A stretch of 64,000 nt of DNA from Desulfohalovibrio reitneri (GTDB taxonomy: Bacteria > Desulfobacterota > Desulfovibrionia > Desulfovibrionales > Desulfovibrionaceae), in contig NZ_JOMJ01000003.1 of assembly GCF_000711295.1 (NCBI RefSeq), positions 385,001-449,000 of the forward strand. The letters are read 5' to 3'. The notes under the pieces are model-generated. The model ran no database searches and was not told the DNA's origin. It saw only the letters and a program-made list of their open reading frames with translations. Positions 1 through 64,000 of the stretch are shown here, one piece after another. The position numbers and the translations under genes were made by a program. Within the stretch, counting starts at the first letter, position 1, and every line of letters begins with the position of its first letter.

Positions 1-501
1 GTGGGCCGAGAGGGTGTGCCGCTGCTGCTCCTTGAGATTTTCGACGGCCAGTTGCAGGGCCTCTGTGCGCACCTGGACCATATCCTCGAGCTGCTCCTGG
101 TAGCGGCGCACCTCGTCGCGGGAGCGCTTCATGCGCAACAGCGACTCGGTGCGGACGCGGACCTCCATGAGGTCGATGGGCTTGGAGATGAAGTCGTTGG
201 CTCCGGCCTCCACAGCCTTGAGCCGGTCCTCGCGGCTGGAGAGGGTGGTCATGATGAGCACCGGCAGGTCCCCGTGGTGCGGATCCTCGCGGATGGCGCG
301 GGTGCAGGCGAAACCGTCCAGGCCCGGCATCATCACGTCCAGGCAGACCAGGTCCACGCTCTCGTCCAGCTTTTCGAAACACTCGGTGCCGCTGGCGGCC
401 GTGACCACCTCGTGCCCCAGCCCGGTCAGCATGCCCTCGAGAACCTTGCGGTTGAGCAGGTCGTCGTCCACGACCAGTACTCGGGCCGTATCTCCGTTCA
501 T
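1..501 (-). CDS. Response regulator with N-terminal receiver domain (3' end outside the window)
   Basis: The reading frame is open from an ATG at 501 down to the window edge (167 codons, no stop), so only the N-terminal part is seen. It is a CheY-like receiver domain: acidic cluster D12-D13-D14, phospho-acceptor D54 in the LDVMMPG context, T84/T85, and K106 followed by Pro. After about residue 120 a charged, probably coiled-coil linker begins. Receiver plus coiled-coil linker is common in HD-GYP or histidine-kinase output proteins, but the output domain is not visible and I do not assign it. A GGGAGGGGG Shine-Dalgarno run precedes the ATG. It lies on the same strand as the AEC permease, whose stop is about 66 bases upstream. 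Confidence 0.8.
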   Translation of the reverse strand, partial: MNGDTARVLVVDDDLLNRKVLEGMLTGLGHEVVTAASGTECFEKLDESVDLVCLDVMMPGLDGFACTRAIREDPHHGDLPVLIMTTLSSREDRLKAVEAGANDFISKPIDLMEVRVRTESLLRMKRSRDEVRRYQEQLEDMVQVRTEALQLAVENLKEQQRHTLSAH

Positions 502-567
502 GAACCCCCTCCCGGAATGCTGCGAAAATCGCCTGTTTCGGCATGAAATGCAAGACCGTCCGGACGG

Positions 568-1494
568 TCAGGTCCACAAAGGAGACAGAAGCGAGAGCAG
601 CAGCGGCATGGTCGCGGCCGCGGCCAGTGTCTGGAAAGTGATGATGGAGGCCATCAATTCGTGGTCGCCTCCCAACTGCCTGGCCAGGATGAAGGAGGAG
701 ACCGAGGCGGGGATGGCCGTGAACAGGGCGGCCACCGTTAGTGAGGGGCCGTGCACGCCGAAGGCCAGCCCCAGGAGAACGGCCGCCAGGGGCAGCACCA
801 GCAGTTTGAGCACGCTGGAGGCGGCGATGCCGCGCGCGTCCCGCCGCAGCCTGCCGAAACGCAGCCCCGCGCCCACGGCCAGCAGGCCCAAAGGCAGGGA
901 GGCTCCGCCAAGCACGTCCAGAATGTCGGTCGCCACTCTGGGAAGCTCCGTCCCGGACGCGTTGAGGGCGATGCCGGCCAGGCAGGCCAGGATGAGGGGG
1001 TTGCGCAGCAGGTTGCCCGGCACCTGGCGCAATCGGCCGGTGCTCCCCAGGCCGAAGTGGTTCAGCACGGTCACGCAGAGCACGTTGACCAGGGGAATCA
1101 GGGTCATCAGGGCCACGGCCGAAAGGGCCACACCCTCCCCGCCCAGCATGGCCCAGGCGGCGGAGAGCCCGACGTAGGTGTTGGGCCGGATGGAGCCCTG
1201 GAACACGGAAGTGAAGGCCGGGCCGAAGGGATGGGCCGCCTTGCGCATGGCCACCAGCGCACCGGAGACCAGGAGAACGGCGGTGGCAAGGCTGGCGGCC
1301 AGCCCGGCCACGGGCAGGCCGGACAGGTCGGCCGAGCCCAGTTTGTCCACCAGCAGGGCGGGGAAGAGTACGTAGTAGGTCAGCCGTTCGGCCAGGGGCC
1401 AGAAGTCGCGTCCGGGAAAGGAGGCCCGCTTGAAGGCGTAGCCGCCTAGTATGAGCAAAAAGATTGGGGCCAGGGAGGTGAGGACTGTCTGCAT
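568..1494 (-). CDS. AEC (auxin efflux carrier) family transporter
   Basis: A 308-residue, very hydrophobic protein with about ten predicted membrane segments, beginning MQTVLTSLAPIFLLILGGYA, which is the usual start of AEC/MleP-type permeases. Length is normal for the family (about 300-320). AEC proteins are inner-membrane carriers; characterised bacterial ones move malate or other organic acids, but the substrate cannot be read from the sequence. The gene follows mutY with a gap of about 14 bases, so it is probably the distal gene of the unknown gene-mutY-AEC operon. No good ribosome binding site precedes the chosen ATG, so translation may depend on mutY or start a little further in. Confidence 0.8.
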   Translation of the reverse strand: MQTVLTSLAPIFLLILGGYAFKRASFPGRDFWPLAERLTYYVLFPALLVDKLGSADLSGLPVAGLAASLATAVLLVSGALVAMRKAAHPFGPAFTSVFQGSIRPNTYVGLSAAWAMLGGEGVALSAVALMTLIPLVNVLCVTVLNHFGLGSTGRLRQVPGNLLRNPLILACLAGIALNASGTELPRVATDILDVLGGASLPLGLLAVGAGLRFGRLRRDARGIAASSVLKLLVLPLAAVLLGLAFGVHGPSLTVAALFTAIPASVSSFILARQLGGDHELMASIITFQTLAAAATMPLLLSLLSPLWT

Positions 1495-1508
1495 GCCGGA
1501 GGGTGTGG

Positions 1509-2648
1509 TTACGAGGGTTCCTCTTCGATTGCTCCTCCGGCGAGCAGTCTGTCAAGCCGCCCGGAGGCGGCCAGCTTGTCCAGCAGCTTGCGGTGCCCGG
1601 CGGGGAAGGCCAGGCCGGCCAGCTCTTCGGCTCCTGCCCAGCGGGACTCCTGGGCGGCGTGCAGGGCGGGCTGACGCGGCCGCCCGGCCAGGGTCAGCAG
1701 AAAGGGGTGCAGGGTAACGCGGTAGCGGGTGTACCCGTGGCGGACGCGGGGCAGGGGGGCGGCCACGGCGACCTCCAGCTCGGTTTCCTCCAGGAATTCC
1801 CGCACCACTGCCTGGTCCGGAGTCTCGCCCTCCTCCACCGCGCCGCCGGGGAATTCCCACAGCCCGGCCCAAACCCCGGCCGGGGGGCGTTTTTGCACCA
1901 GAATCCCGCCGTCATGGATCAGCAGGCCGCTGGCCACGTCCATGGGGATGTACTCGGCGGCCTTGGCGGGTACGGGGCGCTCGAATACCAGGTCCAGGTA
2001 CTTGGCCCGGCAGCGCGTATCCAGGGGGCAGGCCGAACAGCGGGGGCTCTTGGGCGTACAGACCAGCGCGCCCAGCTCCATGAGGGCCTGGTTGTGCATG
2101 CGCGCCCGGCCTGGCGGGAGCAGGTCTGCGGCCAGTCCATCCAGGGCGCGCTTGGTGGCGCTCAGGTGCAAAGGCTGGTCGATGTCGAAGAGGCGGGAGA
2201 AAAGGCGGCCCACGTTGGCGTCCACCAGGGGCACATCGCGCCCATGGGCGATGGAGGCCACTGCAGCTGCGGTATACGGCCCAACGCCGGGCAGGGCCCG
2301 CAGCGCGGCCGGATCGGCGGGTACCTCCCCGCCGTGGCGCTCCACCACCATCCCGGCCGCCCGATGCAGGTTGCGGGCGCGGTTGTAGTAGCCCAGCCCC
2401 TCCCACATCTTGAGCACCTCGTCCTCCCCGGCCCGGGCCAGGGCCTCGGGGTCGGGGAAGCGTTCCATCCAGCGGGTGAAGGCCTCCACGCCCCGCTCCA
2501 TTTGGGTCTGCTGGAGCATGATTTCCGAGACCCAGACCTCATAGGGGCGGTAGGAACGCCGCCAGGGCAGGGGGCGGGCGTTGGCCTCGAACCAGGCGGC
2601 CAGGGCGTCGGCCATTTCCCGGGCCGCGCCCGGGGAGGGGCGGTCCAC
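1509..2648 (-). CDS. mutY: A/G-specific adenine DNA glycosylase MutY
   Basis: Removes adenine mispaired with 8-oxoguanine in base-excision repair. The 379 residues show the full family layout: catalytic Glu42 in SEIMLQQTQ, helix-hairpin-helix LPGVGPYTA at 119-127, catalytic Asp143 in VDANVGR, and four cysteines (C197, C204, C207, C213, spacing C-X6-C-X2-C-X5-C) for the [4Fe-4S] cluster. The C-terminal third is the NUDIX-like 8-oxoG recognition domain with a well-kept GX5EX7REXXEE box (GETPDQAVVREFLEET). The upstream small gene ends 4 bases before the mutY start, so the two are co-transcribed. All key residues are present. Confidence 0.96.
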   Translation of the reverse strand: MDRPSPGAAREMADALAAWFEANARPLPWRRSYRPYEVWVSEIMLQQTQMERGVEAFTRWMERFPDPEALARAGEDEVLKMWEGLGYYNRARNLHRAAGMVVERHGGEVPADPAALRALPGVGPYTAAAVASIAHGRDVPLVDANVGRLFSRLFDIDQPLHLSATKRALDGLAADLLPPGRARMHNQALMELGALVCTPKSPRCSACPLDTRCRAKYLDLVFERPVPAKAAEYIPMDVASGLLIHDGGILVQKRPPAGVWAGLWEFPGGAVEEGETPDQAVVREFLEETELEVAVAAPLPRVRHGYTRYRVTLHPFLLTLAGRPRQPALHAAQESRWAGAEELAGLAFPAGHRKLLDKLAASGRLDRLLAGGAIEEEPS

Positions 2649-2652
2649 GGAA

Positions 2653-3045
2653 TCAGGCCTTCTTCAGGAGCAGGGGGATGGCGTGGGTCTCGGCCGAGGG
2701 CTGCTCTGTGGAACCCAGGGACCAGTCCAGCGATCCCTCGTCCAGTCCGGCCAGCCGCTCAATGGAGCGAACGGTGCCGGCCACGTCGATGATGGGATGG
2801 CGGGAGAACACCTGGGGCAGCCCCTGGGTCAGGTTGCAGCGCAGGCATTGTCCTGGGCGCTGGTCCAGGCGGAAGCGGAAGCGCAGCTCGCCGTCTTGCT
2901 CGCCGACGTATTCCAGGGCGATGTCGAAGGCGCCCTCCGAGGCGTCGCCGAAGAGGGCCTCGAAGTACTGGTCCGCCCGCTCGGGAGGGAAGATTTCGGC
3001 CAGTTTGGCAGGGGTGAATACGGTTTCGTAGGCAACGGTGGTCAT
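2653..3045 (-). CDS. Conserved small protein of unknown function
   Basis: A 130-residue soluble acidic protein. The ATG at 3045 is chosen because GGAGG lies six bases upstream; the frame stays open further upstream, but that part reads like non-coding sequence. A central basic stretch holds the only two cysteines (RPGQCLRCNLT). The C-terminal third is hydrophilic, and no transmembrane segment is seen. I do not recognise a family with a known function; similar short proteins occur in Desulfovibrio genomes under uninformative names. It sits directly ahead of mutY on the same strand, so a DNA-repair or stress link is possible but unproven. Confidence 0.65.
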   Translation of the reverse strand: MTTVAYETVFTPAKLAEIFPPERADQYFEALFGDASEGAFDIALEYVGEQDGELRFRFRLDQRPGQCLRCNLTQGLPQVFSRHPIIDVAGTVRSIERLAGLDEGSLDWSLGSTEQPSAETHAIPLLLKKA

Positions 3046-3178
3046 GCGTCCTCCGGTGGATTGTTCCTGATTGACGTGGGGCAAAGGGGAGAGATGGGCA
3101 AACCCCGCCCCTCTGTCAAGGCCGCGCGGCGTTGCGAGTGCGGCCGGGCGATGGCATAGAATGGTGAAAGGAGTCCGC

Positions 3179-4477
3179 ATGCCGCCGCACGCACTGGCCT
3201 TTCTGGCCACCGCCCTGCTGGCCTACGGCCTGTTTTCGGAAAAGCTGCGCCGGGCCAGCTTGACCCCGCCCATGGCCTTCGTGGCGGTGGGCCTGATCCT
3301 GGGGCCGTTCGTCCTGGACATCGTTCCCCTTCGCCTGGAGAACCACGCACTGCACATGCTGGCCGAGGTGACGCTGGTGGTGATCCTCTTCTCCGACGCC
3401 TCGCGCATGAACGTCACCCAGCTGCGGCGCAGCCACGATCTGCCCGTGCGGCTTTTGACCATCGGGCTTCCCCTCACCGTCCTGCTGGGAGCGGCCGCGG
3501 CCTGGGGATTCCTCCCCGGCCTGCTGCCCGCCGAGGCCTTCGCCCTGGCCATCGCCCTGGCCCCCACGGACGCAGCCCTGGGGCAGGCCGTGGTCACGGA
3601 GGAGGGGGTGCCGGTGCGCGTCCGCCAGTCCCTCAACGTGGAGTCCGGCCTCAATGACGGGCTGGTGCTGCCGCTTCTGCTCATCGCCATTTCCTTTTGC
3701 GAGGCGGAGGAACCGGGCAGCCAGGGCCTTGGCTTCTGGGTGCGGTTCGCCCTCATGCAGGTCACGCTGGGGCCGCTGGCGGGCTATCTGGTGGGCCACT
3801 TCGGGGGCAAGCTGGTGAACTACTTCACGGACAAGGGGGACGTCAGCGACCCCTTCCAGCGCCTCTCCGCACTGGCCCTGGCCGTGCTGGCCTTCGCCCT
3901 GGCCGAGTCCATCCACGGCAACGGCTTCATCGCCACCTTCACCGCCGGGCTGACCCTGGGAGCCAAAGGGAAGGGACTGTGCCGCAAGCTGCACGAGTTC
4001 AACGAGGCGGAAGGCGAACTGTTGACCCTGCTCATCTTCCTCTTTTTCGGCGCGGTGTTCCTGCCGGACGCCGTGCTGGCCGCGGACTGGCGCATCTGGA
4101 CCTACGCCCTGCTCAGCCTGACCGCCGTCCGCATGCTGCCGGTGGCCGCGGCCATGGCTGGCAAGCGGCTGCGGGCACCCACGTGGCTCTTTCTGGGCTG
4201 GTTCGGTCCGCGCGGGGTGGCTTCATTCCTTTTCGCCCTGCTGGTCATGGACCGTTTCTCCATCCCCGGCGAGGACACCCTGACCACCACGGTCTCCCTG
4301 ACAGTGGGGCTGAGCGTTCTGCTGCACGGCGTCACGGCCGGGCCCCTGTCCAATGCATATGCCCGCTGGGTCAGCGGCATCCCGCGCAGCCGTCCGGAAC
4401 ACGCTCGCGTATTCCGCTGGCCCCTGCCCCGCAGGCTGGGCGGAAGGCGTAAGGGATCCAGGGAAGGCGGGAACTAG
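3179..4477 (+). CDS. Cation:proton antiporter, CPA1 (NhaP-like) family
   Basis: Inner-membrane Na+(K+)/H+ antiporter of 432 residues with about twelve hydrophobic segments. Family motifs are visible: ALAPTDAALGQAVV in the first half and ESGLNDGLVLPLLL, whose Asn-Asp pair is the usual cation/proton site of CPA1 carriers. The ATG at 3179 is chosen over upstream in-frame starts because AAAGGAG lies five bases before it. A short basic cytosolic tail ends the protein. It is divergent from the small unknown gene and convergent with gpmA (9-base gap). Which cation it exchanges cannot be read from sequence. Confidence 0.85.
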   Translation: MPPHALAFLATALLAYGLFSEKLRRASLTPPMAFVAVGLILGPFVLDIVPLRLENHALHMLAEVTLVVILFSDASRMNVTQLRRSHDLPVRLLTIGLPLTVLLGAAAAWGFLPGLLPAEAFALAIALAPTDAALGQAVVTEEGVPVRVRQSLNVESGLNDGLVLPLLLIAISFCEAEEPGSQGLGFWVRFALMQVTLGPLAGYLVGHFGGKLVNYFTDKGDVSDPFQRLSALALAVLAFALAESIHGNGFIATFTAGLTLGAKGKGLCRKLHEFNEAEGELLTLLIFLFFGAVFLPDAVLAADWRIWTYALLSLTAVRMLPVAAAMAGKRLRAPTWLFLGWFGPRGVASFLFALLVMDRFSIPGEDTLTTTVSLTVGLSVLLHGVTAGPLSNAYARWVSGIPRSRPEHARVFRWPLPRRLGGRRKGSREGGN

Positions 4478-4486
4478 ACGGAAGGC

Positions 4487-5230
4487 CTACCCCTTGGCCT
4501 GGTTGGCCACCGCCTTGGCCGCCTTTTCCACCTCCTCGGGATCGCCGAGGTAGAAGCTCTCCTTGGGCTTGAGGCCCGCGTCGAGCCGGTAGACCAGGGG
4601 CACGCCGGTGGGGATGTTCAGCCCCGGAATCTCGTCGTCCGGGATGTCGTCGAGGTACTTGACCAGGCCGCGCAGGGAATTGCCGTGGGCGCAGACCAAA
4701 AGCCGCTTGCCCTCTTTGATCTGCGGGGCGATGACATCGTGCCAGCAGGGCAGGGTGCGCCGGATGGTCATCTCCAGGCTCTCGTGCAGGGGGATCTCGT
4801 TCGGGGAGAGGGAGGCGTAGCGGCGGTCGTGCCCGGGCCAGCGCTCGTCGGTCCTTTCCAGGGGGGGTGGGGGAACGTCGTAGCTGCGCCGCCAGATGTG
4901 GACCTGTTCGTCGCTGTGCTCCTTGGCTGTCTGCGCCTTGTCCAGCCCCTGCAACGCGCCGTAGTGGCGTTCATTGAGCCGCCAGTCGCGCCGCACGGGC
5001 AGCCACATGCGGTCCATGTCGTCCATGACTATCCACAATGTGCGGATGGCCCGCTTGAGCACCGAGGTGTGGCAGACGTCGAAGTCGTAGCCGTCGCGCA
5101 GCAGCAGTTCGGCGGATTTGCGGGCCTCGGCGGCGCCCTGTTCGGTGAGGTCCACGTCGGTCCAGCCGGTGAAGCGGTTCTCAAGGTTCCAGGTGCTTTG
5201 TCCGTGACGCAGAAGGACCAGGGTGTACAT
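4487..5230 (-). CDS. gpmA: 2,3-bisphosphoglycerate-dependent phosphoglycerate mutase
   Basis: Interconverts 3- and 2-phosphoglycerate in glycolysis and gluconeogenesis. The 247-residue protein has the phosphohistidine motif [10 protein letters not shown] (His9), the acid/base Glu87 in LNERHYG and the second histidine in CAHGNSLRG, all in the expected order; E. coli GpmA has 250 residues. The start [10 protein letters not shown] fits the family; an in-frame extension to 5296 adds 22 unlikely residues. A GAGG sequence lies six bases upstream of this ATG. The gene is monocistronic, convergent with the antiporter and divergent from the cytochrome-rnf operon. Confidence 0.95.
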
Positions 5231-5462
5231 GGCGCGCCTCATTGTTTTTGGGGATGTTCCATTGAAGATGTCAGCAAAAAGGAGCGGTGCGGTCAATGGG
5301 GTATTGGTGTGGAAAAGCGCCGTTTCAGCCCAGCTATTGTGAATTCCTGGTCAAATGTTTACGTTCACGGTGTTTTTGTGACATGATTTTTCATTGTCTG
5401 CGGCAACCTGACAGGTAGCCGGACCCGGGGCGCAGCGCGCCCACTTGCTTTTCGAGTATCAC
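5231..5462. promoter_or_regulatory. Divergent intergenic region between gpmA and the cytochrome-rnf operon
   Basis: These 232 bases must carry the promoters of gpmA (minus strand) and of the rnf operon (plus strand). The part at 5335-5395 is clearly more AT-rich than its surroundings. It contains a TTGTGA at 5338-5343 and a second TTGTGA at 5377-5382, plus an inverted TCAC...GTGA at 5365-5381. None forms a convincing complete operator, and I do not see a textbook -35/-10 pair. Confidence 0.3.
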
Positions 5463-6218
5463 ATGGACAAGCGCTCCCGAATCGTCGCCATATTGGCCGC
5501 GCTCCTCTTTCTGGCAGCCCTGGCCGGCTACCTGACCCCCCGGGCGGAGCCGGAGGTGCCGCGCAAGGTGCTTTTGCGTAACAACGCCGGGGCGGTGGTT
5601 TTCAACCACGCCGCCCACGAAGGCTACGACATCGACTGCCAGACCTGCCACCACGCCACCAAGGCCCCGGACAAGGAAGTGCCCTGCACCCGCTGCCATC
5701 CGGCGGAATTCGACGACGAGTTCCGCCGCAACCACATCGACTGGTTCGAGGGCAAGGCCACCTGCGCCACCTGCCACCACCTGGAGTGGGACAAACCCAT
5801 CTTCGACCACATCCTGCACGAAGAGGTGGCCGACTGCGCCGCCTGTCACCACATGGACGAGGTCAATCCCCGGCCCGCGGACTGCCGGGAGTGCCACGGC
5901 GGGGAGGCGTCGGGGCCGATGCCTTCCCTGCGTGACGCGGTCCACCCCAAGTGCCGCTCCTGCCACGCGGACATGTTCGAGGAACAGTTGGCCGGCTGCT
6001 CCAACTGCCACTCCCACAAGGACATGCTCAAGCAGGACATGCGGAACCCGGCCGATTGCTCCGACTGCCACGACAAACCAAACGAGAAACTGGTGCCCAC
6101 GGAGAAGGAGGCCTTCCATGGCCAGTGCATGGGCTGCCACGAGAAACAGGGCAAGGGGCCGTGGCGCGCCGACGAGGAGGTGCGCGAGTGCGGCCAGTGC
6201 CATCTGTCGGAGAAATAA
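5463..6218 (+). CDS. Membrane-anchored decaheme c-type cytochrome of the Rnf operon
   Basis: A 251-residue cytochrome with ten CXXCH heme-binding motifs (CQTCH, CTRCH, CATCH, CAACH, CRECH, CRSCH, CSNCH, CSDCH, CMGCH, CGQCH) and extra histidines able to serve as distal ligands. A basic start followed by a hydrophobic stretch (about residues 6-23) is an uncleaved anchor or signal peptide, so the hemes lie in the periplasm. ATG 5463 is preferred to an upstream TTG. rnfC starts three bases after its stop, so it is the first gene of the rnf operon. In Desulfovibrio a multiheme cytochrome beside rnf is known and is taken to exchange electrons between Rnf and the periplasmic cytochrome c pool. Confidence 0.9.
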   Translation: MDKRSRIVAILAALLFLAALAGYLTPRAEPEVPRKVLLRNNAGAVVFNHAAHEGYDIDCQTCHHATKAPDKEVPCTRCHPAEFDDEFRRNHIDWFEGKATCATCHHLEWDKPIFDHILHEEVADCAACHHMDEVNPRPADCRECHGGEASGPMPSLRDAVHPKCRSCHADMFEEQLAGCSNCHSHKDMLKQDMRNPADCSDCHDKPNEKLVPTEKEAFHGQCMGCHEKQGKGPWRADEEVRECGQCHLSEK

Positions 6219-6221
6219 ACC

Positions 6222-7409
6222 GTGGCGCGTGATGAACTGCGACTTCTGGGCGATGTTGCCCCCCTGCGCGAGCCGCCCGCGGCCGACGTGTTCCGCCTTG
6301 GCCTCGCCTACCAGGGGCTGGCCGTGGGCGAAGGCGAGACCGTGGGCGCGGGACAGCGCATCGCCAAGCACCAGGACGATCTCGGCGGCGACCTCCACGC
6401 CCCGGTGAGCGGCGTGGTGGAGAAGGTCGAGGGCGAGTCCGTGACCATCCGTGCCAGCCGTGACGTGCAGCCCGAAGAGAGCGGGAAGCTGGATACGGCC
6501 TCGGCCGATGCCCTGCGGCGTTCACTGACCCGCAAGGGCGTGGACATGCGCCGCATCAAGCCGGCCAAGGAACTGGTGGTCAACGGGGTCAATCCCGAGC
6601 CGGGGAGCTCGGTGCACCAGCAGCTTCTGACCCACGAGATGGAGACCCTGCTGGCCGGGTTGGCCAAGGTGCAGGCCGTGGTCGGACCGTCCCGAATCTT
6701 TCTTGTCGCCCCCGAGGGGCAGCCCGCCCTGGGGCCCAACCCCGTGGTGCGGGTGGAGCCGGTCCATCCCAACGGGCTGGACTCCCTGGCCGCGCGGGCC
6801 GTTACCGAGCGCGAATGGCCAGGGGACGTGGCCGTGGCCACGGTGCTTGATTTGTGGCGCATCGGCCGGGTTGCCCGCACCGGCCGCCCCCTCACCGAGA
6901 CGGTGCTGACCTGCGGCGGGGACAACTGGCGGGTACCCATCGGCGTGAGCGCCGGGCACATGCTGGAAGCCGCCGGGCTGAAGCCCGGGGACGGCGACCG
7001 GGTGGCCCTGGGCGGACGCATGCTGGGCGCGGCCCAGTACGAGCTTTCCGCAGCCGTGAGCCGCGACACCTACGCCCTGACCCTGGTTGCGGCCTCCGAA
7101 GGCCCGGAGTACGAGGACGCCGCCTGCATCAACTGCGGCGAGTGCGACCGCGTCTGTCCGGCACGCATCCCGGTAAGCCTCATGGCCCGTCAGGCGGAGT
7201 TCGGCTACTACGATCGGGCCGCGGACCTGGACCTGTACTCCTGTCTGGAGTGCGGCCTGTGCGCCTGGGTCTGCCCGGCCCGCCGTCCCATGCTGCAGTA
7301 CATCCGGCTGGCCAAGACCGAATTGGACAAGACCGAGGACTGGCTGCCCGATGAGCACCGCGCCCTGCGCGACCGTGCCAGGGCATGGCTTCGGAGGATC
7401 TGGTCGTGA
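6222..7409 (+). CDS. rnfC: Rnf complex subunit RnfC, lacking the usual FMN/NADH motifs
   Basis: Peripheral iron-sulfur subunit of the Rnf ion-translocating complex, 395 residues. The C-terminal part has two complete [4Fe-4S] motifs, CINCGECDRVCP near residue 301 and CLECGLCAWVCP near 340. The N-terminal HAPVSGVVEKV barrel-type segment is also typical. The middle is not: the glycine-rich GGAGFP loop that binds FMN, the ECEPY block and the GGxKQL stretch of ordinary RnfC are absent or reduced to remnants (VNGVNPEPGSS, HPNGLDSL). Start is a GTG. The 3' end overlaps rnfD. Identity is secure from context and cluster motifs; loss of NADH binding is inferred from the missing motifs. Confidence 0.88.
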   Translation: MARDELRLLGDVAPLREPPAADVFRLGLAYQGLAVGEGETVGAGQRIAKHQDDLGGDLHAPVSGVVEKVEGESVTIRASRDVQPEESGKLDTASADALRRSLTRKGVDMRRIKPAKELVVNGVNPEPGSSVHQQLLTHEMETLLAGLAKVQAVVGPSRIFLVAPEGQPALGPNPVVRVEPVHPNGLDSLAARAVTEREWPGDVAVATVLDLWRIGRVARTGRPLTETVLTCGGDNWRVPIGVSAGHMLEAAGLKPGDGDRVALGGRMLGAAQYELSAAVSRDTYALTLVAASEGPEYEDAACINCGECDRVCPARIPVSLMARQAEFGYYDRAADLDLYSCLECGLCAWVCPARRPMLQYIRLAKTELDKTEDWLPDEHRALRDRARAWLRRIWS

Positions 7410-8344
7410 AGCTGACCGTCTCCTGCCCCCCGCATTCCCATTGCGGCCGCACCACACGTGGACTCATGGCTTCCTGGCTGCTGGCCATGCTGCCGGCCGC
7501 GGTCATGGCCGCGCTGCTGTACGGGCTGCCCGCGGTGCGGGTCATGGCCTTGTCCATGGCCGTGGCAGTGGCCGTGGAGTGGCTGTGTTGCCGGGCCATG
7601 AAGCGGCCGTCCTCCATCGGCGACGGCAACGCCCTGCTCATCGGCCTGACCTTCGCTTTCCTCGTGCCGGTCACGGCGCCGTGGTGGCTTGTCACGGTGG
7701 GGTCGGCCACGGCCGTAGCCCTGGGCAAGATGGCTTTCGGCGGCCTGGGCGGCAATCCGCTCAACCCGGCCGTGGTGGGCTGGGCCGTCTGCCGCGTTTC
7801 CTGGAAGGGGCCCATGAACCCTGATTTCTCGGTGCTGCAGACCGCTCTGGAGTCGCCGGTGAGCGTCTTTAAATACTTCGGACCGCGGGCGGCTGCCGAG
7901 ATGGACAAGCTGGCCATGTTCTTCGGCGACCAGCTCGGGGGCGTGGCCGACAGCCAAGTGGCCGCGTTGCTGCTGGGCGGCGCGCTGCTGCTGGCCACGG
8001 GCAGGCTGCGTCCGGCCATCCCCCTGGCCTACCTGGCCGGGCTGGCCGGGGCCGCTTGGGTCTTCCAGATGGCCCTGCCCGGCGAGGCTGCCTCCCCGGC
8101 TTTTCATCTGCTGGCTGGCGGCACCGTGTTCGCGGCCTTTTTCCTGGCTCCCGAGTGGGGCTCCAGCCCGGTCTCCAAGCGGGGCATGATCGTCTACGGC
8201 CTCTTCGCCGGGGCCATGACCGTGCTCATACGCCAGTACGGGGTCTACACCCAGGCCGCGCCTTTCGCCGTGCTTTTGGCCAATCTGCTGACGCCGCTGC
8301 TGGACAACCTGCGGCCCAAGGCGTTCGCCAGGGGAGGTCGGTGA
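7406..8344 (+). CDS. rnfD: Rnf complex membrane subunit RnfD
   Basis: Polytopic inner-membrane subunit, 312 residues, with about nine hydrophobic segments. The family block GGLGGNPLNPAVVG is intact. RnfD normally carries covalent FMN on the Thr of a DxxSGAT-type motif; I find no such motif in this protein, and the corresponding segment after the NPAVVG block reads TALESPVSVFK. The GTG at 7406 overlaps the rnfC stop (GTGA) and has GGAGG eight bases upstream, so I prefer it to the ATG at 7385. rnfG starts on the last base of the rnfD stop codon. Confidence 0.88.
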   Translation: MKLTVSCPPHSHCGRTTRGLMASWLLAMLPAAVMAALLYGLPAVRVMALSMAVAVAVEWLCCRAMKRPSSIGDGNALLIGLTFAFLVPVTAPWWLVTVGSATAVALGKMAFGGLGGNPLNPAVVGWAVCRVSWKGPMNPDFSVLQTALESPVSVFKYFGPRAAAEMDKLAMFFGDQLGGVADSQVAALLLGGALLLATGRLRPAIPLAYLAGLAGAAWVFQMALPGEAASPAFHLLAGGTVFAAFFLAPEWGSSPVSKRGMIVYGLFAGAMTVLIRQYGVYTQAAPFAVLLANLLTPLLDNLRPKAFARGGR

Positions 8345-8925
8345 TGCGCGAGGGCCTGCGCATGATCATTGTCCTGACCTGCATCTGCGCCGGGTCCGGT
8401 TTTCTGCTGGCCTCGGTCAAGCAGTGGACCGAACCCAAGATCGAAAACCAGATCCTGACCCACGTCAAGGGCCCGGCGGTCATGGCCGTTCTGCCGCCGC
8501 ACGACAACGACCCCATCATGGATCGCCGCTCCTTCGTGATGCCGGATGGCGGCGAGGCGGTGGTCTTTCCGGCCGTCTCCGGGGGTGAGCTGCGGGCCGT
8601 GGCCTTGGAGCGCACCGCCGAGGGCTACGGCGGCCCGCTGGGCGTCATGGTCGGCTTCGAGGTGGGCGAGGAGGCGCTGACCGGCATCGCCGTGACCACC
8701 CACCGCGAGACCCCGGGGGTGGGATCGCGGGTCACTCTGCCGGGCTTCACCAGGCAGTTCGGCGGCCATCCCTTCTCCCAGCTGATCCTGCGCAGCGGGG
8801 GAGGGGACATCGACGCCGTCTCCGGTGCCACCGTTTCCTCCAAGGCGGCCATTTCCGCCGTCAACAAGGCGGTGGAGGACTACCGGGCTATCGCCCCCAG
8901 TCTGCGGGAGGCATTCGGCTCATGA
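8344..8925 (+). CDS. rnfG: Rnf complex FMN-binding subunit RnfG
   Basis: A 193-residue protein with one N-terminal membrane segment and a periplasmic FMN-binding domain. The flavinylation motif DAVSGATVSSKA is complete, with Thr163 as the expected phosphoester-linked FMN acceptor. ApbE, encoded at the end of the same operon, is the enzyme that attaches FMN to this motif. The ATG follows a GGGAGG sequence and shares one base with the rnfD stop. The frame is open far upstream, but that part is a shadow of rnfD. Confidence 0.92.
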   Translation: MREGLRMIIVLTCICAGSGFLLASVKQWTEPKIENQILTHVKGPAVMAVLPPHDNDPIMDRRSFVMPDGGEAVVFPAVSGGELRAVALERTAEGYGGPLGVMVGFEVGEEALTGIAVTTHRETPGVGSRVTLPGFTRQFGGHPFSQLILRSGGGDIDAVSGATVSSKAAISAVNKAVEDYRAIAPSLREAFGS

Positions 8926-9650
8926 ACAGGCTCTGGAAGGAATTCAGCAAGGGGCTGTGGCGGGACCTGCCGCCCTTCAAGATCGTGCTGGGCCTGTGCC
9001 CGGTGCTGGCCGTGACCAAGAGCGCCTCCAACGGTCTGGGCATGGGCGTGGCGGTCATCTTCGTGCTCACCCTGGCCAACATCATCGTCTCCTCCCTGCG
9101 CAAGCTCATTCCGGCCAAGGTGCGCATCGCGGCCTACATCGTCATCATCGCCACCCTGGTGGTGACGGTGGAGCAACTCATGCAGGCCTTCAGCTACCCG
9201 CTCTACCAGCGCCTTGGCATTTTCGTTCCCCTCATCGTGGTCAACTGCCTCATCCTTGGCCGGGCCGAAGCCTTCGCCGCGCGCAACCCGGTGCACCTGG
9301 CCGCGGCCGACGGCCTGGGCATGGGAGTGGGCTTCGCCGCCTCCCTCACCGTGCTGGGCGGCCTGCGCGAGCTGCTCGGGGCGGGGTCGCTGTTCGGCGC
9401 GGCCGTCATGCCCGCTTCCTTCGAACCCTTCGCCTTCATGATCGAGGCTCCCGGGGCCTTCGTCAGCCTTGGGCTGATGCTGGCGGCCATGAATGTCATC
9501 GGCCGCCTGGAAGGGCGCGCGCCGGCCCAGCACGGCGGCTGCGCCACCTGCGCCGGGGCCTGCTACAGGCGCGAGGGGGTGGAGGAAATGGAGGCGGGCG
9601 GCCTGCCGCCCGGGCTCGAGGATTTCCGCAAGGAAAAGCAGGAGTCGTAG
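8922..9650 (+). CDS. rnfE: Rnf complex membrane subunit RnfE with cysteine-bearing C-terminal tail
   Basis: Inner-membrane subunit, 242 residues, about six membrane segments, homologous to RnfA. Cysteines sit in the two expected membrane positions (GLCPVLAVTKSA near the start and VVNCLILGRAEA); in Rnf/Nqr structures such RnfA/RnfE cysteines hold a [2Fe-2S] cluster between the two subunits. The unusual part is a hydrophilic tail of about 45 residues with C207, C210 and C214 (CATCAGAC) followed by a charged end. Start and rnfG stop overlap as ATGA; rnfA begins on the next base after the stop. Confidence 0.92.
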   Translation: MNRLWKEFSKGLWRDLPPFKIVLGLCPVLAVTKSASNGLGMGVAVIFVLTLANIIVSSLRKLIPAKVRIAAYIVIIATLVVTVEQLMQAFSYPLYQRLGIFVPLIVVNCLILGRAEAFAARNPVHLAAADGLGMGVGFAASLTVLGGLRELLGAGSLFGAAVMPASFEPFAFMIEAPGAFVSLGLMLAAMNVIGRLEGRAPAQHGGCATCAGACYRREGVEEMEAGGLPPGLEDFRKEKQES

Positions 9651-10226
9651 ATGCACGACTACTTCCTGATGGTCATGTCGGCCATCTTCGTGAACAACAT
9701 CGTCCTGGCGCAGTACTTGGGCAATTGCCCCTTCCTGGGCTGCTCCAAGGACCGCAAGGTGGCCATGGGCATGGGCGGAGCGGTGGTTTTCGTGGCCTTC
9801 ATGGCCAGCGTCATCACTTGGCTCATCCAGCGCTACGCCCTCACTCCCCTGGGGCTGGGCTACCTGCAGACCATCGTTTTCATCCTGGTCATCGCCTCGC
9901 TGGTGCAGTTCGTGGAGATGTTCCTCAAGAAGGTCATCCCGCCGCTGTATACAGCGCTGGGCATCTTCCTCCCGCTTATCACCACCAACTGCGCGGTCAT
10001 GGGCATCGCCCTTCTGGTGCAGCGGCAGGAGCTGACCTTCACCGAGGCCGTGGTCTTTTCCCTGGCCTCCGGCGCGGGCTTCATGCTGGCCCTGGTGGTG
10101 CTCTCCGCCATCCGCGAGCGACTGCTGGTGGCGCGGATGCCCAAGGCCATGGAAGGCACGGCCGCCGGGCTGGTCATGGCCGGGCTCATGTCCCTGGCCT
10201 TCTTCGCCTTCCAGGGGATGATCTAG
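9651..10226 (+). CDS. rnfA: Rnf complex membrane subunit RnfA
   Basis: A 191-residue inner-membrane protein with six hydrophobic segments, the usual length for RnfA. The diagnostic blocks NNIVLAQYLGNCPFLGCS and ITTNCAVMG carry the conserved cysteines that pair with those of RnfE around a membrane-embedded [2Fe-2S] cluster in known structures. It starts on the base after the rnfE stop codon, showing tight translational coupling. Nothing in it is truncated or odd, apart from an extra cysteine in the first block. Confidence 0.94.
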   Translation: MHDYFLMVMSAIFVNNIVLAQYLGNCPFLGCSKDRKVAMGMGGAVVFVAFMASVITWLIQRYALTPLGLGYLQTIVFILVIASLVQFVEMFLKKVIPPLYTALGIFLPLITTNCAVMGIALLVQRQELTFTEAVVFSLASGAGFMLALVVLSAIRERLLVARMPKAMEGTAAGLVMAGLMSLAFFAFQGMI

Positions 10227-10267
10227 GATGATTTGCCAAGTCCGCGCGCGGCATTACATTGGACTAG

Positions 10268-12403
10268 ATGATGGTTGAAACATCCGTCCTCTTCCTGCTG
10301 GCCCTTGGATTCGGCGCCGCCGTGGTGCTGGCGGTGGCCTCGCGGCTTCTCTACGTCAAGGAGGACCCCCGCATCGCCGAGGTGGAGGCCGTGCTGCCGG
10401 GCATCAACTGCGGCGGTTGCGGCTACGCTGGCTGCGCCGGGGTGGCCCAGGCCGTGGTCAAGGGCGAGGCCGGGACCAACGTGTGCGTGGCCGGCGGCCC
10501 GGAAACCGCCGAGGCCGTTGCCGGGGTTCTGGGACTGGAGGTCATGCTCCGAGAGCCGGAACTCGCCTTCCATGACTGCCAGGGCGGACGCCGGGCCGCG
10601 GAGAAGTACCAATACGAGGGCGTGCGTGACTGCCGCGCCCAGGCGCTTCTGCACGGAGGCTCCAAGGAGTGCGGCTACGGCTGCCTGGGGCTGGGCACCT
10701 GCGTGCGCGCCTGCCCCTTCGGCGCCATGCGCATGACCGCCAAGGGCGTGCCGGAAATCGACCCGGCCAAGTGCCGCGCCTGCGGCCGTTGCGCCGATGT
10801 CTGCCCGCGCGGGGTGATGACCATCGTCTCCACCCCGGCCCGCCTGCTGCATCTGAACACCACCGGGGAGTGTCTGGCTCCCTGCCGCCAGATTTGCCCG
10901 GCCCAGATCAACATTCCGCAGTACATCGAGCAGGCCAAGATGGGCCTGTACGAGGACGCCATTCTCACCCTCAAGGAGCGCAACCCCCTTATTCTCTCCA
11001 TCGGCCGGGTCTGCCCCGCGCCGTGCGAGGGGTACTGCCGCCGCGCCCTGGTGGACGACCCCGTGGGCATCAACTACGTCAAGCGTTTCTTGGCGGACTG
11101 GGAGATGGAGAACGGCCGGGTGGAACTGTCCATCGCCAACGAGACGGGCAAGCGGGTGGCCGTCATCGGCGGAGGCCCGGCCGGGCTGTCCTGCGCCTAT
11201 TTCCTGCGCCGCCTGGGCCATCGGCCGACCATTTTCGATTCCCAGCCCGAACTGGGTGGCCAGTTGCGCTACGGCATTCCGGAATACCGGCTGCCCAAGC
11301 GCGTGCTGGACTGGGAAATCCAGTCCATCCTGGACCTTGGTATCGAGGCCCACACCAACCAGCAGCTTGGCCACGATTTCACCGTCGATTCCCTGCGGAG
11401 CGAGGGCTACGAGGCCTTCTTCCTGGGCATGGGCGCCTGGCTCAACCGGGGCCTGGGCGTGGAGGGCGAGGACGCCAGGGGCGTCTGGCCGGGCACCGAG
11501 TTTCTGACCGAGTTTTCCCTGGGCCGCGAACCGGAGATCGGCCGGAACGTGGTCGTGGTGGGCGGCGGCAACACGGCCGTGGACGCGGCCCGTACCGCCC
11601 GGCGGACAAACGCGAACGTGACCATCATGTACCGCCGCACCGAGGCGGAGATGCCGGCCAACAAGGAGGAAATCCACGCCGCCAAGGAGGAGGGCGTGGC
11701 GTTTCGGCTGCTGGCCAATCCATCCCGCATCGTCAAGGACGAATCCGGCCGCGTCAAGCAGCTTGAATATCTTGAGATGGAACTCGGCGAACCGGACGAA
11801 TCCGGCCGCCGCAGGCCGGTGCCCAAGGAAGGGTCGGAGTCGCTCATGGACTGCGACATGCTCATCGCGGCCATCGGCCAGTACCCTGACACCTGCTACA
11901 TCGAGGAAGAGGCCTGCGACATCTCCAAGCGCAAGACCATCGTGGTGGATCAGGACACCATGCAGACCTCCATCGAGGGCGTGTTCGCCGCGGGCGATCT
12001 GGTCAGCGGCCCCGCGCTGGTGGTCACGGCCATAGGCGGCGGGCGCAAGGCGGCCCGGGGCATCCACTACTACCTCCAACAGGGCGAGATTCCCGTGCCG
12101 GTGAATCTGCAACGCCGCCCCATCGAGGAAACCCTGTTCCAGGACCTGGAGGGCGTGGGCAAGATTCCCCGTGTGCGCCAGCCGGAACTGTGCGCCGAGG
12201 AGCGGGAATGCAACTTCCGCGAGGTGGAACAGACCATTTCCGAGCGCGAACTCAAGCTGGAGGCCGCCCGCTGCCTGCGCTGCGGCTCCACCTGCTACAA
12301 CAAGGACCCCGAGGCGTTGAGCATCATGGGCAGGAAAGAATTCCAGGCCTCTGGCCAGGAGATTTCCCTGGACGACATTCCGTTGAAGGAGGCCAGGCCG
12401 TGA
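10268..12403 (+). CDS. rnfB: RnfB fused to a GltD-like FAD/NAD(P)-binding oxidoreductase
   Basis: A 711-residue fusion; ordinary RnfB has about 180-330 residues. Residues 1-190 are RnfB: one membrane anchor (about 7-27), the Fe-S motif C48-C51-C56-C73 (INCGGCGYAGC) and two ferredoxin clusters (C135/139/145/149 and C169/172/175/179). From about 200 the protein follows the NADPH-glutamate synthase small-subunit (GltD) fold: cysteines at 202/206/210 and 249/253/257, FAD motif VAVIGGGPAG near 297-306, NAD(P) motif VVVVGGGNTAVDAARTA near 428, and the FAD-closing EGVFAAGDLVSGPALV. It ends with another CXXC pair. Reading is continuous, so the fusion is real in this sequence. The start codon lacks a clear Shine-Dalgarno; 10271 is an alternative ATG. 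Confidence 0.93.
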   Translation: MMVETSVLFLLALGFGAAVVLAVASRLLYVKEDPRIAEVEAVLPGINCGGCGYAGCAGVAQAVVKGEAGTNVCVAGGPETAEAVAGVLGLEVMLREPELAFHDCQGGRRAAEKYQYEGVRDCRAQALLHGGSKECGYGCLGLGTCVRACPFGAMRMTAKGVPEIDPAKCRACGRCADVCPRGVMTIVSTPARLLHLNTTGECLAPCRQICPAQINIPQYIEQAKMGLYEDAILTLKERNPLILSIGRVCPAPCEGYCRRALVDDPVGINYVKRFLADWEMENGRVELSIANETGKRVAVIGGGPAGLSCAYFLRRLGHRPTIFDSQPELGGQLRYGIPEYRLPKRVLDWEIQSILDLGIEAHTNQQLGHDFTVDSLRSEGYEAFFLGMGAWLNRGLGVEGEDARGVWPGTEFLTEFSLGREPEIGRNVVVVGGGNTAVDAARTARRTNANVTIMYRRTEAEMPANKEEIHAAKEEGVAFRLLANPSRIVKDESGRVKQLEYLEMELGEPDESGRRRPVPKEGSESLMDCDMLIAAIGQYPDTCYIEEEACDISKRKTIVVDQDTMQTSIEGVFAAGDLVSGPALVVTAIGGGRKAARGIHYYLQQGEIPVPVNLQRRPIEETLFQDLEGVGKIPRVRQPELCAEERECNFREVEQTISERELKLEAARCLRCGSTCYNKDPEALSIMGRKEFQASGQEISLDDIPLKEARP

Positions 12404-13374
12404 TTTCCCGCCGCCGTTTTCTGGGGCTGGCCGCCACGGCCGCCGCGGGGTGCCTGGTGCCCGCCTTCGCCGGGGCGGAGCGGCTGGACGGACGCGTCGT
12501 GGCCCAGCAACTGCGCACAGGCATGGGCACCTTCGTCGCCGTGGTCGCGGCGGACGCCTCCCGCGACCGGGCGGAGGAGGCGGTGGGGCTTGCTTTTCGG
12601 GCCATGGAGTCCCTGGAGCCGATTTTTTCGCGATTCAACCCCGCCTCGCCGGTTAGTGTGCTCAACGAGCGGAGCAGGGTGGACGCGCCGCCGGAACTGG
12701 CCGATCTGGCCGGGCGATGCCACGATCTCCACGCCCGCACGGCAGGGGCCTTCAACCCACTGGTCCTGCCCGCGCAGAGGGTGCTTGAAAGCGGCTCGGA
12801 CGACCCCGGGGCCGTGCGCGAGGCGTTGGCCCTTGCGGACATGAACGGTTTTTCCGTTCGCGGCCGCGAGCTGCGCTTTGAAAAGTCCGGCATGGGGCTG
12901 ACCCTGGACGGCGCGGCCAAGGGCGTCATCGTGGACCGCATGGCGGAAGCGCTGGAACGCGCCGGGGTGTCGAACTACTGCGTCAACGCCGGGGGCGACG
13001 TGCGCGTTTCCGGCCGCACCGAGCGGGGCGAGCCCTGGCTGGTGGCTGTGGAGAATCCGCTGGGCGGGCGGCGCGAAATCCTGGCTCTTACATCTGGTGG
13101 TCTGGCTACTTCCGGCGGCTACGAGGTCTCCTACGGGCCGGAAGAGCTTTTCCACCATATTCTGGATCCCGCGCGGGGCGGCTCGCCGCGTGGACAGGCG
13201 CAGGCCACCGCCCACGCCCCCACCTGCGGCGAGGCGGACGCACTGGCCACGGCCCTGCTGGTGGGCGGCCCAAGGCGAGGGCTGGAATGGCTCGGGCCCG
13301 GCCGGCATGCGCGGCTGGTCTCCCGGGATGGCGGCGCTATCGCCAGCCCCGGCTGGAACACCTTGCGGGGCTGA
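12400..13374 (+). CDS. apbE: FAD:protein FMN transferase ApbE
   Basis: Attaches FMN from FAD to the Thr of DxxSGAT motifs, here the expected client being RnfG. The 324-residue protein begins with a twin-arginine-like signal (SRRRFLGLAATAAAG) that also contains a possible lipobox ending at Cys, which fits a periplasmic or lipid-anchored enzyme. Family motifs include FSRFNPASPVSVLN, LTLDGAAKGVIVD and NAGGDVRVSG. The GTG start overlaps the rnfB stop (GTGA); the frame is open further upstream inside rnfB, but the signal peptide fixes the start. Last gene of the rnf operon. Confidence 0.92.
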   Translation: MISRRRFLGLAATAAAGCLVPAFAGAERLDGRVVAQQLRTGMGTFVAVVAADASRDRAEEAVGLAFRAMESLEPIFSRFNPASPVSVLNERSRVDAPPELADLAGRCHDLHARTAGAFNPLVLPAQRVLESGSDDPGAVREALALADMNGFSVRGRELRFEKSGMGLTLDGAAKGVIVDRMAEALERAGVSNYCVNAGGDVRVSGRTERGEPWLVAVENPLGGRREILALTSGGLATSGGYEVSYGPEELFHHILDPARGGSPRGQAQATAHAPTCGEADALATALLVGGPRRGLEWLGPGRHARLVSRDGGAIASPGWNTLRG

Positions 13375-13518
13375 CCCCTTGCCGGGGATGACGGCGGAAT
13401 GCTTTTCCGGCACAATAAATTGCTATCATCGCGATTGGGGTTGTGAAAGACCCCCTTGCCAAGCGGGCCAGGGAGCGCTATATCCCCCCTCTTCCCGACG
13501 CACCAGGAGAGAAGGACA

Positions 13519-13737
13519 ATGAAGAAAGACATCCATCCCAACGTGAGCAAGACCACTTTTCGCTGCAACTGCGGCTACGAGGAGAGCCTCCTGTCCACCA
13601 AGTCCGGCGACGAGGTGAGCGTGGAGATCTGCTCCAATTGCCATCCGTTCTTCACCGGCAAGCAGCGCTTCGTGGACACCGCCGGCCGAATCGACCGCTT
13701 CAAGAAGAAGTACGCCAAGTTCCAGCAGGGCAAATAG
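13519..13737 (+). CDS. rpmE: Large ribosomal subunit protein bL31
   Basis: A 72-residue L31 starting MKKDIHPNV behind an AGGAGAGAAGGA ribosome binding site. It is the zinc-binding form: CNC near residue 16 and CSNC near 37 supply four cysteines, and [16 protein letters not shown] is the family signature. An in-frame start at 13456 would add 21 residues not found in L31. The stop overlaps the GTG proposed for the DUF1385 gene, placing it at the head of the rpmE-DUF1385-prfA-prmC operon. Confidence 0.96.
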
Positions 13738-14714
13738 TGAACGGACTGCGGCGGCTTCTCTTGATGGCCGCCCCCCAGACCGTGGGCGGGCAGGCCGTGC
13801 TTGAAGGGGTGATGATGCGTCGCGGTTCGCGTCTCGCCGTGGCCGTGCGCAAGCCCTCGGGCGAGATCGACGTGCAGAGCCGCCCCTGGCGTTCGCTGGG
13901 GCTCGGGCGTCTGGCGCGTATTCCCTTTGTGCGTGGTTTCCCCGTGCTGGTGGAGACCATGGTCAACGGCGTGACCTCCCTCAACCACTCCGCGCGGGTG
14001 GCCCTGGAAGAAGAGGCCAAGGCCGAGGGCAAGGGGAGCGAAATGAGCAACTGGGCCCTGGCGGGCACGGTGGTTTTCGCCTTCGCCATGGCCCTGGGGC
14101 TGTTCGTGGTCCTGCCGCATTTGGCCTCCATGGGGCTCACCTCCATCGGCCTTGCGGGCGACCTGGACAGCCTCAGCTTCCACGCCTGGGACGGCGTCAT
14201 CAAGCTGGCCGTGTTCATCCTCTACATTCTGGCCATCTCCCTCATGCCGGACATCCGCCGCGTGTTTCAGTACCACGGCGCGGAGCACAAGAGCATCTGG
14301 GCCTACGAGTCCTCGGGCGACGTGAGCCCGGCCCTGGCCGCCGGCCACTCCCGCCTGCATCCGCGCTGCGGCACCACCTTCCTTTTGTTCGTGGTGGCCT
14401 TTTCCATCCTGCTGTTCGCCGTGCTGGTGCCCCTTGTGCTCTCGGTGTGGTCCCCGGAGTCCACCGTGCTGCGCCACGCCTGGACCCTGGTGGTCAAGCT
14501 GGGGCTCATGGTTCCGGTGAGCTGTCTGGCGTATGAGCTCATCAAGGTTTCCGGCAAGCTGGGCAATTCCTTTCTGGGCAGGATGCTCTCCGCTCCGGGC
14601 ATGGGCATGCAGATGCTGACCACTTACGAGCCGGACGAGTCGCAGCTCGAGGTGGCCGAAGCCGCCCTGCGCGCCGCCGTGGGGCTGGAGCGCAAGACGG
14701 AGGCCGCGGCGTGA
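13737..14714 (+). CDS. DUF1385 family membrane protein (YqhQ-like)
   Basis: About 325 residues. The opening [19 protein letters not shown] and the later [14 protein letters not shown] and [13 protein letters not shown] blocks are the signatures of the DUF1385/YqhQ family, whose function is not established. Four or five membrane segments lie in the second half. I place the start at a GTG overlapping the rpmE stop; the ATG at 13764 (MAAPQTVGG) is equally possible because neither has a strong Shine-Dalgarno. It overlaps prfA by four bases (GTGA), so it is locked into an operon for translation termination genes. Confidence 0.85.
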
Positions 14715-15781
14715 GCGATATGTTTTCCAAATTGGACTCGCTGGAGCAGTCCTACACGGAGCTTGAGCAGGAGTTGAGCAAGCCCGAGGTGTACAGCGAC
14801 CAGGAACGCTACACCGAATTGGCCAAGAAACTGGCCAGTCTTTCCGAGGTGGTCGAGGCCTACCGCGAGCACAAGAGCCTGACCACCGAACTGGAGAACA
14901 ACAAGGAGCTCCTTTCGGACAGCGATCCGGACATCAAGGAGATGGCCAAGGCGGAGATCGAATCCATCCGCGAACAGCTGCCCGAACTGGAGGAGCGGCT
15001 GCACGTCCTGCTCCTGCCCAAGGATCCCCTGGACGAGAAGAACATCATTCTGGAGATTCGCGCGGGCACCGGCGGGGACGAAGCCGCCCTGTTCGCCGCG
15101 GACCTCTTCCGTATGTATTCCCGCTTCGCGGAGCGCAAGAACTGGACCCTGGAAATCCTCAGCGAGAGTGAAACCGACTCCGGCGGCTTCAAGGAAGTCA
15201 TCGCCGGCATCAAGGGCGACCGCGTCTATTCCTGGCTGAAGTACGAATCCGGCACGCACCGCGTGCAGCGTGTCCCCGAGACCGAGTCCCAGGGGCGAAT
15301 CCATACGTCCGCGGCCACCGTGGCCGTGTTGCCGGAGGCCGAGGAAGTGGACGTGGAGATCGATCCCGGCGATTTGCGGGTGGACGTCTTTCGCGCGTCC
15401 GGCGCTGGCGGGCAGCACGTCAACACCACTGACTCGGCCGTGCGCATAACGCATCTGCCCACCGGCATCGCGGTCTCCTGCCAGGACGAGAAGAGCCAGC
15501 ACAAGAACCGGGCCAAGGCCATGAAGGTTCTGCGCGCGCGCCTGCTGCAGATCATGGAGGAGGAGCGCAAGAACGCCGAGGACGAGGCCCGCCGCTCGCA
15601 AGTGGGTTCCGGCGACCGTTCCGGCCGCATTCGCACCTACAATTTCCCCCAGGGCCGGGTTTCCGACCACCGCATCAACCTGACCCTCTACAAGCTGGAC
15701 GCCTTCATGCAAGGCGAACTGGAAGAGATGATCGAGGCTCTGGCGGCCAACGCCCAGGCCGAATCCCTCAAACAGGACTGA
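14711..15781 (+). CDS. prfA: Peptide chain release factor 1
   Basis: Reads UAA and UAG stop codons in the ribosomal A site. The 356-residue protein has the GGQ peptidyl-hydrolysis motif ([17 protein letters not shown]), the RF1 tripeptide region [15 protein letters not shown] and the N-terminal helical domain. The GTG start overlaps the DUF1385 stop. The methyltransferase for its GGQ glutamine (prmC) follows ten bases downstream, the common pairing. UGA is not read by RF1, which is relevant because this genome recodes a UGA in selD. Confidence 0.96.
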
Positions 15782-15791
15782 GCGGCCCGCC

Positions 15792-16646
15792 ATGGAGACC
15801 GTTGGCGGCTGGCTGCGCTCCGCCGAGGCGGAGTTGATCCGCGGCGGAGCCGACGCTCCGCGTCTGGCGGCGGGCGCGATGCTGGCCCATGTTCTGGGAT
15901 TGGACCGCACAGGCCTCTTCCTGGCCCGCGAACGCAACCTATCCAAGGCCGAGCGCAACCGCGCGGACGAGCTGCTGGCCCGCCGGGCAAGCGGCGAACC
16001 CCTGGCCTATGTGCTGGGCGAGCGGGAGTTCTACGGCCTGACCCTGCGCGTCACCCCGGACGTGCTCATCCCCAGGCCGGACACCGAGACAATCGTGGAC
16101 GAGGCGCGCGGGCTTTTCGACCCATCCGAGCCCCTGACTTTCGCCGACCTTGGAACCGGCTCCGGTGCTTTGGCTGCGGCGCTGGCATGCCTGTTTCCCC
16201 TGGCGTCCGGCGTGGCGATGGACCGTTCGCCCGGGGCCCTGGACGTGGCCCGGGACAATCTCCAGCGGCTCAAGGCGGATTCTCGCGTGGCTTGTTTGTT
16301 GGCTGACTTCGCCGACCTTCCCCTGGCTTCCGATCGGCTGGACCTGGTGGTGGCCAATCCGCCGTACGTCACCAACGAAGAATTCGCCTGCCTGCCTCCC
16401 GGCGTGGGGCTTCATGAACCTCGGGGCGCGCTGGAAGCGGGGGAGGACGGCCTGGACTGCGTGCGGGCGCTTCTGCCGGAAGCCGCCCGGGCGCTGCGGC
16501 CGGGTGGCTGGCTGCTCATGGAGATGGGGGCCTCCCAGGGTGCTGCCTGTCTGGAACTGGCCCGGGGCGCGGGACTCGTTCATCCTGTGATCCGTAAGGA
16601 CCTGGCTGGCCTGGACCGGGTGCTGTGCGCCAAGTCTCCAGAATGA
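15792..16646 (+). CDS. prmC: Release factor glutamine methyltransferase PrmC
   Basis: N5-methylates the Gln of the GGQ motif in release factors with S-adenosylmethionine. The 284 residues hold an N-terminal helical recognition domain, the SAM-binding DLGTGSGALAAALA motif and the catalytic VVANPPYVTNEEF. PRPDTE, typical of PrmC rather than other NPPY methyltransferases, is present. Directly follows prfA in the same operon and appears to be its last gene: about 120 bases separate it from lpxC, with a weak ACACC-AAAA-GGTGT hairpin between them. Confidence 0.94.
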   Translation: METVGGWLRSAEAELIRGGADAPRLAAGAMLAHVLGLDRTGLFLARERNLSKAERNRADELLARRASGEPLAYVLGEREFYGLTLRVTPDVLIPRPDTETIVDEARGLFDPSEPLTFADLGTGSGALAAALACLFPLASGVAMDRSPGALDVARDNLQRLKADSRVACLLADFADLPLASDRLDLVVANPPYVTNEEFACLPPGVGLHEPRGALEAGEDGLDCVRALLPEAARALRPGGWLLMEMGASQGAACLELARGAGLVHPVIRKDLAGLDRVLCAKSPE

Positions 16647-16653
16647 TGCAAAA

Positions 16654-16667
16654 ACACCAAAAGGTGT
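16654..16667 (+). repeat. Small inverted repeat downstream of prmC
   Basis: ACACC, loop AAAA, GGTGT. The five-pair stem has no T-run after it, so it is either a weak terminator of the rpmE-prmC operon or a short operator ahead of lpxC. Confidence 0.35.
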
Positions 16668-16734
16668 GGAAATGCAACAATTCGTGGCTGGGTTCTCTTT
16701 AAAATTGTTCTTTTATTTCAGAGTGTTGACATGA

Positions 16735-16748
16735 GGCATGGTTTTTGC
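16735..16748 (+). promoter_or_regulatory. Sigma-54-like promoter candidate upstream of lpxC
   Basis: AGGCATGGTTTTTGCT has GG and GC exactly ten bases apart and matches TGGCACG-N4-TTGCA at most positions. The predicted start would lie near 16760, only about eleven bases before the lpxC ATG. A TTGACA at 16726-16731 without a clear -10 is the sigma-70 alternative. Confidence 0.3.
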
Positions 16749-16770
16749 TCCGGTGGCTGGCGGAGGACGC

Positions 16771-17694
16771 ATGTTCCAAAAGACAATTCGTAAAGCCATA
16801 TCCTGTTCCGGCATCGGACTGCACAGTGGCCGCAAGGTTTCCCTGTCCTTGCGGCCGGCTCCCGAGGACACGGGAATCCTCTTCTGTCTTCGCGACGGCG
16901 AGGGCACCCGTTTTCTCAAGCCGGACCCCAAGGCGGTGCAGTCAACCCGCCTGGCCACGACCCTGACCCGGGGCAAGGATTCCCTCTCCACCGTGGAGCA
17001 CCTCATGGCGGCTGTGCGCGGCATGGGCGTGGATAACATCCGTGTGGAGGCCGAAGGCGGAGAATTGCCCATCATGGACGGCAGCGCCGCGCCGTTCGTC
17101 TATCTACTCCGCATGGCCGGCACCCAGGTGCAGTCGGCTCCCAAGCGCGTCCTGGCCCTGACCCGCGAGCTGGATTTCGAGCGTGAGGACAAGTGGATCA
17201 GGGCCAAGCCCTACCAGGGATTCCGGGTGGACTACACAATTTCCTTCGATCACCCCCGCATCGGCGACCAACGGTTCTCCATCGACCTGACCCCGGAGTC
17301 TTTCTCCCGCAAGCTGGCCAAGGCGCGCACCTTCGGCTTCCTGCGCGAGGTGGAATTTTTGCGCTCCAACGGCCTGGCCCTGGGCGGCTCCCTGGAGAAC
17401 GCCGTGGTCCTGGACGAGTATAACGTCATCAACGAGGACGGCCTGCGCTTCAAGGACGAGTTCGTGCGTCACAAGGTGCTGGACTTCGCGGGCGACATGG
17501 CCGTGGCCGAGCTTCCCCTGTGGGGGCACTTCCAAGTTTTCGCCTCCGGGCACGGTCTGAACAACGAGTTTCTGCGCTACCTGGTGGACAACTCCGGGGA
17601 GTACCTGCGAGAGGTCACGCTCAGCAGGCCCACGGAGACGCGTGAAGGGTACGTGCCCGGCGCCGAGCCTGTGGGGCAGCCCGCGGTGGCCTAG
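16771..17694 (+). CDS. lpxC: UDP-3-O-acyl-N-acetylglucosamine deacetylase LpxC
   Basis: Zinc deacetylase that commits to lipid A synthesis; its presence marks a Gram-negative outer membrane. The 307-residue protein has the zinc-ligand segments STVEHLMAA and RHKVLDFAGD (His...Asp), plus GGELPIMDGSAAPF. The start MFQKTIRKAI sits behind GGAGGA with a good gap; the open frame upstream to 16738 is not needed. The gene stands alone, closed by a strong terminator. The C-terminus extends about 20 residues past the usual end. Confidence 0.96.
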   Translation: MFQKTIRKAISCSGIGLHSGRKVSLSLRPAPEDTGILFCLRDGEGTRFLKPDPKAVQSTRLATTLTRGKDSLSTVEHLMAAVRGMGVDNIRVEAEGGELPIMDGSAAPFVYLLRMAGTQVQSAPKRVLALTRELDFEREDKWIRAKPYQGFRVDYTISFDHPRIGDQRFSIDLTPESFSRKLAKARTFGFLREVEFLRSNGLALGGSLENAVVLDEYNVINEDGLRFKDEFVRHKVLDFAGDMAVAELPLWGHFQVFASGHGLNNEFLRYLVDNSGEYLREVTLSRPTETREGYVPGAEPVGQPAVA

Positions 17695-17720
17695 GCTTCC
17701 GAAAACGAATGGGAATTTTC

Positions 17721-17757
17721 CGCGGCCCTTCCCGAGGGGAGGGCCGCGATTTTTTTG
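17721..17757 (+). terminator. Rho-independent terminator of lpxC
   Basis: GC-rich stem CGCGGCCCT...AGGGCCGCG with inner CCC/GGG pairs and a small loop, followed by a run of seven T. Confidence 0.9.
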
Positions 17758-17866
17758 CCGGCGATGAAAATTTGGGCTTGCGTTTTTGTCTGTCAGTGCG
17801 TATTGGGCCTGTTTCCGGTCGCAGGGACCGATGGACTGGCGGAGGCCGTCGGCACCGCGCCAGGGC

Positions 17867-17895
17867 TTGACACGACGAACAGTCGAATGTAACAA
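17867..17895 (+). promoter_or_regulatory. Sigma-70 promoter of the tRNA-tuf operon
   Basis: A perfect -35 TTGACA (17867-17872), a 17-base spacer and TAACAA (17890-17895) as -10. The start would fall near 17902, about ten bases before the first tRNA. Confidence 0.65.
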
Positions 17896-17911
17896 GCTCT
17901 CTCTTGCGCGG

Positions 17912-17987
17912 GCTGGCGTAGCTCAATTGGCAGAGCAGCTGATTTGTAATCAGCAGGTTGCGGGTTCGAGTCCCATCGCCAGCTCCA
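17912..17987 (+). tRNA. tRNA-Thr (anticodon TGT)
   Basis: 76 nt including encoded CCA. Acceptor GCTGGCG pairs with CGCCAGC; anticodon stem GCTGA/TCAGC with loop TTTGTAA; TTCGAGT T-loop. First of four tRNAs ahead of tuf. Confidence 0.95.
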
Positions 17988-18005
17988 GATGCAGATCTTT
18001 CTCAT

Positions 18006-18091
18006 GGAGGGGTTCCCGAGTGGCCAAAGGGAACAGACTGTAAATCTGTCGGCGTATGCCTTCGGAGGTTCAAATCCTCCCCCCTCCACCA
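18006..18091 (+). tRNA. tRNA-Tyr (anticodon GTA)
   Basis: 86 nt with the long variable arm of tRNA-Tyr and encoded CCA. Acceptor GGAGGGG/CCCCTCC; anticodon loop CTGTAAA. Confidence 0.95.
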
Positions 18092-18146
18092 TTTTTTGAC
18101 GCAGGCTGTAGGAGGCAGAAGCTGTCGCAGCGACTACGGCGCGTCG

Positions 18147-18223
18147 GCGGGAATAGCTCAATTGGCTAGAGCATCAGCCTTCCAAGCTGAGGGTTGCGGG
18201 TTCGAGTCCCGTTTCCCGCTCCA
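18147..18223 (+). tRNA. tRNA-Gly (anticodon TCC)
   Basis: 77 nt with encoded CCA. Acceptor GCGGGAA/TTCCCGC; anticodon loop CTTCCAA between CAGC and GCTG. Confidence 0.95.
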
Positions 18224-18264
18224 CCGCGTTCCAGCAGTTGTCGCGACGGCCCTGCCGCGTATCG

Positions 18265-18340
18265 GCCCACGTAGCTCAGGAGGTAGAGCACATCCTTGGT
18301 AAGGATGAGGTCACCGGTTCAAATCCGGTCGTGGGCTCCA
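18265..18340 (+). tRNA. tRNA-Thr (anticodon GGT)
   Basis: 76 nt with encoded CCA. Acceptor GCCCACG/CGTGGGC; anticodon stem CATCC/GGATG with loop TTGGTAA. The order Thr-Tyr-Gly-Thr-tuf equals the E. coli thrU-tyrU-glyT-thrT-tufB operon. Confidence 0.95.
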
Positions 18341-18390
18341 GATTTTTCAAGTAAACGTAACCCTTCACCGCAAGACCAAGGGGACGCACC

Positions 18391-19584
<1,194 letters not shown>

Positions 19585-19587
19585 CGA

Positions 19588-19737
19588 ATGCGCGTCATCA
19601 TCCAGTTGCAGTGCACCGAATGCAAGCGCCGCAACTACTCCACGGTCAAGAATAAGAAGAACACCACGGGGCGGCTTGAGTTGCAGAAGTACTGCCCCTG
19701 GGACCGGAAGCACACGGCGCACCGGGAAACCAAGTAG
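19588..19737 (+). CDS. rpmG: Large ribosomal subunit protein bL33
   Basis: A 49-residue L33: [29 protein letters not shown] and [16 protein letters not shown]. It has the first CXXC pair and a third cysteine, but the fourth position is Asp (CPWD); three-cysteine L33 is also found in Bacillus RpmG, so this is not damage. Starts three bases after the tuf stop and precedes tRNA-Trp and secE, a widely conserved arrangement. Confidence 0.95.
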
Positions 19738-19746
19738 GTGTCGAGC

Positions 19747-19771
19747 GGACCGCGGCGTCCAGCCGCGGTCC
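19747..19771 (+). terminator. Strong hairpin between rpmG and tRNA-Trp
   Basis: A ten-pair stem GGACCGCGGC/GCCGCGGTCC with loop GTCCA but no real T-run (GATTCTCCC follows). A second hairpin CTCCC...GCAA...GGGAG comes next. This may be a weak or factor-assisted terminator, or a processing site that frees the tRNA. Confidence 0.5.
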
Positions 19772-19802
19772 GATTCTCCCTCCCGCAAGGGAGGGGAGAC
19801 GC

Positions 19803-19879
19803 AGGCCAGTAGCTCGAATTGGCAGAGCACTGGACTCCAAATCCAGGTGTTGGGGGTTCGAGTCCCTCCTGGCCTGCCA
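19803..19879 (+). tRNA. tRNA-Trp (anticodon CCA)
   Basis: 77 nt with encoded CCA. Acceptor AGGCCAG/CTGGCCT; anticodon stem TGGA/TCCA with loop CTCCAAA. Lies 23 bases ahead of secE. Confidence 0.95.
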
Positions 19880-19902
19880 CACTTTTTCACCAGGCGCGAG
19901 AA

Positions 19903-20202
19903 ATGGCCAAAGAGAACAAAAACGGCAAGGGCAAGGGCCAGGCCAAGGGTCAGACCAAGGGGCAGACCAAGGGCCAAGCCAAGACCCAGGCCGCGGAGCA
20001 GGCGGGGCCGGCCGCCAAGGTCAGGCAGTTTCGCGATTTTCTTGAGAAGGCCAAGATCGAGCTGAAGAAGGTCACTTGGCCCGCGCGCAAGGAGACCGTG
20101 GCCACCTCCGTGGCCGTGCTCGTTCTGACGTTCGTCATGGCCCTGTTCCTGGGGCTGGCGGATGTGGTTCTGTCCAAGATTGTCCAGGCCATTCTCTCGT
20201 AA
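19903..20202 (+). CDS. secE: Protein translocase subunit SecE with Lys/Gln-rich N-terminal repeat
   Basis: A 99-residue single-span SecE. The core [20 protein letters not shown] followed by one membrane helix is the family signature. The first 35 residues are unusual: a low-complexity, strongly basic run with KGQ units repeated ([17 protein letters not shown]). MAKENKNG is chosen as the start because the upstream frame lies inside tRNA-Trp. nusG follows 11 bases after the stop. SecE forms the SecYEG channel with SecY, encoded at 45311-46621. Confidence 0.94.
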
Positions 20203-20213
20203 GGTAGTTCATC

Positions 20214-20777
20214 ATGGCGCAGTCGCAGGATTCCGGGCAGCAAGAGCCCAAGGCGCGCTGGTACATCGTGCACACCTATTCCGGGTTTGAGCAGCGCGTT
20301 GAACAGACCATCAAGGAGATGATGCGGACCGGTCAGGACTACGGCCAGATCAAGCAGGTCGTGGTGCCCACCGAGAAGGTCATTGAGTTGGTCAAGGGGG
20401 AGAAGAAAACCTCCACCCGCAAGTTCTATCCGGGCTACGTCATGGTGCAGATGGCGCTTACCGACCACTCCTGGCACTTGGTGCAGAACATCCCCCGCGT
20501 GACCGGGTTCGTGGGCGGCAAAATGCGCCCCACGCCCATGCGCGACTCCGAGGCCGAGAAGATTTTGGCCATGATGGAGCAGCGCCAGGAGCAGCCCCGT
20601 CCCAAGTTCCATTTCGAGCGGGGAGACGAGGTTCGGGTCATCGATGGTCCCTTCTCCGGCTTCAACGGCACGGTGGAGGAAGTCAATTACGACAAGGGCA
20701 AGCTGCGCGTCTCGGTGTCCATTTTCGGGCGCCAGACCCCCGTCGAGCTGGATTTCGTCCAGGTCAGCAAGAGCTAG
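20214..20777 (+). CDS. nusG: Transcription termination/antitermination factor NusG
   Basis: Binds RNA polymerase and couples it to Rho or the ribosome. The 187 residues contain the NGN domain (RWYIVHTYSGFEQRVEQ, FYPGYVMVQM, VTGFVGG) and a C-terminal KOW domain (GDEVRVIDGPFSGFNGTVEEV). Length and order are ordinary. Placed between secE and rplK as in most bacteria. Confidence 0.97.
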   Translation: MAQSQDSGQQEPKARWYIVHTYSGFEQRVEQTIKEMMRTGQDYGQIKQVVVPTEKVIELVKGEKKTSTRKFYPGYVMVQMALTDHSWHLVQNIPRVTGFVGGKMRPTPMRDSEAEKILAMMEQRQEQPRPKFHFERGDEVRVIDGPFSGFNGTVEEVNYDKGKLRVSVSIFGRQTPVELDFVQVSKS

Positions 20778-20801
20778 CGCACACCGCACGAGGATACAGT
20801 C

Positions 20802-21224
20802 ATGGCCAAGAAAGTCATCGGCAAGATTAAGCTTCAGATTCCCGCCGGATCGGCCAACCCCTCTCCGCCGGTGGGTCCGGCCCTGGGCCAGCACGGCGTG
20901 AACATCATGGAGTTCTGCAAGGCGTTCAACGCCAAGACGCAGGACCAGAAGGGGATGATCATTCCGGTCATCATCACGGTCTACGGAGACCGTTCCTTCG
21001 ACTTCATCACCAAGACCCCGCCCGCGGCAATCCTGTTGAAGAAGGCCGCGGGGATCGAGTCCGGCTCCGGCGAGCCCAACCGGACCAAGGTTGGTTCGGT
21101 GAGCATGGACCAGGTGGAAGATATCGCCAAGACCAAGATGCCCGATCTCACGGCCGCCGACATGGACGCCGCGGTCAAAAGCGTCTTGGGCACCGCCCGC
21201 AGCATGGGCATCGAAGTCAAGTAA
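20802..21224 (+). CDS. rplK: Large ribosomal subunit protein uL11
   Basis: 140 residues, complete: [29 protein letters not shown] at the N-terminus and the rRNA-binding C-terminal domain ending RSMGIEVK. L11 binds the GTPase-associated centre of 23S rRNA. Fourteen bases separate it from rplA, with GGGGAA as ribosome binding site for the latter. Confidence 0.97.
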
Positions 21225-21238
21225 GGGGAAATACGGCC

Positions 21239-21946
21239 ATGCCGAAGCACGGAAAGAAATATCGCCAGGCCAACGAGGGCATCGATCCCAATGAGCGGCT
21301 CGGGGTCGAGGACGCCGTCCGCCAGGCCATCGAGAAGGCGTTCGCCAAGTTCGACGAGAACGTTGACATCGCCCTGAACCTGGGCGTGCAACCCAAGTAT
21401 TCCGACCAGATGGTCCGCGGCGCCTGCTCGCTGCCGCACGGCCTTGGCAAGGACGTCCGCGTGGCCGTCTTCTGCAAGGGCGAGAAGCAGGGCGAGGCCA
21501 AGGAAGCCGGTGCCGACGTAGTCGGCGCCGAGGACCTGGTCGAGCAGGTCCAGGGCGGCTGGCTGGAGTTCGACAAGGCCATCGCCACCCCGGACATGAT
21601 GGCCCAGGTTGGCAAGATCGGCCGCATTCTTGGCCCTCGCGGCCTGATGCCCAACGCCAAGACGGGCACCGTCACTTTCGATGTCGCCTCGGCCGTCAAG
21701 GAGCTCAAGGCGGGCAAGGTGGAGTTCAAGGTCGACAAGGCCGGCGTGCTCCATGCTCCGCTGGGCAAGGTCTCCTTCGGCCCGGACAAGATTCTCGACA
21801 ACATGCGTACGCTGGTTGATACGGTTATCCGTCTCAAGCCGGCCACCGCCAAGGGCACCTACCTTAAGGCTGTGGCCGTCAGCACCACCATGGGCCCCGG
21901 GTTCAAGATCGACCCCGGCAGCGTCCGCAAGTTCGTAGAGGGATAG
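21239..21946 (+). CDS. rplA: Large ribosomal subunit protein uL1
   Basis: 235 residues with the L1 signature [18 protein letters not shown] and the two-domain length of bacterial L1, which builds the L1 stalk. In enterobacteria L1 represses the rplKA mRNA; no matching site was sought in detail. A 166-base leader separates it from rplJ. Confidence 0.97.
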
Positions 21947-22112
21947 ATCGCGCGGGAGCGGCCAGGGACGTCCCCTGACCGCGACCCGGGCGAAATGGAT
22001 CGGCATGGGATTGTGAGCCATAGACAGCGGGCGGGCCGAAGGCCCTTAATTTCCCGCCGAGGTTCACGGTTTGGCTCCACTCTCAGCCGGCAAATCGTGT
22101 GAGGAGTTGGTT
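21947..22112 (+). promoter_or_regulatory. rplJ (L10) leader region
   Basis: A 166-base structured spacer before rplJ, the position of the L10-(L12) autoregulatory leader in many bacteria. It has a GGGCCGAAGGCCC hairpin (22033-22045) nested between GCGGG and CCCGC arms (22027-22056), and GAGGAG as the rplJ ribosome binding site. Assignment rests on position and structure only. Confidence 0.5.
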
Positions 22113-22652
22113 GTGAACAGGGCTGAAAAAGCGGAAGTCATCGCCAGCCTCAAGGGTGCTGCGCAGAGCGCGTCCATCGCCGTCGTGGCCGATTTCAAGG
22201 GCATGTCGGTTGAGGAGATGACCGGCCTTCGCGTCAAGTGCCGCGAAAACGGTGTCTCCTTCCAGGTGGTCAAGAACACCCTGGCCCGCATCGCCCTGGC
22301 CGAAAGCGACCACGAAATCGTGGGTGAGCGGCTCACGGAGAACAACGCCATCGCCTTCGGGTACGACGACCCGGTGGTGGCGGCCAAGGTCTTTACCTCC
22401 TTCCAGAAGGAGTTTCCCAAGAGCAAGCTGGCGCTGAAATTCGCCAGCCTGCAGGGCAAGCTCCTGGAGGAAGAGGCGGTCAAGGATCTCTCCAAACTGC
22501 CGTCCCGCGAGGAGCTTCTCAGCAAGCTCCTGGGCACCATGAACGCGGTGCCTCAGAGCTTCGTGGGCCTTCTGGCCAACGTGCCCCGCGGCATGCTCAA
22601 CGTTCTTACGGCCATCAAGGACCAAAAGGACGAGGGCGCCGAGGCGGCCTAG
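22113..22652 (+). CDS. rplJ: Large ribosomal subunit protein uL10
   Basis: 179 residues with a GTG start (VNRAEKAEVIASLK) six bases after GAGGAG; the frame is open to 22071, but that part is leader. SIAVVADFKGMSVEEMTGLR and VKNTLARIA are family blocks. L10 carries the L7/L12 stalk encoded next. The C-terminal helix that binds L7/L12 dimers is present. Confidence 0.96.
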   Translation: MNRAEKAEVIASLKGAAQSASIAVVADFKGMSVEEMTGLRVKCRENGVSFQVVKNTLARIALAESDHEIVGERLTENNAIAFGYDDPVVAAKVFTSFQKEFPKSKLALKFASLQGKLLEEEAVKDLSKLPSREELLSKLLGTMNAVPQSFVGLLANVPRGMLNVLTAIKDQKDEGAEAA

Positions 22653-22685
22653 ACTTCCTGACCAAACCAGTGGAGGAACATTCCC

Positions 22686-23075
22686 ATGGCTGATGTTACC
22701 AAAGAGCAAGTCATCGATTTCATCTCCAACATGACCGTGTTGGAACTGGCCGAGCTCATCAAGGAGCTCGAGGACAAGTTTGGCGTGTCCGCCGCCGCCC
22801 CCGTGGCCGCTGCGGCCGCCCCCGCCGCCGGCGGCGCCGAAGGCGGAGCCGAAGAGGAAGAGCAGACCGAGTTCGACGTCGTGCTCAAGTCCCCCGGCGG
22901 CAACAAGATCGCGGTCATCAAGGTCGTCCGCGCCCTCACCGGGCTGGGCCTCAAGGAAGCCAAGGCCAAGGTGGACGAGGCTCCCCAGCCCCTCAAGGAA
23001 GGCGTTTCCAAAGACGAGGCCGAGGAGGCCAAGAAGCAGCTTGAAGAAGCTGGCGCTGAAATCGAGATCAAGTAG
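22686..23075 (+). CDS. rplL: Large ribosomal subunit protein bL12 (L7/L12)
   Basis: 129 residues: dimerising N-terminal domain, an Ala/Gly/Glu-rich hinge (about 38-58) and the C-terminal domain with [25 protein letters not shown] that contacts translation factors. Ordinary length. A 226-base spacer with a strong hairpin separates it from rpoB. Confidence 0.97.
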
Positions 23076-23096
23076 CGGTCAGGCCGCTCTGCCTTC

Positions 23097-23155
23097 GGGC
23101 GCGAAGGGCGCAGGACTTCCCAGGGAGTTTTGCGCCCTTTCGCCCGTTCATTTTT
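23097..23155 (+). terminator. Partial terminator (attenuator) between rplL and rpoB
   Basis: Long stem GGGCGCGAAGGGCGCA / TGCGCCCTTTCGCCC with one bulge, followed by GTTCATTTTT. A second stem ACCCGGGCC/GGCCCCGGGT lies at 23175-23208. In E. coli an attenuator at this place lets only part of transcription enter rpoBC. Confidence 0.7.
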
Positions 23156-23301
23156 CCGGCGGTCCCACCGCCACACCCGGGCCCCGCGTGGCGGACGTGG
23201 CCCCGGGTTCCAGAACCGCCGCCGCCCGGAACAACGCCTAGAGGCGTGACCGGCCGGAGGCGGGCCCCTAACGCCGCAAGCCAATCCGTGACGAGGAAAC
23301 C

Positions 23302-27501
<4,200 letters not shown>

Positions 27502-27586
27502 CTCCCGAGAGACCGCGACGCGGCCCGGGGAACCCCCCGGGCCGCGATGACATACTTTCCACCTCAAGACCTGAGAGGGCCGAACG

Positions 27587-31744
<4,158 letters not shown>

Positions 31745-31770
31745 CCACCGCCGCACGGAAAAATCCACCC

Positions 31771-31809
31771 GGGGCCGCCTCCTTTACTGGGGGCGGTCCC
31801 GATTTTTTT
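31771..31809 (+). terminator. Rho-independent terminator of the rpoBC operon
   Basis: A twelve-pair stem GGGGCCGCCTCC / GGGGGCGGTCCC (two G-U pairs), loop of six bases, then GATTTTTTT. Confidence 0.92.
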
Positions 31810-31820
31810 GGCGAAAGGGG

Positions 31821-31848
31821 TTGCCAGCCCGGGGTGGATTGGTATATA
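31821..31848 (+). promoter_or_regulatory. Sigma-70 promoter candidate for the str operon
   Basis: TTGCCA (31821-31826), 16-base spacer, TATATA (31843-31848), directly after the rpoC terminator. It would give an rpsL leader of about 450 bases. Confidence 0.6.
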
Positions 31849-31924
31849 GGTCGCTGGTTCGTCAGGCGGGGATGTACCCCAAGCCGGCCTCGCAAGGCCA
31901 CGAAAGACATGTCTTGCGGGATCG

Positions 31925-31975
31925 GCTTCGCGTGCATCAATTAAACCGCTTGCTCCCGCCGATTGGCGGGTGGAA
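31925..31975 (-). other. 16S rRNA-like segment on the minus strand
   Basis: The minus strand contains GGTTTAATTGATGCACGCGAAG, close to the universal 16S GGTTTAATTCGATGCAACGCGAAG (two single-base gaps). It is preceded, as in 16S, by a GCGG...GAGCA stretch and a CCCGC...GCGG hairpin. Similarity fades on both sides. Fragment, mimic or coincidence cannot be decided here. Confidence 0.4.
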
Positions 31976-32211
31976 GTCAACCCGTCCGGGGCGCCTGGCG
32001 CCGGGCGGCACACCTTCCGGCCATCACCTCACGGATGGTCCCCCGGGAAGCTGATTCCGCGCTTGTTGCGCGGTTGTCGGGCGTTACTCCGCGTGTGCGC
32101 GGCGGCCCGGAGCTTCCGTATGTCCTTTTCGGTGTCGCTTAGCGCCGCCGTCCAGGTGAGCCGGCCTCGTGCCGGCCCGCGAAAAAGTTTTTGTCTTCCG
32201 GCGCCCAGCGC

Positions 32212-32238
32212 TTGACAGTCGGACCGCTTTAACTTAGG
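32212..32238 (+). promoter_or_regulatory. Second sigma-70 promoter candidate for the str operon
   Basis: A perfect -35 TTGACA (32212-32217). Possible -10 elements follow 16-17 bases later, within CTTAGGTC, but match poorly. It lies about 70 bases before rpsL. Confidence 0.4.
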
Positions 32239-32307
32239 TCCAGCGGTCTTTGCGCGCAGGAATCCGAATCGGCGCACAACCGAATGAATGGAGAAGGTAG
32301 AGAGGCT

Positions 32308-32679
32308 ATGCCCACCATCAACCAGCTCGTCCGCAAGTCCCGCAAGGCGGCGATCAAGCGGAAAAAGACCCGAGCCTTGCAGGCTTGCCCGCAGCGTCGC
32401 GGCGTCTGCACCCGTGTCTATACCACCACGCCCAAGAAGCCCAACTCCGCTCTGCGGAAGGTCGCCCGCGTGCGCCTGACCAACGGGTATGAAGTCACCG
32501 CCTACATTCCTGGCGAGGGGCACAACCTGCAGGAGCACTCGGTGGTCATGATCCGCGGCGGCCGCGTCAAGGACTTGCCCGGCGTCCGTTTTCACATCAT
32601 TCGCGGCACCCTTGACACCGCCGGCGTCAACGACCGTCGCCAGGGCCGTTCCAAGTACGGCGCCAAGCGGCCCAAGTAG
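32308..32679 (+). CDS. rpsL: Small ribosomal subunit protein uS12
   Basis: 123 residues starting [10 protein letters not shown]; an in-frame upstream ATG at 32284 is not family-like. The decoding-centre loops [13 protein letters not shown] and [13 protein letters not shown] have Lys at both classic streptomycin positions, so no resistance substitution is seen. First gene of the 18-kb str-S10-spc-alpha cluster. Confidence 0.97.
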
Positions 32680-32696
32680 TTCATTCTCGGGAGTAG

Positions 32697-33182
<486 letters not shown>

Positions 33183-33193
33183 GGGAGATCATC

Positions 33194-35260
33194 GTGGCTC
33201 GAGTAGTTCCCATTCCGAAGCAGCGCAACATCGGCATCATGGCCCACATCGACGCGGGCAAGACGACGACGACCGAGCGCATCCTCTTCTACACGGGTGT
33301 CTCCCACAAGATCGGCGAGGTGCACGACGGCGAGGCCGTGATGGACTGGATGTCGCAGGAGCAGGAGCGCGGCATCACCATTACTTCCGCCGCGACCACC
33401 TGCTTCTGGCGCGACCACCGCGTCAATATCATCGACACCCCGGGCCACGTTGACTTCACCATGGAAGTCGAGCGCGCCCTGCGCGTCCTCGACGGCGCCG
33501 TGGCCGTGTTCGACGCCGTGGCCGGCGTGCAACCCCAGTCCGAGACGGTCTGGCGCCAGGCCGACCGCTACGGCGTCCCGCGCATCGCCTTCATCAACAA
33601 GATGGACCGCGTCGGCGCCGATTTCTTCCGCGCCACCCAGACTCTCAAGGACCGTCTGGGCGCCAAGCCGGTGGTTCTGCAAATTCCCATCGGCAAGGAA
33701 GACGAGTTCAAGGGTGTCGTCGACCTCATCGAGGGCAAGGCCATCTTCTTCGACGAGCAGACCCTGGGCGCCAACACCACCTATGAGCCCATCCCCGAGG
33801 ACCTCCAGGAGCAGTTCAACGAACTGCGCCAGGAGATGGTCGAGGCCATCGCCGAAGAGGATGAGGACCTCATGGAGAAGTACCTGGGCGGCGAGGAGTT
33901 GACCCCCGACGAAATCCGTCGCGGCATCAAGCTGGCCGTTCTCAACCTATCCATCTCCCCGGTGATGTGCGGCTCCGCTTTCAAGAACAAGGGCGTGCAG
34001 CCCCTCCTGGACGCGGTGGTGGACTACCTGCCCTCTCCCGACGAGGTCCGTGCCATCCGCGGCGAGGACGTGGACTCCGGCGAGGCCGTCATCTGCGAGT
34101 GTGACGACGACAAGCCGCTGGCTGCCCTGGCCTTCAAGCTGATGACCGACCCCTTCGTCGGCCACCTGACCTTCCTGCGCATCTACTCCGGGCACGTTGA
34201 GCAGGGCATGACCGTGCACAACGCCACCTCCGGCCGGAAGGAGCGTCTCGGCCGCCTGCTGAAGATGCACTCCAACAAGCGCGAGGAGATCAAGTGGGCG
34301 GGCGCTGGCGACATCGTCGCCGCCGTGGGCCTGAAGACCACCTCCACCGGCGATACCCTCTGCGACTCTAAGAACCTGGTTCGCCTTGAGTCCATGGAGA
34401 TCCCCGAGTCGGTTATCGAGGTCGCCATCGAGCCCAAGTCCAAGGCTGACCGCGACCAGCTCTCCGAGGCGCTGACCAAGCTGGCCAAGGAGGATCCCTC
34501 TTTCCGCGTCAAGTCCGACGAGGAGACAGGCCAGACCCTCATCGCCGGCATGGGCGAGCTGCACCTGGAGATCATCGTCGACCGCCTGCTGCGCGAGTTC
34601 AAGGTCAATGCCAACGTGGGCGCCCCCCGGGTGGCCTACCGCGAGACCATCTCCAAGCAGGTGGAGATCGACCACAAGCACGCCAAGCAGACAGGCGGCC
34701 GCGGCCAGTACGGCCATGTGGTCATCACCGTGGAGCCCAACCCCGAGGGCGGTTACGAGTTCAGCGACGAGATCAAGGGCGGCGTCATCCCCAAGGAGTA
34801 CATCCCCTCCGTGGACAAAGGCATCCAGGACGCCCTCAAAGCCGGCATCATCGCCGGCTACCCGGTGGTGGACCTCAAGGTCAAACTGACCTTCGGTTCC
34901 TACCATGAGGTCGACTCCTCGGAGCAAGCCTTCTACATAGCCGGTTCCCAGGCAATCAAGGAAGCGGTCCGCAAGGCCAACCCGGTGCTGATGGAACCCA
35001 TCATGGCCGTCGAGGCCGTCACCCCCGAGGAGTACCTGGGCGACGTCATGGGCGACCTCAACGGCCGCCGTGGCAAGGTTCAAGGCATGGACGCCCAGGG
35101 CGGTTCGCAGGTGGTCAACGCCCACGTGCCGCTGTCCGAGATGTTCGGATACGCCACCGACCTGCGCTCCAAGACTCAGGGCCGGGCCACCTTCACCATG
35201 CAATTCGATCACTATGAACGCGTCCCCCAGAGCCTGGCGGACGAAATCATCAAGCAATAG
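33194..35260 (+). CDS. fusA: Elongation factor G
   Basis: Translocation GTPase of 688 residues with a GTG start. G1 [19 protein letters not shown], switch region [13 protein letters not shown]3 [17 protein letters not shown] and G4 [10 protein letters not shown] are present, followed by domains II-V with [10 protein letters not shown]. Only one EF-G is seen in the window. The second tuf starts 12 bases after the stop. Confidence 0.97.
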
Positions 35261-35272
35261 GGGAGACGAACC

Positions 35273-36466
<1,194 letters not shown>

Positions 36467-36469
36467 ATC

Positions 36470-36787
36470 ATGGCCACCATGACCAGCGATCGCATTCGCA
36501 TCAAACTGAAGGCGTACGACTACCGCATTCTCGACAAGGCGGTGGCCGAGATCGTGGATACGGCGCGCAATACCGGTGCCGCCCTGGCCGGGCCCATCCC
36601 GCTGCCGACCAATATCCACAAGACCACGGTCCAGAAGAGCGTGCACGTGGACAAGAAGTCGCGCGAGCAGTTCGAGCAGCGTGTTCACAAGCGCCTGCTG
36701 GACATCCTCGAGCCCACCCAGCAGACCGTGGACGCGCTTGGCAAGCTGTCCCTGCCCGCCGGCGTGGACGTGGAAATCAAACTGTAG
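36470..36787 (+). CDS. rpsJ: Small ribosomal subunit protein uS10
   Basis: 105 residues; [18 protein letters not shown] and [28 protein letters not shown] are diagnostic. Two in-frame ATGs (36470, 36479) are possible; the first is taken. The three-base gap to tuf leaves no room for the long S10 leader by which L4 attenuates this operon in E. coli, so that control must be absent or lie elsewhere. Confidence 0.97.
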
Positions 36788-36797
36788 AGAGGGCGTC

Positions 36798-37430
36798 ATG
36801 GCCAAGAATATCGGAATCCTGGGCCGCAAGGTGGGCATGACCCGCATTTTCTCCGAGGACGGCACCATCACCCCCGTGACCGTCCTGGAGGCGGGACCCT
36901 GCCCGGTGGTCCAGATCAAGACCGCCGACAAGGACGGTTACACCGCGCTGCAGGTGGGGCATGGCGAGGTCGCCGAGCGCAAGCTCAACAAGCCCGGCAA
37001 GGGGCACCAGGCCAAGGCTGGCCAGGGCTTCTTCCGAGACCTGCGCGAGTTCCGTTTCGACGGGGCTTCGGAGTACGAGGTGGGCAGCGAGTTGACCGTG
37101 GAGATGTTCAAGCCCGGCGAGCGGGTCAAAGTGACCGGCACCAGCAAGGGCAAGGGCTTCCAGGGCGTCATGAAGCGCCATAACTTCGCTGGCTCCCGCG
37201 CCTCCCACGGCGCCGAGAAGGTGCACCGCGCTCCCGGAGCCGTGGGTCACTGCACCTTCCCCTCCAAGATCTTCAAGAACAAGAAGATGCCGGGGCACAT
37301 GGGCGACCGCAAGGTGACATACAAGAACCTGGAGATCGTGGACGTGCGCCCCGAGGACAATGTCATCCTCGTCAAGGGCCAGGTGCCCGGCGCCAAGGGC
37401 GGACTCGTCATGGTCCGCAAGCAGGACTAG
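36798..37430 (+). CDS. rplC: Large ribosomal subunit protein uL3
   Basis: 210 residues from [18 protein letters not shown]; the open frame upstream lies inside rps[20 protein letters not shown]...SHGAEKVHR is the central extension that reaches towards the peptidyl-transferase centre. Spacing to rpsJ and rplD is about 10 bases. Confidence 0.97.
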
Positions 37431-37440
37431 GTGAGCGACA

Positions 37441-38061
37441 ATGGCTACCGTGAAAATAGTCGACCAGACCAACGCCGAGGTGGGCAGCCTCGATCTCGCT
37501 CCCGAAGTGTTCGGGGTTGAGGTCAAGCCCGAGATCCTCAACCTGGTGGTGCGCGCCCAGCGCAACGCCGCCCGGGCTGGCACCCACAAGACCAAGGGCC
37601 GCTCCGAGGTCTCCGGCGGCGGACGCAAGCCGTGGCGCCAGAAAGGTACGGGCCGCGCCCGTGCGGGCACCATTCGCTCCCCCCTGTGGCGGGGCGGTGG
37701 CACCACCTTCGGGCCCACCCCGCGCAGCTACGAGATCAAGGTCAACAAGAAGGTGCGTTCACTGGCCCTGAAGATGGCCCTTTCCACCCGCGCCGCCGAC
37801 GATCGCCTGACCGTGGTGGACAAGCTGGAGCTGCCCGAGGCCAAGACCAAGCATTTCGCCGAAATTATCGGCAAGCTGGGACTGAAAAAGGCCTTGATTG
37901 TTGTCGAGGGCGCTGATAATACTCTCGCTCTTTCGGCCCGGAATCTGCCTCACGTGAAATTGCTCGAGGCGGAAAAGCTCAATGTTTATGATGTTCTGAA
38001 GTACCCCCAGCTGGTGGTGGTCAAGGACGCCGTGAACAGCCTCGAGGAAAGGTTGAAGTAA
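37441..38061 (+). CDS. rplD: Large ribosomal subunit protein uL4
   Basis: 206 residues with the exit-tunnel loop [34 protein letters not shown]. Complete and of normal length. One base separates its stop from the rplW start codon. In E. coli L4 is the S10-operon repressor; see rpsJ for why that may not apply. Confidence 0.97.
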
Positions 38062-38062
38062 A

Positions 38063-38353
38063 ATGGACTACACGCAGATTTTGCTCAAACCGGTCATCTC
38101 CGAGAAGGCCACCATGGTCAAGGAGGACGGCAACCAGGTCGTCTTCTACGTCCATGACAGCGCCAACAAGATCGAGATCAAGAAGGCCGTCGAGCAGGCC
38201 TTCAAGGTCAGGGTCGAGAAGGTCACTGTCACGCGCAAAAAGCCCGGTGTGCGGTCCCGTTGGGGCCGCCCGGTGGGCAAGGTCTCCGGCCACAAGAAGG
38301 CCTACGTCACGCTGGCCGCCGGCGACAAGATCGAGTTCTTCGAGGGAGTGTAG
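38063..38353 (+). CDS. rplW: Large ribosomal subunit protein uL23
   Basis: 96 residues: [26 protein letters not shown], ending [20 protein letters not shown]23 sits at the tunnel exit and is the docking site of trigger factor and SRP. Four bases before rplB. Confidence 0.97.
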
Positions 38354-38357
38354 CACC

Positions 38358-39185
38358 ATGGCAGTTCGCAAGCTCAAACCCACCTCGCCCGGCCGGCGCT
38401 TCCAGACGGTCTCCGACTACGCGGAGATCACCCGGACGCAGCCCGAGAAGTCCCTCACCGAGGGGCTGACCAAGAAGAGCGGCCGCAACAACAACGGACG
38501 GCTCACCTCCCGGCGGCGCGGGGGCGGTCACAAGCGGCTCTACCGGATCATCGATTTCAAGCGGAACAAGCTTGAGGTGCCCGCCAAGGTGGCCACCATC
38601 GAATATGATCCCAACCGTTCCGCCCGCATTGCCCTGCTGCACTACGCCGACGGCGAGAAGCGCTACATCCTGGCGCCCGTGGGCATGAAGGTGGGCGACT
38701 CCGTGCTGGCCGGCGAAAAGGCCGACATCAAGCCCGGCAACGCCATGGTCCTGGGGCGCATCCCCACCGGCACCATCGTGCACAACATTGAACTGCACCC
38801 CGGCCGCGGGGGCCAGTTCTGCCGTGCCGCCGGCACCTACGCCCAGCTGGTCGCCAAGGAGGGCAAATACGCCCTGCTGCGCCTGCCCTCCGGCGAGATC
38901 CGCAACGTGCTGGCCACCTGCACCGCCACCGTCGGCCAGGTCGGCAACATCCAGCACGAGAACATTTCCCTGGGCAAGGCCGGCAGGAACCGCTGGAAGG
39001 GCCGCCGTCCCCAGGTCCGCGGCGTGGCAATGAACCCCATCGATCACCCTCTGGGCGGCGGCGAGGGCCGGTCCTCGGGCGGAAGGCACCCCTGTTCTCC
39101 GTGGGGCGCTCCGGCCAAGGGCTACAAGACTCGCGATCCCAACAAGCCCTCGTCCAAGCTGATCGTCAAGCGCCGCGGCAAGTAA
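38358..39185 (+). CDS. rplB: Large ribosomal subunit protein uL2
   Basis: 275 residues from [16 protein letters not shown]; the upstream open frame is a shadow of rpl[30 protein letters not shown] holds the conserved His needed for peptidyl-transferase activity. Complete. Confidence 0.97.
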
Positions 39186-39197
39186 GAGGAGGAAGCC

Positions 39198-39479
39198 ATG
39201 CCCAGGTCGCTGAAGAAAGGTCCCTTTGTGGACGACCACCTTCTCAAGAAGGTGCAGAAAGCATCCGAGACGTCGGACCACCGCGTCATCAAGACGTGGT
39301 CCAGGCGCTCCACCGTCATACCCGAAATGGTCGGCATGACCTTCGCCGTGCACAACGGCAAGAAATTCGTGCCTGTGTTCGTCACCGAGAACATGGTCGG
39401 CCACAAGCTGGGCGAGTTCTCGCTCACCAGGACCTACCACGGCCATGCCGCCGACAAAAAGAGCAAGGCCAAGCGGTAA
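39198..39479 (+). CDS. rpsS: Small ribosomal subunit protein uS19
   Basis: 93 residues, [19 protein letters not shown], with the [23 protein letters not shown] block. Head protein of the 30S subunit. AGAGGAGG precedes the start. Confidence 0.97.
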
Positions 39480-39493
39480 GGAGCGCATGAACC

Positions 39494-39826
39494 ATGGAAG
39501 CTAGAGCAGTCGCCAAATTCATTCGCGTCTCGCCTCGCAAGACGCGGCTTGTGGCCGACAATATCAAGGGCCTGCCGGTTGAGGACGCCCTGAACATGCT
39601 GCGCTTCACTCCCAAGAAGCCGGCCAAGGTTCTCTCCAAGGTTCTGCATTCGGCCGTTTCCAACGCCGAGCAGCTCCCCGGCGTGGACGTTGACTCCCTG
39701 TTCGTGAAGCACGTCCAGATCAACGAAGGCCCCACCTGGAAACGGATTATGCCCCGGGCCATGGGCCGGGCCTACCGCATCCGCAAAAGGACCAGCCACA
39801 TCACCGTGGTTGTCGACGAGAGCTAA
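39494..39826 (+). CDS. rplV: Large ribosomal subunit protein uL22
   Basis: 110 residues: [19 protein letters not shown] and the tunnel beta-hairpin region [24 protein letters not shown]. No deletion is seen in the loop linked to macrolide resistance. Followed by rpsC after nine bases. Confidence 0.97.
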
Positions 39827-39835
39827 GGGGACGTC

Positions 39836-40474
39836 ATGGGTCAAAAGGTACATCCCTACGGCTTCCGCCTGGGGTACAACAAAAATTGGCTTTCTCGCTG
39901 GTTCGCCAGCAAGGACTATCCGGCCAACGTCATGGAAGATGACAAGATCCGGAAGTTCACCAAAAAGCAGCTCTATCACGCGGGCATTTCCCGCATCGAG
40001 ATCGAGCGCGCCGGTGGCAAGGTTCGCATTATCATCCACACCGCCCGTCCCGGCATCGTCATCGGCCGCAAGGGCGTGGAGATCGAGAAGGTCCGCGAGA
40101 GCCTGCGGCGGAAGTTCCAGAAGGAATTCAACATCGAGGTGGTTGAGATTCGCCGCCCCGAGACGGACGCCCAACTGGTCGCCGAGAACGTGGCCAATCA
40201 GTTGGAACGCCGCGTGGCATTCCGCCGCGCCATGAAGCGGACCGTGGGCATTTCCCGCAAGTTCGGCGCCGAGGGCATCAAGATTTCCTGCGCCGGCCGC
40301 CTGGCCGGGGCCGAGATCGCCCGCACCGAGTGGTACCGCGACGGCCGTGTGCCCCTGCACACCCTGCGCGCCGACCTGGACTACGGCTACGCCGAAGCCA
40401 GGACCACCTACGGCATCATCGGCGTCAAGGTGTGGATATTCAAGGGTGAGATTCTCGACGAGGTGGAACAGTAA
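39836..40474 (+). CDS. rpsC: Small ribosomal subunit protein uS3
   Basis: 212 residues, [24 protein letters not shown]-domain [16 protein letters not shown] and [22 protein letters not shown]. Lies at the mRNA entry channel. Its stop shares bases with the rplP start (TAATG). Confidence 0.97.
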
Positions 40475-40887
40475 TGCTGGCTCCCAAGAAGATCAAATTC
40501 CGCAAGCGGCAGAAAGGCAGGCTGCGCGGCAAGGCCCAGCGCGGGACCTCTGTGTCCTTCGGTGAGTTCGGCCTCAAGGCCGTCTCGCACGGCAAGATCA
40601 CCGCGCAGCAGATCGAGGCCGCCCGTATCGCCATCACCCGCCATGTCAAGCGCGGCGGCAAGGTCTGGATTCGCATCTTTCCCGACCAGCCCATCACGGC
40701 CAAGCCCGCCGAGGTCCGCCAGGGCAAGGGCAAGGGCGCTCCCGTGGGCTGGGTAGCCCCGGTGAAGCCCGGCCGGGTGATGTACGAACTGGCCGGCGTT
40801 GACCCGGAACTGGCGCGCGAGGCGCTGACCCGCGCTGCCCACAAGCTGCCGGTGAAGACGACCATCGTGTTCAAGGAGGGCCTGTAA
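40474..40887 (+). CDS. rplP: Large ribosomal subunit protein uL16
   Basis: 137 residues: [24 protein letters not shown] and [22 protein letters not shown]. Overlaps rpsC by one base and rpmC by one base, so all three are translationally coupled. Confidence 0.97.
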
Positions 40888-41078
40888 TGGATACCAAGGC
40901 TGTCCGCGATCTGGATGAAAAGGCGCTGGCCGGAAAGCTGGGCGAGTACCGCCAGGAGCTGTTCAACCTCCGCTTCCAGCACGCCACCGCCCAGCTGGAG
41001 AACACCCAGCGGTTGAAGGCGGTTCGCAAGAATATCGCCCGCATCCTGACCGTGATGAACGAGCGTAAGAGGGGATAG
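40887..41078 (+). CDS. rpmC: Large ribosomal subunit protein uL29
   Basis: 63 residues; the two-helix protein with [29 protein letters not shown]. Start overlaps the rplP stop; rpsQ begins four bases after its stop. Confidence 0.96.
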
Positions 41079-41082
41079 CCCA

Positions 41083-41346
41083 ATGGCCGAGAGCGCAAAG
41101 AGCAACAAGCGGGTCCTGACCGGCATCGTGGTCAGCGACAAGGCTGACAAGACCATCGTGGTCAACGTCCAGACCTTGATCCAGCATCCGCTGTTCAAGA
41201 AGTACATCCGCCGCCGGAAGAAGTTCATGGCGCATGATCCGAGCAATGAGTGCGGCGTCGGCGACAAGGTGCAGATCATCGAATCGCGGCCTCTTTCCGC
41301 CCGCAAGCGGTGGCATCTGCTGCAAGTTTTGGAAAAGGCTGTCTAA
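41083..41346 (+). CDS. rpsQ: Small ribosomal subunit protein uS17
   Basis: 87 residues: [18 protein letters not shown] and [30 protein letters not shown]-fold protein, complete. rplN follows after 16 bases. Confidence 0.97.
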
Positions 41347-41362
41347 GGCAAGGATTAGAACA

Positions 41363-41731
41363 ATGATCCAGGTTCAGACCCAGCTCGACGTGGCCGACAA
41401 CTCCGGCGCCAAGAAGGTGATGTGCCTTAAGGTGTTGGGCGGCTCCAAGCGTCGCTACGCCTCGGTGGGCGACATCGTCATGGTGTCGGTCAAGGAGGCC
41501 ATGCCCAACGCCAAGGTCAAAAAGGGCGAAGTCCTGCGCGCCGTTATCGTGCGCACACGCAAGGAGATCGGCCGGCCGGACGGGACGTACATCAAGTTCG
41601 ACACCAACTCGGCCGTCATCCTCTCCAAGCAGAACGAGCCCGTCGGGACCCGCATCTTTGGCCCCGTGGCCCGCGAACTGCGGCAGCGCAATTTCATGAA
41701 GATCGTCTCGCTGGCGCCCGAGGTCCTGTAA
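41363..41731 (+). CDS. rplN: Large ribosomal subunit protein uL14
   Basis: 122 residues from [19 protein letters not shown]; the long open frame before it is a shadow of rps[22 protein letters not shown] and [28 protein letters not shown] are diagnostic. Head of the spc part of the cluster. Confidence 0.97.
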
Positions 41732-41740
41732 GGAGGAGCC

Positions 41741-42076
<336 letters not shown>

Positions 42077-42080
42077 GCTC

Positions 42081-42620
42081 ATGAGCCGGCTTGCAAACGT
42101 CTACAAAGAAAAGGTCGCTCCCGAGCTCGCCAAGGAGTTCGGCTACGAGTCGACCATGCAGATTCCCCATATCAAGTCCGTGTCGTTGAACATCGGACTG
42201 GGAGAGGCTGCGCAGAACCACAAGTTGATCGAGGAAGCCGTTACGGAGTTGACCAACATCTCTGGTCAGAAGGCGGTCATCACCCGGGCCAAAAAGTCCA
42301 TCGCCGCCTTCAAGCTGCGCGAGGGAATGCCCATCGGCTGCCGCGTGACCCTGCGCCGCGAACGCATGTGGGACTTCATCGACAGGCTGTTCAACTTCGC
42401 TCTGCCCCGCGTGCGCGACTTCCGCGGCGTCAAGGACCGAGGCTTCGACGGCCGCGGCAACTTCACCATGGGCGTGCGCGACCACAGCATCTTTCCCGAG
42501 ATCGACATCGACAAGGTCGAAAGGCCCAAGGGCATGAACATCACCTTCGTCACGTCCGCCACGACGGACAAGGAATCCAAGAGCCTGCTGACCATGCTCG
42601 GCATGCCCTTCAAGAAGTAA
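42081..42620 (+). CDS. rplE: Large ribosomal subunit protein uL5
   Basis: 179 residues from [33 protein letters not shown] and [31 protein letters not shown] are family blocks. Binds 5S rRNA and contacts P-site tRNA. Four bases after rplX. Confidence 0.97.
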
Positions 42621-42633
42621 GGAGACGATTTCC

Positions 42634-42819
42634 ATGGCCCGTAAAGCACTCAGGGAGAAGGCCGCCCGCAAGCCCAAGTTCTCCAGCCGTGGCTACAATC
42701 GCTGCCCCCGCTGCGGACGTTCCAGGGCGTTCCTCAGGAGATACGGCATCTGCCGCGTCTGTTTCCGTCAGATGGCTCTTCGCGGCGAACTGCCCGGGGT
42801 CCGGAAGTCGAGCTGGTAA
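42634..42819 (+). CDS. rpsN: Small ribosomal subunit protein uS14, zinc-binding type
   Basis: 61 residues: the short S14Z form with [22 protein letters not shown] supplying four zinc cysteines. E. coli has the longer cysteine-free form, so this genome uses the type common in Firmicutes and deltaproteobacteria. Together with L31, L36 and S4 it shows that the ribosome here is zinc-rich. Confidence 0.97.
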
Positions 42820-42833
42820 GAAGGAGAACGACC

Positions 42834-43217
42834 ATGCCTGTGACTGATCCCGTCGCCGACATGTTGGCGCGCCTCAGAAATGGCCACCAGGCCCTGCACG
42901 CCGACGTCGAGATTCCCCTCTCCCGGATGAAGGCCGACTTGGCCCGCATCCTCAAGGAGGAGGGGTTCGTCGAGGACTACAAAGTCGGCGAATACACCAT
43001 TTCCATCAAGTTGAAGTATGTTGACGGACGCCCGCTCATCGCCGGTGCCCGCAAGGTTTCCACGCCGGGCCGCCGTGTCTACGTGGGAGTCAACGAAATC
43101 CCCCGTGTCCGCAACGGGTTGGGCATTTGCGTGCTCTCCACCTCCCGGGGCGTCATGGAAGGCAGCCGCGCTTCCTCCGAGAATGTGGGCGGCGAGCTGC
43201 TCTGCGAAATCTGGTAG
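42834..43217 (+). CDS. rpsH: Small ribosomal subunit protein uS8
   Basis: 127 residues: DPVADMLARLRNGHQALH, KVSTPGRRVYVGVNEIPRVRNGLGICVLSTSRGVM. In E. coli S8 represses the spc operon. AAGGAG precedes the ATG. Confidence 0.97.
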   Translation: MPVTDPVADMLARLRNGHQALHADVEIPLSRMKADLARILKEEGFVEDYKVGEYTISIKLKYVDGRPLIAGARKVSTPGRRVYVGVNEIPRVRNGLGICVLSTSRGVMEGSRASSENVGGELLCEIW

Positions 43218-43236
43218 CCTAGGATAGGAAACGATT

Positions 43237-43773
43237 ATGTCCAGAATCGGCAAACTTCCCATCACGCTGCCCCAGGGCGTCGAGGTCTCCATCGGATCGG
43301 AGGCGGTCGAGGTGAAGGGCCCCAAGGGTACCCTCTCCACGCCGCTGCACGAGAAGATCGCGGTCGAGATGGCCGACGGCTCCGTGACCCTGAGCCGTCG
43401 CGACGAATCCCGCACCGCCCGCGAGCAGCACGGCCTGCGCCGCACTCTGCTGGCCAACTGCGTGGAAGGCGTGAGCAAGGGCTTCACCAAGGAGCTCGAG
43501 GTCATAGGCGTGGGCTACAAGGTCCAGGTCCAGGGCCAGACCGTGGTCCTGAGCGTCGGGTACTCCCACCCGGTCAACTTCCCTCTGCCCCAGGGCGTCG
43601 AAGCCAAGGTGGACGGGGCCAAGCTGACGCTGTCGGGCATCGACAAGGAGCTCGTCGGCGAGTTGGCCGCCAAGATCCGCCGGGTGCGTCCGCCCGAACC
43701 GTTCAAGGGCAAGGGCATCAAATACGTGGACGAGCAGGTCCGCCGCAAGGCCGGCAAGTCCGGCGGCAAGTAG
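43237..43773 (+). CDS. rplF: Large ribosomal subunit protein uL6
   Basis: 178 residues, two similar domains; [15 protein letters not shown] at the start and the signature [21 protein letters not shown] near the end. Complete. Followed by rplR after 14 bases. Confidence 0.97.
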
Positions 43774-43787
43774 GCCAGGAGACCGAG

Positions 43788-44147
43788 ATGAAGCTTACCA
43801 ACGAACAGCGCCGGAAGCGCCGCAAACAGCGCATCCGCAAGAAGATTTTCGGCACGGCCGAACGGCCCCGCATGGTGGTCTTTCGCTCCAACCGGCACAT
43901 CTACACCCAGCTGGTGGACGATCAGAACGGCCGCACCATTGTCTCCGCCTCCACCCTCTCCATGGCCAAGGCCGGCGAGTCCGTGAAGCTGGACAAGGAT
44001 GCCGCGGTCAAGGTGGGCAAGGACGTGGCGGAGAAGGCCAAGGCCAACTCCATCAGCCAGGTGGTCTTCGACCGCAACGGCTACAAGTACCACGGCCGCG
44101 TCAAGGCGCTGGCCGACAGCGCCCGCGAGGCGGGACTCGAATTCTAA
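43788..44147 (+). CDS. rplR: Large ribosomal subunit protein uL18
   Basis: 119 residues; [20 protein letters not shown] and [26 protein letters not shown]. 5S-rRNA-binding protein together with L5. Normal length. Confidence 0.97.
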
Positions 44148-44159
44148 GGAAGAGGCAAC

Positions 44160-44654
44160 ATGGCCGAGACCAACGATTCCGGACAGATTGAGAAGATCGT
44201 CTACCTCAACCGCGTGGCCAAAGTGGTCAAGGGCGGCCGGCGCTTCAGCTTCTCCGCCCTCGTGGTCGTGGGCGACGGCAATGGCAAGGTCGGTGTGGGC
44301 CTGGGCAAGGCCAATGAAGTGCCCGAGGCCATCCGCAAGGCTTCCGAGCGCGCTCGCAAGGACATGATCAGTGTGCCCGTTCTCGACGGCACCCTGCCGT
44401 ACGAGGTTCTGGGCCGCTTCGGCTCCGCGAGGGTGGTGCTCAAGCCGGCCAGCAAGGGTACCGGCATCATTGCCGGCGGCCCCGTCCGCGCCGTCATGGA
44501 AGCCGCCGGTGTCAACGACATCCTGACCAAGGCCATCGGCACCAACAATCCCCACAACGTGCTCAAGGCGGCCATCGCCGGCCTGGCGGACATCGACAGT
44601 GCCGAAGATATCAGCCGCCTGCGCGGCAAGGCTCTGAGCACCCCGCGCAAGTAG
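44160..44654 (+). CDS. rpsE: Small ribosomal subunit protein uS5
   Basis: 164 residues: [31 protein letters not shown] and [22 protein letters not shown]. No deletion in the loop near the N-terminal VVKGG that confers spectinomycin resistance. Complete. Confidence 0.97.
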
Positions 44655-44666
44655 CAGGAGAAGCCA

Positions 44667-44834
44667 ATGAAGGTCGTTCTCAAGAAGAGCCTCATCGGCT
44701 CGACGCCTAAGCAGCGGAAGATCGTCAAATCCCTGGGCCTGCGGAAGATCCGCCAGGTCAAGGAACTTCCCGACAACGACGCCGTGCGGGGCATGGTCAA
44801 GAAGGTCGCGCACCTGGTGGAGGTCAGCGAATAA
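44667..44834 (+). CDS. rpmD: Large ribosomal subunit protein uL30
   Basis: 55 residues, MKVVLKKSLIGSTPKQRK and LGLRKIRQVKELPDNDAVRGM, typical of the small L30. CAGGAG ribosome binding site. The stop overlaps the rplO ATG (TAATG). Confidence 0.95.
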   Translation: MKVVLKKSLIGSTPKQRKIVKSLGLRKIRQVKELPDNDAVRGMVKKVAHLVEVSE

Positions 44835-45304
44835 TGCAACTGCACGAACTGTATCCCTTCCCGGAAGAACGGAAGACCCGCAAGCGGCTCGGCCGCGGAC
44901 GTGGTTCCGGCCTGGGCAAGACCTCCGGCAAGGGCCACAAGGGGCAGAACGCCCGCTCCGGCGGCGGCGTGCCCGCCGGTTTCGAGGGCGGCCAGATGCC
45001 TTTGCAGCGCCGCCTGCCCAAGCACGGGTTCAAGAATCCTTTCCGCACGGTCTACGAGGTTGTCAATCTCGACGACTTGGCCAGGGTCTTTCCCGAGGGC
45101 GGCGAGATCGGGTTGGACGAGTTGTATGGCAAGGGCCTGTGCCGCAAGAACAAGCCCGTGAAGGTGCTTTCCCGCGGCGATGCCCCCAAGGGGCTCAAGG
45201 TCCAGGCCCATCGCTTCAGCAAGCAGGCCAAGGCCAAGATCGAAGAGGCCGGTGGCGAGGCGCGTCCCATCGAACCCGTCCAACAGGACTCCAAAGAAGG
45301 GTAG
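44834..45304 (+). CDS. rplO: Large ribosomal subunit protein uL15
   Basis: 156 residues: KRLGRGRGSGLGKTSGKGHKGQ, GGVPAGFEGGQMPLQRRLPKHGF. Coupled to rpmD by a one-base overlap and six bases ahead of secY. Confidence 0.97.
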   Translation: MQLHELYPFPEERKTRKRLGRGRGSGLGKTSGKGHKGQNARSGGGVPAGFEGGQMPLQRRLPKHGFKNPFRTVYEVVNLDDLARVFPEGGEIGLDELYGKGLCRKNKPVKVLSRGDAPKGLKVQAHRFSKQAKAKIEEAGGEARPIEPVQQDSKEG

Positions 45305-45310
45305 GCATCC

Positions 45311-46621
45311 GTGGCCCTGGGCGTTGAAAATATCGGTAAGCTGCCGGAACTGCGCAAGAAGCTCTTCTGGACTTTTGTGCTGCTGGCCTTCTACAGGGTG
45401 GGCATCCACATCCCGGTACCTGGGGTGGACACCGCCGCCCTGGCGGAGTTCTTCGAGAGCGCTTCCAACACCCTCTTCGGACTCTTCGACATGTTCTCCG
45501 GCGGGGGACTGTCGCGTGTGTCCATCTTCGCCCTGGGCATCATGCCCTACATCTCCGCCTCCATTATCATCCAGCTGCTCACAGTGGTCAGCCCGGAGCT
45601 GGCCAAGTTGCAGAAGGAAGAAGGGCAGGAGGGCCGCAAGAAGATAACCCAGTACACACGCTACGGCACAGTGCTCATCACCATTGTCCAGGGCATGGGC
45701 ATTGCGGTGGGGCTGGAGTCCATGACGTCGCCTACGGGCACGCCGGTTGTGTTGGAGCCGGGGTGGGGATTCAGGCTGATGACGGTTCTGACCCTGACCA
45801 CTGGTACAACCATGATCATGTGGATCGGCGAGCAGATCTCAGAGAAGGGATTAGGGAACGGCATCTCCCTGATCATCTTCGCGGGCATCGTGGCCTCGCT
45901 TCCCACAGCCATCATGAACACGTTCCGCCTGGTGGGCGCGGGCGAAATGAGCGTCTTCCTGCTTATCTTCCTCACTGCCCTGATGGTGGCTGTGCTGGTG
46001 TTCATCGTCTTTATGGAGCGGGCGCAGCGCCGCATTCCCATCCAATACGCCAAGCGGCAGATGGGGCGGCGCATGTACGGGGGGCAGTCCACCCACCTGC
46101 CATTGCGGGTGAACACGGCCGGCGTCATTCCGCCCATCTTCGCCTCGTCCATCCTGATGTTCCCGGCGACCATCGCCAACTTCTCTGACGTGGCCTGGCT
46201 GCAGACCTTTTCGCAGTACATGACGCCGACCTCCATACTGTACAACGTCATTTTCGTGGGACTGATCGTCTTCTTCTGCTACTTCTACACGGCGATCATC
46301 TTTGATCCGGACCAGATATCCGAGAATTTGAAGAAGTCGGGCGGGTTTATCCCCGGTATCCGTCCCGGGGCCAAGACCAAGGAATACATCGACAAGGTGC
46401 TGGCGCGCATCACCCTGTGGGGCGCCATCTACATCTCCGCCATCTGCGTCCTGCCCATGCTCTTCATCGCCGAGTTTGACGTGCCTTTCTACTTCGGCGG
46501 CACGTCCCTGCTCATCGTCGTAGGTGTTGCCATGGACTTCATGGGCAAGTTGGAAAGCCATCTCATCTCGCGGCAGTATGAGGGGTTGATGGAGAAGACT
46601 GGCCGGGTCCGCAAGCGGTAA
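45311..46621 (+). CDS. secY: Protein translocase subunit SecY
   Basis: Channel of the Sec translocon, 436 residues with ten membrane helices and a GTG start. GIMPYISASIIIQLLT, the GLGNGISLIIFAGI block and the cytosolic AQRRIPIQYAKR loop are present. Encoded in the spc part as in most bacteria. map follows directly; no adk gene lies between them, unlike many Gram-positive and some other bacteria. Confidence 0.97.
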   Translation: MALGVENIGKLPELRKKLFWTFVLLAFYRVGIHIPVPGVDTAALAEFFESASNTLFGLFDMFSGGGLSRVSIFALGIMPYISASIIIQLLTVVSPELAKLQKEEGQEGRKKITQYTRYGTVLITIVQGMGIAVGLESMTSPTGTPVVLEPGWGFRLMTVLTLTTGTTMIMWIGEQISEKGLGNGISLIIFAGIVASLPTAIMNTFRLVGAGEMSVFLLIFLTALMVAVLVFIVFMERAQRRIPIQYAKRQMGRRMYGGQSTHLPLRVNTAGVIPPIFASSILMFPATIANFSDVAWLQTFSQYMTPTSILYNVIFVGLIVFFCYFYTAIIFDPDQISENLKKSGGFIPGIRPGAKTKEYIDKVLARITLWGAIYISAICVLPMLFIAEFDVPFYFGGTSLLIVVGVAMDFMGKLESHLISRQYEGLMEKTGRVRKR

Positions 46622-46632
46622 GGGCGGACGAG

Positions 46633-47409
46633 GTGAAGAAGTTCCGCGGCATCTTCATCAAGAACGCCACTGAAATCGAGACCATGCGTGGGGCCAACGC
46701 CATCGTTGCCTCCATCCTGGACGCCATCCAGGACGCGGTCTCACCCGGCGTTCAAACGATGCTCTTTGAAGAGATCGCCCAGCGGTTGTGCAGGGAACAC
46801 GGTGTCAAGCCCGCGTTTCAGGGCTATCACGGTTTTCCCTATGCCATCTGCTGCTCGGTGAACGAGGAGATCGTCCACGGTTTTCCTTCCCAGCGTCAAC
46901 TCGAGGAAGGGGACATTGTCAGTGTGGACGTCGGTGTGGTCTACAACGGGTTTGTGGGAGACGCGGCCAGGACCTTTACAGTCGGACGTGTTTCTGATAA
47001 AGCCAACGCCCTTCTCGACGTCACCAGAGAGTCCCTCATGCGTGGCATCGAGCAGGTCAAGCCGGGGAATTCACTCCACGACATATCCCGAGCCGTCCAG
47101 GAATACGTGGAAGGCAGGGGGTACAGCGTGGTGCGGCGGTTCGTCGGTCACGGCATCGGCAGGGCAATGCACGAAAAGCCCGAGGTGCCCAATTTCGTGC
47201 CTGCGAGCGGCACAAATGTTCCGCTCAAGGCGGGGATGGTGTTGGCCATCGAACCGATGGTCACTACCGGCTCGCCAGAGGTCAAGGTCTTGGAGGACAA
47301 CTGGACCGCCGTTACCAAGGACGGCAGCCTTTCCGCCCATTTCGAGCATTCCGTGGCGGTGACGGCCAAGGGTCCCGACATATTAAGCCTGAGCCCGCGG
47401 GCAGGCTGA
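46633..47409 (+). CDS. map: Methionine aminopeptidase, type I
   Basis: Removes the initiator Met; 258 residues with a GTG start. The five metal ligands are visible: Asp in SVDVGVVYNGFVGDAART (both Asp), His in GHGIGRAMHEKP, Glu in AIEPMV and Glu in FEHSVAVT. Sits between secY and rpmJ. infA, often found here, is absent from the window. Confidence 0.96.
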   Translation: MKKFRGIFIKNATEIETMRGANAIVASILDAIQDAVSPGVQTMLFEEIAQRLCREHGVKPAFQGYHGFPYAICCSVNEEIVHGFPSQRQLEEGDIVSVDVGVVYNGFVGDAARTFTVGRVSDKANALLDVTRESLMRGIEQVKPGNSLHDISRAVQEYVEGRGYSVVRRFVGHGIGRAMHEKPEVPNFVPASGTNVPLKAGMVLAIEPMVTTGSPEVKVLEDNWTAVTKDGSLSAHFEHSVAVTAKGPDILSLSPRAG

Positions 47410-47436
47410 CACCCGCGAGGAGATGGAGAGAAGCTC

Positions 47437-47550
47437 ATGAAAGTGAGACCGTCCGTGAAAAAAATGTGCCCCAAGTGCAAGATCATCAAACGGCATGGCG
47501 TCGTGCGCGTCATCTGTGCAAACCCCAGGCACAAGCAGCGCCAGGGTTAA
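47437..47550 (+). CDS. rpmJ: Large ribosomal subunit protein bL36
   Basis: 37 residues: [27 protein letters not shown]... with C-C-C-H zinc ligands (CPKC, C, H). Start supported by GGAGATGGAGAGAAG upstream. First gene of the alpha part. Confidence 0.95.
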
Positions 47551-47562
47551 GCGAGGTTTACC

Positions 47563-47940
47563 GTGGCTCGTATCGCAGGCGTCGAACTTCCCCGGAACAA
47601 GCGGTTGGACATTGCGCTGACCTACATCTATGGCATCGGCCGCACCACGGCCCTGTCCATCTGCGACGCCACCGGCGTCGAATGGACCAAGAATACGGAT
47701 GAGCTCTCCAGCGAAGAGGTCAACACCTTGCGCCGTGAGATCGAAAACAACCACAAGGTTGAGGGCGATCTGCGCCGTGAGACGTCCCAGAACATCAAGC
47801 GACTGATGGAAATCGGTTGCTATCGCGGCCTGCGTCACCGCCGCGGACTTCCCGTGCGTGGCCAGTCCACACACGCCAACGCCCGCACCCGCAAGGGACC
47901 TCGTCCCTCCGTGGTTGGCCGCAAGAAGAAGGGCAAATAA
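47563..47940 (+). CDS. rpsM: Small ribosomal subunit protein uS13
   Basis: 125 residues with a GTG start; [29 protein letters not shown] and the basic tail [19 protein letters not shown] few residues longer than the 118-122 typical of the family. rpsK follows after 38 bases. Confidence 0.97.
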
Positions 47941-47978
47941 GGGAATTTCACCCCCAATCCATTCGGAGCAGGAAGATC

Positions 47979-48368
47979 ATGGCCAAACCGCGCCGCGCTA
48001 CCAAGCGTAAGGAAAAAAAGAACATACCTTCCGGCATCGCCCACGTGAAGGCGACTTTCAACAACACCATCATTACCTTCACGGACATGAAGGGGAACGT
48101 GGTCTCCTGGGCCTCGGCCGGCGGGTCCGGCTTCAAGGGGTCCCGCAAGTCCACCCCCTTCGCCGCGCAGGTTGCAGCCGAGTCTGCGGCCCGCCGCGCT
48201 CAGGAAAACGGCATGCGCACAGTGGGCATCCTGGTCAAGGGCCCCGGGTCCGGCCGCGAAGCCGCCATGCGCGCCATCAACAACGCCGGATTCAAGGTGT
48301 CCTTCATCCGCGACATCACCCCCATTCCGCATAACGGCTGCCGTCCGCCCAAGCGCCGGCGCGTCTAA
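47979..48368 (+). CDS. rpsK: Small ribosomal subunit protein uS11
   Basis: 129 residues from [16 protein letters not shown]; the open frame starting at 47817 is a shadow of rps[13 protein letters not shown]-type block [15 protein letters not shown] and the end [13 protein letters not shown] are diagnostic. Confidence 0.97.
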
Positions 48369-48388
48369 GCCAAGAGGAGGACCGCGAC

Positions 48389-49015
48389 GTGGCTCGCTAC
48401 ACCGGACCTAAATGCCGCATCTGCCGCCGCGAGGCCGGCAAGCTCTTTTTGAAGGGCGACCGTTGCTACACTGACAAGTGCGCCTACGAGCGCCGTCCCT
48501 ATCCCCCGGGACAGCAGGGACGCCGCCGCTCCAAGCTGAGCGACTACGCCCTGATGCTGCGAGAGAAGCAGAAGGTGCGCCGCATGTACGGCGTGCTCGA
48601 GGACCAGTTCCGCATGTACTTCAAGGAAGCCGAACGCCGCCGCGGCGTCACCGGCGCCAACCTGCTGGCCATTCTGGAGCAGCGGCTGGACAATGTCGTC
48701 TACCGCATGGGGTTCGCCAACTCCCGCGACCAGGCCCGCCAGCTGGTCCGCCACGGCATCTTTACCGTCAATGGCCACAAGGCCAACATCCCGTCCATGC
48801 AGATCAAGCCCGGCGACGAGGTGGTTGTCAGCGAATCCTCTCGCAAGACCCCGGTCATCCAGGAGGCCCAGCAGGTCATCGCCCGCCGCGGCTGCCCCGA
48901 CTGGGTGGAGGTTGACGGCGACAACTTCAAGGGCACTGTCAAGGCCACCCCGCAGCGGGAAGACATCACCTTCCCCATCAACGAGCAGCTGATCGTCGAG
49001 CTCTACTCCAAGTAA
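48389..49015 (+). CDS. rpsD: Small ribosomal subunit protein uS4, zinc-binding type
   Basis: 208 residues with a GTG start. The N-terminus has the C+ zinc knuckle [23 protein letters not shown]; the S4 RNA-binding fold [29 protein letters not shown] follows. In E. coli S4 represses the alpha operon; the 20-base gap before it shows no obvious pseudoknot. Confidence 0.97.
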
Positions 49016-49024
49016 GGGGAGCGT

Positions 49025-50065
49025 ATGCTGATTCAGCAAGGCAACAAGCTCATTAATACGCGTAACTGGTCCGAGCTGGTGAAGCCGGAGCAGATCGTCA
49101 AGGACGCCAAGTCCAGCGAAACCTACGGCAAGTTCGTTTGCGAGCCGTTGGAGCGCGGTTTCGGCACCACCATCGGCAATGCCCTGCGCCGTGTGCTGCT
49201 GTCCTCTCTGCAGGGCGCGGCCATCACCTCCGCTCGTATCGAAGGGGTGCAGCACGAGTTCACCACCATCGAAGGGGTTATCGAGGACGTCACCGACATC
49301 ATCCTCAACCTCAAGCAGGTGCGCCTGGCCATGTCCACTGAAGAGCCCCAGACCCTGGTGCTCGAAGCGGACAAGAAGGGCGATGTGACCGCCGCGGCCA
49401 TCAAGGAAAACCAGAACGTCACCATCCTCAACCCCGACCAGCACATCGCCACCCTCTCCGAGGACGTGCAATTCCACGTCACCCTGGAAGTACGCATGGG
49501 CAAGGGGTACGTGCCCGCGGAGATGCACGAGGATACCGGCGACATCGGCCTGATTCCCATGGATGCCTCCTTCGCCCCGGTGAAGAAGGTGGCCTATGCC
49601 GTGGAGCAGGCCCGCGTCGGCCAGATGACCAACTATGACAAGCTCATTCTCGAGGTCTGGACCGACGGCTCCCTCTCTCCGGAGGACTCCATCGCCTACT
49701 CGGCCAAGATTCTCAAGGAACAGCTCTCCATCTTCATCAACTTCGACGAACAGACTTCCGAAGAGGACGCCTCCTCCGGGGCTTCGTCCGACGAGGAGAA
49801 CGCCAACCTCTTCAAGTCCATCGATGAACTGGAGTTGTCCGTTCGGGCTACCAACTGCCTTAAAAGCGCCAACATCCGCACTGTGGGCGAGCTGGTTCAG
49901 CGCACCGAAAACGAGATGCTCAAGACCAAGAACTTTGGCCGCAAGTCGCTTGAAGAGATCCGTCGCGTTCTGGACGAGCTGGACCTCGACTTCGGCATGA
50001 AGATCGATAACTTCGAGGAAAAGTACCAGGACTGGCTGAAGAGGAAGGAAAAGGATGAGGCATAG
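49025..50065 (+). CDS. rpoA: DNA-directed RNA polymerase subunit alpha
   Basis: 346 residues: the N-terminal dimerisation domain with [23 protein letters not shown], a flexible acidic linker ([15 protein letters not shown]) and the C-terminal DNA/activator-binding domain with [21 protein letters not shown]. The stop lies 11 bases inside rplQ, so the two are coupled. Confidence 0.98.
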
Positions 50066-50633
50066 ACGAGCCGGCAAAAAATTCGGCATGAAGCCGTCGC
50101 ACCGCAAGTCCATGTTCCGCAGCATGGCGCGGTCGCTGTTGACCCACGAGCGCATCCGGACCACCGAGACCAAGGCCAAGGAGCTGCGGAGAGTGGTGGA
50201 CAACCTGGTCACTCTGGCCCTTCGCAATGACCTGCACGCCCGTCGTCAGGCCTACAAGGTGCTTGAGAACCACCAACTGGTCCAGAAGCTCTTTGACGAA
50301 ATCGGCCCCCGTTTCCAGGGCGTACCCGGCGGCTTTACCCGCGTGGTCAAGCTGGGTGATCCCCGCCGTGGCGACAACGCTCCCATGGCCGTCATCGAAC
50401 TGAGCGTACAGGCCGGTCAGGAGGCTCCCACTCCCACGCCCAAGAAGAAGGCAAAGGAAGAGTCAAAGCCTGCCGCCGCGAAAGCCGAGCCCAAGGCCGA
50501 GGAGCCCGCTTCCGAGGAGCCCGCCGCAGGAGAGACCGTCGCCGAGGCGGAGGAGGCCCCTGCCGAGGAAACCTCCACCGAAGAGGCTCCCGTCGAGGAA
50601 GCCCCGGCCGGGGAAGAGAAGAAGGCTGAATAG
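50055..50633 (+). CDS. rplQ: Large ribosomal subunit protein bL17 with long acidic tail
   Basis: 192 residues against the usual 115-130. Residues 1-120 are a normal L17 ([38 protein letters not shown]). From about 122 a low-complexity tail of some 70 residues begins, first basic ([10 protein letters not shown]) and then rich in Glu, Ala and Pro in repeats such as [10 protein letters not shown]. Frame and codon use stay regular, so the tail is coded. Its role is unknown. Last gene of the ribosomal cluster. Confidence 0.95.
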
Positions 50634-50655
50634 TTTGTACTGATATCGGATTCCA

Positions 50656-50688
50656 GGGCGGGCCCAACCAGGGCCCGCCTTTTTTTTT
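50656..50688 (+). terminator. Rho-independent terminator of the ribosomal supercluster
   Basis: Nine-pair stem GGCGGGCCC / GGGCCCGCC, loop AACCA, then nine T. Confidence 0.95.
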
Positions 50689-50705
50689 GTCTTTTCCTAT
50701 CGATG

Positions 50706-50723
50706 GATTCGATGTATTGAATC
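50706..50723. promoter_or_regulatory. Inverted repeat just before the LysR gene
   Basis: GATTC-GATGTATT-GAATC, an 18-bp palindromic element of LysR-box size and symmetry ending four bases before the LysR start codon. It may be an autoregulatory site for the LysR-selD operon. Confidence 0.4.
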
Positions 50724-50727
50724 GGGC

Positions 50728-51621
50728 ATGGATATGCGACGCCTGGAAGCTTTCCGCATGGTCTACGAACTAGGCAGCTTCTCCCGCGCCGGGGAGCGGC
50801 TGCATCTTTCCCAGCCAACAATTAGCGCCCACATCGCCAGCCTGGAGGAAGAGCTGGGCACAAGGCTGTTTGACAGGCTGGGCCGCACCATCTCGCCCAC
50901 CCAGGCCGGGACCATTCTCCATGCTCACGCCGCCGAGGCCTTCCAGAGTCTTGAGGCGGCCAGGGCCGAGATTGCCGCTCTCACTGGAGAGGTGTCAGGC
51001 GAACTGTCCGTGGGCGCCAGCACAATCCCGGCCACCTACATCCTGCCTGCGCCGTTGGCGGGATTCGTTCGCGCTCACCCCGGGGTGCGGTTGCATATGG
51101 AGAACGGCGACAGCTCCCACGTCGCCCGAATGGTCGAGGATGGGCGGCTTGACTGCGGCGTGGTGGGCGCGGAGCCAGCGGAAAGGGATCTTTTGTCGGA
51201 TCTTCTCCTGGAGGACGAAACGGTTGTCGTGGCGGCTCATGACTTTCCCTGCGGCGAGGAGATCGACCCAGCGGATATGGCCGATCTGCCCTGGGTCATG
51301 CGGGAACGCGGTTCGGCCACCCGTTCGGCTCTTGAGGCACTGCTGGCCTCGCGGGGGCTGGATCATTCCAAATTGACCGCAACCGCCACGGTGGGGACCA
51401 CGCAAGCCATGTTGCGGCTCGTTTCCGAGGGACTGGGTGTTTCCACCACCTCGCGCGCGGTGGTGGAGCGGGACGGGCCCAGCCTCGGCGTGCGGGCCGT
51501 GTACTTGCGCGGCTTTCGCGAGCCTCGCCGTTTTTGGTTCATCCGGCATGCCAAACGGCACGCCCTGCCTGTCACGTTGGCTTTTCAGGAATATTTGCAA
51601 ACACGGATGTCCGCGCCATGA
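50728..51621 (+). CDS. LysR family regulator, probably selenium-metabolism associated
   Basis: 297 residues: N-terminal winged HTH (about 1-60; LEAFRMVYELGSFSRAGERLHLSQPTISAHIASLE) and a C-terminal type-2 periplasmic-binding-like effector domain. Its stop overlaps the selD ATG (ATGA), so the two are translationally coupled. LysR regulators paired with selD are a known group in anaerobes, annotated as selenium-metabolism-associated; coupling here supports that name. The effector is unknown. The rplQ terminator separates it from the ribosomal cluster, so it has its own promoter. Confidence 0.88.
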   Translation: MDMRRLEAFRMVYELGSFSRAGERLHLSQPTISAHIASLEEELGTRLFDRLGRTISPTQAGTILHAHAAEAFQSLEAARAEIAALTGEVSGELSVGASTIPATYILPAPLAGFVRAHPGVRLHMENGDSSHVARMVEDGRLDCGVVGAEPAERDLLSDLLLEDETVVVAAHDFPCGEEIDPADMADLPWVMRERGSATRSALEALLASRGLDHSKLTATATVGTTQAMLRLVSEGLGVSTTSRAVVERDGPSLGVRAVYLRGFREPRRFWFIRHAKRHALPVTLAFQEYLQTRMSAP

Positions 51622-52670
51622 AGAACGAGCCCTACACCCTGGTGGACAAGGTCAAGGCCGCCGGTTGAGCCGCCAAGATACCTCCGGGGGACCTGGAGGC
51701 CATCCTGGCGGAACTCGGCGTGTCGTCAGACCCGCGCCTGCTGGCCGGAGCCGAGCACAACGAGGACGCGTCCGTGGTCGCCCTGCCGGGTGGCGGCGGG
51801 CTGGTGCAGACCGTCGACTTCTTCACCCCCGTGGTCAACAACGCATACCAGTTCGGCCGCATCGCCGCGGCCAACGCCCTGTCCGACGTTTACGCCATGG
51901 GTGGAACGCCGCTTTCGGCCATGAACATCGTCTGCTTCCCCATCAAGACCGCCCCCCGCCACGTGTTGTCCGATATGCTCCGAGGCGGCCGGGACGTGAT
52001 TCTGCAAGCGGGCGCGGTGCTGGCCGGCGGGCATTCCGTGGAGGATGACGAGATTAAATACGGCCTGGCGGTTTCCGGGCTGGTCGATCCGGATTCCATG
52101 GCCACCAACGACGGCCTCCGGCCGGGCGACGCACTGGTGCTTACCAAGCCCATTGGCACCGGTGTGCTGGCCACCGGGCTCAAGGCCAATTGGGAAGGCG
52201 CCGACCGCTTCGCCGAAACGCTGCATGCGTGGTGCTCCCGGCTCAACACAGCCGGTCCGAAACTGGTTGCCGAATGCGGCGTGCGCGGCATGACCGACGT
52301 GACGGGCTTTGGCCTGGGCGGGCATCTGCTGGAGATGGCGCAGGGTTCCGGAGTGTCCGTCCTGCTGCGGGCGGGGGATGTTCCTGTGTTCGATGAAGCG
52401 CTTGAACTGGTGGGCATGGGGTTATTGCCGGCGGGCTCCCACGCCAATCGCGATTTCTGTTCCTCGGTTGTCCAGGTGGATGAGAGCGTTGATGCTCCGC
52501 TCCGGGACCTGCTCTTCGACGCCCAGACATCTGGCGGGTTGCTGTTCGGCGTCCCCTCGGACCGTCTGGCTGAAACGCGGGCCAGGATGCGGGAGTGGGG
52601 CGAGCCGTGCTGGGTGATCGGCCAGGTGGCCGAGGCCAAAAGCCTGCCCGCCGTGCTGACAATCCGCTGA
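51618..52670 (+). CDS. selD: Selenide, water dikinase (selenophosphate synthetase), selenocysteine-containing
   Basis: Makes selenophosphate from selenide and ATP for selenocysteine synthesis. The frame runs ATG at 51618 through an in-frame TGA at 51666-51668 (codon 17) to 52670, 350 residues if the TGA is read as selenocysteine. The TGA falls exactly on the catalytic Cys/Sec17 of SelD, with the essential Lys three residues later (AAG-Sec-AAK). Then come HNEDASVV, TVDFFTPVVNNAYQFGRIAAANALSDVYAMGG and DVTGFGLGGHLLEMA, all typical. A SECIS-like hairpin follows the TGA. A start at the GTG of 51720 would delete the active site. The long SelD family match leaves little doubt. Confidence 0.95.
51670..51711 (+). 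promoter_or_regulatory. Bacterial SECIS element in selD
   Basis: Lower stem CCGCCAAGAT/ATCCTGGCGG (nine pairs, one A-C mismatch), a small internal loop, upper stem CCTCC/GGAGG (51681-51685 with 51695-51699) and the apical loop GGGGGACCT. The loop starts 17 bases after the TGA with a G, as expected of bSECIS hairpins read by SelB. Confidence 0.8.
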
Positions 52671-52710
52671 AGCGGTTGCGCCGATTCAAACCGCCACGAG
52701 GCGCGCCCGG

Positions 52711-53196
52711 CTAAGCCGCTTCCGCCTCTTCCCGGACTTCCGCCGCCACGGCCAATTCTTCTGCCGAAAAGACGCGGTCGATGTCCAGCAGCAAAATGAA
52801 CTCCTCGCCCATTTTGCCCATGCCCAGGATGAAGTCCGTGCGAATGGCCGCGCCCATTTTGGGGGGCGGGTCGATGGCCTCGTCCGGAATGTCCACCACT
52901 TCGCGCACCGAGTCGGCCAGGGCCCCCAGGACCACCTGCTGCCCCTCCATGTCCACCTCCACGATGATGATGCAGGTGTTGACCGTGTCCTCGGCTGGCT
53001 CCAGCCCGAATTTGCGCCGCAGGTCCATGACCGGCACGGCGTGTCCGCGCAGGTTGATGACCCCGCGCATGAACTCCGGTGTGCGCGGAATGCGGGTGAT
53101 GTCGGTCAGTTCCAGCACCTCCCGCACGGTGGAGATGTCCAGCCCGAAGCCTTCCTGGTCCAGGGTGAAGGTGAGGTATTGTCCGCTACTATCCAT
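52711..53196 (-). CDS. cheW: CheW-like chemotaxis coupling protein
   Basis: 161 residues of a single CheW domain: YLTFTLDQEGFGLDISTVREVLE, IPRTPEFMRGVINLRGHAVPVMDLRRKFGL and the LLLDIDRVFS end. CheW couples chemoreceptors to CheA. The start MDSSGQYLTF sits behind GGAGGG; an upstream extension to 53244 is less likely. No other chemotaxis gene is in the window, so it is a stand-alone cheW. Convergent with selD. A short Glu/Ala-rich C-terminal tail is present. Confidence 0.92.
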   Translation of the reverse strand: MDSSGQYLTFTLDQEGFGLDISTVREVLELTDITRIPRTPEFMRGVINLRGHAVPVMDLRRKFGLEPAEDTVNTCIIIVEVDMEGQQVVLGALADSVREVVDIPDEAIDPPPKMGAAIRTDFILGMGKMGEEFILLLDIDRVFSAEELAVAAEVREEAEAA

Positions 53197-53318
53197 TGCG
53201 CCCTCCTCGAAAGCGGAGCGTCCGGCCGATTCGCCGCGAGTCATGGTCCGGTCCGGCCCGAATGTTTGAATTAGTATTCAGGAGGGCCGGGTGGAGCGCA
53301 ATTATTTTCCGCTTGAAT

Positions 53319-53891
53319 TCAGGCGGACAACCGGGCTGAAGCGAAGGCCCTGGCCTCGTTCCGCAGGGATTCCACGTCGTAGCCGTGGTAGATGTGCAAT
53401 CTGGCTGAGCCCATGAGCATGGCGAAGAGAATGTGGGCGGCATCGTCGCCGCAATCGGGCTTGATGGATCCATCTTCCGCTCCGCGCCGCAGTGCGTCCT
53501 CGATCAATTGCATATGCCGGTCGTGCAGCAGGCGCAAGTCGGCGTTGGGGAAGGCGTCCACGTCCAGGGTGTCAAATGCGGTGTTGCGCAGCAGCACGCG
53601 GTATTCGCCGCGGTGGTCGCGAAGAAAGTCAAAGAAGGCGTCCATGAGGCACTCCACGGTACGCAGGCCGTTGGTTCCGGCCTCGCAGGCGGAAAGGGAC
53701 TGCTTGTACAGCGAATAGAGCACCCGCCAGGTGACGATGAAGAGCAGGTTTTCCTTGTTCTTGAAGTGGTAAATGATCGTTCCGCCGGCCACACCGGCGC
53801 GTTTGGCGATTTCCGAAACGGGGGTGTGCTCGTACCCTTGTTCCGCGAAGAGGTGCTCGGCCGCCTCGACGATCTTGGAGATTTTTCCCAT
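53319..53891 (-). CDS. TetR/AcrR family transcriptional regulator
   Basis: 190 residues: HTH at about 8-52 (KIVEAAEHLFAEQGYEHTPVSEIAKRAGVAGGTIIYHFKNKENLLF) and a helical ligand/dimer domain. MGKISKIVEA is the likely start; the 22 residues before it in frame are not family-like. No efflux or enzyme gene is adjacent in operon orientation, so its target cannot be guessed; CheW lies downstream on the same strand after 120 bases. Confidence 0.88.
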   Translation of the reverse strand: MGKISKIVEAAEHLFAEQGYEHTPVSEIAKRAGVAGGTIIYHFKNKENLLFIVTWRVLYSLYKQSLSACEAGTNGLRTVECLMDAFFDFLRDHRGEYRVLLRNTAFDTLDVDAFPNADLRLLHDRHMQLIEDALRRGAEDGSIKPDCGDDAAHILFAMLMGSARLHIYHGYDVESLRNEARAFASARLSA

Positions 53892-54030
53892 GTGTGGTCC
53901 GCTGAATGGTGGTTCGATTAGTAAAGTCAGAATATTGCCAAGCACGCCCCGTGTCAACGGGCGCGGACGCGGATGGATGTTGTTTCGCCCCTTTCAAGGG
54001 CTGGGAAAAATGAACGGAGTTGTAAATAAA

Positions 54031-54058
54031 CGGGGCGGGCGGCGCCGCCGCCCGCCCC
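54031..54058 (-). terminator. Terminator downstream of the malic enzyme gene
   Basis: An eleven-pair GC stem GGGGCGGGCGG/CCGCCCGCCCC with a five-base loop. On the minus strand it is followed by GTTTATTTAC, a loose T-rich stretch. Confidence 0.7.
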
Positions 54059-54079
54059 GGGGATGGCGGTATCGCGGTG

Positions 54080-55399
<1,320 letters not shown>

Positions 55400-55558
55400 G
55401 CATCAACCTCCTTGCTGTAGCGGGGTAAAAACGGTTCGTCACGCTATATGACCCCCCCGGGGAAGTAAAGACCGCCAAAGGCCTCCCCCCCTTGCCCCGA
55501 GGCCCCTCCTGGTCCATACTCGTCGATGGGATCGGCCAAACCCTTTTTGGAGGAACAA

Positions 55559-55843
55559 ATGAGCATCCTTGCGGAAGTCTCCATTTTTCCCATGGGCACC
55601 GGCGAGAGCGTGGGCGAGGCCGTGGCCGGGGCTGTGGCCCTCATTCGCGAATCAGGCCTGGACTACAAGGTGGGGCCCATGGGCACCACCCTGGAAGGGG
55701 AGTGGGACGAGGTGATGAACGTCGTCGGCCGCTGCCATCAGGCTATGCGGTCCAAACACCCCAGGGTGTACATGACCATCAAGATCGACTCCCGCGAAGG
55801 CGGTCCCGGCCGCCTGGAGGAGAAAGTGGAGCGTGTGACCTAG
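55559..55843 (+). CDS. Thiamine-binding protein, MTH1187/YqgV family
   Basis: 94 residues: MSILAEVSIFPMGTGESVGEAVAGAV, GPMGTTLEGEWDEVMNVVGRCHQAM. This is the small ferredoxin-like fold protein that binds thiamine or HMP in characterised relatives. The ATG sits behind TTGGAGG; an upstream frame to 55526 is unlikely. The stop overlaps the thiE GTG by one base, a strong hint that it takes part in thiamine metabolism. Confidence 0.85.
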   Translation: MSILAEVSIFPMGTGESVGEAVAGAVALIRESGLDYKVGPMGTTLEGEWDEVMNVVGRCHQAMRSKHPRVYMTIKIDSREGGPGRLEEKVERVT

Positions 55844-56493
55844 TGCGGTTCGACCCACGCGTCTACCTTGTGACCGACCGTCCCCTCTGTCTGGGGCGCG
55901 ACCTCGTGGAGGTCGTCCTGGAGGCCGTGGCGGGCGGGGCCACCGTGGTTCAGCTGCGGGAGAAGGCCTCCGGCGGCCGGGAGTTCGTGGAGCTGGCCCG
56001 CCAGCTTCGGGAGCGCTTGGACCGCCGGGGCGTTCCGCTCATCATCAACGACCGCATCGACGTGGCCCTGGCCATCGGGGCCGCCGGGGTGCATGTGGGC
56101 CAGTCGGACATCCATCCGGCGGACGCCCGCGAACTGCTCGGCCCGGAGGCCATCCTTGGCCTGTCCGTAAAGAGCGTGGAGCACGCCCGGCAGGCTGCGG
56201 GGATGCCCCTGGACTACCTGGGCGTGGGCCCGATCCATCCCACCTCCACCAAGGAGGACGCTGGCGAGGCTCTGCGCGAGGAGGGGCTGGCCAGCGTGCG
56301 GGGCGTCACTTCCCTGCCGCTGGTGGCCATCGGCGGCCTGGGGCGGTTAAACGCCGCAGGAGCCGTGGAGGCCGGGGCGGACGGCGTGGCCGTGGTCTCG
56401 GCCATCTGCTCGGCCCAATCGCCGAGGCGGGCGGCCGCCGAATTGTTGGCCGAGGTGGACGCGGCCGTCGCCCGCAGGGAGGGTGGCGGGTGA
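55843..56493 (+). CDS. thiE: Thiamine-phosphate synthase
   Basis: Joins HMP-pyrophosphate and thiazole phosphate to thiamine phosphate. 216 residues with VYLVTDRPLCLGR, VVQLREK, IINDRIDVALAIGAAGVHVGQSD, GVGPIHPTSTKEDAG and PLVAIGGL. GTG start overlapping the preceding stop; the longer open frame from 55492 is a shadow. Its stop overlaps the next gene (GTGA), although that gene has no obvious link to thiamine. Confidence 0.93.
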   Translation: MRFDPRVYLVTDRPLCLGRDLVEVVLEAVAGGATVVQLREKASGGREFVELARQLRERLDRRGVPLIINDRIDVALAIGAAGVHVGQSDIHPADARELLGPEAILGLSVKSVEHARQAAGMPLDYLGVGPIHPTSTKEDAGEALREEGLASVRGVTSLPLVAIGGLGRLNAAGAVEAGADGVAVVSAICSAQSPRRAAAELLAEVDAAVARREGGG

Positions 56494-58052
56494 GAACCCT
56501 TGTGGTCAACCTGACCCGCTTCGGCGACTTGGTGCAGTCGCAGCCCACCCTGGCGGGGCTGGCCGCGCGCGGCGACCGGCTGGCCCTGGCCTGCCTGGAA
56601 AACTTCGCCCCCGCCGCGCGTCTGTTGACCGGCGTGGAGCACGTGGCTCCCTTGCCCGGAGCGAAGCTCCTGGGCGCGGGCTCGGACTGGCGGCCGCGAC
56701 TGGCCGCCCTGTGGGAGTGGGCCGAGGGGCTCAAGCGTGGCTTCGGGCCCGAACGGGTGGTCAACATCACCCCTTCCGTGTCGGGCCGTTTGCTGGCCCG
56801 TCTTTTTCCGGAAGCCGAGCAGGTGGGCCTGAGCCTGGACGAGTTCGGCTTCAGCCTGGACCAGAGCCCGTGGGCCGCCTTTTTGCAGACTTCGGCCACC
56901 CACCGGGGGGCATCGCCGTTCAACGTGTCGGACCTGTTTCGCCGCGTGGCCGGGCTGGACGCGTCCGAGGTCGGCTCCACCCGCCTGCGCCAGCCGGACC
57001 CCGGCGACAGGGCCCGGGTGGCGGAGATGCTGGCCTCCGGCCCGGCGGACAGGTCAGGCTGGCTGGCGGTGCAGCTCGGCGCCAGCGAGGAGAGGCGGCG
57101 CTGGCCAGTGGCCTCCTTCGCCCGGCTGGCCGAGACCATGTGGACCGAGCGCGGCCTGGCGCCCCTGGTCCTGGGCGGACCGGGCGAGGAGGGGCTGGCG
57201 GAGCGGTTCCAGGCGGAGTGCGGAGCGCCGGGACTTTCCCTGGCCGGACGCACCTCCCTGCCGCAACTGGCCGCGGCGCTGGGCGAAAGCGACCTGCTCG
57301 CGACCAACGACACCGGCACCATGCACCTGGCCGCGGCCGTGGGCACCCCGCTGGCGGCCATCTTCCTGTGCACGGCCCAGCCGTGGGACACCGGCCCCTT
57401 CCTGGAGGGAAGCCTCTGCCTGGAGCCGGACATGGACTGCCACCCCTGCGCCTTCGGCCGGGCATGCCAGCGCGGCGAGGCCTGTCGGCGGGCCGTGCGG
57501 CCGGAGACCGTGACCCGGCTTAGCCTCGGACTGCTGGACGGCGACCCGTCGGGCAGGGCGGCCGAAGGGGTCCGCGTCTGGCGCACCGTGCGCGACAAGG
57601 CCGGCTATTTGGGGCTTGAGCGGCTGGGTGGCGCGCCGCAGGATGACCGCCACGCCTGGGTGCTCATCCAGCGGGCGGTTTACGGACGGTTCCTTGACGG
57701 GTTGGACCCGCTGCCGCTGCCGAATCTGCCCCGGCTTTCCCCGGAGGCCGAGGCGGAGACCGCCAAGGTGCTGCGTGAGGCCGGAGACGTATGTCTGCTG
57801 CTCACCCGGCAGGGGCAGGTGCTGCTGCGCGACCCCGTACCGGCGCTGAAGACCAAGTTCCTGGCCTACTGGCAGCGGCTCGTGGGGCTTCTGCGCGAGG
57901 ACCGCCGCCTCTCTCCCCTGGGACGGCTTCTCACGGCACGGGGCGAGGAGTGCGGTGGCGACCTGACCTCCTTCCTGGAGGTCGTGGTCCATCATCAACG
58001 GGCTGTGGAAGCCTTTTCCCGGGCAGTGGGCCTGGCGCCCGCCGAGGCCTGA
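56490..58052 (+). CDS. Glycosyltransferase family 9 (heptosyltransferase-like) with C-terminal extension
   Basis: 520 residues; the first 345 are a GT9/ADP-heptose transferase fold: RTLVVNLTRFGDLVQSQPTL at the N-terminus, the second Rossmann half with LPQLAAALGESDLLATNDTGTMHLAAAVGTPLAAIF. A cysteine group CHPCAFGRACQRGEAC follows near residue 315. The last 150 residues or so have no motif I recognise. GT9 enzymes build lipopolysaccharide core or modify other surfaces; the acceptor here is unknown. GTG start overlaps thiE. A terminator follows. Confidence 0.85.
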   Translation: MRTLVVNLTRFGDLVQSQPTLAGLAARGDRLALACLENFAPAARLLTGVEHVAPLPGAKLLGAGSDWRPRLAALWEWAEGLKRGFGPERVVNITPSVSGRLLARLFPEAEQVGLSLDEFGFSLDQSPWAAFLQTSATHRGASPFNVSDLFRRVAGLDASEVGSTRLRQPDPGDRARVAEMLASGPADRSGWLAVQLGASEERRRWPVASFARLAETMWTERGLAPLVLGGPGEEGLAERFQAECGAPGLSLAGRTSLPQLAAALGESDLLATNDTGTMHLAAAVGTPLAAIFLCTAQPWDTGPFLEGSLCLEPDMDCHPCAFGRACQRGEACRRAVRPETVTRLSLGLLDGDPSGRAAEGVRVWRTVRDKAGYLGLERLGGAPQDDRHAWVLIQRAVYGRFLDGLDPLPLPNLPRLSPEAEAETAKVLREAGDVCLLLTRQGQVLLRDPVPALKTKFLAYWQRLVGLLREDRRLSPLGRLLTARGEECGGDLTSFLEVVVHHQRAVEAFSRAVGLAPAEA

Positions 58053-58101
58053 TCCCCTTCCCCTCGCCGAGAGAGGGGCCCTCCCTTTTCCGCTTCCATT
58101 C

Positions 58102-58122
58102 GCCGCGAGACAGCGGCTTTTT
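58102..58122 (+). terminator. Terminator after the glycosyltransferase gene
   Basis: Stem GCCGC/GCGGC with loop GAGACA, then five T. Short but well placed. Confidence 0.6.
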
Positions 58123-58126
58123 CGTC

Positions 58127-58155
58127 AAGCATGCTTGTGCCGTGTAGGCATGCTT
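58127..58155. repeat. Inverted repeat AAGCATGC...GCATGCTT
   Basis: Perfect 8-bp arms at 58127-58134 and 58148-58155, separated by 13 bases, ahead of the unknown gene pair. The first arm is itself part of the palindrome CAAGCATGCTTG. No T-run follows; it may be an operator. Confidence 0.45.
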
Positions 58156-58213
58156 CTTGAATAGATTCGGCCGAGCGCGGTTTTTCAGTGAACACCATCG
58201 AGGAGAGAGCACA

Positions 58214-58813
58214 ATGATCACCGTTGACGGAAACACCGTCGACCTCAGCGTCGGCCAGTTCGAGAACCTGGAGCAGATCCTGAACAGCATCATGCGGGAC
58301 CGGTACATGTCCGACCGGGTCGTCACCGACGTGAAGCTGAACGAGGAATCCTTTTCCGAGATCTATCCCCACCAGGCCGAGGACATTCCCATGGACGAGG
58401 TGCGGAGCCTGGAAATCGTCACCGCGCCCATGAGCGACATGGCCGTGAGTGTAACCCGCGAACTCTACAAGGTCATCACCCTCATGGACAAGGGCGCCCG
58501 CCAGGTCTCCGAGCTCTTCCGCCAGGCCGACGACGCCGAGGCCCTGGACATGTTCCAGGACCTGCTCGACGTGACCCGGGATTTCTTCAACATCGTCGGC
58601 GTGCTGCGCGACGAGTACTCCCTCAAGGACCACAAGCGGCTGGGCGAGGCCATCGAGGAGTTGTCCAACCTCTTCACCGAGATGGTCGAGGTCACCGAGA
58701 ACGAGGACTGGGTCCTGGTCTCCGACCTGCTGGAATACGAGTACGTCCCCGCTGTGCAGCGCTGGAAGAGTGTCATCGCCCAGCTCCGCGAGGACATCCG
58801 CGAGGCGGCCTAG
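58214..58813 (+). CDS. Unknown protein, first of a two-gene operon
   Basis: 199 residues, acidic, soluble, mostly helical, with no cysteine. ATG behind AGGAGAGAG; the frame upstream to 58157 is not convincing. Begins MITVDGNTVDLSVGQFENLEQ, then a long helix-rich region rich in Glu and Asp. I recognise no domain. The next gene starts on the base after its stop, so the two proteins probably work together. The helical pattern would allow a chaperone or a scaffold role, but that is only a possibility. Confidence 0.7.
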   Translation: MITVDGNTVDLSVGQFENLEQILNSIMRDRYMSDRVVTDVKLNEESFSEIYPHQAEDIPMDEVRSLEIVTAPMSDMAVSVTRELYKVITLMDKGARQVSELFRQADDAEALDMFQDLLDVTRDFFNIVGVLRDEYSLKDHKRLGEAIEELSNLFTEMVEVTENEDWVLVSDLLEYEYVPAVQRWKSVIAQLREDIREAA

Positions 58814-59167
58814 ATGTCCGAGAAAGTTCGTCTTCTCGACCAGGCCCTGGAAATGAGCGAGGCCGAGCTGGAGCATCTCATGGAGGGCGAGTTCGAACTC
58901 GCCGAGCAGAGTTCCGCCGAGCGCCACGAGCTGATACGGCGCATCCTCTCCATGGACGACGACGCCAAGACCGAACAACTCATGAGCAAGCTCAACCAGC
59001 TGCGCACCATGCAGAACCGCCTCACCGGCGAAGCCAAGCGGCTGCATGACGAACTGCGGCAGGACCTTATGCGGGCCAGACAGGAGACCAAGCGGTACAG
59101 CGGCTACAAGCAGGCTGCCAACGGAACTCCGGAAAAACGCAACCGGCTCTTTCACAAACGCGGCTAG
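58814..59167 (+). CDS. Unknown coiled-coil protein, second of a two-gene operon
   Basis: 117 residues, almost entirely charged helix with heptad-like spacing (LLDQALEMSEAELEHLMEGEFELAEQ; LMSKLNQLRTMQNRLTGEAKRLHDEL) and a basic C-terminus ending HKRG. Size and helix content resemble flagellar export chaperones of the FlgN/FliT kind, but there is no specific motif and no flagellar gene nearby. Starts on the base after the preceding stop. Confidence 0.7.
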   Translation: MSEKVRLLDQALEMSEAELEHLMEGEFELAEQSSAERHELIRRILSMDDDAKTEQLMSKLNQLRTMQNRLTGEAKRLHDELRQDLMRARQETKRYSGYKQAANGTPEKRNRLFHKRG

Positions 59168-59187
59168 CGCTCTCCCTCGGAATGTTG

Positions 59188-59214
59188 GGCCGGTCCAGCG
59201 CGGACCGGCCTTTT
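59188..59214 (+). terminator. Terminator of the unknown gene pair
   Basis: Nine-pair stem GGCCGGTCC/GGACCGGCC, loop AGCGC, then TTTT. It lies just past the 3' end of the convergent SRAP gene. Confidence 0.8.
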
Positions 59215-59216
59215 CC

Positions 59217-59896
59217 TCATTCCAGGAGGCTTGGCCGCGCTGGACCGTTCGCCACGGGCCGCAACATCTCCTGTCCGTCGTTGGACAGGTCGTTGACCGC
59301 CCGGGACACTTCCCAGGCCCGCAACGAATCGGTGGGGGAAGGGCGCGTCACTCTCTCCAGGGTTTCACGGTCCGTGCCCGGTGCCAGCCAGTCGTCCCAC
59401 CGTTTCCGCGGAATCAGGACGGGCTGGCGGTCATGTATGGGCGATACGTCCGGCCCCGCCGGGCATGTGACCACGGCCAGGCAGGCGGGCTCACCGTCGC
59501 GGGCTGCTTCCCATATTCCGGCCATGGCCAGGGGCCCGTCCCCTTGGTTTGTCAGGTAGAAGGGCCGCTTGCCGCCGTCCCCCCGTTTCCACTCGAAGAA
59601 TCCCTGCGCCGGAACCAGGCAGCGCCTGGACCGCGCGGCCTGGCGGAAAAAAGGCTTGTCGAACAGCCCTTCGGCCCGGGCGTTGATGGGCCGCCTGGAC
59701 TGGCCGGGGTCGGCCCAAACCGGCAGGAATCCCCAGCGGAAAAAGCTTCCCAGCCGTTTTCCCCGTTGTCCATGATCACGGCCAGCACGTCCGTGCCGGG
59801 CGGAATGTTGTGCCGGGGGGCGTAGTCGGGCAGGTCGGCCTCAAGCCATTCGGCCAGATTTTTTTTGGGGATGCCCAGGGCGAAGCGGCCGCACAT
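59217..59896 (-). pseudogene. SOS response-associated peptidase (SRAP/YedK family), frameshifted
   Basis: The minus strand starts MCGRFALG, with the catalytic Cys2 that crosslinks abasic DNA, and runs to PPGTDVLAVIMDNGENG in one frame. The rest of the family, FFRWGFLPVWADPG, PINARAE, RCLVPAQGFFEWK, LAMAGIWEA and PIHDRQPVLI, continues in another frame to the stop at 59217. The switch lies at about 59750-59760 (AACGGCTGGGAAGC); adding one base there restores an intact gene of about 226 residues. So this is either a recent single-base loss or a sequencing error. Divergent from the RNase H-like gene. Confidence 0.85.
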
Positions 59897-59949
59897 GTCG
59901 ACTCCTTGACAGGCTTGCCGGGCATGCCCACCTCGGGTACGCACCGATC

Positions 59950-60801
59950 ATGCTGACGCGAACATTCTGCCACCTTCCCGGCATCGGGGCCAAGACCGAA
60001 CAACGCCTTTGGACCGGCGGCGCCCGCCGCTGGCCGGACCTGGCCCGTCTGGGGCCGGATTTGCTCGGCCCTTCCAGGCTGGCCCAGGCGGCCGTGCTCA
60101 TGGAGGAATCCGCCGAGCGGCTGCAGGCTCGCGACGCCGAGTTCTTCGCCGCCAAGCTGCCCAGCAGCGAGTCCTGGCGGCTGCTCTCCCATTTCCACGA
60201 CTCAGCGGCCTACGTGGACATCGAGACCACCGGGCGCGGCCGGGGCATGGACCACATCACGGCCATAGCCCTGTACGACGGACAAAGCGTGCGCACCTAC
60301 GTCCACGGCCGCGACCTGGAGGCCTTCGAGGACGACATCCGCGACTACAAGCTGCTGGTCACCTTCAACGGGGCCTCGTTCGACGTGCCCATCCTCGAGC
60401 GGGAGCTGCGCATCCGCCTGCCGCGCGCCCACATCGATCTGCGGCACGCCCTGGCCTCCATCGGCATGCGCGGCGGGCTGAAGCGGGTGGAGAAGGCGGT
60501 GGGCCTGGATCGCTGTGAAATGGACGGCCTGGACGGTTACTTCGCGGTCATCCTCTGGAACGAGTACGAGAATACCGGGAATCCGGCCGCCCTGGAAACG
60601 CTGCTGGCCTACAACGCGGCCGACGTCCTCTCCCTGGAGACCCTGGCCCGCCATCTCTTCCGAGCCAAGGTGGCCCAGACTCCCTTCGCGGACGAGCTGG
60701 TGCTGCCCGAGCCAACGGGCGCGGCCAATCCCCACACCCCGGACACGGACTTGGTGCGCCGGCTCATGGCGCGCTACCCCCGCTACCGGGCTAGCGCGTG
60801 A
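59950..60801 (+). CDS. RNase H-like 3'-5' exonuclease domain protein (YprB family)
   Basis: 283 residues. A short helix-hairpin-helix-like start (HLPGIGAKTEQRLW) precedes a DEDD-type nuclease core: Asp90/Glu92 in YVDIETTG, TFNGASFDVPILERE, and YNAADVLSLE with the Tyr and Asp of the third motif. Such proteins are predicted nucleases of uncertain substrate. The start is 53 bases from the divergent SRAP start, so the two promoters share a small space and both may belong to DNA damage tolerance. The 3' end overlaps the convergent polyferredoxin gene by 11 bases. Confidence 0.85.
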   Translation: MLTRTFCHLPGIGAKTEQRLWTGGARRWPDLARLGPDLLGPSRLAQAAVLMEESAERLQARDAEFFAAKLPSSESWRLLSHFHDSAAYVDIETTGRGRGMDHITAIALYDGQSVRTYVHGRDLEAFEDDIRDYKLLVTFNGASFDVPILERELRIRLPRAHIDLRHALASIGMRGGLKRVEKAVGLDRCEMDGLDGYFAVILWNEYENTGNPAALETLLAYNAADVLSLETLARHLFRAKVAQTPFADELVLPEPTGAANPHTPDTDLVRRLMARYPRYRASA

Positions 60802-62389
60802 ACCCCGGCGGCAGCCCGCCGGAGTCCTCTCCGCCGTCCGCCGCGCCTCCCGGGGTGGGCGGCAGGGGGTAGCCGCCGCCGGGCTTCTCCGGCTCCAGCT
60901 CCAGCTTCAGCCCGTGCGCCCGGGCGGCTTCCGCCAACCGTCCGTGGTTCACCCGCACCGCGCCCTCGGCCCGCACCACGATGGCCTTGGGCACGGGCAC
61001 GGGGCAGTGCTTCTCGCAGTTGCCGCAGCCCGCGCACCGCTTGGCGTCCACGTGGGGCACCCGCACCGGGTTGCCCTCCTCGGGCTTGAGGGAGACGGCG
61101 TCGTACGGGCAGACCTCGTCGCAGACTAAACACTTGCGGTGCTTCTCCCAGGCCAGGCAGCGCTTTTTGATCACCTCGGCCGTGCCCAGCTTGGCCTGGG
61201 AACGCTGCCCGGAAGCGGCGGGCAGGATGGCCCGGGTGGGGCAGACATCGGCGCAGGCGTGGCAGCGGGGATCGCAGTAGCCCACCACCGGCGTGACCTT
61301 GGGGCTGAAGGCTCCCAGCACCCCGGCCCCGAGCCAGGCGGGCTGGAGGGTGTTGGTGGGGCAGACCGCGGCGCACAGCCCGCAGCGCACGCAGCGGGCC
61401 AGAAACTCCGGCTCGGGCGGACTGCCCGGGGGGCGCACCACTCCCTTGGCCGTGGCCAGGGAGGGTCCGGCCAGCCCCAGCGCGCCTAAGCCAAGCCCGG
61501 CCGCGCCTCCGACCAGCAGGGCGCGGCGCATGGGGGAGGGGGCCTCCTCCGGCGGCGTCCCGGCGGGCAGATAGCCCACCGCGCCCACGGGGCAGGCCGC
61601 CTGGCAGCGGCGGCATTGCAGGCATTCCGCCGGGAAGGTTTGGGCGGGGTGTTCCTCGTCGATGGCCCCCGTGGGGCAGACGCGCAAACAGGCTCCGCAG
61701 CCCGTGCAGGATTCGGCCACCCGCCGCCGCAGCAGCGGTTTGCGCGAGAGCACGGCCAGGGCCGCCCCGGCCGGGCAGCAGACCCGGCACCACACCCGTG
61801 GCCAGCGCTTCGCCAGCCAGAAAAGCAGGCCGAACAGGGCCAGAATGAAGACCATGGTGGCGTATGCGCGGGGCTTGAAGTCAGGGAAAGCGGGCAGTCC
61901 CAGGTTCCATTCCAGGGAGAGGCGCAGCCCCAGGTCGGCGGCATGGCTGGCCGGACCGCCCAGGCCAAGGGCGTAGAAGCGGGCGGCCAGGGGCAGGGGG
62001 GCGGCCCAGAAGACAAGGGGGATGCCCAGAGCGGCCGCGCCGAGGACGGCCGTAAGCACGCCGTACTTGAGGCGGGCCGCCCACCCGGGCAGTCTTTGGG
62101 CCTTGCCGCCGGTGATTCGCCGCGCGCCGTCCAGGGTGGAGCCCAGGGGACAGACCCAGCCGCAGAATGCGCGGCCCAAAAGCGGCGCGGAAAGCAGCAC
62201 CACCACGGCGGGCAGGAAAAGGACGGTCAGTTCCCTGGCGGCCAGGGCGGTTCCCAGGAAAACGGCCGGGTCGAAGCGGACCAGCAGGTCGCGGGGCAGC
62301 AGGCCGTCCAGGAGCCAGGAACTTCCGCCCCAGACCAGGAAGAGAAAGAGGGCCAGGCAGAGTGCCTGGACCGTCCGTCGCGCGGCCAT
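60791..62389 (-). CDS. Membrane polyferredoxin, NapH-NapG-like fusion
   Basis: 532 residues. The N-terminal 220 have four or five membrane helices and the NapH-type cysteine motifs CGWVCPLG (near 76-80) and CRVCCPAG (201-205). Two ferredoxin motifs follow (CTGCGACLRVCP, CLQCRRCQAACP). At 287-310 comes an internal twin-arginine-like helix (MRRALLVGGAAGLGLG), then four further clusters (CVRCGLCAAVCP, CDPRCHACADVCP, CLVCDEVCP, CAGCGNCEKHCP). It reads as NapH fused to NapG. Probable role: electron transfer from the quinone pool or cytosol to a periplasmic partner. The upstream DUF362 gene ends one base before its start. Confidence 0.88.
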   Translation of the reverse strand: MAARRTVQALCLALFLFLVWGGSSWLLDGLLPRDLLVRFDPAVFLGTALAARELTVLFLPAVVVLLSAPLLGRAFCGWVCPLGSTLDGARRITGGKAQRLPGWAARLKYGVLTAVLGAAALGIPLVFWAAPLPLAARFYALGLGGPASHAADLGLRLSLEWNLGLPAFPDFKPRAYATMVFILALFGLLFWLAKRWPRVWCRVCCPAGAALAVLSRKPLLRRRVAESCTGCGACLRVCPTGAIDEEHPAQTFPAECLQCRRCQAACPVGAVGYLPAGTPPEEAPSPMRRALLVGGAAGLGLGALGLAGPSLATAKGVVRPPGSPPEPEFLARCVRCGLCAAVCPTNTLQPAWLGAGVLGAFSPKVTPVVGYCDPRCHACADVCPTRAILPAASGQRSQAKLGTAEVIKKRCLAWEKHRKCLVCDEVCPYDAVSLKPEEGNPVRVPHVDAKRCAGCGNCEKHCPVPVPKAIVVRAEGAVRVNHGRLAEAARAHGLKLELEPEKPGGGYPLPPTPGGAADGGEDSGGLPPGFTR

Positions 62390-62390
62390 G

Positions 62391-63293
62391 CTACAGGGCC
62401 AGCCGCTTCACCCGCAGGGAGGCGGTGTCCATGCTGCCCAGGCCGCGCTCCGCCGCCAGGCGCACGTGCTTGACCTGGCGCGCCTCGAACCGGCGGCCGT
62501 ACCAGGCGAAGGCCTCCACGGCCAGGGCGTCGGCCGCCACGGGGTCGGGCGAGGCGATGACCGTGTCCTCCTTGAGCACCTTGCCCGGGCCGTAGGGGCC
62601 GCCGGTGGAGAGCACGAACATGCCGTCCACCACGGTCAGGTCCGCCTTGAGGCGGGTGTTGAGGTCCACGATGGCCGTGTCCAGGTCGTAGCGCCAATGC
62701 ATCGCGCCCCGGTCGCGGATGAGGCCCATCATGCCCTTCAGCCCCAGGCTGACGCCGGTGGCGCCGTGCGACTTGGCCGTGGGCGCGGCGATGAGCACGT
62801 CCGCCTCCAGCACCTCGCGCACGAAGGCGTTCTCCTTCATGTCCTCGCCCGCCTCGATGTCCGCCTCCTTGTAGAAGCGGTCCGCGGTCAGGGCCTGCAC
62901 GCGCCCGCCCATATCCCTGCAAGCCTCCTGGATGCCGGAGGCTTCAAGGCAGCGTTCAGCCGAGGAGAGCGGGTTGTCCAGGATGTGGATTTCCGCCGCG
63001 CCCACCTCGGAGCACATGGCCGCGATGGCCTGCACCACGGCCGGGTGGGTGTTGGCTCCCTTCTCCGGCGGCGTGGGAAAGCTCATGTTGGGCTTGATGA
63101 CAACCTTCTGTCCGGGTTTCACGAAGCGGCCCATGCCGCCCAGCATCTCCACCGCCGCGCGGGCGGCCTCGCCTGGACCTCCGGTGACGACTGCCGCGTC
63201 CGGGGTGGCGGTCGCGGCCCACAGCCCGCGCCCCCAAAGGTTCGAGGCGAACCAGGCAGCGCCCGCCAGGGTGAGGAAAGACCGTCTGTCCAT
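62391..63293 (-). CDS. DUF362 family protein with Tat signal
   Basis: 300 residues. The twin-arginine leader MDRRSFLTLAGAAWFASN suggests export of a folded, cofactor-containing protein. The body has the DUF362 blocks VVIKPNMSFPTPPEKGANTHPAVV, AAPTAKSHGATGVSLGLKGMMGL and DGMFVLSTGGPYGPG. DUF362 function is not established. It is placed between the DMT permease and the polyferredoxin with one-base gaps, so all three form one operon; the polyferredoxin is a natural electron partner. Confidence 0.86.
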   Translation of the reverse strand: MDRRSFLTLAGAAWFASNLWGRGLWAATATPDAAVVTGGPGEAARAAVEMLGGMGRFVKPGQKVVIKPNMSFPTPPEKGANTHPAVVQAIAAMCSEVGAAEIHILDNPLSSAERCLEASGIQEACRDMGGRVQALTADRFYKEADIEAGEDMKENAFVREVLEADVLIAAPTAKSHGATGVSLGLKGMMGLIRDRGAMHWRYDLDTAIVDLNTRLKADLTVVDGMFVLSTGGPYGPGKVLKEDTVIASPDPVAADALAVEAFAWYGRRFEARQVKHVRLAAERGLGSMDTASLRVKRLAL

Positions 63294-63294
63294 G

Positions 63295-64000
63295 TCAGCC
63301 TCCCAGGGTGATGGCCAGGGCGCCGAGGAACATGAAAAAAGCCCCGGCCATTCTCAGGCTGAGGTTTTTTTCCCGAAAGAGCAACCCCCCGTAGATGACG
63401 CTGAAAAGACCGGACAATCGCTTCACCGAGATCATGTAGGCGGCCTGCACCAGGGAGATGGCCCACAGATGGCAAAAGACGTGGACGGCCACGGTCAGGC
63501 CAAGGGCGGCCCCGGCTCGCGGGCGTGCCAGCAGGGGGGCGAAGCGGATGCGGCCCGTGAGCCGTAGCCCGACCAGGGTCAGGCCGCCGAAGCCCAGGAA
63601 GAAGAATACGGCGGTGAAGACAGGGTCCGAGTGCAGGATGAGCTTCTTCCCCAGCACCGCGCACAGGGAGTAGAGCAGGGAGGCGGCCAGCATGAGCCGC
63701 GCCCCGGGTTGCCGCCACAGCGCCTTGAGCGGGGCCAGCGGTCCCTTCCTGGCCTCGGCGGCGTTGAGTACCCAGCTGCCCAGCACCACCAGCAGCACGC
63801 CGCCAACCCCGGCCCAGCTGGCGGTCTCGCCCAGGATGAGGAAGCCGGTCAGCAGCACGAAGACCGGGGTGAAGGAGAGGTAGGGCATGACCAGGGAGAT
63901 GGGGGCCAGGTTCACGGCCGCCATGTGGCAGAGGAATCCCGCCGCATTGAGGGGCAAAAGCCAGAGGTAGGTGGACCAGAAGGCGGGGTCCGGAGCGGGG
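63295..64000 (-). CDS. EamA/DMT superfamily permease (5' end outside the window)
   Basis: The frame is open to the window edge, so at least 234 residues are seen and the N-terminus is missing. Eight or so hydrophobic helices and the internal repeat typical of EamA proteins are visible (NLAPISLVMPYLSFTPVFVLLTGFLILGE; LVQAAYMISVKRLSGLFSVIYGGLLFREK). Inner-membrane metabolite exporter or importer; substrate unknown. A TTG at 63957 is not the start. It ends one base before the DUF362 gene. Confidence 0.82.
   Translation of the reverse strand, partial: PAPDPAFWSTYLWLLPLNAAGFLCHMAAVNLAPISLVMPYLSFTPVFVLLTGFLILGETASWAGVGGVLLVVLGSWVLNAAEARKGPLAPLKALWRQPGARLMLAASLLYSLCAVLGKKLILHSDPVFTAVFFFLGFGGLTLVGLRLTGRIRFAPLLARPRAGAALGLTVAVHVFCHLWAISLVQAAYMISVKRLSGLFSVIYGGLLFREKNLSLRMAGAFFMFLGALAITLGG

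Follow-up and report, generated by a model that had tools for sequence, protein, structure and literature searches.

The Rnf complex of Desulfohalovibrio reitneri carries a complete GltD-type FAD/NAD(P) module on its RnfB subunit, lacks the FMN/NADH loop of RnfC and the covalent-FMN threonine of RnfD, and probably has a different job from the textbook Rnf. We see about an even chance that, in this large-RnfB (Tol2/Rnf2-type) complex, RnfB has taken over the pyridine-nucleotide port from RnfC, so that the pump links cytoplasmic NADPH (perhaps ferredoxin) to periplasmic cytochrome c. Sulfate reducers are generally held to use Rnf as a ferredoxin:NAD pump, and in D. alaskensis Rnf is reported to be important for growth with sulfate on hydrogen, formate and ethanol (PMC4215793); if the NAD port is indeed gone and electrons leave via RnfG, energy-conservation models for Desulfovibrio and for marine Desulfobacteraceae would need revision.

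The rnf operon of D. reitneri

The sequence analysed here (the window) is a 64,000-nt stretch of the D. reitneri genome (GCF_000711295.1, NZ_JOMJ01000003.1, positions 385,001–449,000, forward strand). We identified all six Rnf subunits (RnfA–E and RnfG) in one operon with the gene order cytochrome c, rnfC, rnfD, rnfG, rnfE, rnfA, rnfB-gltD and apbE (Table 1). The genome also encodes dsrA and two nuoB-family frames above cut-off, and among the matches listed the fusion is its sole RnfB-containing match. A weak Rex-operator-like site was observed at window positions 5337–5354, about 110 bases upstream of the cytochrome start. It has three mismatches against the consensus, and the window contains three such matches against 0.9 expected, with as many in 7 of 100 shuffles.

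Table 1. Features of the rnf operon and of the RnfB-GltD fusion (window positions).
Feature	Positions	Strand	Basis
Multiheme cytochrome c, first operon gene; ten CxxCH, N-terminal hydrophobic segment	5463..6218	+	frame open from 5445
rnfC, 395 residues; RnfC fold and eight cluster cysteines retained, FMN/NADH loop absent	6222..7409	+	
rnfD, 319 residues; S157 at covalent-FMN Thr position, N127 retained, E257 at riboflavin Asp position	7385..8344	+	
rnfG, SGAT flavin site	8341..8925	+	
rnfE, both conserved cluster cysteines present	8922..9650	+	
rnfA, both conserved cluster cysteines present	9651..10226	+	
rnfB-gltD fusion gene, 711 residues	10268..12403	+	open frame and homologues
RnfB part, residues 1–190; membrane helix 2–27, PF04060 FeS 43–74, ferredoxin clusters about 135–183	10268..10837	+	
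Fer4_20 domain, residues 203–283	10874..11116	+	Pfam
FAD/NAD(P) two-dinucleotide-binding domain (Pyr_redox_2), residues 296–592	11153..12043	+	Pfam, model
NADP-binding motif region, residues 423–470 (GGGNTAVD..YRRTEAEMPA)	11534..11677	+	
C-terminal C669-x2-C672-x3-C676-Y	12272..12298	+	invariant in 28 fusions (alignment A3)
apbE (rnfF), flavin transferase family; start overlaps fusion stop	12400..13374	+	

The fusion is not new in kind. According to PMC5109826, large RnfB proteins of this sort are described in Desulfobacteraceae; the Tol2-type complex of D. toluolica pairs an RnfB of about 700 residues that has NAD-binding sites with an RnfC whose NADH domain is missing, and five or six subunits of such a complex were found by proteomics in membrane-enriched fractions of D. 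multivorans. Such a complex was named Rnf2 and assigned to the core genome of Desulfobacteraceae, Rnf1 being said to occur in Desulfovibrionaceae (PMC11887813). The window matches the Tol2-type/Rnf2 pattern in its RnfB of about 700 residues with nucleotide-binding sites and in its RnfC without NADH domain. It differs in belonging to Desulfovibrionaceae, its operon also including apbE and a cytochrome with ten CxxCH. D. reitneri adds a Desulfovibrionaceae member, and large-RnfB complexes occur in this family in the window, L031–L037, L057 and L039 (a contig-end split). The present analysis contributes the NADP-type motif and the loss of the RnfD FMN site.

RnfB is fused to an NADP-type GltD module

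A preliminary description of the DNA had proposed one uninterrupted 711-residue frame joining a standard RnfB to a complete GltD-type module, and this was borne out. The frame runs from the ATG at 10268 to the stop at 12403 with zero internal stops. RnfB occupies residues 1–190 and the GltD/NfnB-type FAD/NAD(P) module residues 200–677, in line with NCBIfam, whose RnfB models cover about residues 1–212 and whose GltD-like models cover about 200–678. The RnfB part has the expected anchor and ferredoxin clusters as well as C48, C51, C56 and C73, which are invariant in eight aligned fusions, window included. The second ferredoxin pair that follows residue ~190 in the 21 separate RnfBs compared is missing from the fusion. 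Within Fer4_20, C206, C210, C249, C253 and C257 are invariant in 28 fusions (alignment A3); C202 is variable and is unconserved in many Desulfobacterales fusions.

An AlphaFold2 model of the fusion, calculated from 28 fusions, has a mean pLDDT of 83.6 and a pTM of 0.80. Its residues 200–675 match the GltD-like part of Nfn-ABC with a Z-score of 50.9 over 469 residues (46% identity), and matches of residues 200–677 to the GltD-like parts of Nfn-ABC, StnABC, NfnI and GltD range from Z 31.8 to 50.9. The Fer4_20 domain together with the FAD and NADP Rossmann motifs places the module in the GltD/NfnB family. It shares fold and motifs with NfnB, NfnA of Nfn-ABC and GltD over residues ~200–677 (32–48% identity) and is unlike them in being fused to a membrane-anchored RnfB, with no Nfn partner in the operon.

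We looked for substitutions in the essential FAD and NAD(P) motifs and found the GltD-type FAD and NADP motifs of the window intact. By eye, the window and 20 further fusions (L031–L035, L057–L064, L066–L070, L072 and L074) show an intact GGGN(T/S)A..YRR, and NADP(H)-bound NfnI reads GGGNTA..YRRTRKEM over the same stretch. NADH-type relatives are expected to differ there. The choice between NADH and NADPH had been left open in the preliminary description; the GGGNTA..YRR motif points to NADP(H), as in NfnI, and on this motif the nucleotide port of the fusion looks NADP(H)-type. The alignment of the GltD part to NADP(H) enzymes over its full length argues for the NADPH-to-cytochrome reading; a contrary sign for the NADP preference is that two of the best structural matches are titled NAD(H) complexes.

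RnfC has lost its NADH site but not its cluster cysteines

Aligned to RnfC of Acetobacterium woodii, the window RnfC lacks the stretch containing the GxGGAxFP loop and reads NPEPGSSV in place of CEPYLTAD. It scores 148.1 bits against TIGR01945 (cut-off 245.95) and 20.2 bits against Pfam Complex1_51K (cut-off 31.2), under the cut-off in both cases. The FMN/NADH loop expected of RnfC in a canonical NAD-linked Rnf is thus absent. The RnfC of D. toluolica has likewise lost its NADH domain, as stated in PMC5109826. In a set of 71 operons with an RnfC of more than 300 residues and an RnfD, the loop was identified in 28 of 47 operons with a separate RnfB and in 0 of 24 fusion operons; L064, L076, L081, L096, L103, L113, L119 and L134, where RnfC is absent or incomplete, were set aside from this count. 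The 19 loop-less operons with a separate RnfB comprise 17 of the window's order, one of Desulfofervidaceae (L091) and one of Methanosarcinaceae (L095). Because the loop is also missing from these 19 of 47, the RnfC loss is untied to the fusion, and we rejected the fusion as its reason. The proposal that NAD(P)H electrons pass through RnfB rather than RnfC accordingly stands in part: the FAD and NADP motifs are intact and RnfC is without GxGGAxFP and CEPY, but the fusion does not explain what happened to RnfC.

The predicted model of the window RnfC adopts the RnfC fold (pLDDT 91.9; Z 35.0 over 378 residues). The eight cluster cysteines of RnfC are present in 43 of 43 loop-less operons, and are thus fully conserved despite the lost FMN loop and the lost RnfD FMN threonine.

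The RnfD flavin site is degenerate in cytochrome-linked operons

In the A. woodii RnfD structure, FMN is attached to T156 and riboflavin is held by N123 and D249 (PMC11889175). The aligned residues of the window RnfD are S157, N127 and E257, so the covalent-FMN threonine of canonical NAD-linked Rnf is replaced by serine. Compared with the canonical complexes of A. woodii, Clostridium tetanomorphum and Azotobacter vinelandii, the window is alike in its six subunits, RnfA/E cysteines, RnfG flavin motif and RnfC fold; it is unlike them in having neither the RnfC FMN/NADH loop nor the RnfD FMN threonine, and in having the GltD module in place of the second ferredoxin pair of RnfB.

Across operons, the RnfD threonine occurs in all 28 that have the NADH loop and in none of the 32 with a recognised multiheme cytochrome c (20 fusion and 12 separate-RnfB operons), where the site is Y, S, A, D, E, H or N. 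The equivalents of N123 and D249 are found in all 28 NADH-loop operons and are variable in the cytochrome operons, both being retained in cytochrome-linked L039 and L048. Among the 11 loop-less operons in which no cytochrome was recognised, four keep the threonine (L040, L051, L062 and L066). A cytochrome was scored as recognised where some frame of the retrieved stretch resembled that of the window, a criterion that misses CxxCH-rich frames in L095, L092 and L075. L095 has a five-CxxCH frame beside rnfC and lacks both the NADH loop and the RnfD threonine; in L092, an operon that has the NADH loop, a four-CxxCH frame precedes rnfC by about 2.3 kb, and the two CxxCH-rich frames of L075 lie on the opposite strand. 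The RnfG flavin residue is threonine in 78 of 80 rows and serine in two, and the RnfA/E cluster cysteines are retained in all 43 loop-less operons.

The unusual part is the degenerate return path throughout the cytochrome-linked Rnf group. In the portions of the literature searched, we found no report of RnfD threonine loss in sulfate reducers. On a tree that includes RnfD itself, we counted about three threonine losses and five cytochrome changes, and a pair test of cytochrome against threonine loss, with L095 scored as cytochrome-less, had at most one informative pair, too few to reach significance. With so few independent evolutionary events, the statistical link is not established, and this counts against the NADPH-to-cytochrome reading.

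A proposed route from NADPH to periplasmic cytochrome c

An NADP motif on RnfB, the missing RnfC loop and RnfD threonine, and preserved RnfA/E and RnfG beside a cytochrome gene make electron transfer from NADPH or ferredoxin to cytochrome c the simplest reading. NADPH would donate a hydride to the FAD of the GltD module, and single electrons would then pass through the module clusters to the RnfB ferredoxin clusters, the [2Fe-2S] cluster of RnfA/E and the FMN of RnfG on the outside; route and residues follow the A. woodii description in PMC11889175. Without the covalent-FMN threonine, the usual return route through RnfD to RnfC and NAD looks broken, and from this we infer the exit step, in which RnfG would exchange electrons with periplasmic cytochrome c. 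Ion movement through RnfA/E would be coupled to this electron flow. The pump would be reversible, with reduced cytochrome and ion entry yielding NADPH or reduced ferredoxin, and ferredoxin may still enter at RnfB. More generally, and with somewhat less than even confidence, we propose that Rnf complexes linked to cytochromes in sulfate reducers, whether RnfB is fused or not, work as half-Rnf pumps rather than as ferredoxin:NAD oxidoreductases: the electron path would stop at RnfG, where electrons would be exchanged with multiheme cytochromes of the periplasm. The fusion form would then be an ion-coupled NADPH:cytochrome c oxidoreductase. The residues named above make the half-Rnf reading directly testable.

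A connection of Rnf to the periplasmic pool through the cytochrome had been proposed earlier (PMC4287179). The Rnf of Methanosarcina acetivorans also has a cytochrome c in its operon; it reportedly does not interact with NAD or NADP, and in the published model RnfG hands its electrons to cytochrome c (PMC4023990). This complex and the Methanosarcinaceae operon L095, which unlike the window has a separate RnfB and no GltD module, may be regarded as a distant parallel in favour of the cytochrome-linked reading. Vesicle experiments on ferredoxin-to-NAD coupled ion transport in D. alaskensis are described as unsuccessful in PMC4841214; taken by analogy, they would also speak for this reading, which, if true, offers a simple explanation for them.

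Other observations count against it. In D. alaskensis, again used by analogy, mutants of the cytochrome gene dhcA are reported to have almost no phenotype (PMC4215793), which would not favour a cytochrome exit. Impairment is reported for Rnf mutants, with an rnfD mutant among the strains (PMC4841214). A dead-end RnfC would not need eight conserved cysteines. Also, electrons flowing outward would by themselves reduce the membrane potential. Ion export would have to outweigh this, as the lower proton motive force described for the rnfA mutant in the same source demands. Finally, a second class of fusions persists though its NADP motif is lost.

Alternative readings

One alternative takes the GltD module for a plain ferredoxin:NADP+ reductase attached to the pump. 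The module would exchange electrons between the ferredoxin clusters of RnfB and NADP(H), and the rest of the complex would keep the full U-shaped route and serve some cytoplasmic partner at the two RnfC clusters. We consider this unlikely, though it accounts for several observations: the window RnfC model keeps its fold and all eight cysteines, both riboflavin residues persist in L039 and L048, and PMC5109826 expects an RnfC partner other than NAD that is still to be identified. The RnfD threonine is, however, missing from 22 of 24 fusion operons, window included, and the many different residues that replace it point to lost constraint.

Electron bifurcation, which the preliminary description had raised, would have NADPH electrons split at the FAD as in NfnB, one going to ferredoxin and the other via RnfA/E and RnfG to a higher-potential acceptor. 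Two bifurcating enzymes, Nfn-ABC and StnABC, do provide the closest structural matches of the module with their GltD-like parts, a family resemblance in favour of this chemistry. The same fold is common to GltD and dihydropyrimidine dehydrogenase, which are not known to bifurcate, and a search of the operon identified no NfnA- or NuoF-like partner gene. We judge bifurcation improbable.

Quite improbable, too, is an NQR-like route in which RnfB takes up NADPH and RnfD delivers the electrons to menaquinone. The layout is like that of Na+-NQR, in which NqrF receives NADH and the NqrA cofactors are lost (PMC11889175 and PMC12174285), and the same parallel is drawn in PMC11434368. The input module of the window is GltD-type, however, and the window does not show the NqrF-type ferredoxin reductase input and NqrB quinone site of Na+-NQR: the 319-residue RnfD can be aligned to NqrB only over the part beyond about residue 138 of NqrB, is without the extra N-terminal part of NqrB, and has serine at the FMN threonine position.

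The statement in PMC11434368 that many Desulfovibrionaceae lost rnfB and have an FAD-dependent oxidoreductase in its place is hardly credible as an account of these operons, as nine of nine intact fusion frames examined in this family (window, L031–L037 and L057) have the full RnfB N-terminus; since the oxidoreductase contains RnfB in these cases, fusion rather than loss is most likely, and the gene of PMC11434368 is most likely the same fusion gene under another name.

Distribution and history of the fusion

The suspicion that other Desulfovibrionales have the fusion proved correct. Among the matches listed, intact full-length fusions occur in 6 of 39 genomes, namely that of the window, G004, G007, G013 (two), G016 (two) and G020, and named loci with the fusion include Desulfosarcina, Desulfobacula, Desulfocarbo, Desulfopila and Pseudodesulfovibrio. 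A wider homologue search for its spread found full-length fusion matches at E <= 1e-140 in at least 38 of 395 Desulfobacterota genomes, 30 of these 38 with at least 50% identity; the fusion may also occur beyond this phylum. Intact homologues elsewhere mean that the fusion is neither a chance read-through nor a sequencing error. The G022 gene (L039), apparently split across two contig ends, was counted as a fusion, as it runs off one contig end and its GltD part lies at the end of another. L081 is frame-broken. G028 has a 602-residue frame without the anchor and first FeS domain. L038:8510-10312 encodes 601 residues with RnfB ferredoxin clusters and a GltD module and without anchor or first FeS domain; no second strong rnf match was found along its stretch. 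Anchorless matches like L038 were observed in G112, G145, G201 and G226.

In a quick tree of RnfA, RnfE and RnfD, all 27 fusion operons included and 13 separate-RnfB Desulfovibrionales operons form one 40-row clade (support 95) with an inner 36-row clade (support 98), and the separate-RnfB Desulfovibrionales operons nest inside the fusion group. A 32-row quick tree has the same pattern, with supports of 93 and 98 for the corresponding clades. The window groups with Desulfobacterales large-RnfB operons, as expected for the Tol2-type/Rnf2 complex, and the Desulfovibrionaceae records L057, L081, L093, L097 and L116 fall among its group. Forcing the 16 fusions of the 32-row set together lowered the log-likelihood by 189.8 and was rejected (p-AU 5.85e-91; LG+G4, quick tree, the constraint having been chosen with the first tree already known). 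Resolution is weak in the tree of RnfB N-termini, which has at least three changes of fusion state. In the GltD tree, where L072 is a fusion under a wrong label and L056 represents the detached part of the gene in G022, all anchored RnfB fusions lie on one side of a branch (92) from the NfnB/GltD paralogues, and anchorless L038 lies on the paralogue side.

A single fusion with later loss or replacement would fit this pattern. An origin of the separate Desulfovibrionales RnfBs by simple truncation was unsupported, as these contain the second ferredoxin pair; given that pair, replacement of rnfB, domain swap or repeated fusion may have taken place. In 13 separate RnfBs (L042, L043, L045, L046, L048, L049, L050, L052, L053, L054, L093, L097 and L116), the last cluster motif is altered to CxxYGxxCxxxCxxxC, replacing CxxCxxCxxxCP.

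The fusions fall into two classes, with L065 (Desulfopila) between them. Window-like fusions retain GGGN(T/S)AxD and YRR; the second class has lost both and keeps the FAD motif wholly or in altered form. Second-class members with rnf operons are L036, L037, L075, L076 and L089; G013 and G016 carry L036 and L037, respectively, in addition to a window-like Rnf operon. For L071, L073, L077, L078, L080, L082–L088 and L090, no rnf genes were found on the stretch examined, and the contig of L079 is too short to judge its rnf neighbours. By eye, some neighbours of L071, L073, L077, L086, L088 and L090 resemble NuoF/hydrogenase-type, formate-dehydrogenase-type or RseC-like proteins.
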